Assembly (NCBI GenBank): GCA_014360645.1 | Contig: JACIXD010000004.1 | Span: 186,001 to 250,000, forward strand | Length of the DNA: 64,000 nucleotides | Reading direction: 5' to 3' | Source of the DNA: Actinomycetota bacterium | GTDB taxonomy: Bacteria; Actinomycetota; Geothermincolia; Geothermincolales; RBG-13-55-18 | Part shown: positions 1-64,000 of the stretch, one piece after another | Position numbering within the stretch: position 1 is the stretch's first letter | Layout: each line of letters starts with the position of its first letter | Position numbers and translations under genes: made by a program | Notes under the pieces: generated by a model | Seen by the model: only the letters and a program-made list of their open reading frames with translations | Told to the model about the DNA's origin: nothing | Databases searched by the model: none

Positions 1-300
1 TCCCACCTTATAGACCGCTCCCGTGGCGACGGGGAACCATCGAACGGGGGATTGCGCCGCGAGAAAAGCTCCCTCCTATCTCTCCTCCGCGCCGACCCTC
101 GGAGCCGGAGCCGGGAGGGAGCCTGAGTGCCAGCCGGGAAGGCCCTCTCCGGGGGAACGCGCCGCAGGACGTCAACGGGGGAGGCCCGGAGCCGCGGCGC
201 TTATCAAAAGCTAGCCTGAATCTATGGTCAATCATGGTATCCAAACAGGCCGTGTTTCTGCTACAATCCTGGCGGAGACAAAGGAAGGGAGGTGGCGGCC
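1..300. other. Non-coding leader at window edge
   Basis: No convincing gene is visible here; the short open frames have arginine/proline-rich, low-complexity translations typical of GC-rich non-coding DNA. A TACAAT hexamer at 262-267 could be a -10 box for the epimerase gene that follows, but no good -35 box sits 16-18 bases upstream. A purine-rich ribosome binding site runs over 280-291. Confidence 0.4.
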
Positions 301-1248
301 TTGCGGCTCTTCATCAGCGGGATATCCGGTTATCTGGGCGGAGTGGTGCTGCGTTCCCTGGAGCAGGAACCGTTCATCGAGGAGATCGTGGGCATCGACG
401 TGCGCCCGCCGGCCGTCACCGCGTCCAAGCTGCGCTTTCACCGCCTGGACGTGCGGGACCGCGAGGGCGTGAGGCGGGCTCTGCGGGGCTGCGACGCGGC
501 CCTGCACATGGCCTTCATCCTGGACGAGATCAGGGACAAGAAGGAGACCCACGACATCAACATCAACGGCTCCAGGAACGTCTTCCACGCCTGCCTGGAT
601 ACCGGGGTCCCCTGGTTGATCCAGCTCTCGAGCATGGCCGCCTTCGGCGCACATCCCGACAACCCCTTCCCCATGGACGAGGAGGAATACCCCCGGGGCG
701 ACCCCCGCTGCTATTACTCCTACGGCAAGGCCGAGATAGAGCACTACCTCTTTCGCCTCACCCAGCTGCACCCAGAGCTCACCTTCACCATCCTCAGGCC
801 GTGCGTGATCGTGGGCGAGGGCATGGACAACACCGTCTCGCGCATCTTCGGCCGCCGGCTGGCCATGCGCCCGAGGGGCTCCGATCCCCATACCCAGTTC
901 ATCCACGAGGACGACCTGGCGGAGGCCGTCCGCCTGGTGCTGATCTCTGGAGCCAGGGGTATATACCACGTGACCAGCGACGACACCATCGCGCTTTCGG
1001 AGATGATCAAAAGGGCCGGCATGGCGGCGCCGGCGGTGAACGCCGACCTCATGTGCGCCCTGGCGGACACGGCCTACCGCCTACGCCTCTCGCCCATCTC
1101 CTCGCACTGGATAAACATGTTCCGCCATTCCATGGTGGGAAGCAACGAGAAGATCAAGCGGGAGCTGGGTTGGAGGCCGCGATTTACCTCCCGGGAGCTG
1201 TTCGGGCTGGTGCTGGAGGCGGGCCGCGGGTCCCGGCGCAGGGGATGA
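301..1248 (+). CDS. NAD-dependent epimerase/dehydratase family protein
   Basis: Extended short-chain dehydrogenase/reductase that should bind NAD(P) and oxidise or epimerise a sugar-nucleotide or steroid-like alcohol; the substrate cannot be read from sequence. The N-terminus carries a Rossmann glycine motif (GISGYLG), followed by a GIDVRPP strand end and the catalytic YYSYGK (YxxxK) near residue 142. Length of about 315 residues is normal. The purine-rich Shine-Dalgarno at 280-291 touches a GTG at 292, so the in-frame TTG at 301, about 9 bases downstream, is the better start. It is followed after 130 bases by a flavoprotein oxidoreductase on the same strand, so the two may be co-transcribed. 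Family is clear, exact reaction unknown. Confidence 0.85.
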   Translation: MRLFISGISGYLGGVVLRSLEQEPFIEEIVGIDVRPPAVTASKLRFHRLDVRDREGVRRALRGCDAALHMAFILDEIRDKKETHDININGSRNVFHACLDTGVPWLIQLSSMAAFGAHPDNPFPMDEEEYPRGDPRCYYSYGKAEIEHYLFRLTQLHPELTFTILRPCVIVGEGMDNTVSRIFGRRLAMRPRGSDPHTQFIHEDDLAEAVRLVLISGARGIYHVTSDDTIALSEMIKRAGMAAPAVNADLMCALADTAYRLRLSPISSHWINMFRHSMVGSNEKIKRELGWRPRFTSRELFGLVLEAGRGSRRRG

Positions 1249-1377
1249 GCCGACCCGCCTTCCAAGGAAGGGAACGACGGCGAGGCCGGCAAGAGAGCCG
1301 GTCCGGAGGCCGCCATATGCAGCGCGGTCATAGCGCGTAGGTCATGTAGGCGGTCAGCGGTAAAGAGGAGGGAGAGG

Positions 1378-2931
1378 ATGAGCGGGAGCGGTGAGCGCTA
1401 CGACGTCGTGATCATCGGGGCAGGGGTGGCCGGGCTGGTATGCGGCTGCTACCTGGCGCGCGCCGGTCGCCGGGTGCTGCTGCTCGAGCACGGCAACGCG
1501 GTGGGGGGCAACATCCAGGGCATCCGGCGCAAGGGCTTTTATTTCGATGCCGGCTCGCAGTCCACGGAGAACGTGGGCATCCTCTTCCCCATCCTCCAGG
1601 ACCTGGGGATATACGACCCGGGGCAGTGGGAGCGCTCGGAGTGGCGCTGGGTCACCCCGGACTGCGACGTCACCCTGCGCGACTTCGGGCAGGTGCGCGA
1701 GGACTTCAAGGGCTTCTTCCCGGAATCCGCCGTCGACATCGACGCCTGGTTCGACTTCATCGAGCCGGGATGCGCGGTGATGCGCGACCTCATGTCCGCC
1801 CCGTTCCCCCTCGTCCTGAGGGGACGCGAGAAGCTCCGCAACCTGGCGAGGATGACCAGGGTGGGCCTTCCCATGCTGGGGCTGATGTCCGAGACCCTGC
1901 GCATGTCCGGCAGCGAAAAGGGCCGGGAGATATTCCGGGACCCGCGCCTGGCATTCCTCTTCGGGGAGTTCGGGGACACCAACATGCTCCTCTTCATGCA
2001 CTACTCCTTCTGGTACAGCTTCCTCTACGACTACGTCTATCCCCGGGGGGGCCTGGCCGCCCTGGGGGAGATGCTGGCGGCGAGGTTCCGGGAGCTGGGC
2101 GGCGAGCTGCGCCTCTCCTGCACCGTGGACCGCATCCTCACCTCGGGAAACACCGCGGTGGGGGTGGAGACCCGCGCCGGCGAGCGCTTCGCGGCGGAAA
2201 AGGTGGTGAACACCGGCAACCCCAAGCGCCTGGTCACGGAGATGTGCGACCCCTCCCTCTTTCCCGCCCGCTACCGGGAGAGGATAAAGAACGCCCCCGT
2301 GAGCATCTCGGTGATCACCGCCTTCCTGGGGCTGGACATGTCCGACGGCGAGCTGGCGCAGCACATGAAGACGCACCACGTGGTGCACTGGAGGACCTAT
2401 TCCAACCGCCAGGACATCTACGACCCCGAGCAACACCGCAAGGGTTGGGCCCTCATGAGCTGGTGTTCCATGCACGACAAGAGCCTGGCCCCGGAGGGGA
2501 AGAACTCCCTCATCGTGCAGATCCCCGTGCCCTACGACTGGATGAACGGATGGGGGACGGGATCGGCGGACCCCATGGCGCGCAACGAAGCCTACCGAGC
2601 CCTGAAGGAAAAGGTGCTAGAGGACGTCATCGCGGACACCGAACACATCCTGCCCGGGCTGCGGGACAGGGTGGCCTACCGCGAGCTGGCCACCCCCCGC
2701 ACCCTGGCGCGCTACACCCTCAACCCCCAGGGCTCCATCATGGGATGGTCGTACGACATGTACAACACCCCCCTCTTCGGGCGCTTCGGGAAGTTCACCA
2801 CCCCGGTGAAGAACCTCTACATGGCCGGCCATTACTCCGTGTGGCCGGGGGGCATCGTCTTCAGCGCCCTATCCGGGAAGCTGGTGGCCGAGGGCATGTA
2901 CGAGGGTTTCGCGAAGGTCTTGCTGTACTGA
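1378..2931 (+). CDS. Phytoene desaturase-like FAD-dependent oxidoreductase
   Basis: Flavoprotein amine-oxidase/CrtI superfamily enzyme of 517 residues. It starts with a dinucleotide-binding motif (VVIIGAGVAGLVCG) at residues 10-23 and a GGN segment typical of phytoene desaturase and carotenoid isomerase relatives, and ends with the FAD-binding closing motif MAGHYSVWPGGIV near residue 482. Such proteins desaturate, isomerise or saturate polyenes and related lipids. No crtB, crtE or other carotenoid gene is nearby, so a carotenoid role is not supported; the context of epimerase and acyl-CoA enzymes fits general lipid redox chemistry better. The start is an ATG after a strong AAGAGGAGGGAGAGG site. 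Convergent with the Fe-S protein gene that ends at 2986. Confidence 0.85.
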   Translation: MSGSGERYDVVIIGAGVAGLVCGCYLARAGRRVLLLEHGNAVGGNIQGIRRKGFYFDAGSQSTENVGILFPILQDLGIYDPGQWERSEWRWVTPDCDVTLRDFGQVREDFKGFFPESAVDIDAWFDFIEPGCAVMRDLMSAPFPLVLRGREKLRNLARMTRVGLPMLGLMSETLRMSGSEKGREIFRDPRLAFLFGEFGDTNMLLFMHYSFWYSFLYDYVYPRGGLAALGEMLAARFRELGGELRLSCTVDRILTSGNTAVGVETRAGERFAAEKVVNTGNPKRLVTEMCDPSLFPARYRERIKNAPVSISVITAFLGLDMSDGELAQHMKTHHVVHWRTYSNRQDIYDPEQHRKGWALMSWCSMHDKSLAPEGKNSLIVQIPVPYDWMNGWGTGSADPMARNEAYRALKEKVLEDVIADTEHILPGLRDRVAYRELATPRTLARYTLNPQGSIMGWSYDMYNTPLFGRFGKFTTPVKNLYMAGHYSVWPGGIVFSALSGKLVAEGMYEGFAKVLLY

Positions 2932-2985
2932 CCGTCACGCCGGGCGCGGCCGTCTTCGGAGGCCAGTACGGGCCGAACGCCCCCC

Positions 2986-4077
2986 TCAGGCCAGGCGGCG
3001 AGGGGGCACGAAGACCGACCTGATCCCGGTCCGCCGCAGGGCCATGGCCTCTCCCGGACAGTGATAGGCGCACACGCCGCAGCCTATGCATCTCTCGTCG
3101 TCGATGCGGGCGAGGTCGTCCACCAGCTCTATGGCCTCCATGGGACACATGTCGATGCAGGTGCCGCATCCGTTGCACAGGTCGGCGTCCACCCCGGCCC
3201 GGTAGGAGGTGTAGGTCTGCATGGGGGCGGCCCCGCGGTAATACAGCTCGAAGGTCCCGCAGCAGCACTTGCAGCAGTTGCAGATGGCGAACTCGTCCCG
3301 CTGCAGGTCGTTCTTCTCGTGGAAGAACTTGTGGACCAGTCCCGCCTCCTCGCATTCCTTGAGGATCCTCTTGGCCTCCTCTCGGGATATCTCGCGGCCG
3401 AAACCATAGTCGATCATGAAGCGGGCCGAGCGCCCGAAGGTGAGGCAGTTGACCTTCTCCTCCGTGACCTCGCATCTCTTGCCCAGGAGGTCCTTGTGGT
3501 GGCGGCAGTAGCAGTGGCTGACGGCGAAGGTGTCGAACTTGTCCGCGATCTCCATGGCGTCCTCCAGGGGCATGACGCCCTCCCCTTTTACGTCCACCTC
3601 GCACTCCACCGGCACCACCCGGGTTATGGGGGGGATGGCCTTGAGCGCCTCCACCACGTTGTCGTAGTTCGACTGCACCATCTGCGAGAGTTCCTCGAAG
3701 AGCCTCTCGAAGAGCACCGCAAGCTTTTTCTCCTTCTCCCCCTTCTCTCCCCGCACCATGGTCAGCTCGAAAAGGCCCGGGAAGGGGGGCATGATGGTGA
3801 ACACCTCCACCCCCGTGCTGCGGCTGGTGGTGACCATCAGGGCTCCCTTGCGGAGGAGACGGTCGAGCATGGACCTCATGGCATCTTCTTCCATGCCGCA
3901 GCGCTCCCTGATCTCCTCCAGGTTCAGCGACGGCTTGGTGAAGAGGTGCAGGAAGGCCGCCTCCTCCTCGTCCATGATGGTGCGCAGCAGCTCGAGCAGG
4001 GTGTCGTTCACGGGCATGGGCACGGGCCCCGCCGCGATCATGGCCGCCGCCGCCTTCGTCCATACCTTCTCGGACAT
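2986..4077 (-). CDS. Winged-helix/Cys-rich/2[4Fe-4S] ferredoxin-type protein (paralogue 1)
   Basis: A 363-residue protein with three visible parts. The N-terminal third looks like a winged helix-turn-helix with a basic turn (MLDRLLRKGALM) followed by an IMPPFPGLFE segment. The middle has a CYCRHH motif near residue 190 with two more cysteines, then CNCCKCCCG near 269. The C-terminus is a classic two-cluster ferredoxin (CNGCGTCIDMCP and CIGCGVCAYHCP, about residues 298-340). It has two paralogues in this window (22115-23191 and 23223-24308). The ATG at 4077 is chosen because AAGGAGGT lies just upstream; a longer frame reaches 4164 but lacks such a site. Adjacent to and co-oriented with the acyl-CoA synthetase upstream. 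Function unknown: an electron carrier or a redox-sensing regulator are both possible. Confidence 0.85.
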   Translation of the reverse strand: MSEKVWTKAAAAMIAAGPVPMPVNDTLLELLRTIMDEEEAAFLHLFTKPSLNLEEIRERCGMEEDAMRSMLDRLLRKGALMVTTSRSTGVEVFTIMPPFPGLFELTMVRGEKGEKEKKLAVLFERLFEELSQMVQSNYDNVVEALKAIPPITRVVPVECEVDVKGEGVMPLEDAMEIADKFDTFAVSHCYCRHHKDLLGKRCEVTEEKVNCLTFGRSARFMIDYGFGREISREEAKRILKECEEAGLVHKFFHEKNDLQRDEFAICNCCKCCCGTFELYYRGAAPMQTYTSYRAGVDADLCNGCGTCIDMCPMEAIELVDDLARIDDERCIGCGVCAYHCPGEAMALRRTGIRSVFVPPRRLA

Positions 4078-4324
4078 GCCTACCTCCTTGGTGGAACGTG
4101 CCGCCGACCGGCACATCCTCTTCCCTTTTCGCGCTGGGATCCCGGACAATCCTTGCTTGCCCATACTATACCACCCGCCGTAAGGTGAGTCGGCCCGCCC
4201 TTGGGATTGCGCCGCTTCCCCGCATGAGAGAATGCGGCGACCCTTCCCGGTGTACGGGTTATGGAAGGCGACCCGCCAAAAGGATTGATACCGGACCTTC
4301 GATGTGTTGGCGATACCCCCATGC

Positions 4325-5839
4325 TTATAGCTGGGAGCGCAGCTCGCGTTTCAGTATCTTCCCGATGGAACTCTTGGGGAGGGACTGCAGGATGCGCACC
4401 TCCCGGGGCCGCTTGAAGGACGGCAGGCGCTCTTCGCAAAAGGCCAGGATCTCCTCGGGCGCGGCCTCCACTCCCGGTTTCAGGGCCACGCAGGCCACGA
4501 TCTCCTCCCCGTAATCGGGGTCGGGGACCCCGATCACCGCCGCCTCCGCCACCGCCGGGTGCTGGTAGAGGACCTCCTCGATCTGAGTGGGCATGATGTT
4601 CTCGCCGCCCTTGATGATGATGTCCTTCTTGCGGTCGGTGATGTAGAGGTAGCCGTCCTCGTCCAAGTACCCGATGTCGCCGGTGTGCAGCCAACCGTTC
4701 CGCAACGCCTCCGCGGTCTCCTCGGGGCGCTTGAGGTACCCCTTCATGACCTGGGGTCCCCGGATGACCACCTCCCCGATCTCGCCCGGCCCGAGCTCGT
4801 TGTCGTCCTCGTCGAAGATGGCCAGCTCCATATTGTCGTAGGCCTTGCCGGTGGAGCCGTCCCTCCATTCCATGCTGGGGCGCAAGCAGGCCCCCATGCC
4901 CGTGGATTCCGTGAGCCCGTAGAGCTGGCGCATGGTGCAGCCGAACTTCTCCATGAAGGCGCGGCGGAGCTCCAGGGGCAAAGGCGCTGCGCCGGCGATG
5001 CAGTCCTTGAGCGAGCTGGTATCGTACTTGTCCACGTTGGGATGGTTGAGGATGAGGGAATACATGGTGGGCACGGCGGGGAAGAAATTGACCCGGTAAC
5101 GCTCGATGAGGCGCAGGCACTCCTCGGGGTCGTACCAACGCATCATGATCGCCTTGCCCTCCGGGAACTCGTTGAAGTTGCTGGCGTTCATGGCCCCCAC
5201 CCCGTAGATGTGCGCCAGCGGCAGGCACATCAGCCCGATCTGGGGCTCCTTGACCTCGTTGGCGCGGTAGGCGCTCTCGGCGGAGGTGACGAGGTTCTCG
5301 TGGGTGAGCATCACCCCCTTGGGCTTGCCCGTGGTGCCGGAGGTGTACATGAGCATGGCCAGGTCGTCCGGCTCGCGGTCCACGATCTCCAGCTCGGAGG
5401 GGCCCGAAGAGAGAAGGCGCTCGTATGAAAGGGTGCGCGCCCCGTCCTCTCCCCCCACCACGATGACGTGGCGCACCCGCTCCATCCCTTCCACCGCCTC
5501 CAGCACCTTGGGCGCGATTACGGCGTCGGTTATCACCGCCACCGTCCCGGAATCCTCAACTATAAAGCGCATCTCCTGCGGGGTGAGCACGAAGAGGATG
5601 GGGAGCGCCACCCCTCCCATGGCGAAGATGGCGCTGAAGGACTCGAAGACCTGGGGGCAGTTGGACATGGTCACCGCCACCACGTCGCCCACGCCCACTC
5701 CTAGGTCCCGGAGCGCGCGTTCCAGGCGCCCGGAGGCGTCCCGCAGCTCGGTGTTGTAATACTCGCGGTCCTCGAAGACGATGGAGACCACCTCTCCCAC
5801 CCTCTCGTAATACTGTTCCCCCAGCATGGCCACGTTCAT
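4325..5839 (-). CDS. Acyl-CoA synthetase (AMP-forming)
   Basis: A 504-residue ANL superfamily enzyme that would activate a carboxylic acid with ATP to acyl-AMP and then form the CoA thioester. Core motifs are intact: the phosphate-binding P-loop MYTSGTTGKPKG near residue 165, YGLTESTG (A5), GWLHTGDIGYLDEDG (A7) with the hinge-region DRKKDIIIKGGENI (A8), and the catalytic C-terminal lysine in SIGKILKREL. Length matches long-chain or medium-chain fatty acyl-CoA ligases of the FadD type; the chain length preference is not readable. The ATG at 5839 has only weak spacing evidence. A roughly 250-base gap separates it from the Fe-S gene downstream. It is divergent from the large exported phosphatase-family gene, across an 816-base intergenic region. 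Confidence 0.92.
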   Translation of the reverse strand: MNVAMLGEQYYERVGEVVSIVFEDREYYNTELRDASGRLERALRDLGVGVGDVVAVTMSNCPQVFESFSAIFAMGGVALPILFVLTPQEMRFIVEDSGTVAVITDAVIAPKVLEAVEGMERVRHVIVVGGEDGARTLSYERLLSSGPSELEIVDREPDDLAMLMYTSGTTGKPKGVMLTHENLVTSAESAYRANEVKEPQIGLMCLPLAHIYGVGAMNASNFNEFPEGKAIMMRWYDPEECLRLIERYRVNFFPAVPTMYSLILNHPNVDKYDTSSLKDCIAGAAPLPLELRRAFMEKFGCTMRQLYGLTESTGMGACLRPSMEWRDGSTGKAYDNMELAIFDEDDNELGPGEIGEVVIRGPQVMKGYLKRPEETAEALRNGWLHTGDIGYLDEDGYLYITDRKKDIIIKGGENIMPTQIEEVLYQHPAVAEAAVIGVPDPDYGEEIVACVALKPGVEAAPEEILAFCEERLPSFKRPREVRILQSLPKSSIGKILKRELRSQL

Positions 5840-6655
5840 GGCTTACCCCCTTCTTACCTCACCTTCTCCCCCTGCATGGGACCGTATCCCCCGATCCCGT
5901 GTAAGTGGCAATAAATACCATCCGCGAACATGACATCCGCGCCACCCATGATCGCGGGACCGACCCCCTTCAAGAAACCGACCGCCTGTCAATAAATATA
6001 CAGCAACCCAAAAGCTGCGGAAAGCAATATTTACTTCCTAGTTTACTATGCTGACCGTTATCACGCCGCCATACTCTTTATATCCCCGGCCGCCAAACCT
6101 AAACCCCCTGCCATCGGGAATCCCGTAATACCCGCTTCCGGCCACGGCGTGTCAGCTGCCGGGCTTGAGAGCGCGGGTCAAGCACCAAACCGCGAACCAC
6201 CTCAAGGCTCCGGCAATCGGAAGAGGAGAGAACCATGAGGTTGAATGGCGCTATCCGGTATGCTACCATGCGGTAGTAAAGGGGATGCTTGCGAGCACCG
6301 TCGGATTGGGGGGAAACCATCCGCTCTTTCGCGAGTCCTCGAGTTGGCTGTTCCATAAGCACCCGGGCTATCCGGTCGAGCCCTTCCGCCGCATGGAGCG
6401 CGGCGTTCCAGCAGCCGTGCCATAAGGCGGCGCGAGAAGTCCCGTGCGGTAGGAGGTCATGTCGCCCCCTCACCCTGGCGGCGGAGTCTGGGAGACCGAT
6501 GCCTGGACATATGGATCAACGCGACCAAGACACCCCCCGCCTGGTGACGTCACCTTGGCCGGGGCCGCCCACGGGGATGCTCGCGTACCCCCGGCATCAC
6601 CTCACGGAAGTATATCGGCTTGCTAAGAGACGGAGAGGAGTAAAGGAGGGAGCCA
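5840..6655. other. Long divergent intergenic region
   Basis: 816 bases between two divergent genes, so it must hold promoters for both. The stretch 5905-6055 is clearly more AT-rich than the surroundings (for example ATAAATATACAGC and CAATATTTACTTCC) and contains, on the minus strand, a TTGACA-like hexamer within TTATTGACAGGCGG. I could not pair it with a convincing -10. The rest is GC-rich with no persuasive gene; a minus-strand open frame at 6099-6473 has random-looking composition. Confidence 0.4.
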
Positions 6656-9535
6656 ATGCGCGCACCGGGTAACAGCGGATTTCGGAGGAGGCATTCCTTT
6701 TATATCACCTTCGCGACCCTGATCGCCGTCTTGGCGGCAACCGCGCTGGCGCCGCTGCCGGTTGAGCGAGCCCAGGCACAGCCGCCGACCTTCACCCCCG
6801 CCACCTTCGACCTCTTCAGCATGTTCCCCCAGCAGGCCCTCTCCCCGGCCACGGGCAGGACGGTCACCTGGATGCCGGTGGAGACCCGCAACATCTCTGG
6901 CACCGGAGACTGGACCTGGCTGTCGGTCAAGGTGGAGTCGCCGTACTTCAACGCCTTCGTCTTCCCGGCCCTGGTAAGGCCGTCCGGTCCGGAGGGGAAA
7001 GCTAAATCGTGGGTGCTGGTCACCTGTTCACCCGCCACCCCGGAAGGAACGGTCGGCTACTTCAAGGTCACCGCCACACGCGGAACGGAGAAGCACCGCC
7101 TGTGGCTGAAGGTGACCTCCCTTACTTCCCGACCAGTGCTGGAGAACTCGCCTGGAGACACTCTCACCGGGCAGGGCTACCGCAAGCCGCTCCTGCAGGC
7201 CTATACCGGCACCCCGCTCACCTGGTGCCTCGCGGCCACCAACCACGGGGGCGGCACGGACACCTTTTCCCTCTCCTACCGCGCCGACTTTCCCTGCAGG
7301 GTCAGGTTCACCAACACCGCGGGAGCGGAGATAGACCGGGTGACCCTGGGTGGGCTGAGCCATAACTACCTCTATTCCACCCCCGCCTACGTCACCGCCG
7401 AGGTCGTCCCCACCGCTCCCCTGCCTAAGAACCGGCCCGGAAGCGTGGTCTTCGAGCTGGGGCCCGGCACGCGTTCCTCCACCACCTCGCAGGTGACGGC
7501 GCAGTTGCTCAACCCCGGCATGCTCTTCTGCGTCAACGATCTCGAGGGCCTGCGCCCCCACGCGCACCAGGTGATGCCGGGGGAGATGACTACCTTTATC
7601 TTCCATGTGACCAATTTCGCACCCTCCCCGGCGGACATCACCCTGGAGGTCTCCGCGCAGGGGGAAGGTTGGGATGCAAGCCTGGACAGCGCCAGGCTGG
7701 AGGGCCTCGCTCCCGGAGAGACGCGGCAGGCGATGCTCACCGCCGTCGCCCCCGCAGGCGCCGCGGCGGGCGATGCGCTGGAGGCGACGGTAACCGCAAG
7801 AAGCACCTCGGGAGAGGCGGAAACGGTGGAGGTGGCCGCGGAGGTCACGGACGTGCCCAACATCTATTATTTCGCCATCGATTCCATGGAACCCCAATAC
7901 CTCGACCTAAACCGCGCCGGCACGAGGCCGGGCCGCGACGGGGACTGGCTCATGCCCAACGTCCGCGCTTTTCTCTCGGACTGTGTACGTTACCGTGACG
8001 CGCGCGTCTACCTGCCCTCCGCCACGGACATGAACCACACCAACGCCCTCGCCGGCACCTACACGGGCACCGCGGGCATCTACATGGTCGGGGGCAACTT
8101 CGTTTCCTTCACCGAGCATGACGAGGTGATCACCGCCGCCAACTCCATGGCCCTGATGCGCCACGGCCCGCAGGGCGAGGCGGTGAAAAGGGTCTTCGAG
8201 GTGGCCAAGGAGGAGACGGGGGGCAAGGCCCTCACCGGGTTCTGGTCCAACAAGAACTGGCTGGCGGACATCGAGGGAGAGCGGGGGGTGGACATCGTGG
8301 GTAGCAGCGAGCGCTTCCCCCTCTTCTTCCCTCCCCCCTATAAATACTTTGCGGCGGGAGACCCGCGGACGGACAACGATCCCTGGGACCCCCTCTCGGC
8401 GCCCTTCTCCGCCTGCCTGTACAACGACACCATGCGCGAGATCATAATCCCGGCCCTGTCGGGTCAGTTCAACCTCGTGCTGGGCCTGGGGCTCTACCTC
8501 ATGCCCATCAACATGGTGATCGGGTTCATGCCCGGCAACCACTGCGAGGACCGCTATCTTGTGGACTCCTTCCTGCGCTCCATCGCCGAGGAGGACCCGG
8601 ACGTCTGCTACATCAACGCCGCCGACCTGGACAACACCGGCCACTTCACGGGGAGCTCCTGGGAAAGCGGGGAATGGGACGGCCGGGGGACACCTGGCGC
8701 CACGGATGACGTGAGCCGCTATAGCCCCTGGATGCGCCGGGACGAATGCCTGGACATCTGCCGGGAGGTGGACGAGCTCTTCGCGGAGTTCATACGTACT
8801 CTGAAGGAACGCGGGGTGTATGACAACAGCATCGTGGTGCTGCTCTCCGACCACGGCATGGAGAACGTCAAGGACGCAAAGAACGGGTACGAGGTCCTGG
8901 ACCTGCGCCTCATCCTCAGGGCTCACGGCCTGCTGCTCAACGAGGACTATCACGAGGGCGGCGGCACGGAGATCAACCAGATATGGTGCGACGACCCCGC
9001 CAAGCTGCAAGCCATCGAGGAGATCCTGGAAGGGTATACCGTGAACGACCCCCAGCTCGGGCCGGTGCAGCCCCTCATGGTCATCAACAGGGACGAGGCC
9101 AAGGCAGGCGTGGACTACGGGGAGCTGGGACGCGTGCGCCCCGGGGAGCTGTACTCTGAATTCTGGGCGGAGTACTGGCCCGCTCACCCGGACGGGCAAC
9201 AAGGACAACTCTGGCCTGACCTCTTCGTGTTCCCCAGGTACAACTACAACGTGGCCTCCCACGGACAGGTCCTGGCCAGCGCCATCAACCCGGTGGGCAT
9301 CACCCTGGGCAACGTCCCGGACAACGTGCAGCTCGGCTTCCCCGCCGCCCACGGGGGGCTGCAGACCGTGCACATACCGCTGTGCTTCAAGGCCCCCGCC
9401 GGTTGGTCCTCCTACCGCCCGGGAACGGCGGTGGACGAGGAGGTTGAGGTGGGAGACATCGCCCCCACCATCTACTTCATCATGGGCTGGGCAGCCCCGT
9501 CCTGCGTGGACGGCAAGCCCCTGCCGAAGCCGTAA
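6656..9535 (+). CDS. Large exported alkaline phosphatase superfamily protein
   Basis: A 959-residue secreted protein. A long signal peptide (basic start, hydrophobic stretch, likely AQA cleavage near residue 41) is followed by about 350 residues of beta-rich domains that resemble the NPCBM/Ig-like repeats seen in surface proteins, then a type I phosphodiesterase/alkaline phosphatase-like domain. Metal-site signatures visible are YFAIDSMEP near 407, LPSATDMNHTN near 455 (candidate threonine nucleophile), DLDNTGHF near 660, LLSDHGMEN near 730 and ASHGQ near 868. It would hydrolyse phosphate or sulfate esters outside the cell; the substrate is unknown. Start chosen from TAAAGGAGGGA six bases upstream. 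It is monocistronic with a strong terminator after the stop. Confidence 0.82.
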   Translation: MRAPGNSGFRRRHSFYITFATLIAVLAATALAPLPVERAQAQPPTFTPATFDLFSMFPQQALSPATGRTVTWMPVETRNISGTGDWTWLSVKVESPYFNAFVFPALVRPSGPEGKAKSWVLVTCSPATPEGTVGYFKVTATRGTEKHRLWLKVTSLTSRPVLENSPGDTLTGQGYRKPLLQAYTGTPLTWCLAATNHGGGTDTFSLSYRADFPCRVRFTNTAGAEIDRVTLGGLSHNYLYSTPAYVTAEVVPTAPLPKNRPGSVVFELGPGTRSSTTSQVTAQLLNPGMLFCVNDLEGLRPHAHQVMPGEMTTFIFHVTNFAPSPADITLEVSAQGEGWDASLDSARLEGLAPGETRQAMLTAVAPAGAAAGDALEATVTARSTSGEAETVEVAAEVTDVPNIYYFAIDSMEPQYLDLNRAGTRPGRDGDWLMPNVRAFLSDCVRYRDARVYLPSATDMNHTNALAGTYTGTAGIYMVGGNFVSFTEHDEVITAANSMALMRHGPQGEAVKRVFEVAKEETGGKALTGFWSNKNWLADIEGERGVDIVGSSERFPLFFPPPYKYFAAGDPRTDNDPWDPLSAPFSACLYNDTMREIIIPALSGQFNLVLGLGLYLMPINMVIGFMPGNHCEDRYLVDSFLRSIAEEDPDVCYINAADLDNTGHFTGSSWESGEWDGRGTPGATDDVSRYSPWMRRDECLDICREVDELFAEFIRTLKERGVYDNSIVVLLSDHGMENVKDAKNGYEVLDLRLILRAHGLLLNEDYHEGGGTEINQIWCDDPAKLQAIEEILEGYTVNDPQLGPVQPLMVINRDEAKAGVDYGELGRVRPGELYSEFWAEYWPAHPDGQQGQLWPDLFVFPRYNYNVASHGQVLASAINPVGITLGNVPDNVQLGFPAAHGGLQTVHIPLCFKAPAGWSSYRPGTAVDEEVEVGDIAPTIYFIMGWAAPSCVDGKPLPKP

Positions 9536-9895
9536 TAGACCAAGCCGCCGGGGGCTTGTCGGGAAGGCGGGCTCCGGTGACAGGGTAGGACGTCACGAGA
9601 CCACTGCGGCGCGCCGGCAGACCCGAAAGCCGGCGCGCGCCTTTTTGAATGGTGCGGCTCCCCGTGCCCCCGAATGGACGCGCCGGCACGCGAGCATGGC
9701 TGCCCCACGCTTCTTCCCTCTGTTCCGAGCGGTCCCGCAAGCCGCGTAACCGCGATGGAGGGCTGAAGCCTGCAGGTGTTATTATCATTTGTGAAAAAAC
9801 GACGCGAGGGAAAAATCATCTACATGGGCATCTCGAGATGGATTCTTATCCGGATGCTGGTATGTTGTTTCCGGTCAGAGACGGCGTGGTGAAGG
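9536..9895. other. Intergenic region with terminator and conserved motif
   Basis: Contains the terminator of the preceding gene at 9609-9646, then a stretch at 9738-9776 that shares two blocks (AAGCCGCGTAACC and AAGCCTGCAG) with a segment near 26695-26737 upstream of the acyl-AMP ligase gene. Positions 9777-9870 are AT-rich and probably carry the promoter of the histidine kinase; no clear -35/-10 pair was recognised. Confidence 0.4.
9609..9646 (+). terminator. Rho-independent terminator
   Basis: A perfect 10-bp stem (GCGCGCCGGC at 9609-9618 with its complement at 9629-9638) around a 10-base loop, followed by GCCTTTTT. It lies 73 bases after the stop of the phosphatase-superfamily gene and should terminate that transcript before the histidine kinase gene. 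Confidence 0.85.
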
Positions 9896-12160
9896 ATGGG
9901 CGATGACCTAGAGGGACGGATCCGGTCACAGGTGCGGGACGGAGCGTTCTCGCCGTGGGCTACAGTCACGGCCTACACGGGCGCGGCCTGCCTGGTTTTC
10001 GGATTCCTCTACCTGCTCTCACGTTACAGCTACCTCCTCTTCCACGGCATAGCCGAGGTGTTCAGCGTGCTCATCGCCTGGAGCATCTTCATCATCGCCT
10101 GGAACACCAGGAAGACTTCAGCTAATGGATATCTGCTCTTCCTGGGGATCGCCTACCTCTTCGTGGGAGGCATCGACCTCGTCCACACCCTCGCTTACAA
10201 GGGCATGGGGGTCTTCCAGGGATACCAGACCAACCTTCCCACCCAGCTCTGGATCGCCGCCCGCTACCTGGAGAGTATCTCCCTGCTCGTCTCCCCCTTC
10301 TTCCTGCGCCGCCGGTTCAAGCCCGCCTGGGCCTTCGCCGCCTACGCCGCCGCCTCGGTCCTCATCTACCTCACCATCTTCATATGGGACATATTTCCTG
10401 CCTGCTTCGTGGAGGGAATCGGCCTGACCGTCTTCAAGAAGGCCAGCGAATACGTCATCTGCGCTATCCTGCTGGGCGCCCTCGTCTACCTCTACCGCGG
10501 CCGGGAGAGACTGGGAAGAAAGGTCTTCTTAATGCTCTCCGCCTCCATCCTGATCACCGTGGCCTCCGAGCTCTCCTTCACCCTCTACGTGGACCCTTAC
10601 GGGCTCTTCAACCAGCTCGGGCATTTTCTGAAGATCGTCTCCTTCTACCTCATCTACCGCGCGGTGGTGGTGACCTCGCTGACCGAGCCCTACGATCTCC
10701 TGTACCGTGAGCTGAAAGAGAGCGAGGAACGCTTCCGCGGCATAATCGAGAACGCCCCCTTCGGCTACTACCGCGTGGATAGGGACGGGCTCTGCCAGTA
10801 CGTGAACCCGGTATGGGAACGCATGCACGGGCTTACCCTCGAGGAAGTGGTGGGCAAGCCCTTCGAGGTGCTCCGTCCTCGCGAGGAGCCGGAGGCTTAC
10901 GACCGGTACCTGGAACAAGCTCTCTCCGGGAAGACCGTGAGCGGCGAGATGAGCCGCCTCGCCCGGGATGGCGAAACGGAGCATCTTATCTTCAGTATTC
11001 AACCGGTCAGGCGGGGCGGCGAGGTCGTTGCCGTGGAGGGCTTCATCAACGACGTCACCGAGTTGAAGAGGGCGGAAAAGGCGCTGCGGGAATCGGAGGA
11101 AAGATACCGGATACTGGCCGAGAACCTTCCCCAGGTTGTGTTCGAGATCGATGCGGAAGGATATATCACCTACGTTAACCGCGCCGGCCTCGAGATGTTC
11201 GGATACACGAACGAGGAGGTAGCGCGCGGCCTTCATGTTCTGGAGGTCATAGATCCCGCTGACCGCGCGCGCGCCGAGCGTGACGTCAGAAAGATACTGT
11301 CAGGGGCCTCATCGGGGGACATGCGGGAATACCTGGCGCGCAGAAGGGACGGATCCACCTTTTCCTGCATGGTATATTCCACGGTCATCAGGGACAAGGG
11401 AGGCAGGCCGGTGGGGATGAGGGGCATCCTCACCGATATCAGCGAACGCAAGCGCATGGAGGAGGAGATCATCAGGGCCAACCGTGAGCTCGAGCTCTAC
11501 GCGGAAGTGGTCTCCCACGACCTCCGCGGTCCAGTCTCCGTCATCCGCTCCGCGGTTGCGGGCATGGAGGGAATGCTGGAAGGGTGCGACGACCGCGGGG
11601 CGGCGGAAAACGCCAGGAAGATACTGGAGATCATGCGCCAGAGTTCGCAGGCGGCGCAGGCGCTCATCGACGACCTGCTGGCGCTGGCCAAGGCGGGGCA
11701 GGTGCCGGAGAGGATATCCCCCGTGAGGGTGGGCGAGGTGGTGGAGAGGGTGCTGCGGGAAAGGGCGCCGGAGATGGAAAGCAAAGGAGTACGGGTGGAG
11801 CGGGATGAGGAGCTGGGCACGGTGGTGGCGGACCCCACGCACATATACCAGATATTCTCTAATCTTATCGCCAATTCTATCGCCTACAACGACAACGCGC
11901 GACCAAAACTGCGTATAGCCTACCGCGAGGAGGGCAGCCTCCACCGCTATACGGTGAGAGACAACGGACCCGGCATCCCCGAGGGGGAGCTCGAGGACAT
12001 CTTCCTTCCACTCCACAGCGGAGGGGACGGGGGTACCGGGCTGGGCCTCTCCATCGTGCACCGCCTGGTCACCCTCTACGGGGGCACCATCCGCGCCTAC
12101 AACGACGGGGGAGCCTGCTTCGAGTTCACCCTGCGCGACTACGCCGGACCGGGATCTTGA
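9896..12160 (+). CDS. MASE3-PAS-PAS sensor histidine kinase
   Basis: A 754-residue membrane sensor kinase. Residues about 20-255 form seven hydrophobic segments matching the MASE3 sensor domain (GIAYLFVGGIDLVHTLAYKG is characteristic). Two PAS domains follow (about 275-390 and 400-515), each linked by a S/TELKRAEKALRESEE or SERKRMEEE type coiled linker. The kinase core has the H-box VSHDLRGPV near 540, N-box NLIANSIAYND near 660, DNGPGIP and GGTGLGLSIV. Autophosphorylation on the H-box histidine and phosphotransfer to an unlinked response regulator is expected, as no receiver gene is adjacent. ATG at 9896 has GAAGG directly upstream with short spacing, so the start is less certain than the domains. 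Confidence 0.92.
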   Translation: MGDDLEGRIRSQVRDGAFSPWATVTAYTGAACLVFGFLYLLSRYSYLLFHGIAEVFSVLIAWSIFIIAWNTRKTSANGYLLFLGIAYLFVGGIDLVHTLAYKGMGVFQGYQTNLPTQLWIAARYLESISLLVSPFFLRRRFKPAWAFAAYAAASVLIYLTIFIWDIFPACFVEGIGLTVFKKASEYVICAILLGALVYLYRGRERLGRKVFLMLSASILITVASELSFTLYVDPYGLFNQLGHFLKIVSFYLIYRAVVVTSLTEPYDLLYRELKESEERFRGIIENAPFGYYRVDRDGLCQYVNPVWERMHGLTLEEVVGKPFEVLRPREEPEAYDRYLEQALSGKTVSGEMSRLARDGETEHLIFSIQPVRRGGEVVAVEGFINDVTELKRAEKALRESEERYRILAENLPQVVFEIDAEGYITYVNRAGLEMFGYTNEEVARGLHVLEVIDPADRARAERDVRKILSGASSGDMREYLARRRDGSTFSCMVYSTVIRDKGGRPVGMRGILTDISERKRMEEEIIRANRELELYAEVVSHDLRGPVSVIRSAVAGMEGMLEGCDDRGAAENARKILEIMRQSSQAAQALIDDLLALAKAGQVPERISPVRVGEVVERVLRERAPEMESKGVRVERDEELGTVVADPTHIYQIFSNLIANSIAYNDNARPKLRIAYREEGSLHRYTVRDNGPGIPEGELEDIFLPLHSGGDGGTGLGLSIVHRLVTLYGGTIRAYNDGGACFEFTLRDYAGPGS

Positions 12161-12247
12161 GGGATAGACCGCGCCGCGCCGGCGGAGTGCGGCGGTCCGC
12201 ATCGTTCAACCGCCGTGGGGAAGGCCACAATCCCCGGCGACGCGACC

Positions 12248-13072
12248 TCACGAAGTTCGCGAGGCAAGGATGTTCAGGATGCGCGGGATGGAGAGCTCCA
12301 GCTGCAGCCTGCGCCCGGCGGCGATCTCCGGAGCGAACTCCCGGATGAGCTCCACCTCCTCGCGCGTGGGCGGGGGCAGCTCCGCGAGCTCATCCGCCAC
12401 CATGAGGTCCCAGGGCACCTCCGCTTTTATCTCCTCCACGGTGTGTCCCGGGAAGACCCCCGCGAGGTATATCTCTTTGCTCTCCTCGTGGAAACGGAAC
12501 ACCCCCTTGGTGGCGTAAACGACCTTGGGCCCGCTGCCGGGCGGGAAGCCCGCTTTCTCCCGCGCGTCGTATCCATCGAGGTAACCTGGGGACGAGACGT
12601 AATCGACCTTCTCGACGAACTTTCCCCCGCGCATGGTGAGCACCGCCTTGCGCGCGTAGCCGAAGAACTCAGGCGCCCCGCCCGCTCCCATCATACGCAT
12701 GCGAAAGTCATGGTAGTCCCCGAAAACGGTGGAGTTCATGTTGCCGTAGCGGTCGATCTGCCCCACCCCCAGGAAGGTCACGTCCACCAGCCCGCGGTTG
12801 ACGATGGTGGAGAAGACGTCGATCATGTCGCACGAGTAGGTGTAGCCCCGGGTGCAGGTGGGATCCGCGATATGCAGGGGATTGCGGAAGGGCTCGATGC
12901 CCACCAGCCCCGCCTCGGTGAGGATGACGCAGTTGGGGGCGTGGGTGGCCTTTGCCAGCACCCCCGCCGCCATAGGGATGCCCTGGCCGATGACCACGAT
13001 GTCGCCGTCCTCTATCTCCCTCGCGGCGTTGGCCACGATGATCTCCGCCTCGGTGTATCTCACCTCAGCCAT
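12248..13072 (-). CDS. CoA-transferase beta subunit (glutaconate CoA-transferase/IpdB-like)
   Basis: The 274-residue second subunit of a class I CoA-transferase. The glycine-rich start (GDIVVIGQGIP), ILTEAGLVG near residue 52 and the GVGQIDRYGNMNST segment are typical. A glutamate is present in TEAG, the position used for covalent CoA transfer in glutaconate CoA-transferase, while steroid ring hydrolases of the IpdAB type work without that residue, so a true transferase is slightly favoured; this is inference. The start at 13072 overlaps the end of the alpha subunit gene by 8 bases, which implies translational coupling, and a longer frame to 13300 only reads through that gene. It converges with the histidine kinase gene. 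Confidence 0.88.
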   Translation of the reverse strand: MAEVRYTEAEIIVANAAREIEDGDIVVIGQGIPMAAGVLAKATHAPNCVILTEAGLVGIEPFRNPLHIADPTCTRGYTYSCDMIDVFSTIVNRGLVDVTFLGVGQIDRYGNMNSTVFGDYHDFRMRMMGAGGAPEFFGYARKAVLTMRGGKFVEKVDYVSSPGYLDGYDAREKAGFPPGSGPKVVYATKGVFRFHEESKEIYLAGVFPGHTVEEIKAEVPWDLMVADELAELPPPTREEVELIREFAPEIAAGRRLQLELSIPRILNILASRTS

Positions 13073-14123
13073 TGACGAACCCCCCTTTCTCCTCCAGGGC
13101 ACGGAGGAACTCGTCTCGCGTGAGCTGGAAGTTGAAGCTGACCTCGTTCTCGTCCCAGGCGCGCCTTCCCGAGGCCCCGTAATCGGCGGGGATGCTCGGG
13201 TAGGGCTTCGCCCGCAACTCCTGCAGGTACTTGAGGCCGAAGCGGTCAGCGTAGTGCTGCAGATACTCCCGCCGGTCCGCGACGCCGTAAACCCATTCAT
13301 CCATCCACGCCTTCCCGCCCTCCTCGCTCATGGTCTGCATGAAGAGGAGGCTGCGGAAGATCATGTCGTAGTCGTAGAAACCGAGTAGCTCCGAGGGGTG
13401 GGCTCCCCAGGGCTCCTCCACCACCGCGCAGACGCGGAACGACGGCACGATGGTGAGATGGGGGGATCGCATGATGGTATCCCTGTCCACGATCTGCTCG
13501 CAGGAGACGATGACGCGGCTCGACGCCAGGCAGGCCCACTTGGAGTTGATCAACGCCCCCCACAGCTGGGCGTTGCCCGCCTTGTCGGCGCGCTGGACGT
13601 GCAGGACGGCGACGTCGGGGTTGCGTCCCTTGACCACCACCACCTTCTCGCCGGTGAAGGGGCATTCGACCTCTCCGAACTTCTGCCCCGCGCAGATGGT
13701 CTCCTTGCGGTAGACGTCCGTCTCCCTGATGCCGGACATCACCGGCAAGAAGGGATAGCCCATAGCCCCCGCCTGCAACATGGCGAGCAGGGTATAGTTG
13801 GAATAATCCTCCACCTCCACCTCGCCCCGGCGGAGGGCTCTCTCGAGCACCGTCTCTATCCTCTCGCCGGCGACGCGGAAATTGTAGGCCATGATGAGGC
13901 TGCTCACGCACTTTCCCAAGATGAGCTGGTCGATCTCGTCGATGCCCCCCTGTTGGAAGACCGTGAGGTTCTTCCTGCCCTGGCGGATGATCTCGTGGAT
14001 AAGGGCATATGGTGTGCCGTAAAGGCAGTTGGCGATGACCAGGGAATCGCCGTCGCTCACGAAGCGCTCCACCGCCTCCCTGGCGGTCATGCGCTTGTCC
14101 TCCTGCATGAATTTTTCAGGCAT
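13065..14123 (-). CDS. CoA-transferase alpha subunit (glutaconate CoA-transferase/IpdA-like)
   Basis: The 352-residue alpha subunit partner of the gene at 12248-13072. It shows the family pattern of an N-terminal GDSLVIANCLYGTPYALIH segment, KNLTVFQQGG, and a long central region with VKGRNPDVAVLHVQRADKAGN that is diagnostic of the subunit family. Together the two would move CoA between an acyl-CoA and a dicarboxylate or cholesterol-ring-type acid, or hydrolyse a cyclic diketo-CoA. The ATG at 14123 follows GGAAGGAGGTCC at good spacing. Immediately upstream lies the 160-bp repeat array, so the promoter must lie within or beyond the repeats. Confidence 0.9.
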   Translation of the reverse strand: MPEKFMQEDKRMTAREAVERFVSDGDSLVIANCLYGTPYALIHEIIRQGRKNLTVFQQGGIDEIDQLILGKCVSSLIMAYNFRVAGERIETVLERALRRGEVEVEDYSNYTLLAMLQAGAMGYPFLPVMSGIRETDVYRKETICAGQKFGEVECPFTGEKVVVVKGRNPDVAVLHVQRADKAGNAQLWGALINSKWACLASSRVIVSCEQIVDRDTIMRSPHLTIVPSFRVCAVVEEPWGAHPSELLGFYDYDMIFRSLLFMQTMSEEGGKAWMDEWVYGVADRREYLQHYADRFGLKYLQELRAKPYPSIPADYGASGRRAWDENEVSFNFQLTRDEFLRALEEKGGFVNG

Positions 14124-14212
14124 GTGGACCTCCTTCCCCGCTTTGCCGTTTCGTATTCGTTTCAGGCCCTGTCCTTTCTGCGCTCATCCTTCGCTCCCTT
14201 CGGTTTCCGCGA

Positions 14213-14758
14213 CTCGCTCCGTCCAGGCGACTGGCACCGCTGTGCCTCCCTGCGGTCGGCCCAGTCGCTTTCGCGCTGCGCTTCTCTCCCCGCGTTTGCG
14301 TCTCGCGCGCACGCATGCGTGCCAGGCCTGGACCTCGCTGCGCTCGCCTCTCGTTCGCTCCGACCTTCGCGTACTCGCTCCGTCCAGGCGACTGGCACCG
14401 CTGTGCCTCCCTGCGGTCGGCCCAGTCGCTTTCGCGCTGCGCTTCTCTCCCCGCGTTTGTGTCTCGCGCGCACGCATGCGTGCCAGGCCTGGACCTCGCT
14501 GCGCTCATCCTTCGCTCCCTTCGGTTTCCGCAACTCGCTCCGTCCAGGCGACTGGCACCGCTGTGCCTCCCTGCGGTCGGCCCAGTCGCTTTCGCGCTGC
14601 GCTTCTCTCCCCGCGTTTGCGTCTCGCGCGCACGCATGCGTGCCAGGCCTGGACCTCGCTGCGCTCGCCTCTCGTTCGCTCCGACCTTCGCGTACTCGCT
14701 CCGTCCAGGCGACTGGCACCGCTGTGCCTCCCTGCGGTCGGCCCAGTCGCTTTCGCGA
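14213..14758. repeat. 160-bp tandem repeat array (four units, last partial)
   Basis: Three complete units start at 14213, 14374 and 14534, spaced 161, 160 and 161 bases, and a fourth starts at 14695 and is cut off near 14758. Every unit begins CTCGCTCCGTCCAGGCGAC and contains CCAGGCCTGG and GCACGCATGCGTGC palindromes. Units 1 and 3 end in one tail (CTCTCGTTCGCTCCGACC) while unit 2 and the sequence before unit 1 carry another (CATCCTTCGCTCCCTTCGG), so a 321-base higher-order repeat is present. A related pair of units in opposite orientation lies at 34356-34600. Open frames through the array are in all frames and are not genes. Confidence 0.95.
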
Positions 14759-14779
14759 TGCATTCTGTCGTTATGTTAT

Positions 14780-15736
14780 CTATAATCCGAGGAGGTTGGC
14801 GGCGTTGTGATAGAGCCACTTCTCCAGGACGCCCTCGCGAAGCGGCATCTGCCTTATCTCCTCCACCAGTTCCGGGACGCTCATGCCCATGAAGAGCCAA
14901 GTGGAACCGAAGATCACGCGGTCCGACAGTATGGTGTTGCCATATTCCACCAGGGGCTCCCAGCCGGTGTTGTGCCTCCCCACGTAGCGCGGGCGCATGG
15001 AGGCGAAATCGACGTACACGTTGGGATGGCGCCAGGCCACCGCCACCAGTTCCGCCGTCCAGGGCCAGCCGCCATGCCCCGCGATGATCTTGAGCTCCGG
15101 GAAATCCAGCGCTACCTGGTCGAGGTGCGAGGGGTGCTCGACGAACATGGGCAGGCTGGCGAAGCTCACCGACTGGTGCAGCCACACCGGCACCCCGAGC
15201 TCCACGCACTTGGCGTAGATGGGATAAAACTTGCGGTGATCGGCGGGGATCCCCTGCATGAAGGGGCGCATGGCCACGCCGGTGAGGCCCAGCTCCTTCA
15301 CGCAGCGCTCCACCTCGCGCACCGCGTCCATGCCCTTGTGAGGATCGATGCCCGCGAAGCAGCGCAGGCGATTCGGGTGGCGGCTCACCACCTCGGCGAA
15401 GTAATCGTTGGAGAGGCCTTTTACTCCGGCCACCGTCTCCTCGTCCATGTTGTAGAGCACCGCCACCTCCACCCCCCAGGAGTCGAGCATGGCGATGAAC
15501 TGCTCTTCCGTCTGCGCCAGCGGCTCCACCCGCGGTTCCAGGAAACGGTAGAGCTCCTCCTCGCTCATCTCCTCCTTGGCCCGCGCCAGTTCCTCGGCCT
15601 CCAAGCCCAGCATGGGGGCGACGCGCGGCCCGTAGATCCTGCGGAGGTACTCGGACATCTGAGGAGGGAGGCCGGTTATCTGGTCTATAACGGCCTCCTT
15701 GGTCGGCAGGTTGCACAGGCAGTCGATGATCTTCAA
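14780..15736 (-). CDS. Amidohydrolase-family protein with degenerate metal site
   Basis: A 318-residue member of the amidohydrolase_2 (ACMSD/decarboxylase-like) TIM-barrel family. The fold signature is visible in VWLHQS near residue 184 and IIAGHGGWPW near 220, which carry two of the usual metal-ligand histidines. However, the N-terminal HxH motif is replaced by DCLCN (residues 5-9), and the final aspartate expected in the FGSD motif is missing (IFGSTWLF). A catalytic zinc centre of the usual kind is therefore doubtful; the cysteines might substitute or the protein may be non-catalytic. The TTG start at 15736 follows GGAGGTGGGG. It is the last gene of the GlpA-like operon, 43 bases after the GlcG-type gene. 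Compare the intact relative at 24574-25446. Confidence 0.82.
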   Translation of the reverse strand: MKIIDCLCNLPTKEAVIDQITGLPPQMSEYLRRIYGPRVAPMLGLEAEELARAKEEMSEEELYRFLEPRVEPLAQTEEQFIAMLDSWGVEVAVLYNMDEETVAGVKGLSNDYFAEVVSRHPNRLRCFAGIDPHKGMDAVREVERCVKELGLTGVAMRPFMQGIPADHRKFYPIYAKCVELGVPVWLHQSVSFASLPMFVEHPSHLDQVALDFPELKIIAGHGGWPWTAELVAVAWRHPNVYVDFASMRPRYVGRHNTGWEPLVEYGNTILSDRVIFGSTWLFMGMSVPELVEEIRQMPLREGVLEKWLYHNAANLLGL

Positions 15737-15779
15737 TACCCCACCTCCATTCTCTTACCTTAACGGCGACCCTGTTCAT

Positions 15780-16667
15780 TCAGGCGGAGACGGCGGCTGC
15801 CCTGGCGATACGGACGTCCTGGGACGGCGTCCCTCCCGCCACCCCGATCGCGCCCGTGAGCGCGCCCTCCGCGTCGAAGATGGGCAGGCCGCCCGGCACG
15901 GGGCAGAGGCGCTCGTTCCAGCCGGCGGTGGGTATGCCCAGTCCGGGAAGGTCCCGCACGCCGTAGCGCGTCACCTCGGAGCTGGGCGCGCGGAAGGCGG
16001 CGGCCGTCCAGGCCTTGTCGCGGGCGAGCTCGGCGGTGGGATAGGGGGCGCCGTCCATGCGGTAGAGCACCCGCGGCCAGCCCTCGGCATCGCTCAGGCA
16101 GACGCTCACCGCCAGCCCCATCTCCTCCGCCCTGGCCATGGCCGCCTCCACCAATTTTACATATTTATCCAGCCGACTCTCGAGCGGCGGGTCCTCGGCA
16201 TCGTACATGGCCGACCAGCAGCGCTGGCTCACGGTGTTGTCGTCCTGGGCGGATGGGGTGCCGCTGGTGCCTACGCCCCCGATGACGGCCATTTCCTTGT
16301 CGCGGATGGGGATACCGCCCATGATGGTGGTCAGCCTCCCCTTGTGCTTGAACTGCAGCCCCATGCCGTGGTGCCCGAGGGGGAGCTGGTCCAGGGGCAT
16401 GACCGCGGTGCGGGGGTCGGTCATGCGGCCCAGCATGAGGGTGGGGGCGAGGAAGGTGGCCGCGGTCCAGGCCTTCTCCACCCCGATGTCGAAGGTGGCC
16501 GGCGGGGCTCCTTCCATGCGGTGCGCCGCGATCACCGCACCCGCCTTGTCCACCACCACGATGCTGCAGGGCCAGCCGATGAGGTCCTCGGCCATGCGCT
16601 CCGCCGCCTGCAGGCCTTTGCGCGCCAGGTAGAGGGTGACCACGTCTATCTCGTTGCCGTTGGCCAT
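15780..16667 (-). CDS. Tandem GlcG/HbpS domain protein
   Basis: 295 residues with two copies of the GlcG/HbpS (DUF336) domain. The first begins at the N-terminus (LARKGLQAAERMAEDL, then SIVVVDKAGAVIAAHRMEGA), the second near residue 145 (VKLVEAAMARAEEMGL, then VCLSDAEGWPRVLYRMDGA); each ends with a GGIPI or GGLPI plus GAIGV/IGGVG segment. Single-domain relatives bind haem or act as accessory factors beside glycolate and propanediol utilisation genes. The start is the ATG at 16667 with GGAGGGATAACC upstream; the longer frame to 17024 overlaps the DUF1667 gene. It sits two bases after the DUF1667 stop, so it belongs to the redox operon. A cofactor-binding accessory role is inferred. Confidence 0.82.
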   Translation of the reverse strand: MANGNEIDVVTLYLARKGLQAAERMAEDLIGWPCSIVVVDKAGAVIAAHRMEGAPPATFDIGVEKAWTAATFLAPTLMLGRMTDPRTAVMPLDQLPLGHHGMGLQFKHKGRLTTIMGGIPIRDKEMAVIGGVGTSGTPSAQDDNTVSQRCWSAMYDAEDPPLESRLDKYVKLVEAAMARAEEMGLAVSVCLSDAEGWPRVLYRMDGAPYPTAELARDKAWTAAAFRAPSSEVTRYGVRDLPGLGIPTAGWNERLCPVPGGLPIFDAEGALTGAIGVAGGTPSQDVRIARAAAVSA

Positions 16668-16669
16668 GG

Positions 16670-17056
16670 TTATCCCTCCTCTCCCACACGCGCCGGCCAG
16701 TCCGCGGTGGCTACCAGGTCGGCCTTGGATTTGAGCACGTTCTTCAGGATGACGTCCCCCGCCTTCACGGGCGCCACCACCTTGACCTTCGCCGTCTCGC
16801 GCATGATGGGCTTCATGAGCACCTTGAGGACGGGGCGGGAGGTCCGCACCGGCAGCAGGGGACAGGCCTCGTCCTCGGTACGCACGGTGGCGGTGAGGGT
16901 GCGCACGGGGTTGCGCAGCTCCTCCAGGACGTACTTCTGCCCCTGCTTGCACTCCGCGCCCTTCAGGGCGGTCACCATGCCTCCGCGGTCGATCACCGCC
17001 GTGACGCGGCATCCCAGCGGGCAACCGATGCAGATGACCGTCTCGCGGGGGGACAT
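16670..17056 (-). CDS. DUF1667 domain protein
   Basis: A 128-residue protein with the family's N-terminal CIGCPLGC motif (residues 9-16) and a later cysteine in GAECKQGQKY, suggesting metal or Fe-S binding. DUF1667 proteins are nearly always encoded next to a GlpA-like dehydrogenase and an FAD oxidoreductase, exactly as here, and are thought to be a small third component of that complex. The start ATG follows GGGAGGCGATTGAA. It begins 1 base after the stop of the FAD oxidoreductase gene and is followed 2 bases later by the GlcG-type gene, so all are co-translated. Confidence 0.88.
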   Translation of the reverse strand: MSPRETVICIGCPLGCRVTAVIDRGGMVTALKGAECKQGQKYVLEELRNPVRTLTATVRTEDEACPLLPVRTSRPVLKVLMKPIMRETAKVKVVAPVKAGDVILKNVLKSKADLVATADWPARVGEEG

Positions 17057-17057
17057 T

Positions 17058-18311
17058 TCAATCGCCTCCCCTCAGCTCGCAGTCCACCACCAGTTCTCCC
17101 TTGATCCCCGCTTCTTTCATCGCCTGCCCCTTCACCTCCAGGATGATCATCTCGCTGGGACGCACGGTGCGATACCTCTTCCACAGGACGCCGCCCACCT
17201 TGACCGTGGCCTTGAGGCCGGGCCGCTCCACCCGCATGTGCAGGGTCACGTCGTCCTTGCCCGAGACGTACTGGGGGACCACGTACTTGATGTTCTTACC
17301 CGGGACCACCCTGACCCCCGTGGCGGCCTTGAGCCTGCCCTTATCGGCGTAGGCCGCGGCGGAGCGTCCCGCCGCTTCTGCCTCCCAGCTCACCCAGTCA
17401 ACGAGGTCGTGGACCTGGACCACGTTGCCACCGGCGAAGATGCCCGGCACAACTGTCTGCCGGTTCTGGTCCACCACCGGACCCCCGGTCGCCGGGTCCA
17501 GTTCCACTCCCGCCTTGCGCGAGAGCTCGTTCTCGGGGATGAGCCCGGCGGAGATGAGCAGACAGTCGCAGGGGAAGAGCTTTTCCGTGCCCGCTATGGG
17601 GCGGCGCTCCGCGTCCACCCTCGACACCGTTACCCCCTCCACCCTCTCCTCGCCGTGGATGAAGGTGACGGTGTGTTCGAGCAGGAGGGGAATCCCGAAG
17701 TCGTGCAGGCACTGCACTTCGTTGCGGATGAGCCCGCCCGGCCAGGGCATGATCTCCACCACCGCCTCGACCTTCGCTCCCTCCAGGGTGAGACGGCGTG
17801 CCATGATCATGCCAATATCGCCGGAGCCCAGGATGACGTAGCGCGATCCCGGCATGTATCCCTCTACGTTCACGAAGCGCTGGCACGTGCCCGCCGTCAT
17901 CACACCGGCCGGCCTGGTGCCGGGTATTCCGAGGGCGCCGCGCGCACGCTCGCGGCAGCCCATGGCCAGGACCACGGCGCCGGGCTTGAACTTCATGTAG
18001 CCGTGCCGGCGGCTCACGGCGGTGATGCCCCGCTCCGCGTCCAAGTCGATGACCATGGTCTCGAGCCGCGCCTCCACGCCCAGCGATTGCGCCCTTCCGA
18101 TGAACGCCTTCTCGTACTCCGGCCCGGTCATGTCCCGTCCGAAGTAGAGCAGCCCGAAGCCGTTATGGATGCACTGCGGGAGCAGGCCGCCCAGCTGCTC
18201 GGCCCTCTCGACGATCAGGACTCTCTCCGCGCCGCGCTCGCGGGCGGCGATGGCTGCGGCAAGCCCGGCCGGGCCCGCCCCGATCACGGCGACATCGACC
18301 CGCTCAGCCAT
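17058..18311 (-). CDS. FAD-dependent NAD(P)H oxidoreductase (GlpA-partner)
   Basis: 417-residue pyridine nucleotide-disulfide-type flavoprotein. It has an N-terminal FAD motif (VAVIGAGPAGLAAA), the CIHNGFGL signature of the subfamily that partners GlpA-like dehydrogenases, a second dinucleotide motif (YVILGSGDIGMIMARR near residue 160) for NAD(P), and a C-terminal FAD loop PGIFAGGNVVQVHDLVD near 300. A role in passing electrons between the GlpA-like flavoprotein and NAD(P) is likely. Its ATG overlaps the end of the GlpA-like gene by 8 bases. The C-terminal 100 residues beyond the FAD loop form an extra domain also seen in this subfamily. Confidence 0.88.
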   Translation of the reverse strand: MAERVDVAVIGAGPAGLAAAIAARERGAERVLIVERAEQLGGLLPQCIHNGFGLLYFGRDMTGPEYEKAFIGRAQSLGVEARLETMVIDLDAERGITAVSRRHGYMKFKPGAVVLAMGCRERARGALGIPGTRPAGVMTAGTCQRFVNVEGYMPGSRYVILGSGDIGMIMARRLTLEGAKVEAVVEIMPWPGGLIRNEVQCLHDFGIPLLLEHTVTFIHGEERVEGVTVSRVDAERRPIAGTEKLFPCDCLLISAGLIPENELSRKAGVELDPATGGPVVDQNRQTVVPGIFAGGNVVQVHDLVDWVSWEAEAAGRSAAAYADKGRLKAATGVRVVPGKNIKYVVPQYVSGKDDVTLHMRVERPGLKATVKVGGVLWKRYRTVRPSEMIILEVKGQAMKEAGIKGELVVDCELRGGD

Positions 18312-19785
18312 CTCCGCCTCCTTCCTCCAGAAGCTGCTTGGTCCGCAGGGGCACCTGTTGCGAAGCCCCTCCCGCCTTGGTCACCTCGGTCTCGGGGATG
18401 CCCAGCTCGCGGGCGAGTATGCGCGCCACGCGCGGACCGCAGAAACCGCCCTGGCAGCGGCCGGTTCCGGGGCGGACCCTGAACTTGACCCCGTCCAGGG
18501 TGGTGGCCCCGCGCCTGATGGCCTCCACGATCTCTCCCTCCGTCACCGTCTCGCAGCGGCAGACCACGTGGCCGTAGCGCGGGTCCTTCCTTATCAAGGC
18601 CTTTCTCTCCTTCTCGGAGAGCATGCTGAAGTCGGGGATGTCCTTGCGGTAGGGGTTGAACTTCGGGTTCGGTTCCAGCGCGAGGCCGTCTTTCCGGAGT
18701 ATATCCAGCACCTCCAGGGCAGCCCCCGGGCTGGCGCTGACCCCGGGGTAACCGATGGTCATGTTGATGAAGCGGGGCACGCGTGCCGACATGGCCACCT
18801 CGCACTCGTGCCAGCCGATCTCGAAGTTCCGGAACATGAGGTAGCCGCAGAAGGAGTTGATGACATCCTTCTCCGAGATCTCGGGGATGATCTTGCGCGC
18901 GTTTTCGATAGCCCGGCGCGCCATGAGCGCGGTGGTGGAGCGGTCGTGGCGCCGATTGATCTGCAGCTGGATGCCGAAGAGAAGGTTTCCCTCCACGGTG
19001 GGCACCACGATGTTCATATCCCCCGGCTCCTCGGGCAGCACCGCCAGCAGGCTCCCGGCCAGTTCGGAGCAGTTGCGGTCGAGCACGCCCACGTAGCCCT
19101 TGATGGGGAAGAGGACGAAGTCGTCCGCGTTGACCATGGCCGCGATCCTGTCCACCCATTCCCCCGCCGCGTTGATGACGTAACGCGCCTTGATCTCGCC
19201 CCGGTTCGTGCGCACCCTGAACTCGGTATGGCCGGCCTCTATGTCCTCCACCTCCGTCTCCAGCATCAGCCGGACCCCGTTGGCTACGGCGTTTTCCACC
19301 AGCGCCTGGGTGAGGTAGACGGGATGGACCACGGCTATGGCATGGTCGTAGAGACCGCCCTTTATCTCGGGGGATATATGGGGTTCCCTCTCCTTCAACT
19401 CCGGATAGGGATAGTAGGTGTCGGAGCCCAGGCCCAGGCTCTCGGTGCGCCGGGCCAGTTTATCCAGCTTCTCTTTCTTGGTCATGTCCCGGATCATGAG
19501 GTACGCGCCCACCTTCTTGAAGGGCACGTCGAGCTCCCTGCACAGCGGCTCCATGAGGGGAAGCGCCCGCCACAGAAGCCTGGTGCGGTGATACTCGGGC
19601 CGGAACTCCAGGGTGTCCCTTCCCTGGCAGACCACGCCGACGTTGGCCTTGGTGATCCCCCAGCCCACGTCGACGTTCTTCTCCACCAACGTGACATCCA
19701 CCTTGTACCTGGAGAGCTCACGTGCGGTGGCGGCGCCGAGCACCCCCGCGCCGATGATGAGGACCTCGGTTTCCATTACGGGCAT
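18304..19785 (-). CDS. GlpA-like FAD-dependent dehydrogenase with BFD [2Fe-2S] domain
   Basis: 493-residue flavoprotein of the DAO/glycerol-3-phosphate dehydrogenase family. FAD binding is shown by VLIIGAGVLGAATARELSRY at residues 8-27. The C-terminal 100 residues are a BFD-like [2Fe-2S] domain with the cysteines in CRCETVTEGE near 420 and GRCQGGFCGP near 455. Known GlpA-type enzymes oxidise glycerol 3-phosphate to dihydroxyacetone phosphate under anaerobic conditions; related enzymes act on 2-hydroxyglutarate, so the substrate is a call by family only. It is the first gene of an operon with the FAD oxidoreductase, DUF1667 and GlcG genes. The start ATG at 19785 has GGAAGGGGAAG upstream. Confidence 0.87.
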   Translation of the reverse strand: MPVMETEVLIIGAGVLGAATARELSRYKVDVTLVEKNVDVGWGITKANVGVVCQGRDTLEFRPEYHRTRLLWRALPLMEPLCRELDVPFKKVGAYLMIRDMTKKEKLDKLARRTESLGLGSDTYYPYPELKEREPHISPEIKGGLYDHAIAVVHPVYLTQALVENAVANGVRLMLETEVEDIEAGHTEFRVRTNRGEIKARYVINAAGEWVDRIAAMVNADDFVLFPIKGYVGVLDRNCSELAGSLLAVLPEEPGDMNIVVPTVEGNLLFGIQLQINRRHDRSTTALMARRAIENARKIIPEISEKDVINSFCGYLMFRNFEIGWHECEVAMSARVPRFINMTIGYPGVSASPGAALEVLDILRKDGLALEPNPKFNPYRKDIPDFSMLSEKERKALIRKDPRYGHVVCRCETVTEGEIVEAIRRGATTLDGVKFRVRPGTGRCQGGFCGPRVARILARELGIPETEVTKAGGASQQVPLRTKQLLEEGGGDG

Positions 19786-19872
19786 CTTCCCCTCCCTTCC
19801 TCTAGAGAAGCGTAGAGTCCAAGCATGATGATATTTTCGTTAATGGCATAAGTCAAAAGTACGGGCCGCTGG

Positions 19873-20008
19873 TGGGGTCAGATCTTCGATCTTCGAAAAC
19901 GGGTCCCGCGCATGGTTTCTCGGATCGACCGCAGGCCGCTTCCGAACGGGCCGGTGTTTCTCGGGGAAACATCTGCAGTGGTTTGTCCCATGTCCGGGGC
20001 TGACCCCA
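19873..20008. repeat. Small repeat element with TGGGGTCAG terminal inverted repeats
   Basis: 136 bases bounded by TGGGGTCAG at 19873-19881 and its exact complement CTGACCCCA at 20000-20008. The right end extends to TGTCCCATGTCCGGGGCTGA, which recurs at 45175-45199 right after the aldolase gene. No coding capacity. The design resembles a REP/MITE-like non-autonomous element between divergent genes; the internal GATCTTCGATCTTCGAAAAC is a short direct duplication. Confidence 0.65.
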
Positions 20009-20077
20009 TTATATTGCATATTGCAAACTTTTCAGGATTCAATTATCATGGCGTTGTGGACGAACTGAGGAGGACAC

Positions 20078-20956
20078 GTGAATTCTAAGAAGAGACCGAA
20101 CGACCTGAGTGAAAAGGTCGTGCTGATCACGGGAGGAGCGAGCGGCATCGGTTTCGCCGTCGCGGAGAGTTTCGCCGCCAGGGGAGCGATACCCGTCCTC
20201 GTGGACATCAACGGGGACAGCCTGGAGGGAGCGCTTGCGGCATTGCGGGAGAACGGCCGCCGGGCCCATGCCTTCCGCGCGGACGTAACCTCCGTCGGTG
20301 ACCTGCGCCGTATCACCGGCGAACTCGAGGCCACAGGCCTCGTGCCGGACATCCTGGTGAACTGCGCGGGCATCACCCTCATCGCCCACGTCACCGCCAC
20401 CGACCACGAGGAGTGGAAGCGCATCATCGACGTCAATCTCATGGGCACCGTCAATACCCTGGAGGTCTTTCTCCCCGCCATGGTCAAAAGGGGTTCGGGA
20501 CACATCGTCAACATCGGCTCCATCGACGGCATCATCCCCATCCCCGGCCAGTCCGCCTACTGCGCGAGCAAGTTCGCCGTCACCGGCCTTACGGAAGTCC
20601 TCTACTACGACCTCAGGGAGAGCGGCGTCGGGGTGACCCTGGTGTGTCCGGGATACGTGAAGACCCCCCTGGCCAACACCTCGACCATCAAGGACCTGCC
20701 CCTGCACTTCAGGGGAGCGCGGCTGCTGGAGAGATTCCTTCTGAGCCTCGGCGCATCGCCGCGCAAGGTGGCAGAGCGCATCGTGGACGCCGTGGCCCGC
20801 GACCGTTTCCTGGTCATCCCCGGTTTTCCCTCGCGGATGATCTATCACTACCGGCGACTGTTCCCCCGCTTGGCGACGCGCTCCGGCCTGTGGGTGGCGA
20901 GGTTCTTCGCCTGGTGGCGGAAGAAGCTGCCCCGGCGGGCGCTGCAGTCGGTCTGA
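20078..20956 (+). CDS. Short-chain dehydrogenase/reductase
   Basis: A 292-residue classical SDR. It has the cofactor motif TGGASGIGFAVAES near residues 17-30, NCAGIT near 100, and the catalytic Ser-Tyr-Lys set (NIGSIDG near 145 and YCASK near 163) followed by a PGYVKTPL loop. An aspartate ending the second strand (LVDINGDS) favours NAD(H) over NADP(H). The C-terminal 60 residues are basic with an aromatic stretch (MIYHYRRLFPRLATRS) often seen in membrane-associated SDRs. GTG start at 20078 preceded by GAGGAGGACAC. Oxidation or reduction of a hydroxyacyl or lipid ketone is likely but the substrate is unknown. Confidence 0.9.
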   Translation: MNSKKRPNDLSEKVVLITGGASGIGFAVAESFAARGAIPVLVDINGDSLEGALAALRENGRRAHAFRADVTSVGDLRRITGELEATGLVPDILVNCAGITLIAHVTATDHEEWKRIIDVNLMGTVNTLEVFLPAMVKRGSGHIVNIGSIDGIIPIPGQSAYCASKFAVTGLTEVLYYDLRESGVGVTLVCPGYVKTPLANTSTIKDLPLHFRGARLLERFLLSLGASPRKVAERIVDAVARDRFLVIPGFPSRMIYHYRRLFPRLATRSGLWVARFFAWWRKKLPRRALQSV

Positions 20957-21376
20957 GCGGGCGCGGGCGGCCACGCCCGTCCCGGGTGACCTCGTTCTTG
21001 CCGTTCGGATCCGGCAGGAGAGGAGGTATTCCCCGGCCTCGCAAGCGCCGCGCCAGCCGCCGCTGTGGACCTCCTTGCTCTCCAGCTTCTTGTAGGTGAG
21101 GAATGAGTCCTCTATTTCACGATGTCCGGAAAACCCGTTCCGACATGTCCCGCCTCGCTTTCTTTTCGCGGGACCGTCCCTGGGGCATGCCGCCGCGCGT
21201 CTTTCCCCGTATGGGGTAAGTATACATCCGTGCGGTTGGGGAAAGAACGAAACGGCTTCCCGGGCTGGGTGCCGGCCCTTGCACATATCCATGTGGGCGC
21301 GGTGAGGCCTCATGCGGTCCACCGGCCTGAAGGCGGAAAGCCTCTGATGCTTGACGGGAAGACCGGATCGGGACAT
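20957..21376. other. Intergenic region before the TetR gene
   Basis: 420 bases between co-oriented genes. No gene with plausible composition is seen; frames running into the TetR gene from 21122 use unlikely residues and lack a ribosome binding site. A weak GC hairpin lies just after the SDR stop. Nothing else recognised. Confidence 0.4.
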
Positions 21377-21400
21377 AATAAACCGACTGGTTGGTCTATT
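21377..21400. promoter_or_regulatory. Palindromic TetR-type operator
   Basis: A 24-base imperfect palindrome in which 9 of 12 base pairs match about the centre at 21388/21389 (half-sites AATAAACCGAC and GGTTGGTCTATT). It lies 12 bases upstream of the TTG start and directly abuts the ribosome binding site of the TetR gene, so binding would block initiation of its own transcription or elongation. Size, symmetry and position are those of TetR-family autoregulatory sites; binding itself is inferred. Confidence 0.6.
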
Positions 21401-21412
21401 ACAGGAGGAAGG

Positions 21413-22072
21413 TTGGAGGAGACCGAGCCCTCGTCCAAGGGCGAGAAAACGCGCCGGCGCATCGTCGGCCACGCCACCCTGCTCATGTACGAGAAGGGCT
21501 ATAACCGCACCACCGTGGACGAGGTCATCGCCGCGGCGGGGGTGACCAAGGGGAGTTTCTATTTCCACTTCTCCTCCAAGGAGGAATTGGGGTACGCGGT
21601 GATCGAGAGCGCCTCCGAGCATATCCTGGGCCGGCTGCGGGGATTCCTCGACCGCCCGGACCTCACCCCCTACGGGCGCATCGAGGGTATGCTCGAGGAG
21701 ATCCAGGGCATCGTGGAGTCCGCCGACTGCTCCCGCGGCTGTATCCTCGGCAACCTCGCCCTCGAGACCGGCAACACCCACCGGGGATTCCGGGAGCGGA
21801 TCGCCCGGGCCTTCCGGGACTGGTCGGAGCTGATCGCGGGCGAGCTGGAGGAGATGAAGCGGGCGGGAGAGCTTCCTCCCGACTTCGACTGCTCCGCCTA
21901 TGCCGGTTTCGCGGTCAGCGCCCTGGAGGGCGGGATCATGATCAGCAAGGTGACCCGGGACCCGGCCCCCATGCGCAACAGCGTGGCGCTCATCCTCGAG
22001 CAGCTCGGGGATCTCGCGGGGCGCGGGAGCACGAGCCCGCGGGCCCGTCCCCGCGGGAAGGGGCGGCGGTAA
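21413..22072 (+). CDS. TetR/AcrR family transcriptional regulator
   Basis: About 219 residues. The N-terminal helix-turn-helix is standard (TVDEVIAAAGVTKGSFYFHFSSKEEL, with VTKGSFYFHF as recognition helix); the C-terminal ligand domain has a DCSRGCILGNLALE segment typical of the TetR_C subgroup that includes regulators of fatty-acid and xenobiotic metabolism. TTG at 21413 is selected since CAGGAGGAAGG lies immediately before it and the family's N-terminal length fits; a longer frame to 21122 would cross the operator. A palindromic site overlaps the leader, suggesting autorepression. The Fe-S protein genes 43 bases downstream are likely in the same transcript and may be the main targets. Confidence 0.9.
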   Translation: MEETEPSSKGEKTRRRIVGHATLLMYEKGYNRTTVDEVIAAAGVTKGSFYFHFSSKEELGYAVIESASEHILGRLRGFLDRPDLTPYGRIEGMLEEIQGIVESADCSRGCILGNLALETGNTHRGFRERIARAFRDWSELIAGELEEMKRAGELPPDFDCSAYAGFAVSALEGGIMISKVTRDPAPMRNSVALILEQLGDLAGRGSTSPRARPRGKGRR

Positions 22073-22114
22073 GAGAGGGGCGGCCGCGGTTGCGGCCGAA
22101 CGGATGAGGAGGAG

Positions 22115-23191
22115 ATGCTCATGCCGGACGAGACCTACGCGGCGCTGGCGAAACACCTGGACAAGATGCCCATCGGGGCGCCCATGAGCGAGGAGCTCAT
22201 GGAGATACTGCGCATCCTCTTCACCCCCGAGGAGGCGGAGTTGGGCTCCAGGCTGCCCTTTATGAACACCGGCCTCGATGCCCTCTCCTCCATGACCGGC
22301 ATGCCCGCGGGGGAGCTGGAAGCGATGCTGGAAGGCATGGTCTCCAAGGGAACCGTCTTCAGGAGCGAGAAGGGCGGGGTGGTCAAGTACCGCTTGCTTC
22401 CCACCGTGGTAGGTTTTTCCGAGACGCCCTTCTGGCCCGGGAAGGACAATGAGAGGGTGCGCAAGCTGGCCCCGCTGTGGAGAAGATACTTCGAGTCCTC
22501 CTTCGGGAAGGAGCTGGGCGAAAGAGAGGTCCCCGTCCTGAGGGTGGCGCCGGTGCGGGAGGAAGTCGCCTCCGGCTCCCAGGTCCTTCCCTTCGAGACT
22601 GTGCGCGACCTGGTGATGGAGGCCGACTACAGGGTGGTGGCCTACTGCCCATGCCGCCAGATACAGGCCTATGCCGGGGAGGGTTGCCGGCACGAGCGGG
22701 AGAACTGCTTCCACTTCGGGTCCATGGGGCGCTACATGGTCGAGAGGGGCATGGGCAGGGAGCTGACGCTGGAGGAGACCCTGGAGAAGCTCCGCGAGGC
22801 GCACGAGGAAGGCCTGGTGTTCTCCACCGACAACTACCGGGGAAAGGTATCCACCATCTGCTGCTGCTGCGGCTGCTGCTGCGTGTTCATCAACACCAGG
22901 AAGGAACTGGGCTTCGCCAATGCCCTGGCTCCCTCCAACTACGTCCCTCACGTCGACGAGAGATCCTGCGTGGGATGCGGCACCTGCGAGGAACGCTGCC
23001 CGGTGGAGGCCATAAGCCTGGGAGACGGGGAGACAGCCGTCGTCGACCCGACCCGCTGCCTGGGATGCGGCGTGTGCATTCCCACCTGCTCGGGTGACGC
23101 GCTGGTGCTGCGGCGCCGCGAGGATGCCCGGGAGATACCCGCCCTGCAGGAATTCATCGCCGCGCAGATGAAGGAGAAGGGCCGGCCATAA
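22115..23191 (+). CDS. Winged-helix/Cys-rich/2[4Fe-4S] ferredoxin-type protein (paralogue 2)
   Basis: 358-residue protein built like the one at 2986-4077. N-terminal helical region with a winged-helix-like unit ending KYRLLPTVVGFSE (about residues 40-105), a CPCRQ motif with two following cysteines near 177-195, an unusually dense CCCCGCCC at 248-255, and a two-cluster ferredoxin with CVGCGTCEERCP near 286 and CLGCGVCIPTC near 315. ATG at 22115 follows GATGAGGAGGAG closely; the ATG at 22121 is an alternative with better spacing. It lies between the TetR gene and paralogue 3, and was probably produced by tandem duplication. Function unknown. Confidence 0.85.
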   Translation: MLMPDETYAALAKHLDKMPIGAPMSEELMEILRILFTPEEAELGSRLPFMNTGLDALSSMTGMPAGELEAMLEGMVSKGTVFRSEKGGVVKYRLLPTVVGFSETPFWPGKDNERVRKLAPLWRRYFESSFGKELGEREVPVLRVAPVREEVASGSQVLPFETVRDLVMEADYRVVAYCPCRQIQAYAGEGCRHERENCFHFGSMGRYMVERGMGRELTLEETLEKLREAHEEGLVFSTDNYRGKVSTICCCCGCCCVFINTRKELGFANALAPSNYVPHVDERSCVGCGTCEERCPVEAISLGDGETAVVDPTRCLGCGVCIPTCSGDALVLRRREDAREIPALQEFIAAQMKEKGRP

Positions 23192-23222
23192 AATGCCATA
23201 TAATACCGGGGAGGTCCGTGAC

Positions 23223-24308
23223 ATGTCGGAGGAAGTATACGAAGGGCTGCGGGAGCTTCTGGACCGCCACCCCACGGGATGTGCGCCGGCGCCGGAGATC
23301 ATCGAGATCCTCAAGACTCTCTTTAACGAGGAGGAGGCGCGCGTGGCCCTCGGCCTGGGCTTCCGCCCCTTCAGGGTGGAGGACGTGGCTCGCCACGCGG
23401 GCGTGGATATCGGGACGGCGCGCGGCTGCCTGGAGTCGTTGGCGGAAAAAGGGGTGGTCTTCGTGCGGGAGAAGGAGGGAGAGCGCGGCTACGCCCTCCT
23501 CCCGGTCATGCCGGGCATCTTCGAGTTCCCCTTCATGAAGGGCATGAGCGATGAGATGAGGGATAAGCTCACTCCCCTCTGGAAAGAGTATCTCCCCAAA
23601 CTGGGAACACGCTTCGGAGGGACGGAGACGAGGTTCTCCCGCATCATCCCCATCCAGGAGGAGGTGGAGAGCGAGCCCGGCGTACTCCCCTACCAGAAGG
23701 TCTATGACATGATCGACCGTGCGAAGGTGGTGGGCATCGCCACCTGCGCCTGCCGCGACCTGGAGCGCAAGTGCGACGCGCCGCGCGAGGCGTGCATGCT
23801 CTTCGACGAGACCTGCGCCTACCTGGTGGAGAGAGGCTTTGGGCGCTATCTCTACAAGGAGGAGATGAAGGAAAAGCTGCGCCAGTTCGACCGCGCGGGG
23901 CTGGTGCACCAGATCAACAACGTGCAGGAGCGCCTCACCTTCGTCTGCAACTGCTGCACCTGCTGCTGCGGGCTGCTGCGCATGAGCCTGGAATGGGGGA
24001 ACCCTCCCGTCTTCATCTCCTCCGGCTTCGTGCCGGTGGTCGAGGAGGACCTGTGCAACGGCTGCGGCACCTGCGCGGAGGAGAGATGTCCAGTGGGGGC
24101 CATCCGGGTAGCGGACGAGAAGGCCGTCGTGGACACCACAAAGTGCATAGGCTGCGGACTGTGCGTGACGGGATGTCCCAACCGCGCCCTACGCCTGGAG
24201 GCGGTGAGCGGGTTCCCGGAGCCCCCGGCCACCACCGCGGAGATGGGCATGAAGATCCTGCAGGAGAAGGGCAAGCTGGAGCGCTTCCTGGAGGTGATCA
24301 ACCCCTGA
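23223..24308 (+). CDS. Winged-helix/Cys-rich/2[4Fe-4S] ferredoxin-type protein (paralogue 3)
   Basis: 361 residues, same order of parts: helical start (YEGLRELLDRHPTG), winged-helix-like unit ending YALLPVMPGIFEFPF near residue 100, CACRD near 173 with two cysteines downstream, CNCCTCCCG near 241, and a two-cluster ferredoxin. The first cluster motif is CNGCGTCAEERCP, with one extra residue before the last cysteine compared with paralogue 2 (CEERC); the second is CIGCGLCVTGCP. The ATG at 23223 is preceded by GGGGAGGTCCGTGAC; the frame extends to 23193 without a good site. Separated from paralogue 2 by 31 bases, so they form an operon downstream of tetR. Function unknown; see findings. Confidence 0.85.
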   Translation: MSEEVYEGLRELLDRHPTGCAPAPEIIEILKTLFNEEEARVALGLGFRPFRVEDVARHAGVDIGTARGCLESLAEKGVVFVREKEGERGYALLPVMPGIFEFPFMKGMSDEMRDKLTPLWKEYLPKLGTRFGGTETRFSRIIPIQEEVESEPGVLPYQKVYDMIDRAKVVGIATCACRDLERKCDAPREACMLFDETCAYLVERGFGRYLYKEEMKEKLRQFDRAGLVHQINNVQERLTFVCNCCTCCCGLLRMSLEWGNPPVFISSGFVPVVEEDLCNGCGTCAEERCPVGAIRVADEKAVVDTTKCIGCGLCVTGCPNRALRLEAVSGFPEPPATTAEMGMKILQEKGKLERFLEVINP

Positions 24309-24520
24309 AGCGACCCGGACTAGAGGGGTCCTTGAGGCTGCGCCGCACCGCCCCTTGTCCTTACCTTCCCCAGCCTGGCGGTGGCCGCCGGACCGTTCAT
24401 GCCGACATCATGCTCCCGACGGGTTCACCTCGACCCGGGCGGGCCACGGCGCGCACCCGCGCAATCCGACCTGCCGCGCCGCCGGATGACGGACGGCCTT
24501 CCGCCTTCCGGCCCATGGCA

Positions 24521-24526
24521 TATAAT
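24521..24526 (+). promoter_or_regulatory. Possible -10 box
   Basis: A consensus TATAAT stands out in GC-rich DNA 48 bases before the amidohydrolase start. No matching -35 hexamer is seen at 16-18 bases upstream, so this is a tentative promoter only. Confidence 0.3.
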
Positions 24527-24573
24527 CGAAACGGTGCTGGGAAAAGCCTGCTCGCGGCACGGAGGTGATGCCA

Positions 24574-25446
24574 TTGATCGTGGACGCGCATGCCCATCTC
24601 GAAACCCCCGTCCTCGGCGTGACCCCCGACCCCGGGCGCCGGCGCACGACGCACCTGTTGATGTGGAGCTACGAGCTCCTGGGGTTCCGCAACCCGCTCT
24701 GGAAGGGGGAGCCGCCAGGAGCGGCGCGAGCGCTCATCGCCATGGAGAACCAGCTGCGCCTGTCCATGGGATGCAAGAAGAACCTGCTGCGCAGCATGGA
24801 AAGGAACGGCATCGACAGGAGCGTGGTGCTGCCCATCGCCCCCTTCTCATCCTCCAGGGAATACCTGGACGCCTGCGAGGGCGAACACCGGCTCATACCC
24901 TTCGCTAGCGCCTGCCCGGCTCCGGGATGGGAAAAGGAGCTCGGTGAGGCGATGGAGCGCGGATGCAGGGGCCTGAAGATACATCCCATCCTGCAGCGCA
25001 TCGCTCCCGAGGACCGTTTCTATTTCGACCTCTTGGAGGAGTTCTCGCCCCACCGCAGACCGGTACTCATCCACGCGGGCGAGTTCGATTACTATGTGGT
25101 GAGGGACGGCTTCTCGTCCTACGGGGACACCTCCCGCTACGAGAAGCTCATCCGCGCCTTCCCGGAGGTGCCCTTCATCCTCGGGCACATGGGCCTCTAT
25201 TATCCACAGAAAGCCCTCCGGCTCGCGGAGCGCTACGAGAACGTATTCCTCGAGACCTCCTTCCAGCCCCTCAAAGTGGTGCGGGAGGCCCTGAGGGTAG
25301 CGGGCAGGGAACGGGTGGTCTTCGGCTCCGACTGGCCGGAGAGCGACCCCCGTTACGCCCTGAGGATAGCCCGCAGGGCGGCGGGCGAGGACGGGGAGCT
25401 GCTCCGGAGGCTGACGGGCGGGAACATCCTGGCGCTGCTGGGATAG
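24574..25446 (+). CDS. Amidohydrolase family protein
   Basis: About 290 residues, amidohydrolase_2 family with a complete metal site: DAHAHLE at the N-terminus (HxH), VLIHAGEF near 168, ILGHMG near 205 and FGSDWPESDP near 250. Such enzymes hydrolyse or decarboxylate small aromatic or heterocyclic acids; the exact substrate is not readable. GGAGG at 24561-24565 sits only 2 bases before the ATG at 24568 and 8 bases before the in-frame TTG at 24574, so the TTG is preferred; the two differ by two residues. It is flanked by the Fe-S gene upstream and a DUF169 gene downstream on the same strand. Confidence 0.85.
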   Translation: MIVDAHAHLETPVLGVTPDPGRRRTTHLLMWSYELLGFRNPLWKGEPPGAARALIAMENQLRLSMGCKKNLLRSMERNGIDRSVVLPIAPFSSSREYLDACEGEHRLIPFASACPAPGWEKELGEAMERGCRGLKIHPILQRIAPEDRFYFDLLEEFSPHRRPVLIHAGEFDYYVVRDGFSSYGDTSRYEKLIRAFPEVPFILGHMGLYYPQKALRLAERYENVFLETSFQPLKVVREALRVAGRERVVFGSDWPESDPRYALRIARRAAGEDGELLRRLTGGNILALLG

Positions 25447-25618
25447 GCGGCTGAAGACCGAGAGAAGAGGAGATGGCGGGAATGCGGCAGCATGGCGGAC
25501 GGCGCGAAGCAGGTCACGAGATGATCGGTAGGACCTCATCCATGCCGGATAGCGGAAACGAGACCGCTAAGCGGAAGAGGTGCGCTTGGGCATGCTCACG
25601 GAACCGGGAGGTGGGAAG

Positions 25619-26329
25619 ATGAAGAAGGTCTGGCAGGGAGAGCTGGACGGGGTGGTGGAAGCGCTGGGGATAAGGAGCAGGCCGGTGGCGGTGACCTTCA
25701 CCAACCAGGAGTTGGAGGCCGGTAAGCATAAGAAGGTCTGGGTGTGCAACGCCTTGAAGCAGGCGTCGCGGGGGAGGTCCTTCGTCATAGACGCGGAGAC
25801 CTCGGCCTGTCCCGGAGGCGGCTGGCACTGCGGCCTCACCCCGCCGCCCCAGGGTCCGGCCTGGCGCGGCCTGCAGTGGTTCCTCACCCGCGGCGAGAAA
25901 CTGACCGCCTCCATAGTGAGCTTTCACCGCATGCAGTCCCTGGCTGCTCCCCCGCCCCTGGGGATGGCGGAGCGCATGGTCATGGCGCCGGTGAGCGAGG
26001 CGGAGCTCCGCCCCGACCTGGTGGTCTTCCTGGTCAACGCGGAGCAGGCCTGCCGGCTGGTCTTCCTCGACCACTACTGGGACGGCATACCCCTGCGCGC
26101 GGAGCTCACGGGATCCCTTTGCCACTCGGCCATCGCCCATCCCCTGGTGACCGGCCGCTCCAACGTGACCTTCGGGGACTGGACGGCCAGGCGCATGCAG
26201 AAATACGGCCCGGATGTGATCTTCGTCAGCGTGCCCTACGAGCGCATCCACAATCTGGTGGAGGCGGTCCCCGCGTGCTCCGCGGGCACGGCCGAGCTGG
26301 AGATCCCCAAGGGCTTCCGGAGGCGTTGA
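25619..26329 (+). CDS. DUF169 family protein
   Basis: 236 residues of the DUF169 family, whose members have no established biochemical role and are often found next to corrinoid, CoA or Fe-S proteins in anaerobes. Recognisable are SRPVAVTFT near residue 18, WVCNALKQA with a conserved cysteine near 43, the CPGGGWHCGL motif near 65, and the C-terminal VEAVPACSAGTAELEIPKGFRRR. Three to four conserved cysteines suggest ligand or metal binding. ATG at 25619 follows GGGAGGTGGGAAG at ideal spacing, so the upstream start at 25580 is not needed. Confidence 0.82.
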   Translation: MKKVWQGELDGVVEALGIRSRPVAVTFTNQELEAGKHKKVWVCNALKQASRGRSFVIDAETSACPGGGWHCGLTPPPQGPAWRGLQWFLTRGEKLTASIVSFHRMQSLAAPPPLGMAERMVMAPVSEAELRPDLVVFLVNAEQACRLVFLDHYWDGIPLRAELTGSLCHSAIAHPLVTGRSNVTFGDWTARRMQKYGPDVIFVSVPYERIHNLVEAVPACSAGTAELEIPKGFRRR

Positions 26330-26970
26330 TCCCCGGACCTCGGGGAAAGCCACCACCAGCCCGGCTGAGACAGACGGTCTGGGGACGAATTCGCGGGAAC
26401 CGGCACTCGCATGGTCCTCGAGGCGCCTGTGCCGGGGGCCCGCGCGACCGCCTCGCCGCCAACTCACCCGGGTAACGCCCGGTGCCCCCGCGACCGGGCT
26501 TCAAGGGCAGGCCGTGGCCCTGAGAACGAGGATAGGAGCCTGCCTTCTGTATGCCATTTAATACCATATGCTCTCCGAGGGGTCATGTTCACCTGCCACC
26601 GTCATTCCGCCACTCGGCGGGCACCTGCATGACCTGCGCCGCCCTCCGCCTTCCCCGGCCCGGCTACCGCGGTGCCCGTACACGCGGCGGGAAAGCCGTG
26701 TAACCAAACCGCGCTGGGAGGTGTTTAAGCCTGCAGATATCGAGGGGTTCGGCTGGAGGCGGGAGGTCGGTCTTCTCGCAAAAGCTCAGGCAGACAACCC
26801 CGATCGAAGCGGCGCTCCACCCGTATTTTCGCGTCCCCAGGGCGCGACAGGGGAGTCGCGGCGGATCGCCTTGTGGCGCATCCGCCGGACGCGGGAGTCC
26901 GCGGGAGCGTAGAGGACGAGAGACAGGCACAAGTTCCAGGAAGTAAAGGTCCAAGAAGGAGGTGTTGCCC
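26330..26970. other. Long intergenic region upstream of acyl-AMP ligase
   Basis: 640 bases with no plausible gene. At 26695-26737 there are two blocks (AAGCCGTGTAACC, then AAGCCTGCAG) shared with the leader of the histidine kinase gene at 9738-9776; local GC-rich arms around them (ACGCGGCGGG, CCGCGC) could pair. An ATTTAATACCATATG stretch at 26556-26570 is the only AT-rich patch and could hold a promoter. Confidence 0.4.
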
Positions 26971-28656
26971 GTGAAGAACGCGAGAAACGTATGGGAGAGC
27001 ATACTTAAAGGACTGTCACACTCGGAACGGGGCTTGACCATACTCGAGGAGGAGGGGGAAAAGGTCTATTCACCCCGAGAGCTGAAGGAGGCGGCGGAAA
27101 GGGCCGCCTGCGGCCTGATCAGGGCGGGCGTCGAGCCCGGCGACCGCGTGGGCATCATGGCCCAGACCACCCCCGCCACCGTTATCACCTTTCTGGGTTG
27201 CTGGGCGGCGGGGGCGGTGGCGGTTCCCCTTCCCCTGCCCATGCGGGCCGTGGACCCCGCCTCTTTCATCGAACAGAGCCGCGGGCGCCTGGAGAGAGTG
27301 GGCGCCAGGCTTCTAGCCCTGCCGGAAACGTTCATGCCCATGGTCGGCGAGCTGGGCGTGGGGGTGAGGATGGTCGCCTGCGAGGAGCTCTCCTCGGGCG
27401 GGGGCCTTCCTCCCGCGTCCACCACCCCTGAGGACGTCGCCCTGGTGCAGTTCACCTCCGGGTCCACCAGCGAGCCGCGCGGGGTGGTGCTCACCCACGC
27501 CAACATCATGGCCAACGCCAGGGCGATAGCGCGCAAGGCCAAAATCACCCACCATGACCGCGTGGTCTCGTGGATGCCCCTCTACCATGACATGGGCCTG
27601 ATCGGTTTCCTGGTCACCGCGCTGAGCTGCGGCACGGACCTGGTCCTCATGTCCCCCCAGCGTTTCGTGTCCGACCCGGGGCTGTGGTTGCGGGCGCTCA
27701 GCGACCACCGCGCCACCATCACCGGTGGGCCGAACTTCTCCTACGCCCTCTCCACGCGCGTCCTGGAGGGAGGCCGCGCTGGCGACCTGGACCTCTCCTC
27801 GCTGCGCCTCGCCCTCAACGGCGCGGAGCCGGTTGACCCCGAGGCCATGGACGGTTTCGTGAGGGCGGGCTCGGAGTACGGACTGAAGCCCGAGGTTCCC
27901 TATCCCGTTTACGGTCTCGCCGAGGCCACCCTGGCGGTGACCTTCCCCCAGCCCGGCAAGCGCTACCGCGTGGACCACGTCTCGCGGCACGACATAGAGG
28001 ACGCCGGCGTGGCCTCACCTGCCGAGCCCGGCGAAGAGGGGACGCGAGCCCTGATCTCGCTGGGCACCCCGCTGGAGGGAGTCGGCCTGCGGGTGCTCAA
28101 GGAAGACGGCAGCGAGGCTGGAGAGCGGGAGCTAGGCGAGGTGTGCGTGAGCGGTCCCTGCGTGATGCAGGGCTACTGGGGCGACGAGGCGGCCACCGCC
28201 CGGGCCATCCGTGAAGGGTGGCTGCACACCGGCGACCTTGGCTACCTCGCGGGGGGCGAGCTCTACCTCGTCGGCCGCATCAAGGACATGGTGATCATCG
28301 GCGGGCGCAACCTCTTCCCAGAGGACGTGGAGCGCTGCGCGGAGCGCGTGAGCGGCATGCGCAAGGGCAACGCGGTGGCCTTCGGGGTCAGGACCAGGCG
28401 CGGGAAGGAGCGGCTGGTGCTGGTGGGAGAGACGCGCCTCTCCTGCGCCGAGGCGGCGAGGGAGACGGCGCGGGCGGTCTCCGAGGCGGTGCGCGAGGAG
28501 ATCGGGGTGCCGGTGCGCGAGGTCATCCTGGTGCCCGCCGGCACCCTGCCCAAGACCTCGAGCGGGAAGAAGCGCCGCTTCCTGTGCCGCGAGCTGTACC
28601 TGGGTGAGAGGCTGCAGGCGGTGGCGCGCAGCGGCGTCCCCATCTACAGCGGCTGA
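26971..28656 (+). CDS. Fatty acyl-AMP ligase-type adenylating enzyme
   Basis: About 561 residues, ANL superfamily. The motif set (FTSGSTSEPRGVVLTH, SWMPLYHDMGLIG, YGLAEATLAVTF, GWLHTGDLGYL, and LPKTSSGKKRRFLCREL at the C-terminus) is that of the FAAL/FadD32-like branch, in which SWxPLYHDMGL is characteristic. These enzymes make fatty acyl-adenylates and usually hand the acyl group to a carrier protein or polyketide synthase rather than CoA. No acyl carrier or synthase gene is nearby. GGAGG at 26958-26962 best fits the GTG at 26971; a GTG at 26962 is too close. A 15-bp hairpin follows the stop. Confidence 0.88.
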   Translation: MKNARNVWESILKGLSHSERGLTILEEEGEKVYSPRELKEAAERAACGLIRAGVEPGDRVGIMAQTTPATVITFLGCWAAGAVAVPLPLPMRAVDPASFIEQSRGRLERVGARLLALPETFMPMVGELGVGVRMVACEELSSGGGLPPASTTPEDVALVQFTSGSTSEPRGVVLTHANIMANARAIARKAKITHHDRVVSWMPLYHDMGLIGFLVTALSCGTDLVLMSPQRFVSDPGLWLRALSDHRATITGGPNFSYALSTRVLEGGRAGDLDLSSLRLALNGAEPVDPEAMDGFVRAGSEYGLKPEVPYPVYGLAEATLAVTFPQPGKRYRVDHVSRHDIEDAGVASPAEPGEEGTRALISLGTPLEGVGLRVLKEDGSEAGERELGEVCVSGPCVMQGYWGDEAATARAIREGWLHTGDLGYLAGGELYLVGRIKDMVIIGGRNLFPEDVERCAERVSGMRKGNAVAFGVRTRRGKERLVLVGETRLSCAEAARETARAVSEAVREEIGVPVREVILVPAGTLPKTSSGKKRRFLCRELYLGERLQAVARSGVPIYSG

Positions 28657-28714
28657 GCGGCAGCCGATCCCTTGCCTTCCGGGCAAGGCGATATCCTCTC
28701 CTGTCGCGGCGTGT

Positions 28715-28751
28715 GGGTCAGGCCTCCGGTCAAGGGCCGGAGGCCTGACCC
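28715..28751. terminator. Strong 15-bp hairpin, possible terminator
   Basis: GGGTCAGGCCTCCGG at 28715-28729 is exactly complementary to 28737-28751, with a 7-base loop. It lies 58 bases after the acyl-AMP ligase stop and 89 bases before the AAA ATPase start. There is no T-run after it, so it may be a bidirectional or Rho-assisted terminator or a REP-like palindrome. Confidence 0.55.
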
Positions 28752-28839
28752 TCGAGAGCCGGGCTGGTAGAATGTTCTCGGGTCGCCGGAACAGGTGCGG
28801 GCACAACCGGCCCACGGCCGGGCAAGAGAGGCGGTGGAA

Positions 28840-29688
28840 ATGGAACCGGACGGTGGCTACCAGAGGGAGCTGTCCTACCAGGAGCACGTCTTCGAGGAAG
28901 AGCCCTTCTACCTTCCCCATGGGGATGAGGTGGAGATATTCCGCGCCGCCTACCGCGCCCGTCTGCCCGTGAACCTCAAGGGCCCCACGGGGTGCGGAAA
29001 GACGCGTTTCCTGGAGTACATGTCCTGGCTGCTCGGCAGGGAGGGCGGGTTCCGGCTGCCCCTCATCACCGTGGCCTGCCACGAGGACCTCACCGCGGGC
29101 GACCTGGTGGGGCGCTACATCCTCCGCGGCGACCAGACGGTATGGGTGGACGGCCCCCTCACCGCCGCGGTCAAGGCGGGGGCTATCTGCTACCTGGACG
29201 AGGTGGTGGAGGCGCGCAAGGACACCATGGTCCTCATCCATCCCCTGGCGGACCACCGGCGCATCCTTCCCCTGGAGAAAAAGGGCGCTTTCATCCGCGC
29301 CCACCCCCGCTTCCTGCTGGTGGTCTCCTACAACCCCGGTTACCAGTCCATGCTCAAGGACCTTAAAATAAGCACCCGCCAGCGGTTCGCCGCCATCGAG
29401 TTCTCCTATCCACCGCGGGAGGCGGAGGCGCGCATCATCCGCGGGGAGGCGGGGGTGGACGAGGCGGTAGCGCGGGACCTGGCGCTGCTGGGGGAGCGCG
29501 CGCGCAACCTGGGGGAGAAGGAGCTGGAGGAGGGGCCGTCCACGCGCCTGCTCATCTACGCCGCCAGGCTCATCGCGGGCGGGGTGCCGCCGCGGCGCGC
29601 GTGTGAGACGGCGGTGGTCTCGGCGGTCTCCGACGACCCGGTGGTGCAGCAGGCGCTGCGGGACCTGGTGGCAGCGGTGTTCCCCTGA
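28840..29688 (+). CDS. CbbQ/NirQ/NorQ-type MoxR AAA+ ATPase
   Basis: A 282-residue AAA+ ATPase with Walker A GPTGCGKT near residue 49, Walker B AICYLDEV near 119, sensor-1 VVSYNPGY near 165 and an arginine-finger region ([11 protein letters not shown]). Known relatives form hexamers that, with a VWA partner, insert metals or remodel enzymes such as Rubisco and nitric oxide reductase. The partner gene starts 29 bases after its stop. No Rubisco or NO reductase gene is in this window, so the client is unknown. ATG at 28840 is chosen after GAGAGGCGGTGGAA; a longer frame to 28795 is less likely. Confidence 0.9.
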
Positions 29689-29717
29689 TAAGGGGCGCGC
29701 GGAAAGGAAGGCGGGCG

Positions 29718-31709
29718 TTGACCTCCAGCCTCAACCTCTCCATCTACGCCACCGCCCTGGTGGAGGAACCGGCGGGGTCGGATCCCCGCGCGGTCCACCT
29801 CGACGAGGCAAGAGCGTGCTTTTCCCTTTTCTCCAAGGGGGTGGGGGGACGGTACCTGCAGGCCAGGTCCCTGGCGGAGGCCCCGGGCTTGCTCGCCAAC
29901 CCCAGGCGGCATTTCCCCTTCAGCGACGGTAGGGACGTCTATCTCCCCCCGCGTATGGAGGCCTTCGAGTCGCGCGCTGACAACTGGAGGGTCTTCCGCC
30001 TCTACACCGCCCTGCAGGCGGGCCAGTGGGAGGCGGGTAGCTTTGACCGGCCGCGCGCCCGGGAGGCAGGGAGCCCGTCGGGGGGCATGACCTGGCGTGA
30101 CAGCGGCGAGCCCCTCGCCTTCCTGCGGTACTTCTTGGGAAGATTTCCCATGCCGGGGCTGGCCGCGGACATCTTCATCACCGTGGAGTCTGCGCGCGTG
30201 GCCATCCGCCTGGCGAGGGGTTTCGGGGGGATCGCCGCGGACCTGGCATGGTTCCTCGAGCGGTTGGGGCCCAACCTCGAGCCCCTCGACCATCAGTGCG
30301 TGCTCTGGAACCTCTTTTTCGCCCTCCTCTCCCCCGTGGCGGGGACCTCTCGCCAGGGTTGCCCCTCGGAGGTCCTCCGCGTGGCGGAAGGGGCCGCGGA
30401 GGAGGGCGCGGACCTCAAGACCAGCCTCGAGGTCACCCTGAACCTCTACCGGCTGTTCTCCTCCCGGTTCACCGTAACCGCGGGAGAGGGAGGACGCCTC
30501 CGCCTCGACGGGCTGGACGCCTTTTTCTCCGAGGTCATGCCGGGCTTGAAGGGGAACCGCGCCACCCTCTTCGGGCGCGAGGCCGCGGAGGGAGAGGGGG
30601 CGGATCTCGTGCCCCCGGAGCTGGGAGAGGTCCTCTCCCTGGATTTCTATTCCCACCTCATCCCCTCCGGGGTGGGCGAGTTCCTGGCGGAGGACGCCCT
30701 GGGAAAGAGGCTGGGGGAGGGAGAGGAGCGGAGCGGCGCGCGGCCGGGGCGCGAGGCACCGGGGGACCAGGAGACGTATTCCGGTGAGGAGGGCGTTTTC
30801 CGCTACCCGGAATGGGACTACCTCGCCGGCGCCTACCGGCGCGAGTGGACCACCCTCCACCAGCAGGCGGCCGAGCCCGGAGACCCCCTCGCCGCACGGC
30901 GCCTCCTGGGCGAATGGGAGGAACTGGTAAGGGAGGTCACGCGGCAGTTCCGCCTGCTCCGCCTGCAGGAGAGGGCCTGGAGGAAGAGACTGGAATGGGG
31001 GGAGGAGATAGACATCGCCGCCGCGGTGGAGAGGGCGGTGGCCCTGCGCGGCGGGCTGCCCGCGACGGAGAAGATATACATGGAGAAGCGGCGCGTGACC
31101 CGCGAGGTGAGCGCCCTCTTCCTGCTGGACCTCTCCGCCTCCACCTCCTCGCAGATCGAGGATGGCGACCACGCGGGCGAGACGGTGCTGCAGCTGCTTC
31201 TTGCCAGCGTGGCGGTGATGGCCCGCGCCCTGGAACAGCTCGGCGACCGCTATGCCATCTTCGGCTTCTCCGGCTACGGGCGCCACCGGGTCGATTTCCT
31301 GCGCATCAAGGGCTTCGGCGAGCCCCTGGACGAGGCGGTATGGGGCAGGCTGGGCGGCCTCAAGCCCCTGAAGAGCACGCGCATGGGGGCGGCGGTCCGC
31401 CACGCCCACCGTCTGCTCGACGCGGAGGCCTCCTCCCTCAAGCTCATGCTGGTGCTCTCCGACGGCTACCCCCAGGATTTCGACTACGGGGAGGACCGCA
31501 CCGACCGCGAATACGGCCTGCGCGACACCGCCATGGCCCTGCGCGAGGCGGAGGCGCACCAGATCCTGTCCTTCAACCTCACCGTGGACGCCGCCGGCCA
31601 CGATTACCTGCGGCGCATGTGTCCCCCGCACGGCTACCTGGTGCTGAAAAGCGTGGAGGACCTCCCCTCCGAGCTCCCCAAGGTGTACCTCAAGCTGCGC
31701 GGAAACTGA
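29718..31709 (+). CDS. NorD/CbbO-type VWA domain protein
   Basis: 663 residues. The C-terminal 220 residues are a von Willebrand factor A domain with a complete MIDAS: DLSAST (DxSxS) near 473, STRMG (threonine) near 555 and LSDGYPQD near 585. The N-terminal 400 residues are helical and resemble NorD/CbbO. It pairs with the AAA ATPase just upstream as the substrate-binding adaptor of a MoxR-type chaperone. A TTG start at 29718 follows GGAAAGGAAGGCGGGCG. The stop is followed by a zone of decayed DNA (IS1380 remnant). Confidence 0.9.
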   Translation: MTSSLNLSIYATALVEEPAGSDPRAVHLDEARACFSLFSKGVGGRYLQARSLAEAPGLLANPRRHFPFSDGRDVYLPPRMEAFESRADNWRVFRLYTALQAGQWEAGSFDRPRAREAGSPSGGMTWRDSGEPLAFLRYFLGRFPMPGLAADIFITVESARVAIRLARGFGGIAADLAWFLERLGPNLEPLDHQCVLWNLFFALLSPVAGTSRQGCPSEVLRVAEGAAEEGADLKTSLEVTLNLYRLFSSRFTVTAGEGGRLRLDGLDAFFSEVMPGLKGNRATLFGREAAEGEGADLVPPELGEVLSLDFYSHLIPSGVGEFLAEDALGKRLGEGEERSGARPGREAPGDQETYSGEEGVFRYPEWDYLAGAYRREWTTLHQQAAEPGDPLAARRLLGEWEELVREVTRQFRLLRLQERAWRKRLEWGEEIDIAAAVERAVALRGGLPATEKIYMEKRRVTREVSALFLLDLSASTSSQIEDGDHAGETVLQLLLASVAVMARALEQLGDRYAIFGFSGYGRHRVDFLRIKGFGEPLDEAVWGRLGGLKPLKSTRMGAAVRHAHRLLDAEASSLKLMLVLSDGYPQDFDYGEDRTDREYGLRDTAMALREAEAHQILSFNLTVDAAGHDYLRRMCPPHGYLVLKSVEDLPSELPKVYLKLRGN

Positions 31710-31859
31710 GGGACCGCCCCTCATTCCCGTCCCGGATTTCACATTTCGAACAGCAAGGGTTCCTTGCATGATTTGCTGAAATAAGCATCGGAACAGCAAT
31801 ATCAGCAATGCAGGAGGGGGAAACATGTAGAACCTTGCGGGTGAAGCGTAAAACGGGCG

Positions 31860-33160
31860 TCTGAGGCTCCATTTCGACCACGATCTGAGGCTGGAATTTC
31901 GCGGTCCCAAGGTCACCACCGACACCGGGTTTCCGGCGGTGAGGGAGCTGGACGAAGTGCTGGGGCTCACCGAGATGGCGGGAGTGATGTTGCAAGACGG
32001 AAGGATGGGCAGGAACATCAGGCACCGGATGACGGGGCTTCTGAGGCAGTCCGTCTATGTAAGGCTGGCAGGATACGAGGATGTCAATGACCAGGAGGCG
32101 CTTGCCCGTGACCCCGCCATGCGGGCTGTTGTCGGAAAGAAAGCCTTGGAGAGGGGCGCCGTCAGCTCCCAGACCGTGTCCCGCTTCGAGACCCAGACCC
32201 TGACAAGCAATGAGAACGTATTAGCCCTGGCCGCCATCAATCACGCCTGGGTGGCCAGGGCGATGCCTGCAAGAAAATCGTCCCGGACACGGACCCGTCC
32301 GAGTCTCCGGTGTACGGAAAGCAGGAGGGCTCGGCCTACAACGGGCACTTCAACTGTACCTGCTACCATCCCCTGTTCGTCTTCAGCAGCACGGCGACTG
32401 TGAAGGGGCTCATTTGCGGCCGGGCAACGTCCACTTCGCAGACGGCTGGCGGGACCTGCTGGAGCCCATAGTGGACAGATACCGGGCCTCAGGCGGAAAG
32501 CTCTACTTCCGCGCCGAAGCCGCCTTCACCTCCCCGGATATTTATGAATACCTTGAGGAGGAAGGCGTCCTCTACGCCATCGGGATCAAGGCCACCGGCA
32601 GGCTATATGAACGCGTAGAGCACCCGACGACCAGGCCGGTGGGCAGACCATCGCTGAAACCGAAGGTCTTCTGTCATGACTTCTTCTACCGGGTAAAGTC
32701 CTTAAGGAGGCCCCGGAGAATCATCGCCAAGAGATTGAGTGGCACCAGGGAGAGCTATTCCCCCGGGTGGGGTTCATGGTCACCGATTTAGGCAAGGGAG
32801 CGAAGAAGGTGGTGAGATCCTACAACCAGCGTGGTTTTTGATAGCAGCACATCAAAGAGGGCAAATACGCCCTTTCCTGTACATACATGTCGTGCCCTAG
32901 CTTTCCCTCCAACCAGGTGAGGCTGGCCCTCTTCGCCTTAGCCTACAACCCGGGCAACTTCCTCCTGCGCTTCGCCCTCCCTGAAAAGATATCCCACTGG
33001 TCGCTTTCAAGCGTCCAGCTCGAGCTGATAAAGAGAGACGCCTAGGTCGTCTGCCACTCCCGCTGTACGGTCATTTAGGATGGCGGAGCCGGCCATTTCG
33101 GGGGCTCTCTCCGCCGAGGTCTTTGCCCGCATCAGGTCACCGGCCATGGCTCCGACTTGA
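31860..33160 (+). pseudogene. IS1380-family transposase pseudogene
   Basis: Pieces in successive frames match an IS1380 DDE transposase in the right order: FPAVRELDEVLGLTEMAG, RHRMTGLLRQSVYVRLAGYED, DPAMRAVVGKKALERG, SPVYGKQEGSAYNGHFNC, LRPGNVHFADGWRDLLEP, TRPVGRPSLKP, then YNPGNFLLRFALP with KISHWSLSS and a final VVCHSRCTVI and MAEPAISGALSAEVFARIR. Frameshifts occur near 32260, 32400 and 32750, in-frame stops near 32838 and 33043, and again near 33075. The FRADAAF-type catalytic stretch reads FRAEAAF. No clear terminal inverted repeats were found. It cannot produce an active protein. Confidence 0.9.
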
Positions 33161-33379
33161 AGCGGCGGATAGAGAAAAGTAACCGCACATGCAGCCCACC
33201 TCGAGCGGTCAAGCCTCTCCGTATATCACTGGAATTGAGATTCCCGTTGCGAAAACGGGAGGGGGCATCATGGGTAAGGCGGAATACCGGGGCTATGACT
33301 TTTTGGCCTGCCTCAATTTTGGTAGAATCATGCTGTCTGGAGCTGTATATGGGAAATCCTGGAGAAAAGAGGGGGAAAG

Positions 33380-34339
33380 ATGGGGCTTATGCGTATCCTG
33401 AACGTCCTAAGCAAACCGCTGTTCAAGATCATCATCAAGCACCGCTGGGGCTACGACGAGGCCGAGTACCGCAAGGCCATGGAGCTGGGCTTACTGGAGG
33501 CGGTGGACATGGAGGCCATGACCTACTGGCTGGTGGCCGAGCCGGTATGCTCCCACCACTGCTCCGGTTGTCACAACGAAGGGCGCCCCCTCTATTTCAA
33601 CCCCATGGGCATGCTCATACGGCACAAGTGCCCGCCGGGCGTCTGCATCCACGGGCTCTCCCAACTCTCGCCGCTGATCTACGACTACTACGACCACATG
33701 CTGCAGGGCAAGGACCCTAACCAGATGGTCTTCGACCACGTCACCTGCACCGACGCCGGCCTGGAGATGGGAGGCCTGGGCGACAACCTCTTCAGGCTGC
33801 GCCGGGAGAAGATGCCCCTGATCGAATACGCGCGTTTCATGCTCACCATGCTGCCTTTCCTGTTCATCAAGAACAGGCGGGCGAGGGGGGAGTGCCGGGC
33901 GATGGAGGAGGCTCCCACCTCGGGCGGGCCGGAGCCGAGCGATTTCATGAGGACCCTGCCCCTGCAAGAGGATGAACTGGAGGCTTTCCTCGCCTCGCCC
34001 AAGCGCGCGAGGAGGCTGCAGTCCATCGAGAGGTTCAAGGACCATCATATAGTGATCCGGGTGGTGTCCTCCCGGGCCTGTATCGCAGGGCACAAGGAGG
34101 GGGACGAATTCCATCTCGATGCCCTCGGCAGGGTACTGCGGCCCGAGGGAAACGAAGGTGTCTGCATCATGGCCCTTACCAAGATCTGGTGGAGAGTGAT
34201 GCTGATGATGGAGAGGATGGCGGCCGGCACAGAGTGCGCGAGCAAGCTCTTCGACCTCCCTATGAACTGCTACGGCGCCGGCCTGCCACTGGGAGCCTGC
34301 GGCGAGATCATGATGAGAGTCGAGCTCCGTAAGACATGA
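33380..34339 (+). CDS. TIGR04076-like protein with Cys/His-rich N-terminal domain
   Basis: 319 residues. The C-terminal third has the pattern of the TIGR04076 family (VVSSRACIAGHKEGDEF near residue 225, CIMALTKIWWRVM near 260, CYGAGLPLGACGEI near 295). The N-terminal part carries a histidine/cysteine-rich segment (VCSHHCSGCHNEG near 58, then RHKCPPGVCIHG near 85) and FDHVTCTDAGLEMGG, suggesting a metal or Fe-S site. The family is uncharacterised and common in anaerobes. The start ATG follows GAGGGGGAAAG. A TAGAAT hexamer at 33323-33328 may be its -10 box. Its neighbour downstream, past a repeat, is a broken ferredoxin-nitroreductase gene. Confidence 0.7.
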   Translation: MGLMRILNVLSKPLFKIIIKHRWGYDEAEYRKAMELGLLEAVDMEAMTYWLVAEPVCSHHCSGCHNEGRPLYFNPMGMLIRHKCPPGVCIHGLSQLSPLIYDYYDHMLQGKDPNQMVFDHVTCTDAGLEMGGLGDNLFRLRREKMPLIEYARFMLTMLPFLFIKNRRARGECRAMEEAPTSGGPEPSDFMRTLPLQEDELEAFLASPKRARRLQSIERFKDHHIVIRVVSSRACIAGHKEGDEFHLDALGRVLRPEGNEGVCIMALTKIWWRVMLMMERMAAGTECASKLFDLPMNCYGAGLPLGACGEIMMRVELRKT

Positions 34340-34355
34340 AACATCTCTACAGTTT

Positions 34356-34600
34356 GCATCGCGGAAGCGATGGCGCCGACCGTAGGGAGGCGGTACGGTG
34401 CCAGTCGCCTGGACGGAGACGGAGCGAGCCCGTGGCGAGCAGAGCGAGGTCCAGGCCTGGCACGCGTTCATCTGCGCAGGCCCCGCATCGCGGAAGCGAC
34501 TATGCCGCAGGCGCAGCTGTGCAAGTCGCGTGGACGGAGACGGAGCAAGCCCGGGGCGAGCACAGCGAGGTCGAGGCCTGGCACGTGTTCATCTGGTAAG
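34356..34600. repeat. Two diverged units of the 160-bp repeat family
   Basis: Two units start with GCATCGCGGAAGCGA at 34356 and 34485 (129-base period). The first contains GCCAGTCGCCTGGACGGAG and GCGAGGTCCAGGCCTGGCAC, which are the reverse complement of the core of the array at 14213-14758. The second unit is more diverged. They sit right after the stop of the TIGR04076-like gene and before the nitroreductase remnant. Confidence 0.88.
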
Positions 34601-34633
34601 AGGCAAAGATCGAGAAGGGGAAGAGACGGCGTT

Positions 34634-35143
34634 TGAGAAGTTCAAGAAAACCTTCCTGCCCGCAATCCCGAGGTACAGTCGAACCTGAAGGTCGTCGTAG
34701 ACGAGGAAAAATGCTCCTGGTGCGGCGACTGCGTGCAGGCCTGCGCCATGGCCTGCCTTTATCTCGTGGACAAGAAGGCGCGCCAGATAGAGAGGAGGAT
34801 GTGCTTCGGGTGCTCCGCGTGTCTCTCACACCGCGAGAAGGGCGCCTCCTCCATGCAGGACTTCTATAACGTGGATGAAAGCCTCTTCAAGACCATGTCC
34901 TTCCATCCCGATGACGGGTACCCGGACATCCCCGAGGTGGAGGGCATCGAGGGCCTGACCCCGGTGGAGGAGGTCATCTACAAACGGCGCAGAAACCGCA
35001 TTTTCTCCAAGCAACTCGTGCCGGACGCGCTGGTGCGCCGGGCCGTGGAGGTAGCGCCCTATGCTCCCTCGCACGGCAACTGCCAGCCCTGAGCCTTTAT
35101 CGTGGTCAACGGCTGGGTGGAGATGCACTATATCGCGGCTTAA
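34634..35143 (+). pseudogene. Truncated ferredoxin-nitroreductase pseudogene
   Basis: The frame gives a 4Fe-4S N-terminus (EEKCSWCGDCVQACAMAC, then CFGCSAC) followed by the start of a nitroreductase domain (VYKRRRNRIFSKQLVPDALVRRAVEVAPYAPSHGNCQP). A TGA then stands where the conserved tryptophan of CQPWAFIVVNG is expected, and reading through gives AFIVVNGW before another stop after about 10 residues. At the 5' end no start codon exists in frame; the likely beginning (FEKFKKTFLPAI) is in another frame, pointing to a frameshift near 34668. The FMN domain is mostly missing. Relatives are FMN nitroreductases with an attached ferredoxin. Confidence 0.8.
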
Positions 35144-35418
35144 TCCTGTCAATTCCCCTACTAGTGCAGAGGCATACTCATGACATAAGGCATTGTGGTC
35201 GAGAGAATGTCCGTCGTCGATAATCCGGATCCCGTTCAACGTCCCCACCTCCCGGCGACCCCGCGCCCAACGCCCGCTCCCTCCACATGCGGGGCGCCCC
35301 CTGCCCCGCGCTCAAGTGAATGGTGCCCTCGGGCCGATTCCGACGATATAATGCGTACACCATGCAGGTTTACGCGCCGGTTGACATCGGGGCTGGTAGG
35401 TGACCGGAGGTAGTAGAG

Positions 35419-36489
35419 ATGAGCGAGATAGAACGCTGTCCGGCGTGCGGGGCACCCTCGCAGTTCACGGGCAACCACCTCTGGCTCGCGGGAGGGGTCA
35501 TCGTGCAGGCCAACGACCGCGAGCACCGTATGGTGCTAATCGAGAGCGACAACCTCGACCCCCTCTTCAAGGGCGTGGAGGAGATCATAGGGCTGCCGCT
35601 GGAACGCATGATCATCGAGACCAAACGCCGGGCGAGCCGGGAATACATCAACCGCATCATCCCGCCCCAGGTAAAGGAGGGGGTGCAGAGATTGGAGTTG
35701 AGCCTGGACCCCCTCATCGAGGCCATCAACGTCATCAACTACGTCATGGGCTACGGCAGGAGCTCGCTGGTGGGATACCGTTACCGGGGGGACGACGACG
35801 ACTACGTCACCGAACGCATCGTGGAGCCTTACTCCATACCTCTGTGGTGCGGGGACTTCACAGGGTCCACGGAGGCGGTGACGGACCGCGACAACGACGT
35901 GACCTACGAGCTGTTGGAGGGCAACGCCATCGAGGTCACCTGCAGGCCTGCCCCCCACCCTCCACAGTTCCAGGGCAGGCTGGAATTCCACAGGCGCCCG
36001 TTCGAGGAGTCGGGTATCGAGCTGGAGCGATGCGGCTCCTGCGGCGGCCCGGCCCTCCTCTCCTCCCTGGAATGGGACACGAAAAAGGGCGTCATAACCA
36101 GCAGAATCACGGGCCGGCGCATGGCCATGTTCGGATCCGCCTACCTGGAGGTGGTCTTCGACGAGTTGGAGCGCGAGCTGGGAGAGGAGATCCCCCGCGC
36201 CGTCGTGGAGGCGCAGAGGCGCTTCTCCCTGGGCGGATTCTACTCCTCCAGGGAGGTCGAGGACGTTGACGGCCTGCGGCAACAGCTTGCCCTGCGCGGC
36301 CTGGGAGACCTGCAGGAGTTACGCCTGGAGGGCGCGGCCTTCAGGATGACCCTGCGCAACGCCGCCCTGCCCCTGCTGCTCGTCGGCCTCATGCAGGGAT
36401 ATTTCGAATCGGCCACCAGGAGCGGCTCCGAGGTCACCTGGGAGATGTCCGATGAGGGTGTGCTGTCCATGGAGGTCAGGGGGAAGTGA
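35419..36489 (+). CDS. Uncharacterised protein with two Cys-pair fingers and duplicated domain (paralogue A)
   Basis: 356 residues, not assigned to a named family. The sequence is two copies of the same plan: a short CxxC knuckle (CPACG at residue 7; CGSCGG near 204), then W..GVI and a helical/beta unit of about 150 residues (for example LERMIIETKRRASREYI in copy 1, LGEEIPRAVVEAQRRFSL in copy 2). Alternating hydrophobic strands and a glycine near the middle recall V4R/heme-NO-binding-like ligand domains, but this is only resemblance. Paralogue B lies at 52654-53748. ATG at 35419 follows GGAGGTAGTAGAG. A TATAAT at 35347-35352 may be its -10. Convergent with the D-aminoacylase gene. Function unknown. 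Confidence 0.8.
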   Translation: MSEIERCPACGAPSQFTGNHLWLAGGVIVQANDREHRMVLIESDNLDPLFKGVEEIIGLPLERMIIETKRRASREYINRIIPPQVKEGVQRLELSLDPLIEAINVINYVMGYGRSSLVGYRYRGDDDDYVTERIVEPYSIPLWCGDFTGSTEAVTDRDNDVTYELLEGNAIEVTCRPAPHPPQFQGRLEFHRRPFEESGIELERCGSCGGPALLSSLEWDTKKGVITSRITGRRMAMFGSAYLEVVFDELERELGEEIPRAVVEAQRRFSLGGFYSSREVEDVDGLRQQLALRGLGDLQELRLEGAAFRMTLRNAALPLLLVGLMQGYFESATRSGSEVTWEMSDEGVLSMEVRGK

Positions 36490-36531
36490 GGACAGCCGGG
36501 AAACGACCCCGGAGCGGCACCCGTCCCGGGT

Positions 36532-38280
36532 TCATGCGGCGTTCCTGCGCAGCACCTTGCCGGCCAGGGCGCCGGGGACCGGCTCTCCTCCTTCCACCAC
36601 CGGGGTCCCGTTGATGACCACCGCTTCCAGGCCCCTGGGAAAGCGCTCGGGGTCGCGGAAACAGGCCTCGGTACCGAACGCCTCCGGGTCCAAGACCAGC
36701 AGGTCCGCGTAGTACCCCTCCTTCACCAGTCCTCGCCGCGCGATGCCGAAGAAATCCGCGGGCAGGGAGGTGCAGCGCCGCACCGCCTCCGGCAGATCCA
36801 GCAGCCTCTTCTCCCTCACGTAGCGCCCGAAGAACTTGGGGTAGCAGCCGTAGAAGAGGTAGGAGGGCTTCCCCACCCCCATGAGGATGGTGTCGGTGGT
36901 GATCATGGTGCGCGGGTCCTGCAGGGCGGGGAAGGTGTAGCGCTCGGTGAAGGCGTCGTCGGGCTCGGACATGGACTCGAAGACCAGCACCTTGCCGTCC
37001 TCCTCCAGCAGCAGGTCGCACATGACGTCGAAGGGATGCCTGCCCTGCTCCGCGGCGATATCGGTGAAGAGGCGCCCCTCCAGGTGCTTGTTCTTCTCGC
37101 TGTGCACGGCCATCACCGTGACCGCGTCCCAGCCCATCTGGCGCATGATGTTGAGGGACCAGTCGTTGCGGCCGCGGTGGGGCCAGGTGGGCCTGCCCTT
37201 CTCGATGTCCCGGAGCATCTCCCGGCGCAGCGCGGGGTCGGAGGCGCGGGCCAGCACCTTCTCGCGCCCGCCGGTAAGCGCCCAAGGCGGGAAGAAGGCC
37301 AGCAGGTGGGTGAACCCCGCCGTGGTGGGCATGACGTCCATGGCCAGCTCCGCGCCCGACCTGCGGTTCTTCTCCAGGCGCTTGAGCACGGTGTTCATGG
37401 ACATGTCCAGGGCGAAGTCGGGCAGCACCCTGAGGGCCGCCTCGGGGTGACGACAGAGCCACTTCAGGCCCCTGAGGGCGATGGGGTGCAGCGGCCCCGC
37501 CCAGGGGATGGAGAAGATGTGCGAGACCTGTCCCCGGATGCCGTTGCGCCGCGCCACCTCCCCCACCTCGTCGATGGCCCTGCCCAGGGTGGTGGCGGTG
37601 TAGGAGCGCAGGTGGCTGGTGAAGATCCCGCCGTAGCGGGCCAGCGGTGCCGCCAGCTCCACCAACTCCCCGGTATCGGAGAACAGCCCCGGGAAATACT
37701 GCAGCCCCGTGGAGAGGCCGAAAGCCCCCGCCTCCAGCGACTCCTCCAGCAGCCGCTTCATGGTCCCCATGGCGGCGGCGTCGGCGGGCTTGTCCTCGAG
37801 GCCTAGGGCGGAGATGCGCAGCATGCCGTGGGGCACCAGCAGGGCCATGTTGAGCAGGAGACCTTTTTCGTCCATATATTCCATGAACTCCCCCATGTTC
37901 TTCCATTTTATGGCAGTATCGAAGTCCATCTGCGTGAAGACCTCGAGGTAGGTCTTGAGGCCCTCGCGGTTCTCGTCGGTGATGGGGGCCAGCGCCATGC
38001 CGCAGTTCCCGCCCACGAAGGTGGTGATGCCCTGCCGCACCAGGGGCTGCAGCAGCTCCGCCGCGTCCTCGCGGAACATGGTGAGGTCGGCGTGGGAATG
38101 TACGTCGATGAAACCGGGGCAGACCACGCGGCCGGTGGCATCCATGCGCCGGGCCGCCTCCGCTCCGCCCAGGTCCCCCACCGCCTCGATGCGCGGGCCT
38201 TTTATCCCCACATCCGCGCGGTACGGCTTTCCCCCCGAGCCGTCCATGACCGTCGCGCCCGTGATCGCCAGGTCGAACAA
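36532..38280 (-). CDS. N-acyl-D-amino-acid deacylase family amidohydrolase
   Basis: About 582 residues of the amidohydro_3 type. It shows GFIDVHSHADL near residue 65 (metal HxH), TTFVGGNCGMALAP near 90, GLSTGLQYFPG near 190, TSHLRSY near 220, QVSHIFSI near 250, an ITTDTILMG aspartate near 450 and the YVREKRLLDLPEAVRRCTSLPA block near 480 with the C-terminal GYYADLLVLDPE. Family members release D-amino acids from N-acyl derivatives or act as dihydropyrimidinase-like deacylases. The start is uncertain: a TTG at 38280, or a GTG at 38289 that overlaps the TGA of the upstream phosphoesterase gene. Either way the two genes are coupled. Confidence 0.85.
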   Translation of the reverse strand: MFDLAITGATVMDGSGGKPYRADVGIKGPRIEAVGDLGGAEAARRMDATGRVVCPGFIDVHSHADLTMFREDAAELLQPLVRQGITTFVGGNCGMALAPITDENREGLKTYLEVFTQMDFDTAIKWKNMGEFMEYMDEKGLLLNMALLVPHGMLRISALGLEDKPADAAAMGTMKRLLEESLEAGAFGLSTGLQYFPGLFSDTGELVELAAPLARYGGIFTSHLRSYTATTLGRAIDEVGEVARRNGIRGQVSHIFSIPWAGPLHPIALRGLKWLCRHPEAALRVLPDFALDMSMNTVLKRLEKNRRSGAELAMDVMPTTAGFTHLLAFFPPWALTGGREKVLARASDPALRREMLRDIEKGRPTWPHRGRNDWSLNIMRQMGWDAVTVMAVHSEKNKHLEGRLFTDIAAEQGRHPFDVMCDLLLEEDGKVLVFESMSEPDDAFTERYTFPALQDPRTMITTDTILMGVGKPSYLFYGCYPKFFGRYVREKRLLDLPEAVRRCTSLPADFFGIARRGLVKEGYYADLLVLDPEAFGTEACFRDPERFPRGLEAVVINGTPVVEGGEPVPGALAGKVLRRNAA

Positions 38281-38285
38281 CCTCC

Positions 38286-40097
38286 TCACCTCCCCTGTAC
38301 CGGCAATACCCGACCTCTCTTCATGGAGGGAACGCCGGGTCGGTCTCCCGCCTCTCCCGGCACGCCCGCCTCCACCATCACCTCGAGATAGAGCAGCGCC
38401 CTGCTGCCATCGCCGGGAAGGGCGACCGCCCGGATCAGGTCCGCCCCCTCCACCTCGTAGCGCCCCGAGGGCGACGCTTCCGTATCCAACACCAGGCCCC
38501 GCAAACGCACCGGGACGGCGAGAAAGTTGCCCGCCGCGAACCCGGCGACGGCACCTTCCCCGGGATCCTCCTCCTCGGCCCAGACGGCGGGGGTTTCCAG
38601 GAGGTCCAGGTCCACCACGGCGCCGGGATGCGAACCGTCGTAGAGTGGGTATGAGGACGTCCCGTCCAGGTAGGAGAACGAGACGATGCCTCCGTCCTCC
38701 ACCTCCACCAGCCTGTAGCCGGGATAATGCTCGCTCCAGCCGCCCCCGCCGAAATATACACAGGTCTGGCAGGAATAGACCGTCTCTCCCCCGCCTCCCT
38801 CCCAGGGCAGCGAGCTCACCGCGTCCATGTGCAGGTGTCCCCCGAAGACGTGGTGCACGCGGTGCAGGGCCATGAGCTCCAGCAGCTCCTCCCTGCCCCT
38901 TCCTCCCCCTCCGGCGTGGTATATGCCCCAATAGTTCACGTTGATGTAGGAATAGCCCCTGCCCTCGGGGGTGCAGGGATCGTGGTGCATGGCCACCACC
39001 CTCAAGGCGGAGCCGGCATGGTCGAAGAGGTCCTTTTCCAGCCAGGAGAGCTGCGCGCCGGGCGCCGAATAACCCTCCCCGGCGGGCGCGTCCAGCACCT
39101 GTCCCTGCCAGCGGCGCGGCTCCATGAAAAAGAGCTTGTTCATCACCACTCGGTCGCCCTCCGGCCACTGGTAGGAGTCCAGGCAGGTGAAATGGCACCC
39201 CCCCACGTCGAAGGAATAATAGAGGGGTCCAAGGTTGGCCTCGAACCACCGCGCGCCGTCGATGCCGTTCACGTACTGGTCGTGGTTGCCGGGCAGCAGG
39301 AACGCCGGGACCTCGAGCTCCAGCAATGCCTGGTAGAATCTCTCGTATTCCTTCAGGAGTTCCCCAGGCCTCCGCTGCCCTCGGATGAAATCGCCCAGCA
39401 TGAGCACAAAATCGGGCCGGATGAGGTTGAGCTGCTCTATGGCCTGGTAGAGGAAGAGCGGCTCGCCGGTATCGGAGAGCCCCCGATCGGTCTGCCGGGA
39501 GAACAGGGAGGAGTTGCCGCGCTCGTGCACGTGGATGTCGGAGAGGGTGACGAAGGTGAAGCGGTCATCGCCGTCCTCCATGATCCCCAAGGCGTGGGGC
39601 TGCTCCTCGCTCATTGCCGCGCCTTCACCCTCCGCCTCCACCTCCACGCGCAGGTCGTAGAGCTCGGGGAAGGCGTCCCCGGGCACCCGGAAGGAGACCG
39701 TCCATACCTCCTCGCCCTCTCCTTCCGCGCCGCGGTAAGGCCAGCGCCGCGAAGGGCCCCTGCGCGCCTCCAGGGGCTCCAGTTCGCGGGAGATGCCCGC
39801 GAGCTCCGCGCGCGCCGGGCGCATGGAGGCCCGGAAGTCCTCCGCCTCCAGCCATTTCGCCCCCTCCAGGCCATCCAGGTCCAGCTCCGCCTCCAGCACT
39901 CCGCCGGGCGTCACCAGGGCTGGGCAGCCGATGGTGGGCCAGATGAGCCGGTGGATGCGCGCGGGGGGGAACTCGTCGCCGGTGGGGTACCTGAAGAAAG
40001 GGGAGTGCAGGAAGCCGAGGGTCAATCCCAACAGGGCCAGGGCCGCCAGGACGAGGACGAGAAAAGCCTTCACGCCCCTCCGCAGCCAGACGCTCAC
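38286..40097 (-). CDS. Membrane-anchored metallophosphoesterase
   Basis: 603 residues. An N-terminal basic start and hydrophobic stretch (residues 10-32) make a signal anchor. After a beta-rich spacer of about 150 residues comes a calcineurin-like phosphoesterase: SDIHVHE near 185, LGDFIRG near 230, GNHDQ near 269, MHHDP near 368 and GGHLHMD near 416, giving all five metal motifs. The C-terminal 150 residues form an additional beta domain. It probably hydrolyses phosphodiesters or monoesters outside the membrane. Its stop is adjacent to or overlaps the start of the D-aminoacylase gene, suggesting an operon handling cell-wall or external substrates. ATG preceded by AGAGGGATAGACC. Confidence 0.85.
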   Translation of the reverse strand: MSVWLRRGVKAFLVLVLAALALLGLTLGFLHSPFFRYPTGDEFPPARIHRLIWPTIGCPALVTPGGVLEAELDLDGLEGAKWLEAEDFRASMRPARAELAGISRELEPLEARRGPSRRWPYRGAEGEGEEVWTVSFRVPGDAFPELYDLRVEVEAEGEGAAMSEEQPHALGIMEDGDDRFTFVTLSDIHVHERGNSSLFSRQTDRGLSDTGEPLFLYQAIEQLNLIRPDFVLMLGDFIRGQRRPGELLKEYERFYQALLELEVPAFLLPGNHDQYVNGIDGARWFEANLGPLYYSFDVGGCHFTCLDSYQWPEGDRVVMNKLFFMEPRRWQGQVLDAPAGEGYSAPGAQLSWLEKDLFDHAGSALRVVAMHHDPCTPEGRGYSYINVNYWGIYHAGGGGRGREELLELMALHRVHHVFGGHLHMDAVSSLPWEGGGGETVYSCQTCVYFGGGGWSEHYPGYRLVEVEDGGIVSFSYLDGTSSYPLYDGSHPGAVVDLDLLETPAVWAEEEDPGEGAVAGFAAGNFLAVPVRLRGLVLDTEASPSGRYEVEGADLIRAVALPGDGSRALLYLEVMVEAGVPGEAGDRPGVPSMKRGRVLPVQGR

Positions 40098-40346
40098 GGT
40101 CTATCCCTCTTTCTCTTTCTTTCTCTCACCCTTTTCGGGCAGCCATCCCGCCGCCTTACCGACAGCATCATATTACCAGCCGGACACGGTAACATGTACC
40201 AGCCGGGAACGGCACCTTGCCCGCCCTTCCGCCGCAACCCACGGAAAGGGCCTCTCCTTTTTTCCAGCGGCAGCATGGATGAGGGGCAGGGGATTCCTCG
40301 AGAAGGGAAAACGCCGGCGTCTCCGGAAGTCAGAACGGAAAGCGCT

Positions 40347-41594
40347 TCAGGCGTGCTCCTCTCTCAGGCGTGCGCCCAGCAGCAACGCCACCGCGAAGAG
40401 CGCCGACAGGAAGGCCATAGCCCACAGGAAATCTCCCGACTCGCCGCCCGTGAGCCCCTTGATGCCCTCCATGGCCAGAGTGATCACCACCCCGCCCGCG
40501 TTGCCCAACAGCAGGAGCACGCTGGTGCCGGTGCCGGTGAGATGAGCCCCCGTGGTCTCCTCCGAGAAGGCGAGCAGTACCGGCAGGGCGCTCAGGAGAA
40601 AGAAGCCCAGCAATCCCCCCACGACGAAAAGAGCGGGGGTGCCTTCCAGGATCCCGAGCAGGAGCATGGTGGGGATCGCGGCGCCCGCCGCCAGGAGCAG
40701 GAAAGGCTTGCGCCGCATCATCCGATCCGAGAGGGCCGGGAGCAGGATACAGCCCACCACCCCGGCCAGCACCATGGCCGCACCGATATTCCCCGCCGTG
40801 GTGGTCCCTATCCCCTTGGGAGCAAGGATCTTCTCGATGAGCTGCATAAGACCCACGAAAGAGCCGTTTCCGATGAGGATGATGGCGCACAGGATGCGGA
40901 AATTCCGCAGGCGGAACAGGGCACGCACCGCGCCGAGGTCTATGGAAACCTCCCCTCCCAGGGCGTCGGCCTCCGAGCGTCTGGGAGGGTGCGGCGGGCG
41001 CGCTTTTCCCAGCAAGGCAAAGAGAACGAAGCCCGTCAGAGCGGCCAGGCTGTAGACGAGCACCACCCAGCGCAGGGAGGATACCTCCCCCTCGCCGAAG
41101 GCCTTGAGCAGCGAGGGGGTGGCGGCCATGGCCACGATCATGCCGAGGAAAAGGGACAGGGTCCCCAGTCCGTTGGCCAGAGCCGATTCCTCTCCCGGGA
41201 ACCAGGTGCTGACCATCTTGGTGATGCTGTTGAGCACGAAGGGCTGGCCCACGGAGACACCGACCATCCCCAACAGCACAAGGGCATAGTTGTCGGCGAA
41301 GAGGCGCAGGAAAGAGAATGCCGCGGTCAAAAAAGCGCCGACCATCACCGCGTAGCGGAACCCCTTGCGGTCGATGATGAAGCCCGCCGGTATGGATACC
41401 GGGATATATACGAGCGGGAACACGGTGGCCAGCAGCACCACCTTGAGCTCGCTGACCCCCATGAGCTTCTCGGTCTCGGTGGCGATGGGCGCGTAGTTCA
41501 GCCATATGAGCTGCGTGATCGCCGCAACGAACATGAAGCTCGCAAGCACCACCCAGCGATAGGGATGGGCTCCGCTTTCCTCCCCGCTCTCCAT
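40347..41594 (-). CDS. MFS transporter
   Basis: 415 residues with 12 predicted membrane segments. Loop 2-3 carries a FIIDRKGFRYAV motif, a version of the MFS signature, and the central loop is cytoplasmic and charged (PPHPPRRSEADALGG). The closest recognisable subgroup is the FLVCR/DIRC2-like and YcaD-like exporters (WLNYAPIATETEKLMGVSE resembles FLVCR family N-termini), but the substrate is not known. The start at 41594 is an ATG following AAAAGGAGTGATCGG; the longer frame to 41879 overlaps the DUF4125 gene region. It is 249 bases from the phosphoesterase gene downstream. Confidence 0.88.
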   Translation of the reverse strand: MESGEESGAHPYRWVVLASFMFVAAITQLIWLNYAPIATETEKLMGVSELKVVLLATVFPLVYIPVSIPAGFIIDRKGFRYAVMVGAFLTAAFSFLRLFADNYALVLLGMVGVSVGQPFVLNSITKMVSTWFPGEESALANGLGTLSLFLGMIVAMAATPSLLKAFGEGEVSSLRWVVLVYSLAALTGFVLFALLGKARPPHPPRRSEADALGGEVSIDLGAVRALFRLRNFRILCAIILIGNGSFVGLMQLIEKILAPKGIGTTTAGNIGAAMVLAGVVGCILLPALSDRMMRRKPFLLLAAGAAIPTMLLLGILEGTPALFVVGGLLGFFLLSALPVLLAFSEETTGAHLTGTGTSVLLLLGNAGGVVITLAMEGIKGLTGGESGDFLWAMAFLSALFAVALLLGARLREEHA

Positions 41595-41730
41595 CCGATC
41601 ACTCCTTTTCCATCGCTCTCCATGCCGCTGACCTACCGTCCTCTTGCGCCTCCCGAGACGAAAGAAGGACTCGCCAGCCGCAGCGGGCGAATGACCTGCC
41701 GTGGAAATGCCGGAATCTCGCGGCGGTGTC

Positions 41731-42348
41731 TCAAGAACAGGGCGCGTAGCCGACGCTCCCCCCTCGGCCTCCCTGCGAGGCCAGGAGCTCCCTCCAGTCC
41801 GCCACCTCCCCGCAGGCCAGGCGCCGCATGTGGTCGACGGCCATGGCGATGCGGTTCTCGCCCCGCGAGGCCATGGCAAGGATGTCCATGTAATAATATT
41901 CCAGAGTCTGGGTGGAATAAGTATCCAGCTCCGCGCGGGAGTAGGTCTCGGAGGAGATCACCCCCGGGGCATCGTCGTGCGAGTAGATGGGGCGCGCCAG
42001 CCTCTCCCCGGGATTGGCCGCGAGGTACTCCTCCGCCCACAGGCACTCCTTGCGCACGATGCGGTCTATGAGCGAGGCCGCCTCGGGGTTGAGGGGCGGG
42101 ATCAGGCCCTCCATGCGGGCGTACTTCTCGACCATGAGGTTCCTCCCCCTGGACTTCGCCAGCCTGAGGTCGTTGAGGTAGCTGGCCAGGGTGGTCTCCG
42201 ACCAGGTGAGGAAACCGGCGGCGCGGATGATGCGGAATGTCTCCGGGTCCTCCCGGCAGGAAGCGCCGCCGCCCTCCGCCTGCAGCGAGGAGAGCATCTC
42301 CCATTCCATCTCCAGGATCCCCGAGATCAGGTCCTCTTTCCAGCTCAT
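41731..42348 (-). CDS. DUF4125 family protein
   Basis: 205 residues matching DUF4125: an N-terminal ILEMEWEMLSSL, then SWSETTLASYLNDLRLAKSRGRNLMVEKYARMEG-type region (with the SYLxDLxxAxxxGRNL pattern) and a YSTQTLEYYYMDI segment. The family occurs in anaerobic bacteria, often beside MFS or methyltransferase genes, with no known activity. ATG follows AAAGGGAGGGGGCC. It precedes the MFS gene by 137 bases and could be co-transcribed with it. Confidence 0.85.
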   Translation of the reverse strand: MSWKEDLISGILEMEWEMLSSLQAEGGGASCREDPETFRIIRAAGFLTWSETTLASYLNDLRLAKSRGRNLMVEKYARMEGLIPPLNPEAASLIDRIVRKECLWAEEYLAANPGERLARPIYSHDDAPGVISSETYSRAELDTYSTQTLEYYYMDILAMASRGENRIAMAVDHMRRLACGEVADWRELLASQGGRGGSVGYAPCS

Positions 42349-42396
42349 GGCCCCCTCCCTTTACGTTCGTCTCCTTTCCTCTCTCCGCCTGCTCCG

Positions 42397-42672
42397 TCAG
42401 CCTTTGCGGCGGCCGGAGAAGATCCAGGCGAGCAGCTTCACCGCCAGCAGCAGCACGCAGGCGCCTACAAAGGCTACGAAAAGGCTCCACCAGTCGAAGG
42501 CGAAGGTGACCTTCTCGTTGCGGATATAGCTGAAGATGAAACCGCCCACGAAGGCGCCCAGGATACCCACCACGGGGTTGAGCAGGCATCCGAACCGCTC
42601 CTTGGTGCGGGTGGCGACGCCCGCCAGCCAGCCCGCGAAGAACCCGATCACTATCCAGCCAATCAAGGACAT
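42397..42672 (-). CDS. GlsB/YeaQ/YmgE-like small membrane protein
   Basis: 91 residues. The first half is the transglycosylase-associated family core (IGWIVIGFFAGWLAG, then GCLLNPVVGILGAFVGGFIF), two glycine-rich membrane helices. A third hydrophobic stretch (SLFVAFVGACVLLLAVKLL) extends it beyond the usual 80 residues. Such proteins are stress-induced inner membrane proteins of unknown activity. ATG preceded by GGAAGAAAGGCGGACCTCC. Located 48 bases upstream of the DUF4125 gene. Confidence 0.88.
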   Translation of the reverse strand: MSLIGWIVIGFFAGWLAGVATRTKERFGCLLNPVVGILGAFVGGFIFSYIRNEKVTFAFDWWSLFVAFVGACVLLLAVKLLAWIFSGRRKG

Positions 42673-42815
42673 GGAGGTCCGCCTTTCTTCCCGTGACGCA
42701 TGGCAACGCCGTCCGGGTCTGCGCCGACATCTTCACGGCAGGGAGGTCTATCCGCATGGCGACCGAAGGCCCTCGCCAACCGCCCCCGGCCAGCCCGGGA
42801 TACGCACGTCATCAC

Positions 42816-43484
42816 CTAACCCCTCTCCGCCTCCTCCGCCAGCTCCAGGGCTTTTCTCTCCAGCTCTTCGCTGTACTCCTCCCACCGGGACCTCTCGCCT
42901 CCGGGAGCGCGCCAGAGCACGAAGCGGCAGGTGTCCGCGCCGGCGGGGATGGTCTGGGTGAAGCGCACCTGCCAGCCCTCGAGCATTCCCTTTTCCCTCA
43001 CCGCCTCCAGCATGCCCTGCACGAAGTAGCGCTGCACGCGGCAGTCGAAGGCGGAATATACGTCCTGGTGGGGGCACCAAAGGATGTGGAAGCTCACTTC
43101 GTCCTCGGAATCGATGCTCGGCTCCTCCAGCGAGGCGTAGGCGATGCAGTTAACCACGGTGGCGAAGAAGCTGGCCATCTCCGCCTCGCTCAGTCCCTCC
43201 GGAGGCTCCAGCTCTCCCATCATCTGACGGCCGACCTCCCTTCCCACCTCCACCAGGGCCTCCCTGACCACCCGCTGGCCCTCCTCCCCGAACTCGCGTT
43301 CGCAAGCCTTGAGGACCTCGATCACCGCCCTGGCCTGCATGGTTCCCCATACCCATAACACAGCGGGGTCGAAGTCGGTCTTTTCCAGCACCTCCTCGCG
43401 CAGTCTCCTCAATCCCTCCGCGTAGGGGAATTCGAAGGTGAACCTCTCCCAGGATTCCTCCTCACGATGATGGTAATGCGCCAT
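42816..43484 (-). CDS. Possible L-2-amino-thiazoline-4-carboxylic acid hydrolase-like protein
   Basis: 222 residues, soluble, acidic. The overall pattern (helical N-terminus with MQARAVIEVLKACEREFGEEG, a Cys-containing FHILWCPHQDVY near residue 137, and a C-terminal TIPAGADTCRFVLWR near 190) resembles the ATC hydrolase/V4R-like group seen in anaerobes, where the final beta segment ends with a cysteine in xGxxxCxF. I am not certain of the family. The ATG at 43484 is used, with GGAGGGGATTTTCC upstream; the frame extends to 43517 without support. No operon partner is evident. Confidence 0.6.
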   Translation of the reverse strand: MAHYHHREEESWERFTFEFPYAEGLRRLREEVLEKTDFDPAVLWVWGTMQARAVIEVLKACEREFGEEGQRVVREALVEVGREVGRQMMGELEPPEGLSEAEMASFFATVVNCIAYASLEEPSIDSEDEVSFHILWCPHQDVYSAFDCRVQRYFVQGMLEAVREKGMLEGWQVRFTQTIPAGADTCRFVLWRAPGGERSRWEEYSEELERKALELAEEAERG

Positions 43485-43625
43485 GGAAAATCCCCTCCCA
43501 GACTCGCTCCTCGCCAAGAGCCTTCGCCGTAAATCTACCAGTTATCGGCCCGCGCGGCAAAGCCTCCGCCCGGCAGGGCTTCTCCTTTCCCGGTCATTCT
43601 CCTCAAGGGCAGAGATGGATTAAAC

Positions 43626-43812
43626 GGCCTCGAGCCTCCGGGTGCGCCGACGGCCCGGGCAGGCTGGGCAGAACGCCTTGCCTTATCGCGGACGAAGGCC
43701 GGGGGAGGCGGCCCCTTCGGCTACAGGGCCTCGAGCCTCCGGGTGCGCCGACGGCCCGGTAAGAAGGCTTTGCCTCATCGCTGAGGAATACCGGGAGAGG
43801 CGACCCCTTCGG
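43626..43812. repeat. 101-bp tandem direct repeat after PFK gene
   Basis: Two units begin with GGCCTCGAGCCTCCGGGTGC at 43626 and 43727 (33 identical bases at each start, period 101) and both end with CCCCTTCGGCTA. The second unit runs up to the PFK stop codon at 43813-43815. The interiors have diverged with small deletions. It lies on the 3' side of PFK and may affect transcript ends; no T-run is present. Confidence 0.85.
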
Positions 43813-44838
43813 CTAGAAGAAGAGCTGGGCGAGCTCGTAGAGCTCGAGGTCCACCTGCTTGGTGCCGGCCAGCGCCTCGGAGTAGGGCACCGCTTTCACC
43901 CGGTTGGCGCACATGCAGGCCATGTGGTCGAAGATCCCCTCCTCCACCATCTGCACCGCGTAGGCCCCCAGCCGGGTTGCGAGCACGCGGTCGAAGACGG
44001 TGGGGGTTCCCCCCCGCTGCAGGTGCCCCAGGTGGGTCACCCTGGTCTCGTAGCCGGTGGCACGCTCTATCTCCTCCGCGAGCCAGTTACCGATACCGCC
44101 CAGGCGCACATGGCCGAAGGGGTCCTTCTTCTGGTCCAGGACGAACTGTTCCTCCACCCCTTCCGGCCGCGCGCCCTCCGAGACCACGATGATAGAGAAG
44201 TGCTTGTTCATCCTGCGGCGCTTCTCGATGCGCTCCACCACGTCGTCGAGGGCGAAGGGCACCTCAGGGATGAGGATGCTGTCCGCTCCCCCGGCGATAC
44301 CGGAGATGAGGGCGATCCAGCCCGCGTCCCTGCCCATGACCTCCAGGATCATGATGCGGTGGTGCGAAAAGGCGGTGGTGTGGAGCTTGTCCAAGGCATC
44401 GGTGGCCACCGCCACCGCGGTGTCGAAGCCGATGGAATAATCTGTTCCCGGCAGGTCATTGTCGATGGTCTGGGGGATTCCCACGCACTTCACGCCGTGT
44501 TCCGCCAGGCGGTGAGCGACGCCGTTGGTGTCCTCGCCGCCGATGGCTATCACCGCGTCTATGCCGTGTTTGCGCAGGTTCACCATGATGTTCTCGAGGC
44601 CGTTCTCTATCTTGAAGGGATTGGTGCGGGAGGTGCCCAGGATGGTACCTCCGCGCTGGATGATCCCCGAGACGGAGCCCATGAAGAGCGGTTCCACCTC
44701 GTCGTAGACGAGTCCCCTCCAGCCGCGCTTTATACCTATCACCTCGTGGCCGTCGGCTATGGCCTTGCGCACAACCGCACGGATGGCGGCGTTGATGGCG
44801 GAACTGTCCCCGCCTCCCGTAAGCAACGCGATCCTCAC
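43813..44838 (-). CDS. pfkA: 6-phosphofructokinase (phosphoryl donor uncertain)
   Basis: 341 residues, group A PFK. It phosphorylates fructose 6-phosphate. Catalytic PQTIDNDLPGTD near 122, MGRDAGWIA near 172, RPEGVEEQF near 215 and THLGHLQRGG near 290 are all present. The nucleotide site is unusual: the N-terminal loop reads GGGDSSAIN where GGDxPGxN is normal, GGED near 100 has the aspartate found in PPi-dependent enzymes, but the next key position is Q (PQTIDND) instead of G (ATP type) or K (PPi type). The GTG at 44838 follows AAAAAGGAGGAATGACGGA. The aldolase gene lies 361 bases upstream on the same strand. Confidence 0.92.
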   Translation of the reverse strand: MRIALLTGGGDSSAINAAIRAVVRKAIADGHEVIGIKRGWRGLVYDEVEPLFMGSVSGIIQRGGTILGTSRTNPFKIENGLENIMVNLRKHGIDAVIAIGGEDTNGVAHRLAEHGVKCVGIPQTIDNDLPGTDYSIGFDTAVAVATDALDKLHTTAFSHHRIMILEVMGRDAGWIALISGIAGGADSILIPEVPFALDDVVERIEKRRRMNKHFSIIVVSEGARPEGVEEQFVLDQKKDPFGHVRLGGIGNWLAEEIERATGYETRVTHLGHLQRGGTPTVFDRVLATRLGAYAVQMVEEGIFDHMACMCANRVKAVPYSEALAGTKQVDLELYELAQLFF

Positions 44839-45199
44839 TCCGTCATTCCTCCTTTTTCTTCCCCGTCCGTATTTATATGCCCGCGCGGCGGGCTTGATCG
44901 CCACGTCACCCCATGACCGTCTCCGCCGGGCGTCTTTCGCCTTTTCCCCTCACCTCCTCGGAGCTCACACGTTGCCGCGTGGGACTCCTTGCCCGTCTTT
45001 TCTTACGACTCCGCTGCAACGACTCGGCATTCTGTCCCCGCTTCCGCGGCCCCTATCGGCGCGCCTCTCCGCCACCTCCCCAAGCGTGCGGCTCTCCCGC
45101 TTGCCAACCCGGTCGCGCTCTTCTTGCTTCAGGGGGTTGAGGGTCTTTCGGACTTGCTTTCCGGCGCGGATTTATGTCCCATGTCCGGGGCTGACCCCA
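44839..45199. other. Intergenic region between aldolase and PFK genes
   Basis: 361 bases with no gene of plausible composition. The part next to the aldolase stop (45175-45199) is a copy of the TGTCCCATGTCCGGGGCTGA repeat end also found at 19985-20008; read on the minus strand it forms a GGGG-TCAG-CCCC hairpin just after the stop. The promoter of pfkA on the minus strand should lie here but is not recognisable. Confidence 0.5.
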
Positions 45200-46054
45200 T
45201 CAAGCGCGGCCGGCGCAGCCGAAGAGCCGCATCTTGCGCGCCACCACCTCCCGCATGGCCTCCCGTGCCGGGGCGAGGATCTTGCGTGGGTCGATCTGCT
45301 CGGGGTTCTCGTTGACGAACCTGGCCACCGCCTGCCGGAAGGCGTCCCGCACCTCGGTGTCGATGTTTATCTTGTCCACGCCGATGGCACACGCCTCCCT
45401 GATCATCTCGTCGGGGATGCCGCTCGCCCCGTGCAGAACCAGGGGGATGGAGACCCGGGCGCGGATGGCGCGCAGGCGTTCGAAATCCAGCTTCGGCTCG
45501 CCCTTGTACCATCCATGGGCATTGCCGATGGAGACCGCCAGGGAGTCGATCCCCGTCCTCTCCACGAACTCCGCCGCCTGGTCGGGATCGGTCATGGAGG
45601 CCTCCCTCTCGGAAACGGATATCTGGTCCTCCACCCCCACCAGGCGCCCCAGTTCCGCCTCGGTGGAGGCGCCCGCAGCGCGCGCCATCTCCACCGCCTG
45701 GCGAGTGAGGGCGACGTTCTCCTCGAAGGAGAGCTTGCTGCCGTCGATCATCACCGAGGAAAAACCGTGGTCGAGCGCCGCCTTGACCTCCTCCAGGCTG
45801 GTCCCGTGGTCCAGGTGGAGGGACATGGGCACGTCGGCGGACTCCGAGGCCACGCGGGCGATGGCCGCCAGGTAGGCCACGCCGGCGTACTTCATGGCCC
45901 CCGGGGACACGGCGAGGATGAGGGGCGAACGCTCCTCCACCGCCGCCTCCACGATGGAGAGGGTGATCTCCAGGTTGTTGGTGTTGAAGGCCCCTACGGC
46001 GTAACCTCCGGCCATGGCCCGGTCAAGCAGCTCCGCGTTGGTCACGAAAGCCAT
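45200..46054 (-). CDS. fba: Class II fructose-bisphosphate aldolase
   Basis: 284 residues. Zinc-dependent class II aldolase/tagatose-bisphosphate aldolase family, cleaving fructose 1,6-bisphosphate to triose phosphates. The zinc and catalytic motifs are intact: LHLDHGTS near 80, SVMIDGSKLS near 102, EAELGRLVG near 133, SIGNAHGWYKG near 180, LVLHGASGIPD near 212 and KINIDTEVR near 235. The second ATG of a pair (46054) is preferred to 46060 for spacing from GGAGGAGGGG. It and the PFK gene are consecutive on the minus strand, so two successive glycolytic steps are encoded together. The stop codon is inside the start of a dispersed repeat. Confidence 0.92.
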   Translation of the reverse strand: MAFVTNAELLDRAMAGGYAVGAFNTNNLEITLSIVEAAVEERSPLILAVSPGAMKYAGVAYLAAIARVASESADVPMSLHLDHGTSLEEVKAALDHGFSSVMIDGSKLSFEENVALTRQAVEMARAAGASTEAELGRLVGVEDQISVSEREASMTDPDQAAEFVERTGIDSLAVSIGNAHGWYKGEPKLDFERLRAIRARVSIPLVLHGASGIPDEMIREACAIGVDKINIDTEVRDAFRQAVARFVNENPEQIDPRKILAPAREAMREVVARKMRLFGCAGRA

Positions 46055-46601
46055 GCGCATCCCCTCCTCCGGGTGACGTATTGCCTGCCATCACGCAAGT
46101 AAAACGGACGGTTCCCGTCTCTGCTCCGCTCCATATCCATCTTCTTCCATCCCTTTTCGCACCCGCCGGAAGGCCATCGGGCCGCACCTCGCGGGACGCC
46201 GGCACGATCCCGCGCCCCATATCCGGGTCCGCGGATCAGGGTAAGACTCCCCGCCCGCACCCCAGGTTCCCGGCGCGACGGCCGGACCACTCCCGCGCCG
46301 CCTTTTTACCGCTGCCCGTGCTCCCCCGCCGAAGCCCGCCCGTGCCCTAATACATACGTTCTCAGGCCCGCGGTTCAGCTCCTGCGTGCGCCGACCCCGC
46401 AGTATAGCAGCCGTGCCCCGAAAAGGTTACTCGCGAGAAGACGTTTTCGCGGCACGACCACATCCAGCCACCACTCTTTATATTTTTCCCTTCGGACCTG
46501 GATTCATGCCCACGCCGCGGATGAAAGGCACCCCGCCGCGCGTCCGGTCGACGGGACAAGCACACGGGCGCCTTTTCGCCGCGAGGTCCTCGCCGGGTCA
46601 C
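46055..46601. other. Intergenic region upstream of aldolase
   Basis: 547 bases with no gene. It should hold the aldolase promoter on the minus strand. The translations of open frames here are low-complexity. It ends where the 88-bp tandem repeat begins. Confidence 0.4.
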
Positions 46602-46880
46602 GAAAACGGGGCCGCGCTGTTCCTCATCCGCCCGGGGGCGGAAGGTGTCACCGTATTCCATGAGGGGTCTCTCTTTTCGAAAGCTCTTTGAAAACGGGGC
46701 CGCGCTGTTCCTCATCCGCCCGGGGGCGGAAGGTGTCACCGTATTCCATGAGGGGTCTCTCTTTTCGAAAGCTCTTTGAAAACGGGGCCGCGCTGTTCCT
46801 CATCCGCCCGGGGGCGGAAGGTGTCACCGTATTCCATGAGGGGTCTCTCTTTTCGAAAGCTCTTCGAAAACGGGGCCGTC
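46602..46880. repeat. 88-bp tandem repeat, three full copies plus a partial fourth
   Basis: GAAAACGGGGCCG starts copies at 46602, 46690, 46778 and 46866 with an exact 88-base period; the first three are nearly identical, the fourth is cut after about 13 bases where the crotonase gene ends. Each unit contains CCGCCCGGGGGCGG and TCTCTTTTCGAAAG palindromic parts. As 88 is not a multiple of three and the units lie after a stop codon, this is not coding. Confidence 0.95.
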
Positions 46881-47690
46881 CTATTCTTCCTCCGCCGGAG
46901 GGGTCGTCTCGCGCGCGCCGAGTCCTCGCTCCCAGCGCCGCAGTATCCCGCGCACGGCGGCGCGGTGCTCTTCCGACAACAGCATCACCGGCTGCACGCT
47001 GCATTCGAGTCCCAGCACCGTGCGCAGCTCCAGCAGGCGGGAGCGGTTGAGCATGCGCTTGGTGGTGGAGATGGTCTCCGGAGACCTCCCGGCGATCTCC
47101 CGCGCCAGGTCCATGACCTCCCGCGAGATCCTCTCGTGCTCCACCACCCGGTTCACCATCCCCATCTCCAGGGCCTCCGCAGCGCCCACCATCCTCCCGG
47201 TGAAGGCCATCTCCTTTGCCCTGGCGATGCCCACCCTCTCGGCGAGGAAGAACGACGACCCCATATCCGGCGCGGCGGCGATGCGTACGAAGCCCATGCA
47301 GAAGAGCGCCCTTTCCGTGGCATAGGTGATGTCGGAGGCGAGGGCCAACCCCAGGCCTCCCCCCACCGCGAAGCCGTCCACCTCCGTGATCACCGGCTTG
47401 GGACCCTCGTAGAGCCGGAGGATGACCTCAGCGAGGAGGGTCATGCTCTGGTTGAGAAAGACGGGGTCGAGGTTCTCCCCCAGCAGGCTGAGGTCGGCTC
47501 CGGAACAGAAGTGGCCCCCCTCGCCCCGCAGCACGATCACCCGCACCGACTCGTCCTCCAGTACGCGCGTGAGGCCCTCCACCATGGGATAACCGAGCTT
47601 GAGGCTGAGGGCGTTCATGTCCTCGGGGCTGTTCATGCTGCAGCAGGCTACGCCGTCCTCGAGCTCCACCTTGAAGATCTCGCCTTCCAT
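46881..47690 (-). CDS. Enoyl-CoA hydratase/isomerase family protein
   Basis: 269 residues, crotonase fold. The oxyanion-hole segment GHFCSGADLSLLG near residue 65 and the second one (VDGFAVGGGLGLALASDITYA near 105) are present. The position usually held by the second catalytic glutamate reads AAPDMGSSFFLAERVG, so an aspartate or no acid acts there, which is common in isomerases and hydrolases of the family. The substrate acyl-CoA is unknown. ATG at 47690 follows GAGGACAGGGGC; the longer frame to 47789 is unsupported. The C-terminus is rich in charged residues (ETTPPAEEE). An 88-bp repeat array follows its stop. Confidence 0.88.
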   Translation of the reverse strand: MEGEIFKVELEDGVACCSMNSPEDMNALSLKLGYPMVEGLTRVLEDESVRVIVLRGEGGHFCSGADLSLLGENLDPVFLNQSMTLLAEVILRLYEGPKPVITEVDGFAVGGGLGLALASDITYATERALFCMGFVRIAAAPDMGSSFFLAERVGIARAKEMAFTGRMVGAAEALEMGMVNRVVEHERISREVMDLAREIAGRSPETISTTKRMLNRSRLLELRTVLGLECSVQPVMLLSEEHRAAVRGILRRWERGLGARETTPPAEEE

Positions 47691-47827
47691 GCCCCTGTCC
47701 TCCCTGCCATCTCCGGCAGCAAACCCATGCCGCCTTCCCCGTGATCCGTCATGCCAGGCCGGATCGAGCCGCTGAAGCGGGTGCCGCAAGCTGACGGCCC
47801 CCTCCTCTCCAGGAGCCGGTGACGCGA

Positions 47828-47944
47828 GCTCAGCCCCTCAGCGCCTCGACCAGCTTCTTTCTTCGTAATCCTCTCGGAGCCAATTCGGATGAGGCGCGGT
47901 TTTTCCTGCTCAGCCCCTCAGCGCCTCGACCAGCTTCTTTCTTC
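47828..47944. repeat. 37-bp direct duplication of a gene's 3' end
   Basis: GCTCAGCCCCTCAGCGCCTC and the next 17 bases occur at 47828-47864 and again at 47908-47944, 80 bases apart. The right copy includes the last codons and stop of the 73-residue gene (KKLVEALRG); the left copy is an orphan 3' end, so a short tandem duplication happened after the stop. Confidence 0.9.
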
Positions 47945-48131
47945 CCTCCTCGTCGGAGAGCATCTCCTTGAGCTTCCTCCACGCGAGAGGACAGTCCTTG
48001 TATTCCACGCCCACCAGCGCGTGCAACCTCGCGTCCAGTTCCCTCTTCCTCGCCCCGTCCGCCTTGACCTCCTGGAGGTCTATGCCCGCCTCCTCGAAGA
48101 GGCTGGCCAGATGCCGGAAATAGCAGGACAT
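47910..48131 (-). CDS. Small conserved-looking protein (73 aa) of unknown function
   Basis: A 73-residue protein with good coding character: alternating charged and hydrophobic helix residues (LRHLASLFEEAGIDLQEV) and a KDCPLAWRKLKEMLSDEEGRKKLVEALRG-type tail. Two cysteines (CYF at the N-terminus and DCP near 49) could form a redox pair or bind metal. ATG at 48131 has AAAAGGAGGCCTTGC upstream. The last 12 residues of coding sequence plus stop are duplicated downstream. I do not recognise the family. Confidence 0.65.
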   Translation of the reverse strand: MSCYFRHLASLFEEAGIDLQEVKADGARKRELDARLHALVGVEYKDCPLAWRKLKEMLSDEEGRKKLVEALRG

Positions 48132-48282
48132 GCAAGGCCTCCTTTTCCTCGCGCCTCCCTCGCCCCGTCCCGAGGGGTCCTTCCCATCCTATTCAACCAC
48201 AAACGGCCTTACGCCGCAGGGCTCGTTTCCATTATCATAGGGTGTACGCACCCCGCGGCGAGGGAGGGAGACGAGACGGGAC

Positions 48283-49740
48283 ATGCGCGTAGCCCTGATA
48301 TACCCGGACTACTATCACAGCGGCTGCATCGAGGGGGAGCCCCAGGGCAGGGTGCACCTCGGGAGCGGGTACCTCTCCGCGGTGCTCAAGCGCGCGGGGC
48401 ACGATGTGGCCTTCCTGCACCTCCTGGAGCCCACCGACCGCGACGCCTTCCTGGAGTGGCTCACGGCCCAGGACGCCGGCCTGGTGGCCTTCTCCACCAC
48501 CAGCCTCATGTTCCCCAAGGTGCGCCGCATGGCGCGATGGGTCAAGGAGGAGACGGGGCTCCCGGTGGTGACGGGAGGGGTGCATCCCACCCTGGACCCC
48601 CTCGGGACCCTGGAGGAGACGAGCATCGACCTGGTGTGCGTGGGCGAAGGGGAGGCGGCCCTGCTGGAGCTGGTGGAGGCGCTGGAGGGGCGCGGGGAGG
48701 TGGACGCGGTCCCGAGCCTCATGGGAAGGTGGCGGGGAAGGGAGTTCGCCAATCCGGTGCAGCCCCTGCTGGAAGACCTTGACAGCCTTCCCTTCCCGGA
48801 CCGCTCCATCTTCGACATGTCGCGCCTGGCGCCGGACCAGCGCGAGCGCATCACGGTGATGGCCTCGCGCGGTTGCCCCTACCGCTGCCGCTACTGCTCC
48901 AACCACGCCCAGAGGAGCGTCTATCCGGACGGGGGCCGCTATGTGCGCTTCCGCAGCGTGGACAACGTGCTCACGGAGATCGAGGAGCTGGCGGCGTACG
49001 CAGAGGGCGTGGACCACGTGCGCTTCGACGACGACATCCTCACCCTGCGCCCCGCCTGGTTCCAGGAGTTCGTGCGGGAATATCCGCGCCGCGTGGACCT
49101 CCCCTTCATCTGCAACTCCCGGGTGGACCTCCTCGACGAGGAGAAGATCGCTGCCCTCAAGGAGGCCGGGTGCAAGACCATATGCATGGGCATCGAGAGC
49201 GGCAACCCCTGGCTGAGGAAAAACGTCCTCGGCCGCAGGATGAGCGACCAGCGCATCCTGGACGCCTTCCGGCTCTGCCGCAAGTACGGCATCGGGACCG
49301 TCTCCCTGAACATGATGGGGTTCCCCCAGGAGGACTTTTCCATGGTCCTGGACACGGTGAAGCTCAACGGGCGCGCCCGGCCCGGCATCACCCAGATCAC
49401 CGTCTTCTACCCCTTCCCGGGCACCGAGCTCTACCGCGACTGCAGGGAAAAGGGCCTGTTCGTGGACGAGGACACCGACACCCTGTTCACCCGCCGCTCC
49501 GCCCTCAGGCTGGAGGGGATCAGCGAGGAGCAGATGGAGCTGGTGAGCGAGTACTTCACCGTCCTCGCCTGGCTCTACCACGGCATCTTCACCCTCCCGG
49601 ACGCGCTCTCCCGACCCCTAGAACGCCTGACGGACCAGGCACTGTCCAGCGGGCTCATCCCCCACGCATGGAAGAAGAAGGCCTGCGAACGCCTCCTTTC
49701 CCGCCTGCCTTGGGAATGGTACATGACCACCAAGTATTAG
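48283..49740 (+). CDS. B12-binding radical SAM protein
   Basis: 485 residues. Residues 1-150 form a cobalamin-binding-like Rossmann domain (MRVALIYPDYYHSG, FSTTSLMFPKVRRM, PVVTGGVHPTL, CVGEGEAAL). The radical SAM core starts near 195 with CPYRCRYC (CxxxCxxC) and continues through the TIM-barrel with RVDLLDEEKIAALKEAGC and GIESGNPWLRKNVLGR. Such enzymes methylate or rearrange lipids, hopanoids or small molecules; the presence of HPTLDPLG and GxxMGFPQE resembles the hopanoid/bacteriochlorophyll methylase branch, but substrate is not assignable. ATG after GGGAGACGAGACGGGAC. It is a single gene between the small Cys protein and a long gap. Confidence 0.9.
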   Translation: MRVALIYPDYYHSGCIEGEPQGRVHLGSGYLSAVLKRAGHDVAFLHLLEPTDRDAFLEWLTAQDAGLVAFSTTSLMFPKVRRMARWVKEETGLPVVTGGVHPTLDPLGTLEETSIDLVCVGEGEAALLELVEALEGRGEVDAVPSLMGRWRGREFANPVQPLLEDLDSLPFPDRSIFDMSRLAPDQRERITVMASRGCPYRCRYCSNHAQRSVYPDGGRYVRFRSVDNVLTEIEELAAYAEGVDHVRFDDDILTLRPAWFQEFVREYPRRVDLPFICNSRVDLLDEEKIAALKEAGCKTICMGIESGNPWLRKNVLGRRMSDQRILDAFRLCRKYGIGTVSLNMMGFPQEDFSMVLDTVKLNGRARPGITQITVFYPFPGTELYRDCREKGLFVDEDTDTLFTRRSALRLEGISEEQMELVSEYFTVLAWLYHGIFTLPDALSRPLERLTDQALSSGLIPHAWKKKACERLLSRLPWEWYMTTKY

Positions 49741-50706
49741 CGTTCGCCTTCCTCCGTTCTGCGCCGACGGCGCGATGCGCCCCACATGATCCCTCGGGGC
49801 GGGCCGGCCGCCTGCGGCGCTGATCCCCGCGCCCGCCGGCCGCAACACCGCCCTCTCCAGTAAGGTCTCGGACATCACCCTCACAGCGGAGCCGGACGGA
49901 CAAATCGAAGAGGAGGCCTTCGCGGTGCCGGGGGACTTCCGGGCGGCGAACGTAGCCCCCGAACACGTAGGACCTGGATATCATCCCGGGGAACACGCTC
50001 CCCAACGTGCATTTCATCGCCCATGACCCCGAAGGGAGGGCCCCACCACCACCCGACGGCAATATGCGGCATATGCGGTGACCGTGCAGGTATCGAGGAG
50101 GCCTTCCAGGGATGCAGCGGCCACCTCGTGGAGGAGTGCAAGGCTTACCTGCCTGCGGAGGGGCACGGACTCTACCGGAGGCTCTACCGGAGGCTCAGGA
50201 GGCAGTGTCCGGCAAAAACGCATACCGCCAGATGACCTCTTGGACACCCGGCATACTGACCATACGTCTTTCTGCATTCGCCCCGGTCAAAAGAAGAAAC
50301 ACCCCCCTCGTTTTACTGATTCTTGACCTTTTCTTGGTTCCTGTTTAGAAGCGTCCGTTTACCATCGGTGTTGTTGAGGTGCCGGGGTGCGGCCGGTCAA
50401 GCGGAGCGGTGGTCGTGGCGGAAGAGAGGCCGCGAGACGATTAGGATACGAACCCGCCCAGCATAAAGGAGGTGTAGGCGGCGATATTGGTGGTCTGGAC
50501 GCGCCGCGGCGAGGTGGAGCGGGCGGCCAAGTCCAAGGCGACCACAGGGAAGAAGGTGGGTAGCGGAAAGGGGGCAGTACAGATGCCATGATGCCGTGGC
50601 GCATGCATGGCTCGATGCGGACGGGCAGAGATGTCGCGAAACCCGTGCTGCCGGTCACGACATGGCGGGACCGCGAAAGGGGAAACGGAGAGAGGGGGTG
50701 TGCCGG
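49741..50706. other. Long gene-poor stretch with possible remnants
   Basis: 966 bases. On the minus strand, 49850-49990 gives a protein-like SRSYVFGGYVRRPEVPRH with LLFDLSVRL, and 50441-50560 ends in TTNIAAYTSFMLGGFVS before a TAA; both are short and without start or intact domain, so they look like remnants of lost genes of unknown identity. Positions 50176-50200 hold a small tandem duplication (GGCTCTACCGGAGGCTC). No complete gene is supported. Confidence 0.4.
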
Positions 50707-50889
50707 ATGTTGTTCATAAGCTCGTATTCCTGGCTCCTGACCGTCGTATACATATGCTTCGGAGCCCTGCTGGCCGTCTACTTCGCGGCCGTGGTCGTCT
50801 CTTACAGGCGCCGGCGCGGCGGGGGGATGCCGTGCGCTGGGGCGAGTATACCGGGTGCGTACGGCATTTCAGGCGCAAGCATGGCCTGA
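50707..50889 (+). CDS. Putative small single-pass membrane protein (60 aa)
   Basis: A 60-residue frame with one clear hydrophobic helix (WLLTVVYICFGALLAVYFAAVVVSY without the first residues, roughly 8-30) followed by a basic RRRRGGG stop-transfer, then a glycine/serine-rich tail. ATG at 50707 has GAGAGGGGG about 12 bases upstream, a moderate site. The topology and codon use look real for such a short frame, but no family is recognised and the neighbourhood is otherwise empty. Could be a small membrane subunit or chance. Confidence 0.4.
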   Translation: MLFISSYSWLLTVVYICFGALLAVYFAAVVVSYRRRRGGGMPCAGASIPGAYGISGASMA

Positions 50890-51413
50890 TCAGGCACCGG
50901 CACGGAATCGTTCACACCTGAAAGCCGCAACTGCCGCGCCCGAGAGCCTGAGAGAGTGTCCGCATCCGGGTGCGTCTGAAGAAGAGTATGCCGGAGGACG
51001 CGCAAGCATGCGGCGCCGGCGGGATCTCCCTCGGCGGGCCATATGGTTGCATGATCCGCTGCTGTTCATCTCGATCGGTTTTCCCGGCAGTCGAGAAGGC
51101 TCGAGGCGAGGACCGTCTGCCCCGGCCTGCCCCGTGGCGGAGGCCTTCCGATTCCTCGGCATGCAGGCGCCGAAAGCGCGAGGATGAGGCGGGGCCGGAG
51201 GCCGCGTCGCCGCGGAGCAAGTCGGGGACAAGCCGTGGAGAGAGGCCGCACAATCCGCAAGGCCGGGGGCCTCTGTCCCGCGTTTTGCCGCGAACCTTCA
51301 AAGACGGCAATGGCGGGAAGGGGAAACCTCCTCACGAGGAACAACCCCGGAACGCAGCGCTGCACGAGCCGCCGACGCTCAACGACGCGTTCAGGGGAGG
51401 CAAGGGTATGGGT
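50890..51413. other. Intergenic region before the tRNA terminator
   Basis: 524 bases with no gene of plausible composition; all frames have random, arginine-rich translations. No promoter or structured RNA was recognised. Confidence 0.4.
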
Positions 51414-51447
51414 AGAAAACAGGTCAGGGTTCTTGTCCCTGACCTGC
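51414..51447 (-). terminator. Rho-independent terminator of tRNA-fMet
   Basis: On the minus strand CAGGTCAGGG pairs perfectly with CCCTGACCTG (10-bp stem, 7-base loop) and is followed by TTTTCT. It starts 9 bases after the tRNA 3' end and ends its transcript. Confidence 0.88.
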
Positions 51448-51455
51448 TCTTGCCT

Positions 51456-51532
<77 letters not shown>

Positions 51533-52029
51533 CGATTCTCACGCTTACAACTATTATATGTAACAGCATACGGGTGAATTGTAAAGGAACCGGCACTCGA
51601 TCTCCTCACCTTACGAGGAGCTGCTGCGCCAATGGCGGTATGCCCCGGGTGAATCGCAAAGGAACCGGCACTCGATCTCCTCGCCGCAACTCGCTTCGGA
51701 GATCAGACATATGGTCATGGTCCATCGGGTCGAATGCCCTTGAGCCCGCCCCTTTCTTCTTGCTGAGCTTGCCGGGCCCGTCGGAACGATCGGTCGTCTT
51801 CTTGTTTTCAACCCGGAGCGCCTGCCGGCTCTCCGCAACATCGCTTGCCCGACCTCCATGGACACGATGGCGGCGCACCGGACTCCTTCCACGTTGTCAA
51901 CGTATCTGCCCAGAAAATACAATCTCATCAGGTATAAAGCCTCGCCAAAGTGGACGTAACGGGCATGTTGCCGCGGTTGCGAGGCGGAGCGGACCGGATC
52001 GGGACACGCGAAAGGCGGGAGAGAACAGC
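51533..52029. other. Intergenic region with a short direct repeat
   Basis: 497 bases upstream of the sortase gene. It includes a direct repeat: CGGGTGAATTGTAAAGGAAC and following bases at 51571-51607 recur with minor changes at 51646-51682 (75-base period). An AT-rich patch at 51541-51570 (CTATTATATGTAACAG) directly upstream of the tRNA on the minus strand probably includes its promoter. No gene is seen. Confidence 0.5.
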
Positions 52030-52647
52030 ATGCGCGGGCGCAAGGGAACCATGGTGGCTGTGCTCATGACCGCCGCGGTGATGGTGGCGGCGGCTCTGAT
52101 CATCCCCTATCTTTACCGGCGCGCGCGCGACGCGTCCTCCGGGAGCCCGGACGGGGAGACCCGGCCCCAGGACTACAGGCCCCTCACCCACGACGAACTG
52201 CTCGGTCCGCCCCTCACCTTCGAGACGCCCGCCTTTATCAGCATCCCGGCGGTGGGCATCGACGAGGAGGTGCGCGAGGGCAGCGACGACGAGGAAGAGC
52301 TCTATGCCATCCTCGCCCTGGGGCCTATCCACCTCCCCCACACCGGCTTTCCTGGCTGGCCGGGCAACTGCGTGATCTCCGGTCACCGCACCACCAAGAC
52401 CAGGCCCTTCAACCGCCTGGACGAGCTGAAGCCCGGGGACGCGGTGTTCATCCGCAACCCGCGCGGGGTCTACGAATACCGTGTCACGGAGCTGCGCTAC
52501 ATAGACCCCAGCGAGAACGTGACCCTCTACACCTCCGAACCCACCCTCACCCTCACCACCTGCGCCCCCGAGGGAGACGCCACCCTGCGTCTGGTGGTGA
52601 GGGCCTCCCTGCAAGGCTTCACCCCCGTGGAGGAGATGGAGGAATAG
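52030..52647 (+). CDS. Class D/E-like sortase
   Basis: 205 residues. Signal anchor at residues 7-28 followed by a short linker and the sortase fold with all three catalytic residues: GNCVISGHRTT (His) near 116, TLTTCAPEG (Cys) near 176 and LRLVV (Arg) near 187. The TLTTC signature and small size fit class E/D housekeeping-type enzymes of Actinomycetota and relatives. It joins a protein with an LPxTG-like signal to a cell wall or pilin acceptor. No protein with a sorting signal is in this window, so it is an orphan. ATG at 52030 follows GCGGGAGAGAACAGC. Convergent with the Cys-finger protein gene, 6 bases apart. Confidence 0.88.
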   Translation: MRGRKGTMVAVLMTAAVMVAAALIIPYLYRRARDASSGSPDGETRPQDYRPLTHDELLGPPLTFETPAFISIPAVGIDEEVREGSDDEEELYAILALGPIHLPHTGFPGWPGNCVISGHRTTKTRPFNRLDELKPGDAVFIRNPRGVYEYRVTELRYIDPSENVTLYTSEPTLTLTTCAPEGDATLRLVVRASLQGFTPVEEMEE

Positions 52648-52653
52648 GCGGGG

Positions 52654-53748
52654 TCATGCCGTCCGGAGCTCCAGCCTGAGCACCCGGGGCTCCACCATGC
52701 GGTGTTCGATCAGGGCTTCCTCGCCCTCCAGGTACTCGAACAGTCCCGCTATACGCCCTACCAGCCGGGGCAGATAGAAGGGGTTCGCGATGGTCATCTC
52801 CAGGTGGCCCTCTCCGTAGGAGTACTCCATCACGTTTCCGAAACCGCCCGCCAGCAGGTACCTAACGGCGGCCCGGTAGGCGCCGTGACGGGTGCGTATG
52901 CTTATCCCTCGTAGGTCCCGGAGATGGTATTCCTTGGTTATCTCCGTGACCAGGGACTCGAGCTCCTTGCCCAGCTTTCTTTGCAGGTCACGGACCACCC
53001 CGATGAATATATGCCCGGATGAGAAGATGTAGCGCCTGCCGCTGTCGCGCCTGCGGATCACTCCCTCATCCTCCACCCATTCCAGCTCCGTAAGAGCCCG
53101 GGGGAGCCCGCAAAAGGGGCAGGGATCGCCCCGATCCTCGCCGGGAGGGATGAACTCGCCTCCCAGCAGAAGCTCCTTCTTCGCCTCGCGTATCGTCTCC
53201 AAGGCCTCCCGGTCAAACGCACCCCGGGCAGCTCCCCGGGGCAGCAGCACGATGGTGAGGATGTAGTCGTCTCCCTCTTTTCTCCAGGAAAGCTGGGCCT
53301 CTTTCCCCGTTGAGTACTCGAGAAACCCCTTCGCCCCCCAGGCGATGGAGATGATGTCGAAGGGGGACACGACTCTGAGGACCACGAACTCGCGCCAGCG
53401 ATGCGCCAGCAGCTCCATGCGGCAGAACCCCAGCAGCGCCATCTCCTTCATCACGGCATCGAAGATCACCCGGGTGGGCAGGTAGCGCGCCATCAGGCCG
53501 CGAAGGCCGATGAGGATATGGTCCGCGAGATACTCCCTGGTCGCCGCCTGCTGCCCCCTGATCATGGCATCCGCGGCGTTGACGCCCAACCTCCGCTCAA
53601 GTTCGGACCATACGTAAGGGTAATAATCGGCCTCGAACATCACCATGCGCATCTCGGGGTCGCGGCGCGAGAGGATGACGCCGTTCCCCTGCCATACATA
53701 TCTCTCCGAGAGCTTGCGCGGAAGACCGCACCTATCACAGCGCTTCAC
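52654..53748 (-). CDS. Uncharacterised protein with two Cys-pair fingers and duplicated domain (paralogue B)
   Basis: 364 residues, same design as 35419-36489. Copy 1 begins CDRCGLPRKLSERYVWQGNGVI, copy 2 near residue 199 begins CPFCGLPRALTELEWVEDEGVI, so the two halves are clearly homologous; each knuckle is followed by RRDxxxRMVMFE or RRDSGRRYIFSS and about 130 residues of mixed helix and strand (LRGLMARYLPTRVIFDAVMKE, LESLVTEITKEYHL). Function unknown. The GTG at 53748 is preceded by GGGAGGGAGGCAGGACC; an upstream frame to 53796 lacks a site. No operon partner. Confidence 0.8.
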   Translation of the reverse strand: MKRCDRCGLPRKLSERYVWQGNGVILSRRDPEMRMVMFEADYYPYVWSELERRLGVNAADAMIRGQQAATREYLADHILIGLRGLMARYLPTRVIFDAVMKEMALLGFCRMELLAHRWREFVVLRVVSPFDIISIAWGAKGFLEYSTGKEAQLSWRKEGDDYILTIVLLPRGAARGAFDREALETIREAKKELLLGGEFIPPGEDRGDPCPFCGLPRALTELEWVEDEGVIRRRDSGRRYIFSSGHIFIGVVRDLQRKLGKELESLVTEITKEYHLRDLRGISIRTRHGAYRAAVRYLLAGGFGNVMEYSYGEGHLEMTIANPFYLPRLVGRIAGLFEYLEGEEALIEHRMVEPRVLRLELRTA

Positions 53749-54143
53749 GGTCCTGCCTCCCTCCCGGCAGCGACGTTCCCGTATCCATGTTACCATTTTC
53801 TGTATCCGGAATCACCGCCCAATCCCGGTCCGGCACCGCATGAACGTGCCTGAAGGTCATCGGGATCGTGTCCGCCCCAGATATGAACCTGCATGCGTAA
53901 AAAGGGGAGCGCCGGAGAGGAGAAGATTGACCCTGACCGCGTGCGGCAACGTCCACCGCAGGCATGCGGCGGCGGGCACCCGGCATATCCTGAAAGGGAG
54001 CCGCTTCTCCCCGCCTTCGTGGTATCCGCACGACGGCGGGCCCCGGAATATGCCTCCGCGCTCCTCCCTGCGTGCGACCGGGGGCGGCGCCGAAACAGGC
54101 GCTTGGATGTGGCCAGGGATACCCGTTACTCCGGCCGCCGCCT
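53749..54143. other. Intergenic region between two minus-strand genes
   Basis: 395 bases. No plausible coding sequence in any frame and no hairpin with a T-run was seen. The promoter of paralogue B should be near 53760-53830, where CATTTTCTGTATCC on the plus strand is the most AT-rich patch. Confidence 0.35.
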
Positions 54144-57056
54144 TCAGGGCTGGCCGGAGAGGGCTGCCATGCGCTCGAGGACCTGGCCGAGCTGGTCCAT
54201 CTTCGCCCCGTAGGCCGCCCAGTCCCCGGCGCGCAGAGCCGCCTGCGCCTCTCCGTAGAGCTGGTTGGCCCGCCGTACCAGCTCCGCGAGGTCGCCCTCG
54301 GGCTGGGGCTGAGGCCCGGGTTGGGGTTGGGGCGTGGGTCCCGGCTGCGGCTCGGGGGCGGCGCCGAAGACCGCCTGCAGGGCCTCCTCCAGGGTCTCGC
54401 CCATCTCCACGCGGTCGCCGTATCCCACGATGACCCGTTTGAGCTGGGGGATGGCGGGATTGGTGGCCTCCAGGTAGAGGGGCTCCACGTAGATGAGCGA
54501 TCCCTCTATCGGGATCACCAGGGTATTGCCGCGGATGACCCTGGAGCCCGCCTGGTTCCAGAGCGTGATCTGCTCCGAGATCTCCGTCTTCTGGTCCACC
54601 AGGGACTCGAACTGCTGGGTGCCGTTCACCAGCCTGCCGGGCGGGAAGGAGAAGTTGATCAGCTTCCCGTAATGGGGAAAATCGCAGCGGGCCGCCACCC
54701 AGTCCACCATGTTGCTCTTTCCCCGGGGGTTGAAGGGGAGCATGAGCACCATCTCCTCCTTCTCCTCGCCGGGAAGGTTGATGATCACGTAGTAAGGCCT
54801 TACCTGCTGGGACTGGTTCACGTCGTAGGTCTCTGTGGAGACCTCCCATACATCCTCTTTCTGGTAGAAGGAGTCCACGTCGTTGAGGTGATAGGTCTTG
54901 TACATCTCCATCTGCACCGAGAAGAGGTCCTCGGGATATCGCAGGTGTCGCTTGATGTCCTCGGGCATCTCCTCCATGGGGGTGAAGAGCTCGGGGAAAA
55001 TCCTGCCGTAGGTCAGCGCCACGGGATCGCCTGGGTCGGCCAGGTAATAAGTGAGGGTCCCGTCGTAGGCGTCTATCACCACCTTCACGGAATTGCGGAT
55101 GTAATTGAAGTCCTGGTTGTAGTACTGCGAGTAGGGGTAGAGGTCGCTTGTGGTGTAGGCGTCGAGTATCCACTTCTGGCGTCCGTCATCGGTGACCACC
55201 AGGTAGGGGTCGCCGTCCAGGGTGAGGAAAGGCGCCACCTCCAGGGCCCGGTCCTTGATGTTGCGCCTGAACATGAGGCGCGTTTCGCCGGTTATGTAGC
55301 CGCTGAAGAGGAAGGTGATGTCGCGATTGCGGATGGAGAAGGCCAGGCGCTTGAGGAAGTTGGACACTTGCACCCCGCCCTGGCCCTCGTAATACGGCTC
55401 CACCAGCTTGTTGCCGCTCTCGAGGGGATAATCTATCTCCTCCGCCCCCGTGCGCACCGCCACGTAATCGTGGGCGAGCTCGCCGTAGTAGAGCTCGGGG
55501 CGAGTTATCTCTATCCCCAGGCCTTCCTGGGATACGGGAGGTATATCCTTAACGGCGAGTTCCGGGTCGCCTTCCTTTGTCTTGCGGTTGGAAGGAGCCA
55601 TGACCAGGCCGTAGCCGTGGGTGTAGGAGAGACGCGTGTTCTGCCAGGTCCTGGCATCCTCGCGCAGCTTGTCTATCACCAGCTCCCTGCCCGCTACCAG
55701 CATCTGGGTATAACGACCGTCGAAAACCGTATAGCGGTCCACGTCCACGTCGTTGAAGTCGTAGAGCTGGCGCAGCTCCTGGCGCTGCATGAAGACCTGT
55801 TTGATCAGCCGCGGGTCCCAAAGGCGCACGTTGCCTATGGTGGCGGCGTTGGCCACGACGTCCTCGTAGGTGAGGTTCAGGTCCGCCGGGAACAGCCTCT
55901 TTTCGACGTCCGCCTCCTCGCCCTCGTCCTGGATGCTGTAGGCGTCCTGGGTGAACTCTATGTTGTAACCTATGTATTCCCTCTCCCTCGCCAGCTCCTT
56001 GGGCTTGACCACGTAGTTCTGGACGATGAGAGGATAGAGGGACCCCGCCAGCAGGGCTACCACCACGATGCCCACCACCCCCGCCAGAGGGAGCTTCCAG
56101 CCTTTGTAGCGGATGTTGAGCAGGAAGAGGCCCGCGCACGCTAAGCATGCGGCGATGAGGATCCAGTAGGCCGGGATCTGGGCATGCACGTCGGTATAGC
56201 TGGCCCCGGTCACCGTGCCCCGCGGCGAATACAGCAGTCCCAGCATGTCCAGGCGGAAACTCCAGGCCTGCACCATCAGGGTCACCGCCGCGAGCACCGA
56301 GAGATGCACCTTCACGTGGGTGGCGAACTTCCGGCCCCTGCCGGCGCTGAAGCTGATGGCCCCGTAGAGGAAATGCACCGCCGCGGTGACGATGATGATG
56401 AATATCAGCGAGGTGATCAACCACCCCACGAAATAGCGCAGGAAGGGGTATTCGAAGACGTAGTAACCGATGTCCTTGCCGAAGATGGGATCGGTCTTGC
56501 CGAAGGGCGCGTGGTTGAAGAAGATGAGCGCCTTCTCCCACTGCGCCGCGGAGGCCCAGCCCACGATGAAGGAGACCAGCGCCGAAAATGCGACCAGCCC
56601 CCTGTCGAGCCATTTGCCGGCTCGCTCGCGGAAGTTGGCCAGGGATTCCTCCACCGGCGAGGGGGTTTCCGCGGGCCTCTCGTAGCGCGGGACCAGGCGC
56701 CTCGCCAGCCAGATGTTGCCGTAGAAGATGGCGAAGAACAGCAGCCCGAAGGCGAAGAAGAGCCAGATCTGGGTGACGATCCTCTTCCAGAAGACGGAGG
56801 TATATCCCACCTCTTCGTACCACAGGAGATCGGTGTAGAAGGTGGACAGCCAGGAGGCGCTCAGGATGAGTACCGCCAGCACGAGGATGACCACGCCCGC
56901 GATCCACTTGGTGCGGGGCTTGATGCTGTTCCACCTGTCCCGCAGGCCCGATGAAGGCCGCTTGTCGGCCTTTCCGCGGAAGAGTCCGGGAAACCCTCCC
57001 CCGTCGCCGCCCCCTCCCCTGAAAATGGAATCCCAGGGGAACTTTTCCTCTGGCAC
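54144..57056 (-). CDS. UPF0182 family membrane protein
   Basis: 970 residues, the full length of UPF0182. A cytoplasmic N-terminus (residues 1-50) is followed by seven hydrophobic helices to about residue 330 (for example WIAGVVILVLAVLILSASW), with a GKDIGYYVFEYPFLR loop that is diagnostic. The remaining 600 residues are a large extracytoplasmic domain rich in tyrosine and aromatic repeats. The C-terminus has a proline/glutamine linker (GPTPQPQPGPQPQPEG) before a coiled AELVRRANQLYGEAQAALRAGD helical tail. No function is known; it is nearly universal in Actinomycetota and found in some cyanobacteria and Firmicutes. GTG at 57056 follows AAGGAGGAAAGAC. Confidence 0.92.
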   Translation of the reverse strand: MPEEKFPWDSIFRGGGGDGGGFPGLFRGKADKRPSSGLRDRWNSIKPRTKWIAGVVILVLAVLILSASWLSTFYTDLLWYEEVGYTSVFWKRIVTQIWLFFAFGLLFFAIFYGNIWLARRLVPRYERPAETPSPVEESLANFRERAGKWLDRGLVAFSALVSFIVGWASAAQWEKALIFFNHAPFGKTDPIFGKDIGYYVFEYPFLRYFVGWLITSLIFIIIVTAAVHFLYGAISFSAGRGRKFATHVKVHLSVLAAVTLMVQAWSFRLDMLGLLYSPRGTVTGASYTDVHAQIPAYWILIAACLACAGLFLLNIRYKGWKLPLAGVVGIVVVALLAGSLYPLIVQNYVVKPKELAREREYIGYNIEFTQDAYSIQDEGEEADVEKRLFPADLNLTYEDVVANAATIGNVRLWDPRLIKQVFMQRQELRQLYDFNDVDVDRYTVFDGRYTQMLVAGRELVIDKLREDARTWQNTRLSYTHGYGLVMAPSNRKTKEGDPELAVKDIPPVSQEGLGIEITRPELYYGELAHDYVAVRTGAEEIDYPLESGNKLVEPYYEGQGGVQVSNFLKRLAFSIRNRDITFLFSGYITGETRLMFRRNIKDRALEVAPFLTLDGDPYLVVTDDGRQKWILDAYTTSDLYPYSQYYNQDFNYIRNSVKVVIDAYDGTLTYYLADPGDPVALTYGRIFPELFTPMEEMPEDIKRHLRYPEDLFSVQMEMYKTYHLNDVDSFYQKEDVWEVSTETYDVNQSQQVRPYYVIINLPGEEKEEMVLMLPFNPRGKSNMVDWVAARCDFPHYGKLINFSFPPGRLVNGTQQFESLVDQKTEISEQITLWNQAGSRVIRGNTLVIPIEGSLIYVEPLYLEATNPAIPQLKRVIVGYGDRVEMGETLEEALQAVFGAAPEPQPGPTPQPQPGPQPQPEGDLAELVRRANQLYGEAQAALRAGDWAAYGAKMDQLGQVLERMAALSGQP

Positions 57057-57152
57057 GTCTTTCCTCCTTGTCTCGCCGCACGGTTCCCCGCCGGCCGGTG
57101 CGCCTCGGCCGGCCCGCCTCCGCGCCGCGCCCTGCCACACCGGGCGCGCGCT

Positions 57153-57920
57153 TTAGCCCAGGCCGGCCAACTTCTTGTACTCGGATACTATCGCAGGGAG
57201 AACCTCGCCCGCCTTGCCCAGGCACACGAGGTCGGCCTGCTGGTCGTGACAGGTGGCGGTGGTGTTCACGAAGATGAGTTTGCCCCTCCTCCTCTTGGTG
57301 TACTCCGGGAGAGCCGCCGCCGGATAGACCTCGAGACTGCAGCCCACCACCAGCATGAGGTCGGAGGTGGAAGCCAGCTCGGCGGCGCGAGCCAGCACCC
57401 TGGAGTCCAAGGGCTCCCCGAAGAAGACCACGTCGGGCTTGATGGTCGCCTGGTCGTCGGGGCAGCAGGCGACCTGGTCCCCGTCACGGCTGAGCTCCTT
57501 CATCTCCTCCAGGGTGAACACGCGGCGGCAGGACATGCAGTGCCCCGTGCGGTGGGTGCCGTGGAGCTCCAGGACATCCGAGGATCCAGCCCGCTGGTGG
57601 AGATGGTCGATGTTCTGGGTGATCACCGCTCGCAGCTTCCCCATCGTCTCAAGCTCCGCGAGGGCGAAATGGGCGGGGTTCGGAGCGGCGTTCTCCAGGG
57701 TGGGATTGAGCTCCTTGGCCATCTCCCAGAAGCGCTCCGGGTGGTTGACGAACCCCTCGTAGGTCCCGTAGAGCAGGGGGTCGTATTTCGTCCACAGTCC
57801 CCCGGGAGAGCGGAAATCCGGGATGCCGGATTCCACGGAGATGCCCGCACCGGTGAGCGCCACCACCTGGATGGACTCCAGTATCATCTGCGCGGCGCGC
57901 CTTACGCACTCCTCATCCAT
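57153..57920 (-). CDS. Sir2-family NAD-dependent protein deacylase
   Basis: 255 residues. NAD-binding and catalytic motifs are present: TGAGISVESGIPDFRSPGGLW near 25-45, TQNIDHLHQRAG near 100, ELHGT near 119 (catalytic histidine) and VGCSLEVYPAA near 190. The first zinc pair is normal (GHCMSC), but the second is ACCPDD, two adjacent cysteines instead of CxxC. It removes acyl groups from lysine with NAD consumption. No acetyltransferase or acetyl-CoA synthetase gene is nearby. ATG at 57920 has GGGAGAGAGATGG upstream. It precedes the UPF0182 gene by 96 bases on the same strand. Confidence 0.9.
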   Translation of the reverse strand: MDEECVRRAAQMILESIQVVALTGAGISVESGIPDFRSPGGLWTKYDPLLYGTYEGFVNHPERFWEMAKELNPTLENAAPNPAHFALAELETMGKLRAVITQNIDHLHQRAGSSDVLELHGTHRTGHCMSCRRVFTLEEMKELSRDGDQVACCPDDQATIKPDVVFFGEPLDSRVLARAAELASTSDLMLVVGCSLEVYPAAALPEYTKRRRGKLIFVNTTATCHDQQADLVCLGKAGEVLPAIVSEYKKLAGLG

Positions 57921-58001
57921 CTCTCTCTCCCGCCGAGCAGCTCATCGCACTTCTCCCCCGGCAGCCCGTTGCAAGTGATTATAGCACGGCGGCGGCGGCT
58001 C

Positions 58002-59615
58002 CTAGGGGACGCTGCCGAGGGCGTTGTGCCCACCCTCCCAGACGCCGTGATAGGAGAAATACACGGAGCGTTCTGCCACCACTCCCCGGTCCGAGCGCAC
58101 CGTCACCGCCACGTCCTTCTCCGGCCCCACCACCTCGTTGACGGAGATGGTAAAGCGCTGCCCCGGCGCGAGCAAGAACTCCTGCACCTGGCCGGTGGCA
58201 TCCTGGAAGGAGTACTCCACGCTCACCTGCGCCGCCACCTCGCCGGGGTTGAGTAGGCACAGCCACTCCTCGAAGCCCGCACGGGTGCTGCCCTCGGAAA
58301 AATACCACTCCAGGGCGGGGGCCGCCCCCATTGAGAGGTGCCCTCCCCTCCAGGCGCCGCGGTACTCGAAATACATGGGGCGTTCGGCGACGATGGGCCG
58401 GTCGGAACGCACCTCCACCGCGACGTCGCGCTCCGGTCCGACCACCGGGTTCACCGGCACCGTGACCCTACGGAGGGCGGGAACCGCGATCTCCTGCTCC
58501 ATATCCTCTCCGTCCGCGAAATGGTAGGTCAGCCTCGCCGCCGCGTCCTCGTCGCCTGGATTGGCGAGGCAGATCCAGGTCTCGAAGCCCGCGCGGGTGG
58601 TGCCCTCGGCGAAATACCATTCCTCGCGCGGTGCCGTGGCGCCCACCGCTATATGCCCGTCGTCCCAAACCCCCCGGTAGGAGAAATACATGGGGCGCTC
58701 CGCTACCACGGGCTGGCCGGACTCCACCTTCACGGCCACGTCCTTCCCCGGCCCCACCGCGGCGTTGACGTTGATGGTATATCTCTTCCAGGCAGGGACG
58801 GTGCAGCGTATGGTGACCAGGTCGCCGTCCGAGGTGAAGAGGTCCACCCGGGTCTCCGCGTCGGTGCTGCCGGGGTTGGCAAGGCAGAGCCAGGTCTCGA
58901 AGCCCGCGCGGGTGGTGCCCTCTGCGAAATACCAGGTGGTGGAGGCCTCCAGCGCTGGCTCGGAACAGTGCCCGCCGGTCCAGGCGTCGCGGTAGCGGAA
59001 ATACATGGGGCGCTCCGCGTATATCCGTTCCGTCGCGGTGACCGCCATGGATACGTCGCGGTCGGAGCCGATCTCGGAGTTGACGTAGACGGTCACCCGG
59101 GCATGGGCCGGGATGTTGTAGTAGCGTATGCGGTTGGCGCCCTCCGCCACCATATAGGTGACGGTGGCGGTGTGCTCCGCGTCGTAGGGGTTGAACAGGG
59201 TGAGCCATTCCTCGAAGCCCGCGCGGGTGGTGCCCTCTGCGAAATAACAGGGCACGGCGGCGGGCAGCTCATAGACAGTAAAATCATAGGGGTTGCTCTC
59301 CCCGAAAAGAGTGGTGACCACCACCGGCCCGGAGGTCGCCTCCTCGGGCACGATGACCACGATGTAGGTGTCGGTCCATATCACCGCCGTTCCCGCGTCG
59401 GCGCCGTTGAAGGTGACCGAGCACACCTCGGGTATCTGCAGTTGCCCGAAGCGCGCGCCCTGGATGGCCACGGGCGTCCCCCTCCAGGCGGCGCCGGGAA
59501 GGATGGCCTCTATCTCCGGCCCCAGGCCCTGCGAGCGCGCCACGCCCGCCCATGGATACGCGCCGACGATCAAGACGAGGGCGAGGAAGAGGGCTGCATG
59601 CGTGGCTCTTTTCAT
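58002..59615 (-). CDS. Exported protein with IPT/TIG domain and four YFAEGTTRAGFE repeats
   Basis: 537 residues. A signal peptide (residues 1-28) leads to an IPT/TIG-like beta domain (GAAWRGTPVAIQGARFG). From about residue 120 there are four repeats of about 100 residues, each starting YFAEGTTRAGFEEWL and ending VAERPMYFxYRGxWxGGH. These repeats are found in cell-surface proteins of uncultivated Actinomycetota and are probably beta-rich carbohydrate or matrix-binding modules. Start ATG at 59615 is the second of a pair; GGGAGG lies just before both. It ends at the C-terminus of the last repeat, with no anchor motif, so it is probably secreted or wall-associated. Confidence 0.85.
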   Translation of the reverse strand: MKRATHAALFLALVLIVGAYPWAGVARSQGLGPEIEAILPGAAWRGTPVAIQGARFGQLQIPEVCSVTFNGADAGTAVIWTDTYIVVIVPEEATSGPVVVTTLFGESNPYDFTVYELPAAVPCYFAEGTTRAGFEEWLTLFNPYDAEHTATVTYMVAEGANRIRYYNIPAHARVTVYVNSEIGSDRDVSMAVTATERIYAERPMYFRYRDAWTGGHCSEPALEASTTWYFAEGTTRAGFETWLCLANPGSTDAETRVDLFTSDGDLVTIRCTVPAWKRYTINVNAAVGPGKDVAVKVESGQPVVAERPMYFSYRGVWDDGHIAVGATAPREEWYFAEGTTRAGFETWICLANPGDEDAAARLTYHFADGEDMEQEIAVPALRRVTVPVNPVVGPERDVAVEVRSDRPIVAERPMYFEYRGAWRGGHLSMGAAPALEWYFSEGSTRAGFEEWLCLLNPGEVAAQVSVEYSFQDATGQVQEFLLAPGQRFTISVNEVVGPEKDVAVTVRSDRGVVAERSVYFSYHGVWEGGHNALGSVP

Positions 59616-59949
59616 CATCGACCTCCCGCCATCTCCGCTCCTCCCGTGAAAGGACGCCGTCACGCCCCAGCCCGGGCCGGAGGCTACCGGTCCCGCCAGG
59701 ACACCCGCCCCGCCGTTCCATACCGCGGCGCGCGTTAACCTCTATTATAACCGCAGCCCCGACATGCGGGCGCCATCGGGGCAACGGGGCGGGATGGCAG
59801 TGGAAACCGTGCAGGTCATCCCGTTGGGCTCCCCCATCATTGCCCGTTGTATCCCGGGCTGATCGCGGGCGCGGGGCGGGGCGGCTGCGGACCGGAGGGC
59901 GGCGGCGGATCGGGTTGATCTCGGGCGCCGGGCGGGACGGCAGGCATGC

Positions 59950-59974
59950 AAAAGGGCGGTCCGCGGACCGCCCC
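59950..59974 (-). terminator. Rho-independent terminator
   Basis: A perfect 20-base palindrome (59954-59973, GGGCGGTCCGCGGACCGCCC) followed on the minus strand by TTTTGC. It is 26 bases past the stop of the exported protein gene at 60000-61121 and should end that transcript. Confidence 0.85.
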
Positions 59975-59999
59975 TGGCAGCCGCCTCCGCTGCAGCCGG

Positions 60000-61121
60000 C
60001 TAAGGCTGTTTCTTGCCCCCTTCCTCGAAGGACCCCAACACCCAGATGCCCGTGGAGTTGAACCACACCTTGTCCCTGCGCATGGAGTAGTAACCCGTAG
60101 CCTCGTCGTAGGTCGGTCCCGGCACATTGGGCAGGCTCTTTATCCCCACCACCGTGCCCACGCCTTGCACGAGCCACTGGTATTCTATGCGCGTCGCGTT
60201 CACCCGGCTCTCCGGGAGGGTATAGTCAAAGCGCAGGAGCAGGGCGTCGTAGGTGCCGGCGGGGGTGGTCATCTTGCCCGCGGATACCACCTCGAAGGTG
60301 GTTCCGGGATACTCCGACCCTGAGGAGAGATATATGGGGGGGATGGTGCCGGTGTCGCCCACCTTGAGGGGGAAGGATATGGTCACCGAGACCGGCGTCC
60401 GCTTGTCGAGGGGACTGAGGTAGCGTACCGTCTCCTTCCTGGAGCTCGTGCTGCCCTGGGGGAAATGCTCGACAGTGTAGCCCCACTCGTGCCATTCGGA
60501 TGCTATGGAGTCGTTGCTCTCGTAGGCGGTGATCACGAAGCGGTGCCCTCCCGATCCTATATAGGTCTGCCTCAGGGCGTAGGTCGCCTGGGGGAACGCG
60601 CCCGCGTCCGCGGCCTCGTGGATGCCTATGACCTCCTCGATAAGCTTGTAGGGAGTGGTCATGTTGAAGTACCAGGGGCCCTCGAGGTCGAAGTACACCG
60701 GGTACATGTTGCTGGTGGCTTCCACGCTCTTATAGAAAGCGCTGGACCAGTTCACCGGGGGCTTGGGGCTCTCCGCCGCATAGAGTTCGACGTCGTCCCA
60801 GTAGCCCAGGGTCGAGGTGTCGTAATGGTCGCCGTGCTCGTCGTTGATCCAGTCGTTGATGTGATAGACGAGCCGCGTACCCACCGCAGGCTCCCAGAAC
60901 TGAACCACCAGCCCGTCTTCCTTCCTCTGCTGCTGCTGCGGACCGGGCTGGACGACAACCTCGCCCTTTTCCGCCGGCTGCTGCTCCTGGGTGGTCTGTT
61001 CCGCCGGTTGCTGCTCCTGGGCCCATACCGTCATTCCCAGGACCAGGAACAGGCACCCCGCGACCAGCAAGGCGCACATGGTGAGCGCCGCCCTGCGCCA
61101 ACCTCTCGTCGCGCGCGCCAT
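60000..61121 (-). CDS. Exported protein of unknown function
   Basis: 373 residues. Signal peptide: basic RATRGWRR, then hydrophobic LTMCALLVAGCLFLVLG and a VWAQ cleavage region, with a low-complexity EQQPAEQTTQEQQPAEKGE spacer. The mature part is beta-rich with many tyrosine and glycine residues (RLVYHINDWINDEHGDHYDTS), and contains no motif I recognise. The TFEVVSAGKMTTPAGTYDALLLRFDYTLPES segment resembles the DUF3108/outer-surface lipocalin-like pattern, but weakly. ATG at 61121 is used, about 9 bases after AAGGAG; an ATG at 61130 overlaps it. A strong terminator follows. Neighbour of the repeat protein, perhaps also a surface component. Confidence 0.72.
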   Translation of the reverse strand: MARATRGWRRAALTMCALLVAGCLFLVLGMTVWAQEQQPAEQTTQEQQPAEKGEVVVQPGPQQQQRKEDGLVVQFWEPAVGTRLVYHINDWINDEHGDHYDTSTLGYWDDVELYAAESPKPPVNWSSAFYKSVEATSNMYPVYFDLEGPWYFNMTTPYKLIEEVIGIHEAADAGAFPQATYALRQTYIGSGGHRFVITAYESNDSIASEWHEWGYTVEHFPQGSTSSRKETVRYLSPLDKRTPVSVTISFPLKVGDTGTIPPIYLSSGSEYPGTTFEVVSAGKMTTPAGTYDALLLRFDYTLPESRVNATRIEYQWLVQGVGTVVGIKSLPNVPGPTYDEATGYYSMRRDKVWFNSTGIWVLGSFEEGGKKQP

Positions 61122-61936
61122 CTCGTACATCTCCTTACCCCCTTAGCCTCACGCACATGCCGATTCAGCCGCCGGGCCGCCATCATGCAGACCGCTCGTC
61201 ACCCGCACGGCGGCCGCCCGCCTTTTCCTTTTCCTGCCACGGAAGCAGGTCTCCAAGCGGCAATAATATGTTATTCCCGGGTGGAAGACCTGTCTATCCG
61301 CAATGCGTGTTCGCAATGCGCGTTCCTGAACCTTCCAAGTATTGTATTCGGCTCGAAATGCTTACTCCTGAAGGAGGAAAATCCGCGCCGGGACCATGCC
61401 CGCAGGTGATAGTACCGGGGCGATCCACGGCGCCCGTGCTCCAGCGCGGCGGCCGGGATATGAGCACACGGCATGGAAAGAGGCGGTGCGCGGACCGCGA
61501 GATGGAGAGGTTAAAGCGAGGCCGGCCTGTATCCGACTTCAAGAAGAGTAGGAAGAGCGTCGGGACATCAAGGGGGGCGGCGGACCCCGGAGCGCGCCGC
61601 GCCCGGGGCGGGAGCGCGTGTTGGCGGGGGCCACGGCGGCCGCCGTCAGCGAGCGGCCCGGCCGGGCGGCGGCGGGAACCTGATGGGCGGAAAGGAGAGG
61701 CTGATCCGCCCCGCCGGTAGTCGGCTCCAGGAGATGGAAGATGTGCCCCGGCGCTGCCATAATCATGGTTATGAGGCCGGGCGGTCCAGGACGGTCGCGA
61801 CGCGGACATGAGCGCGGCGTCGGCGGAAATGACGGCGCCGCTTACCGCAGGTAACGCCGTGACATGCGGCAGCGAGACGGCGGGTCCGTATAGTCGAAAG
61901 CCAGCCGTCCGATAAGTCCAGACGGAGGGAGCTCGC
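61122..61936. other. Long intergenic region before response regulator genes
   Basis: 815 bases between divergent genes. Frames here have random, arginine- and proline-rich translations. A small tandem duplication CGCAATGCGYGTTC lies at 61299-61324. The AT-rich patch at 61260-61275 and the TATTGTATTC stretch at 61341-61350 are the only candidates for promoters; none is convincing. Confidence 0.4.
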
Positions 61937-62857
61937 ATGCAGGGAAGGATCCTGGTGGTAGACGACGAACCGGAGATCCTCAGGGCGGTCAAGTTCTACC
62001 TCGAGGACGAGGACTTCGAGGTGCACGTCACCGAGGACGGAAGCCGCGCCGCGGAGCTCGCGGAAGCCCTGCATCCCGACCTCATAATCCTCGACGTCAT
62101 GATGCCGGTGACCGACGGCATCCAGGTATGCCGCCAGCTCCGCTCCCGATCCCGCACCCGCCTCATCCCCATCATCTTCCTGACCGCGCGCGAGGCGGTG
62201 GAGGACAAGATCAAGGGCCTGGAGGCGGGGGGGGACGATTACGTAACCAAGCCCTTCAGCAACCAGGAGCTCCTGGCGAGGATAAAGGCCCATATCAAGC
62301 GCTCGCGCGAGGAGCTCAGCTCCCACCCCGTCACCGGCCTGCCCGGCGCGGTGACGGTGGAGGACGAGGTCAACCGCCGTCTCCACGCGGGGGAGATCTT
62401 CACCGCCGTCTTCGCGGCCATGGAGCACTACCGCCCCTTCCAGGAGGCCTACGGGGTGAGCCGGGGCGAACGCCTCCTCCTCCACATGGCCAGGACGCTG
62501 GAGGAAGCCCTGGACGCATGCGGGGCGGAGGGATGTTTTCTGGGACAGCCCTCTTACGAGGAATGCATCCTCCTCTTGCCGCCCGACCGGGCGAACGAGG
62601 TGTGCTCACGCGCCGTCGCCATCTTCGAGGAGGGCAAGCTCGATCACTACCTTGAGCAGCACCGCCGCCTCGGCGAGCTGACCTACTACGATTACCGCGG
62701 CGACCTCGTCCGCGCCCCCCTGGTCTTCCTCGCCCTGGGAGGAGTGTGCAACTCCAAACGCTTCATCGCCACCTACGCCGCACTCGCGGAATGGGGCGCC
62801 CAAGTACTCCTCAAGGCCCGCGCCCGCGGGCGCGGCGGCCACGTCCTCGAGGAATGA
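61937..62857 (+). CDS. Response regulator with degenerate GGDEF-like output domain
   Basis: 306 residues. Residues 1-120 are a complete receiver (VVDDEPE, LIILDVMMP phospho-aspartate near 53, TARE and VTKPFSN). The C-terminal 180 residues resemble a GGDEF domain: HPVTGLPG (the DxLTGLxN position), AVFAAMEHYRPFQEAYGVSRGERLL, but the signature loop reads GQPSYEEC instead of GGDEF, so diguanylate cyclase activity is unlikely. It may act as a c-di-GMP or protein-binding output. ATG follows CGGAGGGAGCTCGC. The OmpR-type regulator gene begins at its 3' end, and a sensor kinase gene comes next, so all three form one signalling operon. Confidence 0.85.
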   Translation: MQGRILVVDDEPEILRAVKFYLEDEDFEVHVTEDGSRAAELAEALHPDLIILDVMMPVTDGIQVCRQLRSRSRTRLIPIIFLTAREAVEDKIKGLEAGGDDYVTKPFSNQELLARIKAHIKRSREELSSHPVTGLPGAVTVEDEVNRRLHAGEIFTAVFAAMEHYRPFQEAYGVSRGERLLLHMARTLEEALDACGAEGCFLGQPSYEECILLLPPDRANEVCSRAVAIFEEGKLDHYLEQHRRLGELTYYDYRGDLVRAPLVFLALGGVCNSKRFIATYAALAEWGAQVLLKARARGRGGHVLEE

Positions 62858-62862
62858 TGGCC

Positions 62863-63555
62863 ATGGCCGGGGAACTGATCCTGGTGGTGGACGACGAGGC
62901 GAACATCGTGGAGCTGGCGCGCCTGTACCTGGAAAAGGAGGGGTTCCGGGTCGCCCAGGCCTCGGGAGGCGAGGAGGCGCTGCGGCTCTTCGAGGAGCTG
63001 CAGCCGGCCCTCATCATCCTGGACATCATGATCCCCGAGCCGGACGGCTGGGAGGTATGCAGGCGCATCCGTTCCCGCTCGCGCCTGCCCATCATCATGC
63101 TCACGGCGCGGGAAGACGAGGTGGACAAGGTGGTGGGCCTGGAGCTGGGCGCGGACGACTACCTCACCAAGCCCTTCAGCCCGCGGGAGCTGGTGGCCAG
63201 GGTAAAGGCGGTGCTGAGGCGCACGCAGCCCGCTCCCACATCCTTGGAGGTGCTCCACCTGGATGACCTGGTCATCGACTGCTCGCGGCGCCGCGTGACC
63301 CAGGGAGGTAGGGAGGTGGAGCTCACGCCGCGGGAATTCGACCTGCTGTTCGTCCTCGCCCTCAACCGCGGCATAGTCATGAGCCGCGAGAAGCTCCTGG
63401 AGCGCGTGTGGGGCTATGAGTACTACGGCGATACCCGCACCGTGGACGTGCACATCCGCCACATGCGCGAGAAGCTCGGTGAGGACTCCTCCAACCCCCG
63501 CTACGTGGAGACGGTGTGGGGGATGGGGTACAGGTTCCGGGAAGGGAAGAAGTGA
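62863..63555 (+). CDS. OmpR/PhoB-family response regulator
   Basis: About 230 residues: receiver (VVDDEANIVE, LIILDIMIPE near 54, LTARED, YLTKPFSPRELVARV) and winged-helix DNA-binding domain (VELTPREFDLLFVLALNRG, SREKLLERVWGYEYYGDTRTVDVHIRHMREKLG). It would be phosphorylated by the sensor kinase next to it and bind promoters as a dimer. ATG at 62854 overlaps the previous stop (ATGA) and ATG at 62863 has better spacing from CGAGGA, so the latter is chosen. Five bases separate it from the kinase gene start. Confidence 0.92.
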   Translation: MAGELILVVDDEANIVELARLYLEKEGFRVAQASGGEEALRLFEELQPALIILDIMIPEPDGWEVCRRIRSRSRLPIIMLTAREDEVDKVVGLELGADDYLTKPFSPRELVARVKAVLRRTQPAPTSLEVLHLDDLVIDCSRRRVTQGGREVELTPREFDLLFVLALNRGIVMSREKLLERVWGYEYYGDTRTVDVHIRHMREKLGEDSSNPRYVETVWGMGYRFREGKK

Positions 63556-63559
63556 GGCC

Positions 63560-64000
63560 ATGGCGGAGAGTCGAGCCCGCCCCTTCCGCTCCCTGCGCGG
63601 GCGTTTTCTCTTCTATTTCCTCATCCTGGGCGTCTTGAGCCTACTGCTCTTCGGCGCTCTCTTCGCCTACCTGGCCTGGAGGGAGCGCGGCCGCGAGGAG
63701 CAGGCCGCCCGGGACGTACTGGTGGAACAGGCGAGGGAGATGGGGCGCGACATGGCAATGCTCTTCGCCCTGGGAGAGCGCCTGCCAGGCTCCGCCCTGG
63801 CCGATACCCAGAGGGTCACCCAGCTCCTGCGCCTGGAGGGAAAGCTCATCAAGGCGGTGAGCGTGATCGTGGACCGCGGTGGCGAGGTGGTGGCCCCCCG
63901 CCCCATACCGGCGCGCACTCCGCGCTCCTTCGACCCCGAACTGCTGGCGGAGAACGAGGTGATCGCCCGCCAGGGTTCATTCGGGATCCTGGGCGAGGTC
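63560..64000 (+). CDS. Sensor histidine kinase, N-terminal part (cut by window end)
   Basis: Only the first 147 residues are inside the window. It starts with a basic segment and a membrane helix (RFLFYFLILGVLSLLLFGALFAYLAW, residues 15-40) followed by a periplasmic sensor region with a helical EQAARDVLVEQAREMGRDMAMLFALGERLP stretch. Kinase motifs are beyond 64000. Position right after an OmpR-type regulator identifies it as its likely partner kinase; a HAMP domain is expected next. ATG at 63560 follows GGGAAGAAGTGAGGCC. Confidence 0.75.
   Translation, partial: MAESRARPFRSLRGRFLFYFLILGVLSLLLFGALFAYLAWRERGREEQAARDVLVEQAREMGRDMAMLFALGERLPGSALADTQRVTQLLRLEGKLIKAVSVIVDRGGEVVAPRPIPARTPRSFDPELLAENEVIARQGSFGILGEV

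Follow-up and report, generated by a model that had tools for sequence, protein, structure and literature searches.

The stretch of DNA analyzed here (the window; 64,000 nucleotides) encodes a 6-phosphofructokinase of the PFK-A superfamily, referred to below as the window PFK. On the same strand, a gene for a class II fructose-bisphosphate aldolase lies upstream, with 361 bases between it and the PFK start. Table 1 lists the two genes together with the motifs of the PFK that bear on its phosphate donor. The initial annotation of this gene had its coordinates right and gave no strand; it runs on the minus strand, from 44838 down to 43813. The plus-strand reading of 43813–44838 is likewise an open frame, and we rejected the idea of a chance ORF on the opposite strand, as the minus-strand product is a full PFK. 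An Rfam search around the PFK gene returned no RNA at the gathering threshold (across the window, Rfam matches nothing but a tRNA, at 51458–51531). Two other features were seen nearby: a tandem array at 46602–46896 (88-base unit, 3.4 copies, 97% matches) lying between the aldolase gene and an enoyl-CoA hydratase gene, and, downstream of the PFK gene at 42816–43517 on the minus strand, a match to PF14196 (L-2-amino-thiazoline-4-carboxylic acid hydrolase; 35.2 bits, cut-off 28.1).

Table 1. Genes and motifs of the PFK locus (positions in the window)
Feature	Position	Strand	Basis
Group III (mixed-substrate) PFK-A, 341 aa, predicted to be PPi-dependent; GTG at 44838, stop at 43813	43813..44838	minus	translation and profiles
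AGGAGG, probably the ribosome-binding site for the PFK gene	44848..44853	minus	sequence reading, 9 bases 5' of the GTG
N-terminal phosphate-binding loop in its altered form: codons of residues 9-16 (own numbering), G-G-D-S-S-A-I-N	44791..44814	minus	translation
Donor switch of the PPi type: codons of residues 100-103 (own numbering), G-G-E-D, with Asp at E. coli position 104	44530..44541	minus	translation, alignment, DNA pattern match
Motif with Gln at E. coli position 124 and the catalytic Asp at 127: codons of residues 122-128 (own numbering), P-Q-T-I-D-N-D	44455..44475	minus	translation, alignment, DNA pattern match
Class II fructose-bisphosphate aldolase (286 aa), which follows PFK in the pathway	45200..46060	minus	PF01116, 356.7 bits

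The window PFK belongs to the PFK-A superfamily by PF00365 (376 bits, cut-off 30.9) and to the mixed-substrate group III by TIGR02483, PFK_mixed (442.5 bits, curated cut-off 430.55). It also scores well above the cut-off of the NCBIfam model NF002872, which is named "ATP-dependent 6-phosphofructokinase" (409.3 vs 253 bits). Its AlphaFold2 model, computed with an alignment of 38 sequences, has a mean pLDDT of 90.5 and a pTM of 0.88, and the best match of the model in the PDB is 3pfk (Z 42.3, rmsd 1.4, 316 aligned residues). The top-ranked fold matches are ATP enzymes; fold similarity has no power to decide the donor of this PFK.

Residue numbers from here on are those of the E. coli pfkA crystal structure, in which the initiator Met is 0 (the window PFK's own numbering is one lower). 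When aligned with E. coli pfkA, the window PFK is identical at G11, D12, R72, T125, D127, D129, R162, M169, G170, R171, E222, R243, H249 and R252, has Lys in place of R77, and differs at the donor end, where it carries S13, S14, A15, I16, E103, D104, V108 and Q124. GGGDSSAIN, IGGEDTNG and GIPQTIDND are found in the minus-strand translation exactly as the initial annotation described them, and the alignment agrees that Gln at 124 is neither the Gly of ATP enzymes nor the Lys of PPi enzymes. Judging by their place in the sequence, positions 13, 16 and 172 (the last is taken up below) probably belong to the active site. At the ten positions of the allosteric effector site (R21, R25, R54, Y55, D59, R154, E187, K211, K213 and K214), the window PFK keeps three (R21, R25 and K213) and has M, G, G, H, D, M and H at the rest; it thus does not look like an allosteric bacterial PFK, which suggests that the classical allosteric site has been lost.

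The donor rules used here come from three publications (PMC11609450, PMC12203962 and PMC5931981). The signature of PPi enzymes given in 2024 uses the first motif only, GG(D/E)D(S/T)xxx (PMC11609450), and GGEDTNGV of the window PFK agrees with it. Every solved ATP enzyme has Gly at 108, and PPi enzymes invariably have a larger residue there (PMC12203962); the window PFK has Val. According to the same 2025 review, Asp104 occupies the place of the ATP alpha-phosphate, and any residue bigger than Gly at 108 acts against adenine. In an Entamoeba PPi-PFK, changing the Asp to Gly was reported to improve the Km for ATP 18-fold (PMC5931981). With D104 and V108, the sequence GGEDTNGV fits neither the pattern of ATP-dependent PFK-A, GGDGSxxG (Gly104 with Gly108), nor that of ADP-dependent PFK-A, GGDGSxxI. 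The second motif has Gln where PKTIDXD has Lys. Lys124 is described as the second PPi signature, and since this Lys touches the phosphate site in BbuPFK, where it contacts sulfate or product (PMC12203962), its loss is a real departure and counts as evidence against PPi. The Lys in place of R77 and the existence of a Gln124 relative with Ala104 (L061) count against PPi too, as does the lack of uniformity of the Gln124 set described below. The residue in P(G/K)TIDXD is, according to the review, no a priori indicator of the donor, as the T. brucei PFK is ATP-dependent yet has Lys there (PMC12203962).

The initial annotation let positions 104 and 124 decide the donor together and called the choice genuinely unclear. 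Asp104 does point to PPi as it held; position 124 does not rank as an equal determinant, and the verdict itself was too strong, because GGEDTNGV fits the PPi signature and Val108 is a third determinant that it had not used. From the residues at hand, we consider the window PFK to be quite probably a functional PPi-dependent phosphofructokinase, and we would describe it as a variant functioning in the manner of a PPi-PFK rather than as a plain member of that class. Searches of the open-access literature turned up no publication about a Gln124 PFK and no Gln124 enzyme of measured donor (the characterized minimal PPi-PFKs of Thermoproteus tenax and Dictyoglomus thermophilum lie outside the comparison at residue 124), so no close homologue there contradicts the initial claim; the donor can nonetheless be predicted from the residues.

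Among characterized enzymes, the short group III PPi-PFK-As of Amycolatopsis methanolica and Thermoproteus tenax are like the window PFK in size, TIGR02483 family, D104, T105 and catalytic residues, whereas the window PFK differs by Gln124 for Lys (with T. tenax and D. thermophilum outside the comparison at this residue) and by S13/S14/A15/I16 for C/A-P-G-L. The A. methanolica enzyme presumably has Lys at 124. PDB entry 9cir, titled as the PPi-dependent PFK of Ca. Prometheoarchaeum syntrophicum, has D104, T105, G107, V108 and MGRDAGW in common with the window PFK (GGDDTCGVA and MGRDAGW vs GGEDTNGVA and MGRDAGW), the two being 39% identical across the 324 residues aligned in the fold search of the model (Z 39.0). 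This Asgard enzyme differs in being longer (424 aa) and in having PKTIDND (Lys124) and a GGDCPGLN loop; no paper combining Prometheoarchaeum, phosphofructokinase and pyrophosphate was found in the open-access literature. PFKs of other Actinomycetota with Lys124/Asp104 or Lys124/Gly104 are members of the same family (identity to the window PFK of 57%, 60% and 56% for L014, L135 and L162), and these three carry PKTIDND and GGD(C/A)PGLN, unlike the window PFK. The cyanobacterial ADP-dependent PFK-A shares fold and family with the window PFK and has Gly104 and Ile108 (PMC11609450) where the latter has D104 and V108; its GGDGSxxI motif is resembled by two paralogs in the genome, not by the window gene.

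The two paralogs were recovered by searching the genome with the window protein, a search that found no ATP-type PFK-A. Both have GGDG, PKTIDND (Lys124) and GGDCPGLN. One (L002; G000:C9:24597-25604) reads GGDGSMRI and the other (L003; G000:C10:20094-21107) reads GGDGTLSI, near the Gly104/Ile108 pattern GGDGSxxI given for ADP-dependent PFK-A (PMC11609450), with Thr for Ser in L003. If this reading is right, the organism would pair one PPi-type PFK with two ADP-type PFKs.

We searched 39 genomes, 31 of them of the same class, for orthologs of the window PFK. Stretches of identical DNA tie G003, of the same family, to Ca. Solincola sediminis and G016, of the same order, to Ca. Geothermincola primus; this puts the window in Ca. 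Geothermincolia, an uncultured lineage of Actinomycetota. Full-length orthologs were found in 10 of the 31 genomes of the class (ten proteins including the query, 74–100% identity; fragments in G002, G005 and G013 were left out of the motif count), and the gene is therefore present in part of its class and not universal there. All ten have Gln124, GGDSSAIN, GG(D/E)D and PQTIDND, which rules out an oddity private to this gene. In two relatives (G016 and G018, each 99% complete) the Gln124-type PFK is the sole match to the window protein, so this type should be active. This finding, together with an intact frame, the retention of the catalytic residues and strong conservation across phyla, makes it exceedingly improbable that the gene is a degenerate or inactive copy, as the changes in a near-invariant loop and in the donor residues might otherwise suggest.

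In a wider collection, 84 of 141 non-identical PFK homologues have Gln124, a fraction biased by the use of IPQTIDND as one of six seeds in a scan of genome contigs (80 loci taken of 138 that passed). The loci from the seeded scan include Aquicultoria, Humimicrobiia, Bipolaricaulota, Fidelibacterota, Omnitrophota and Stahliibacteriota, along with single records labelled Atribacterota and Thermotogota (labels of draft genomes that may be wrong); Gln124 recurs in the first three of these and in others. In the set of the 141 homologues and E. coli, residue 104 is Asp in 82, Glu in one, Ala in one and Gly in none of the 84 Gln124 proteins, vs Asp in 15 and Gly in 31 of the 46 Lys124 proteins. The rare Gln124 PFKs lacking Asp104, i.e. 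L061 (2041-3063; Ala104), L050 (6001-7014; Glu104) and G244:C54:868-954 (Glu104), are natural test cases for the donor rule.

We also surveyed 396 genomes of the phylum, the Gln seed being absent here, using a DNA pattern that leaves 104 free to be G, D or E and accepts various residues at 124. This wide pattern had a match in 182 of the genomes, and the 150 matches listed include, counted by eye, 29 with Gln124, 118 with Lys124 (49 D104, 69 G104) and three with Gly124 (all G104). When the pattern was narrowed to Gln124, the complete list held 29 matches in 29 of the 396 genomes (28 D104, one E104, no G104), of which 10 are in the class of the window genome and 19 in one other family (f11). 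For the matches listed, Gln124 and Lys124 proteins differ in having an acidic residue at 104 with a Fisher p of 8e-10, kinship ignored. Gln124 thus does not mix freely with the ATP-type Gly104, and within the phylum it is confined to two groups.

The GDSSAIN loop occurs in 20 of the 141 homologues, every one of them with Gln124. To compare the two kinds of protein position by position, we used 60 Gln124 and 43 Lys124 non-redundant proteins and kept positions where one or two residues account for at least 93% of the Gln124 rows and at most 25% of the Lys124 rows. Five positions passed (13, 16, 124, 172 and 300). Position 13 is Ser or Thr in the Gln124 set (58/58 rows having the loop, vs 1/43 Lys124 rows) and Cys, Ala or Val in the Lys124 set; position 16 is Ile or Thr vs Leu; and position 172 is Asp in 54 of the 60 Gln124 proteins, with His in 20 of the 43 Lys124 proteins and a mixture in the remainder. 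Asp172 by itself has no diagnostic value, because the Asgard PPi-PFK combines it with Lys124. Ala15 is found in 30 of the 58 Gln124 rows and in none of the 43 Lys124 rows. Within the Gln124 set, GGDSSAIN is one form in a series (SPGIN, SPAIN, SPATN, SSAIN) and so is no isolated oddity. The set is not uniform, as Tyr replaces the sugar-site His249 in 42 of the 45 Gln124 PFKs of the GGDSPGIN kind (e.g. the Bipolaricaulota-type L065, L066 and L072). With respect to the initial annotation, the replacement of GGDxPGxN by GGDSSAIN is borne out and the residues it singled out are real, but the mixture is not peculiar to this gene: loop and Gln124 are features of a lineage, present in all ten orthologs and, for Gln124, in 84 of the 141 homologues.

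Trees were built with the trait columns (11-17, 103-108 and 124) excluded throughout. Rows with fewer than 300 filled columns were dropped, as were rows more than 90% (quick tree) or 80% (careful trees) identical to a kept row, and ten (76-row tree) or eleven (75-row tree and AU tests) long-branched or distant rows. In the quick tree (113 rows), the 60 Gln124 rows form a single group (SH-aLRT 90, not starred). The careful tree of 76 rows takes three changes and contains one very long row (L122_1, branch 4.48); in the 75-row tree without it, Gln124 is a grade enclosing the main Lys124 group (90/86), with two changes, and just 6% of the bootstrap trees have a single change. The AU test does not reject a single clade of Gln124 (p 0.50) or of Lys124 (p 0.44), but a single Asp104 clade is rejected (p 0.0014). 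Changes at residue 124 number 4 in the quick tree and 3 in the 75-row tree, vs 7 and 6 at residue 104. What can safely be said is that changes have been rare at residue 124 and more common at residue 104, where the switches between Gly and Asp fall among Lys124 proteins.

Gln124 might be the older state, since in one tree it forms the grade giving rise to most Lys124 group III enzymes. We mention as a tentative and rather unlikely idea that Gln124 stands for an old and distinct way of handling PPi that does without the phosphate-binding Lys; Ser/Thr13, Gln124 and usually Asp172 would then form a co-evolved site that commits the enzyme to PPi or a different Mg-phosphate donor, e.g. polyphosphate, and Lys124 would be the permissive state for donor switching. 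The mobility of residue 104 on the tree, and the rejection of a single D104 origin, can also be read as a sign that group III has switched donors repeatedly and that the window PFK is ATP-dependent despite its Asp104. We regard this as very unlikely: Gly104 is found in none of the 84 Gln124 proteins and none of the 29 survey matches, Val108 is likewise unfavourable to adenine, and two Gly104 paralogs are already in the genome.

Of the seeded-scan loci, 70 extend 1.1 kb or more upstream of the Gln124 PFK (10 more were excluded as their upstream sequence is too short), and 46 of these 70 have an aldolase match within 500 bp upstream: 32/33 in Bipolaricaulota, 10/30 in Actinomycetota, 1/1 in Atribacterota, 1/1 in the Thermotogota-labelled record, 2/4 unassigned and 0/1 in Fidelibacterota. 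This arrangement fits a glycolytic role. It also bears on whether the window PFK is a paralog with another main acceptor, e.g. sedoheptulose 7-phosphate, and with fructose 6-phosphate (F6P) as a secondary one, as three PFK-A genes in one genome could suggest. That seems highly improbable, because the F6P-contact residues are those of E. coli, the window-type PFK is the only match in some relatives, and the aldolase lies upstream in so many loci (though sedoheptulose bisphosphate might be a second substrate for a class II aldolase, which weakens the argument from the neighbour).

Genes of PPi physiology do not discriminate between donors. A membrane H+-pyrophosphatase is encoded in the genome (and in 36 of the 39 genomes), as is PPDK (33/39 over the cut-off; at E <= 0.001 all 39 genomes plus all 14 controls match), and both occur with or without this PFK; we therefore discarded PPi physiology as proof of the donor. 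Our search for fructose bisphosphatases (FBPases) covered the GlpX and class V types. GlpX-type FBPase was found in none of the 31 genomes of the class (4/39 in total), and the class V FBPase/aldolase (PF01950) is present in the window genome, in 29 of the 31 genomes of the class and in 32 of the 39 in total, so that no gluconeogenic need for a reversible PFK follows.

The residues with their conservation, the fold prediction and the pairing with aldolase are observations; for the donor, kinetics, reversibility and role of Gln124 we infer the following scheme. The window PFK would be a short (about 40 kDa) group III enzyme catalyzing PPi + fructose 6-phosphate <-> Pi + fructose 1,6-bisphosphate, with a glycolytic role beside the aldolase encoded upstream. 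Asp104 would take the place of the ATP alpha-phosphate, putting PPi in the beta/gamma register, and Val108 would narrow the adenine cleft. Asp127 would act as the base, and the substrates would be served, as in E. coli, by Arg72, Arg162, Met169-Arg171, Glu222, Arg243, His249 and Arg252. Gln124, where other PPi enzymes place a Lys touching the phosphate, probably offers a neutral hydrogen bond, together with Ser13 and the loop at the helix start, and would thus represent a change in the manner of PPi binding. A neutral Gln124 and a changed loop could also relax the choice of donor, giving an enzyme for which short polyphosphate (or nucleotides) would serve besides PPi, at useful rates. The loss of both the PPi-holding Lys and the usual PGxN loop speaks for such breadth, and the T. 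maritima PPi-PFK reportedly accepts polyphosphate; we nevertheless think it unlikely, as nearly all Gln124 relatives keep Asp104 together with a residue bigger than Gly at 108, a pair that should still exclude nucleotides.

With PPi as the predicted donor, the window PFK looks like a natural variant shared by a whole family, not a mystery, and its donor appears predictable. The donor choice of PFKs is often read from two residues, and a widespread Gln124 lineage that has Asp104 without Lys124 separates their roles and so offers an easy way to learn which of the two governs the donor and which the rate. It would also help in annotating glycolytic donors across several uncultured phyla: NF002872, which the window PFK matches, says ATP in its name although the residues point to PPi.
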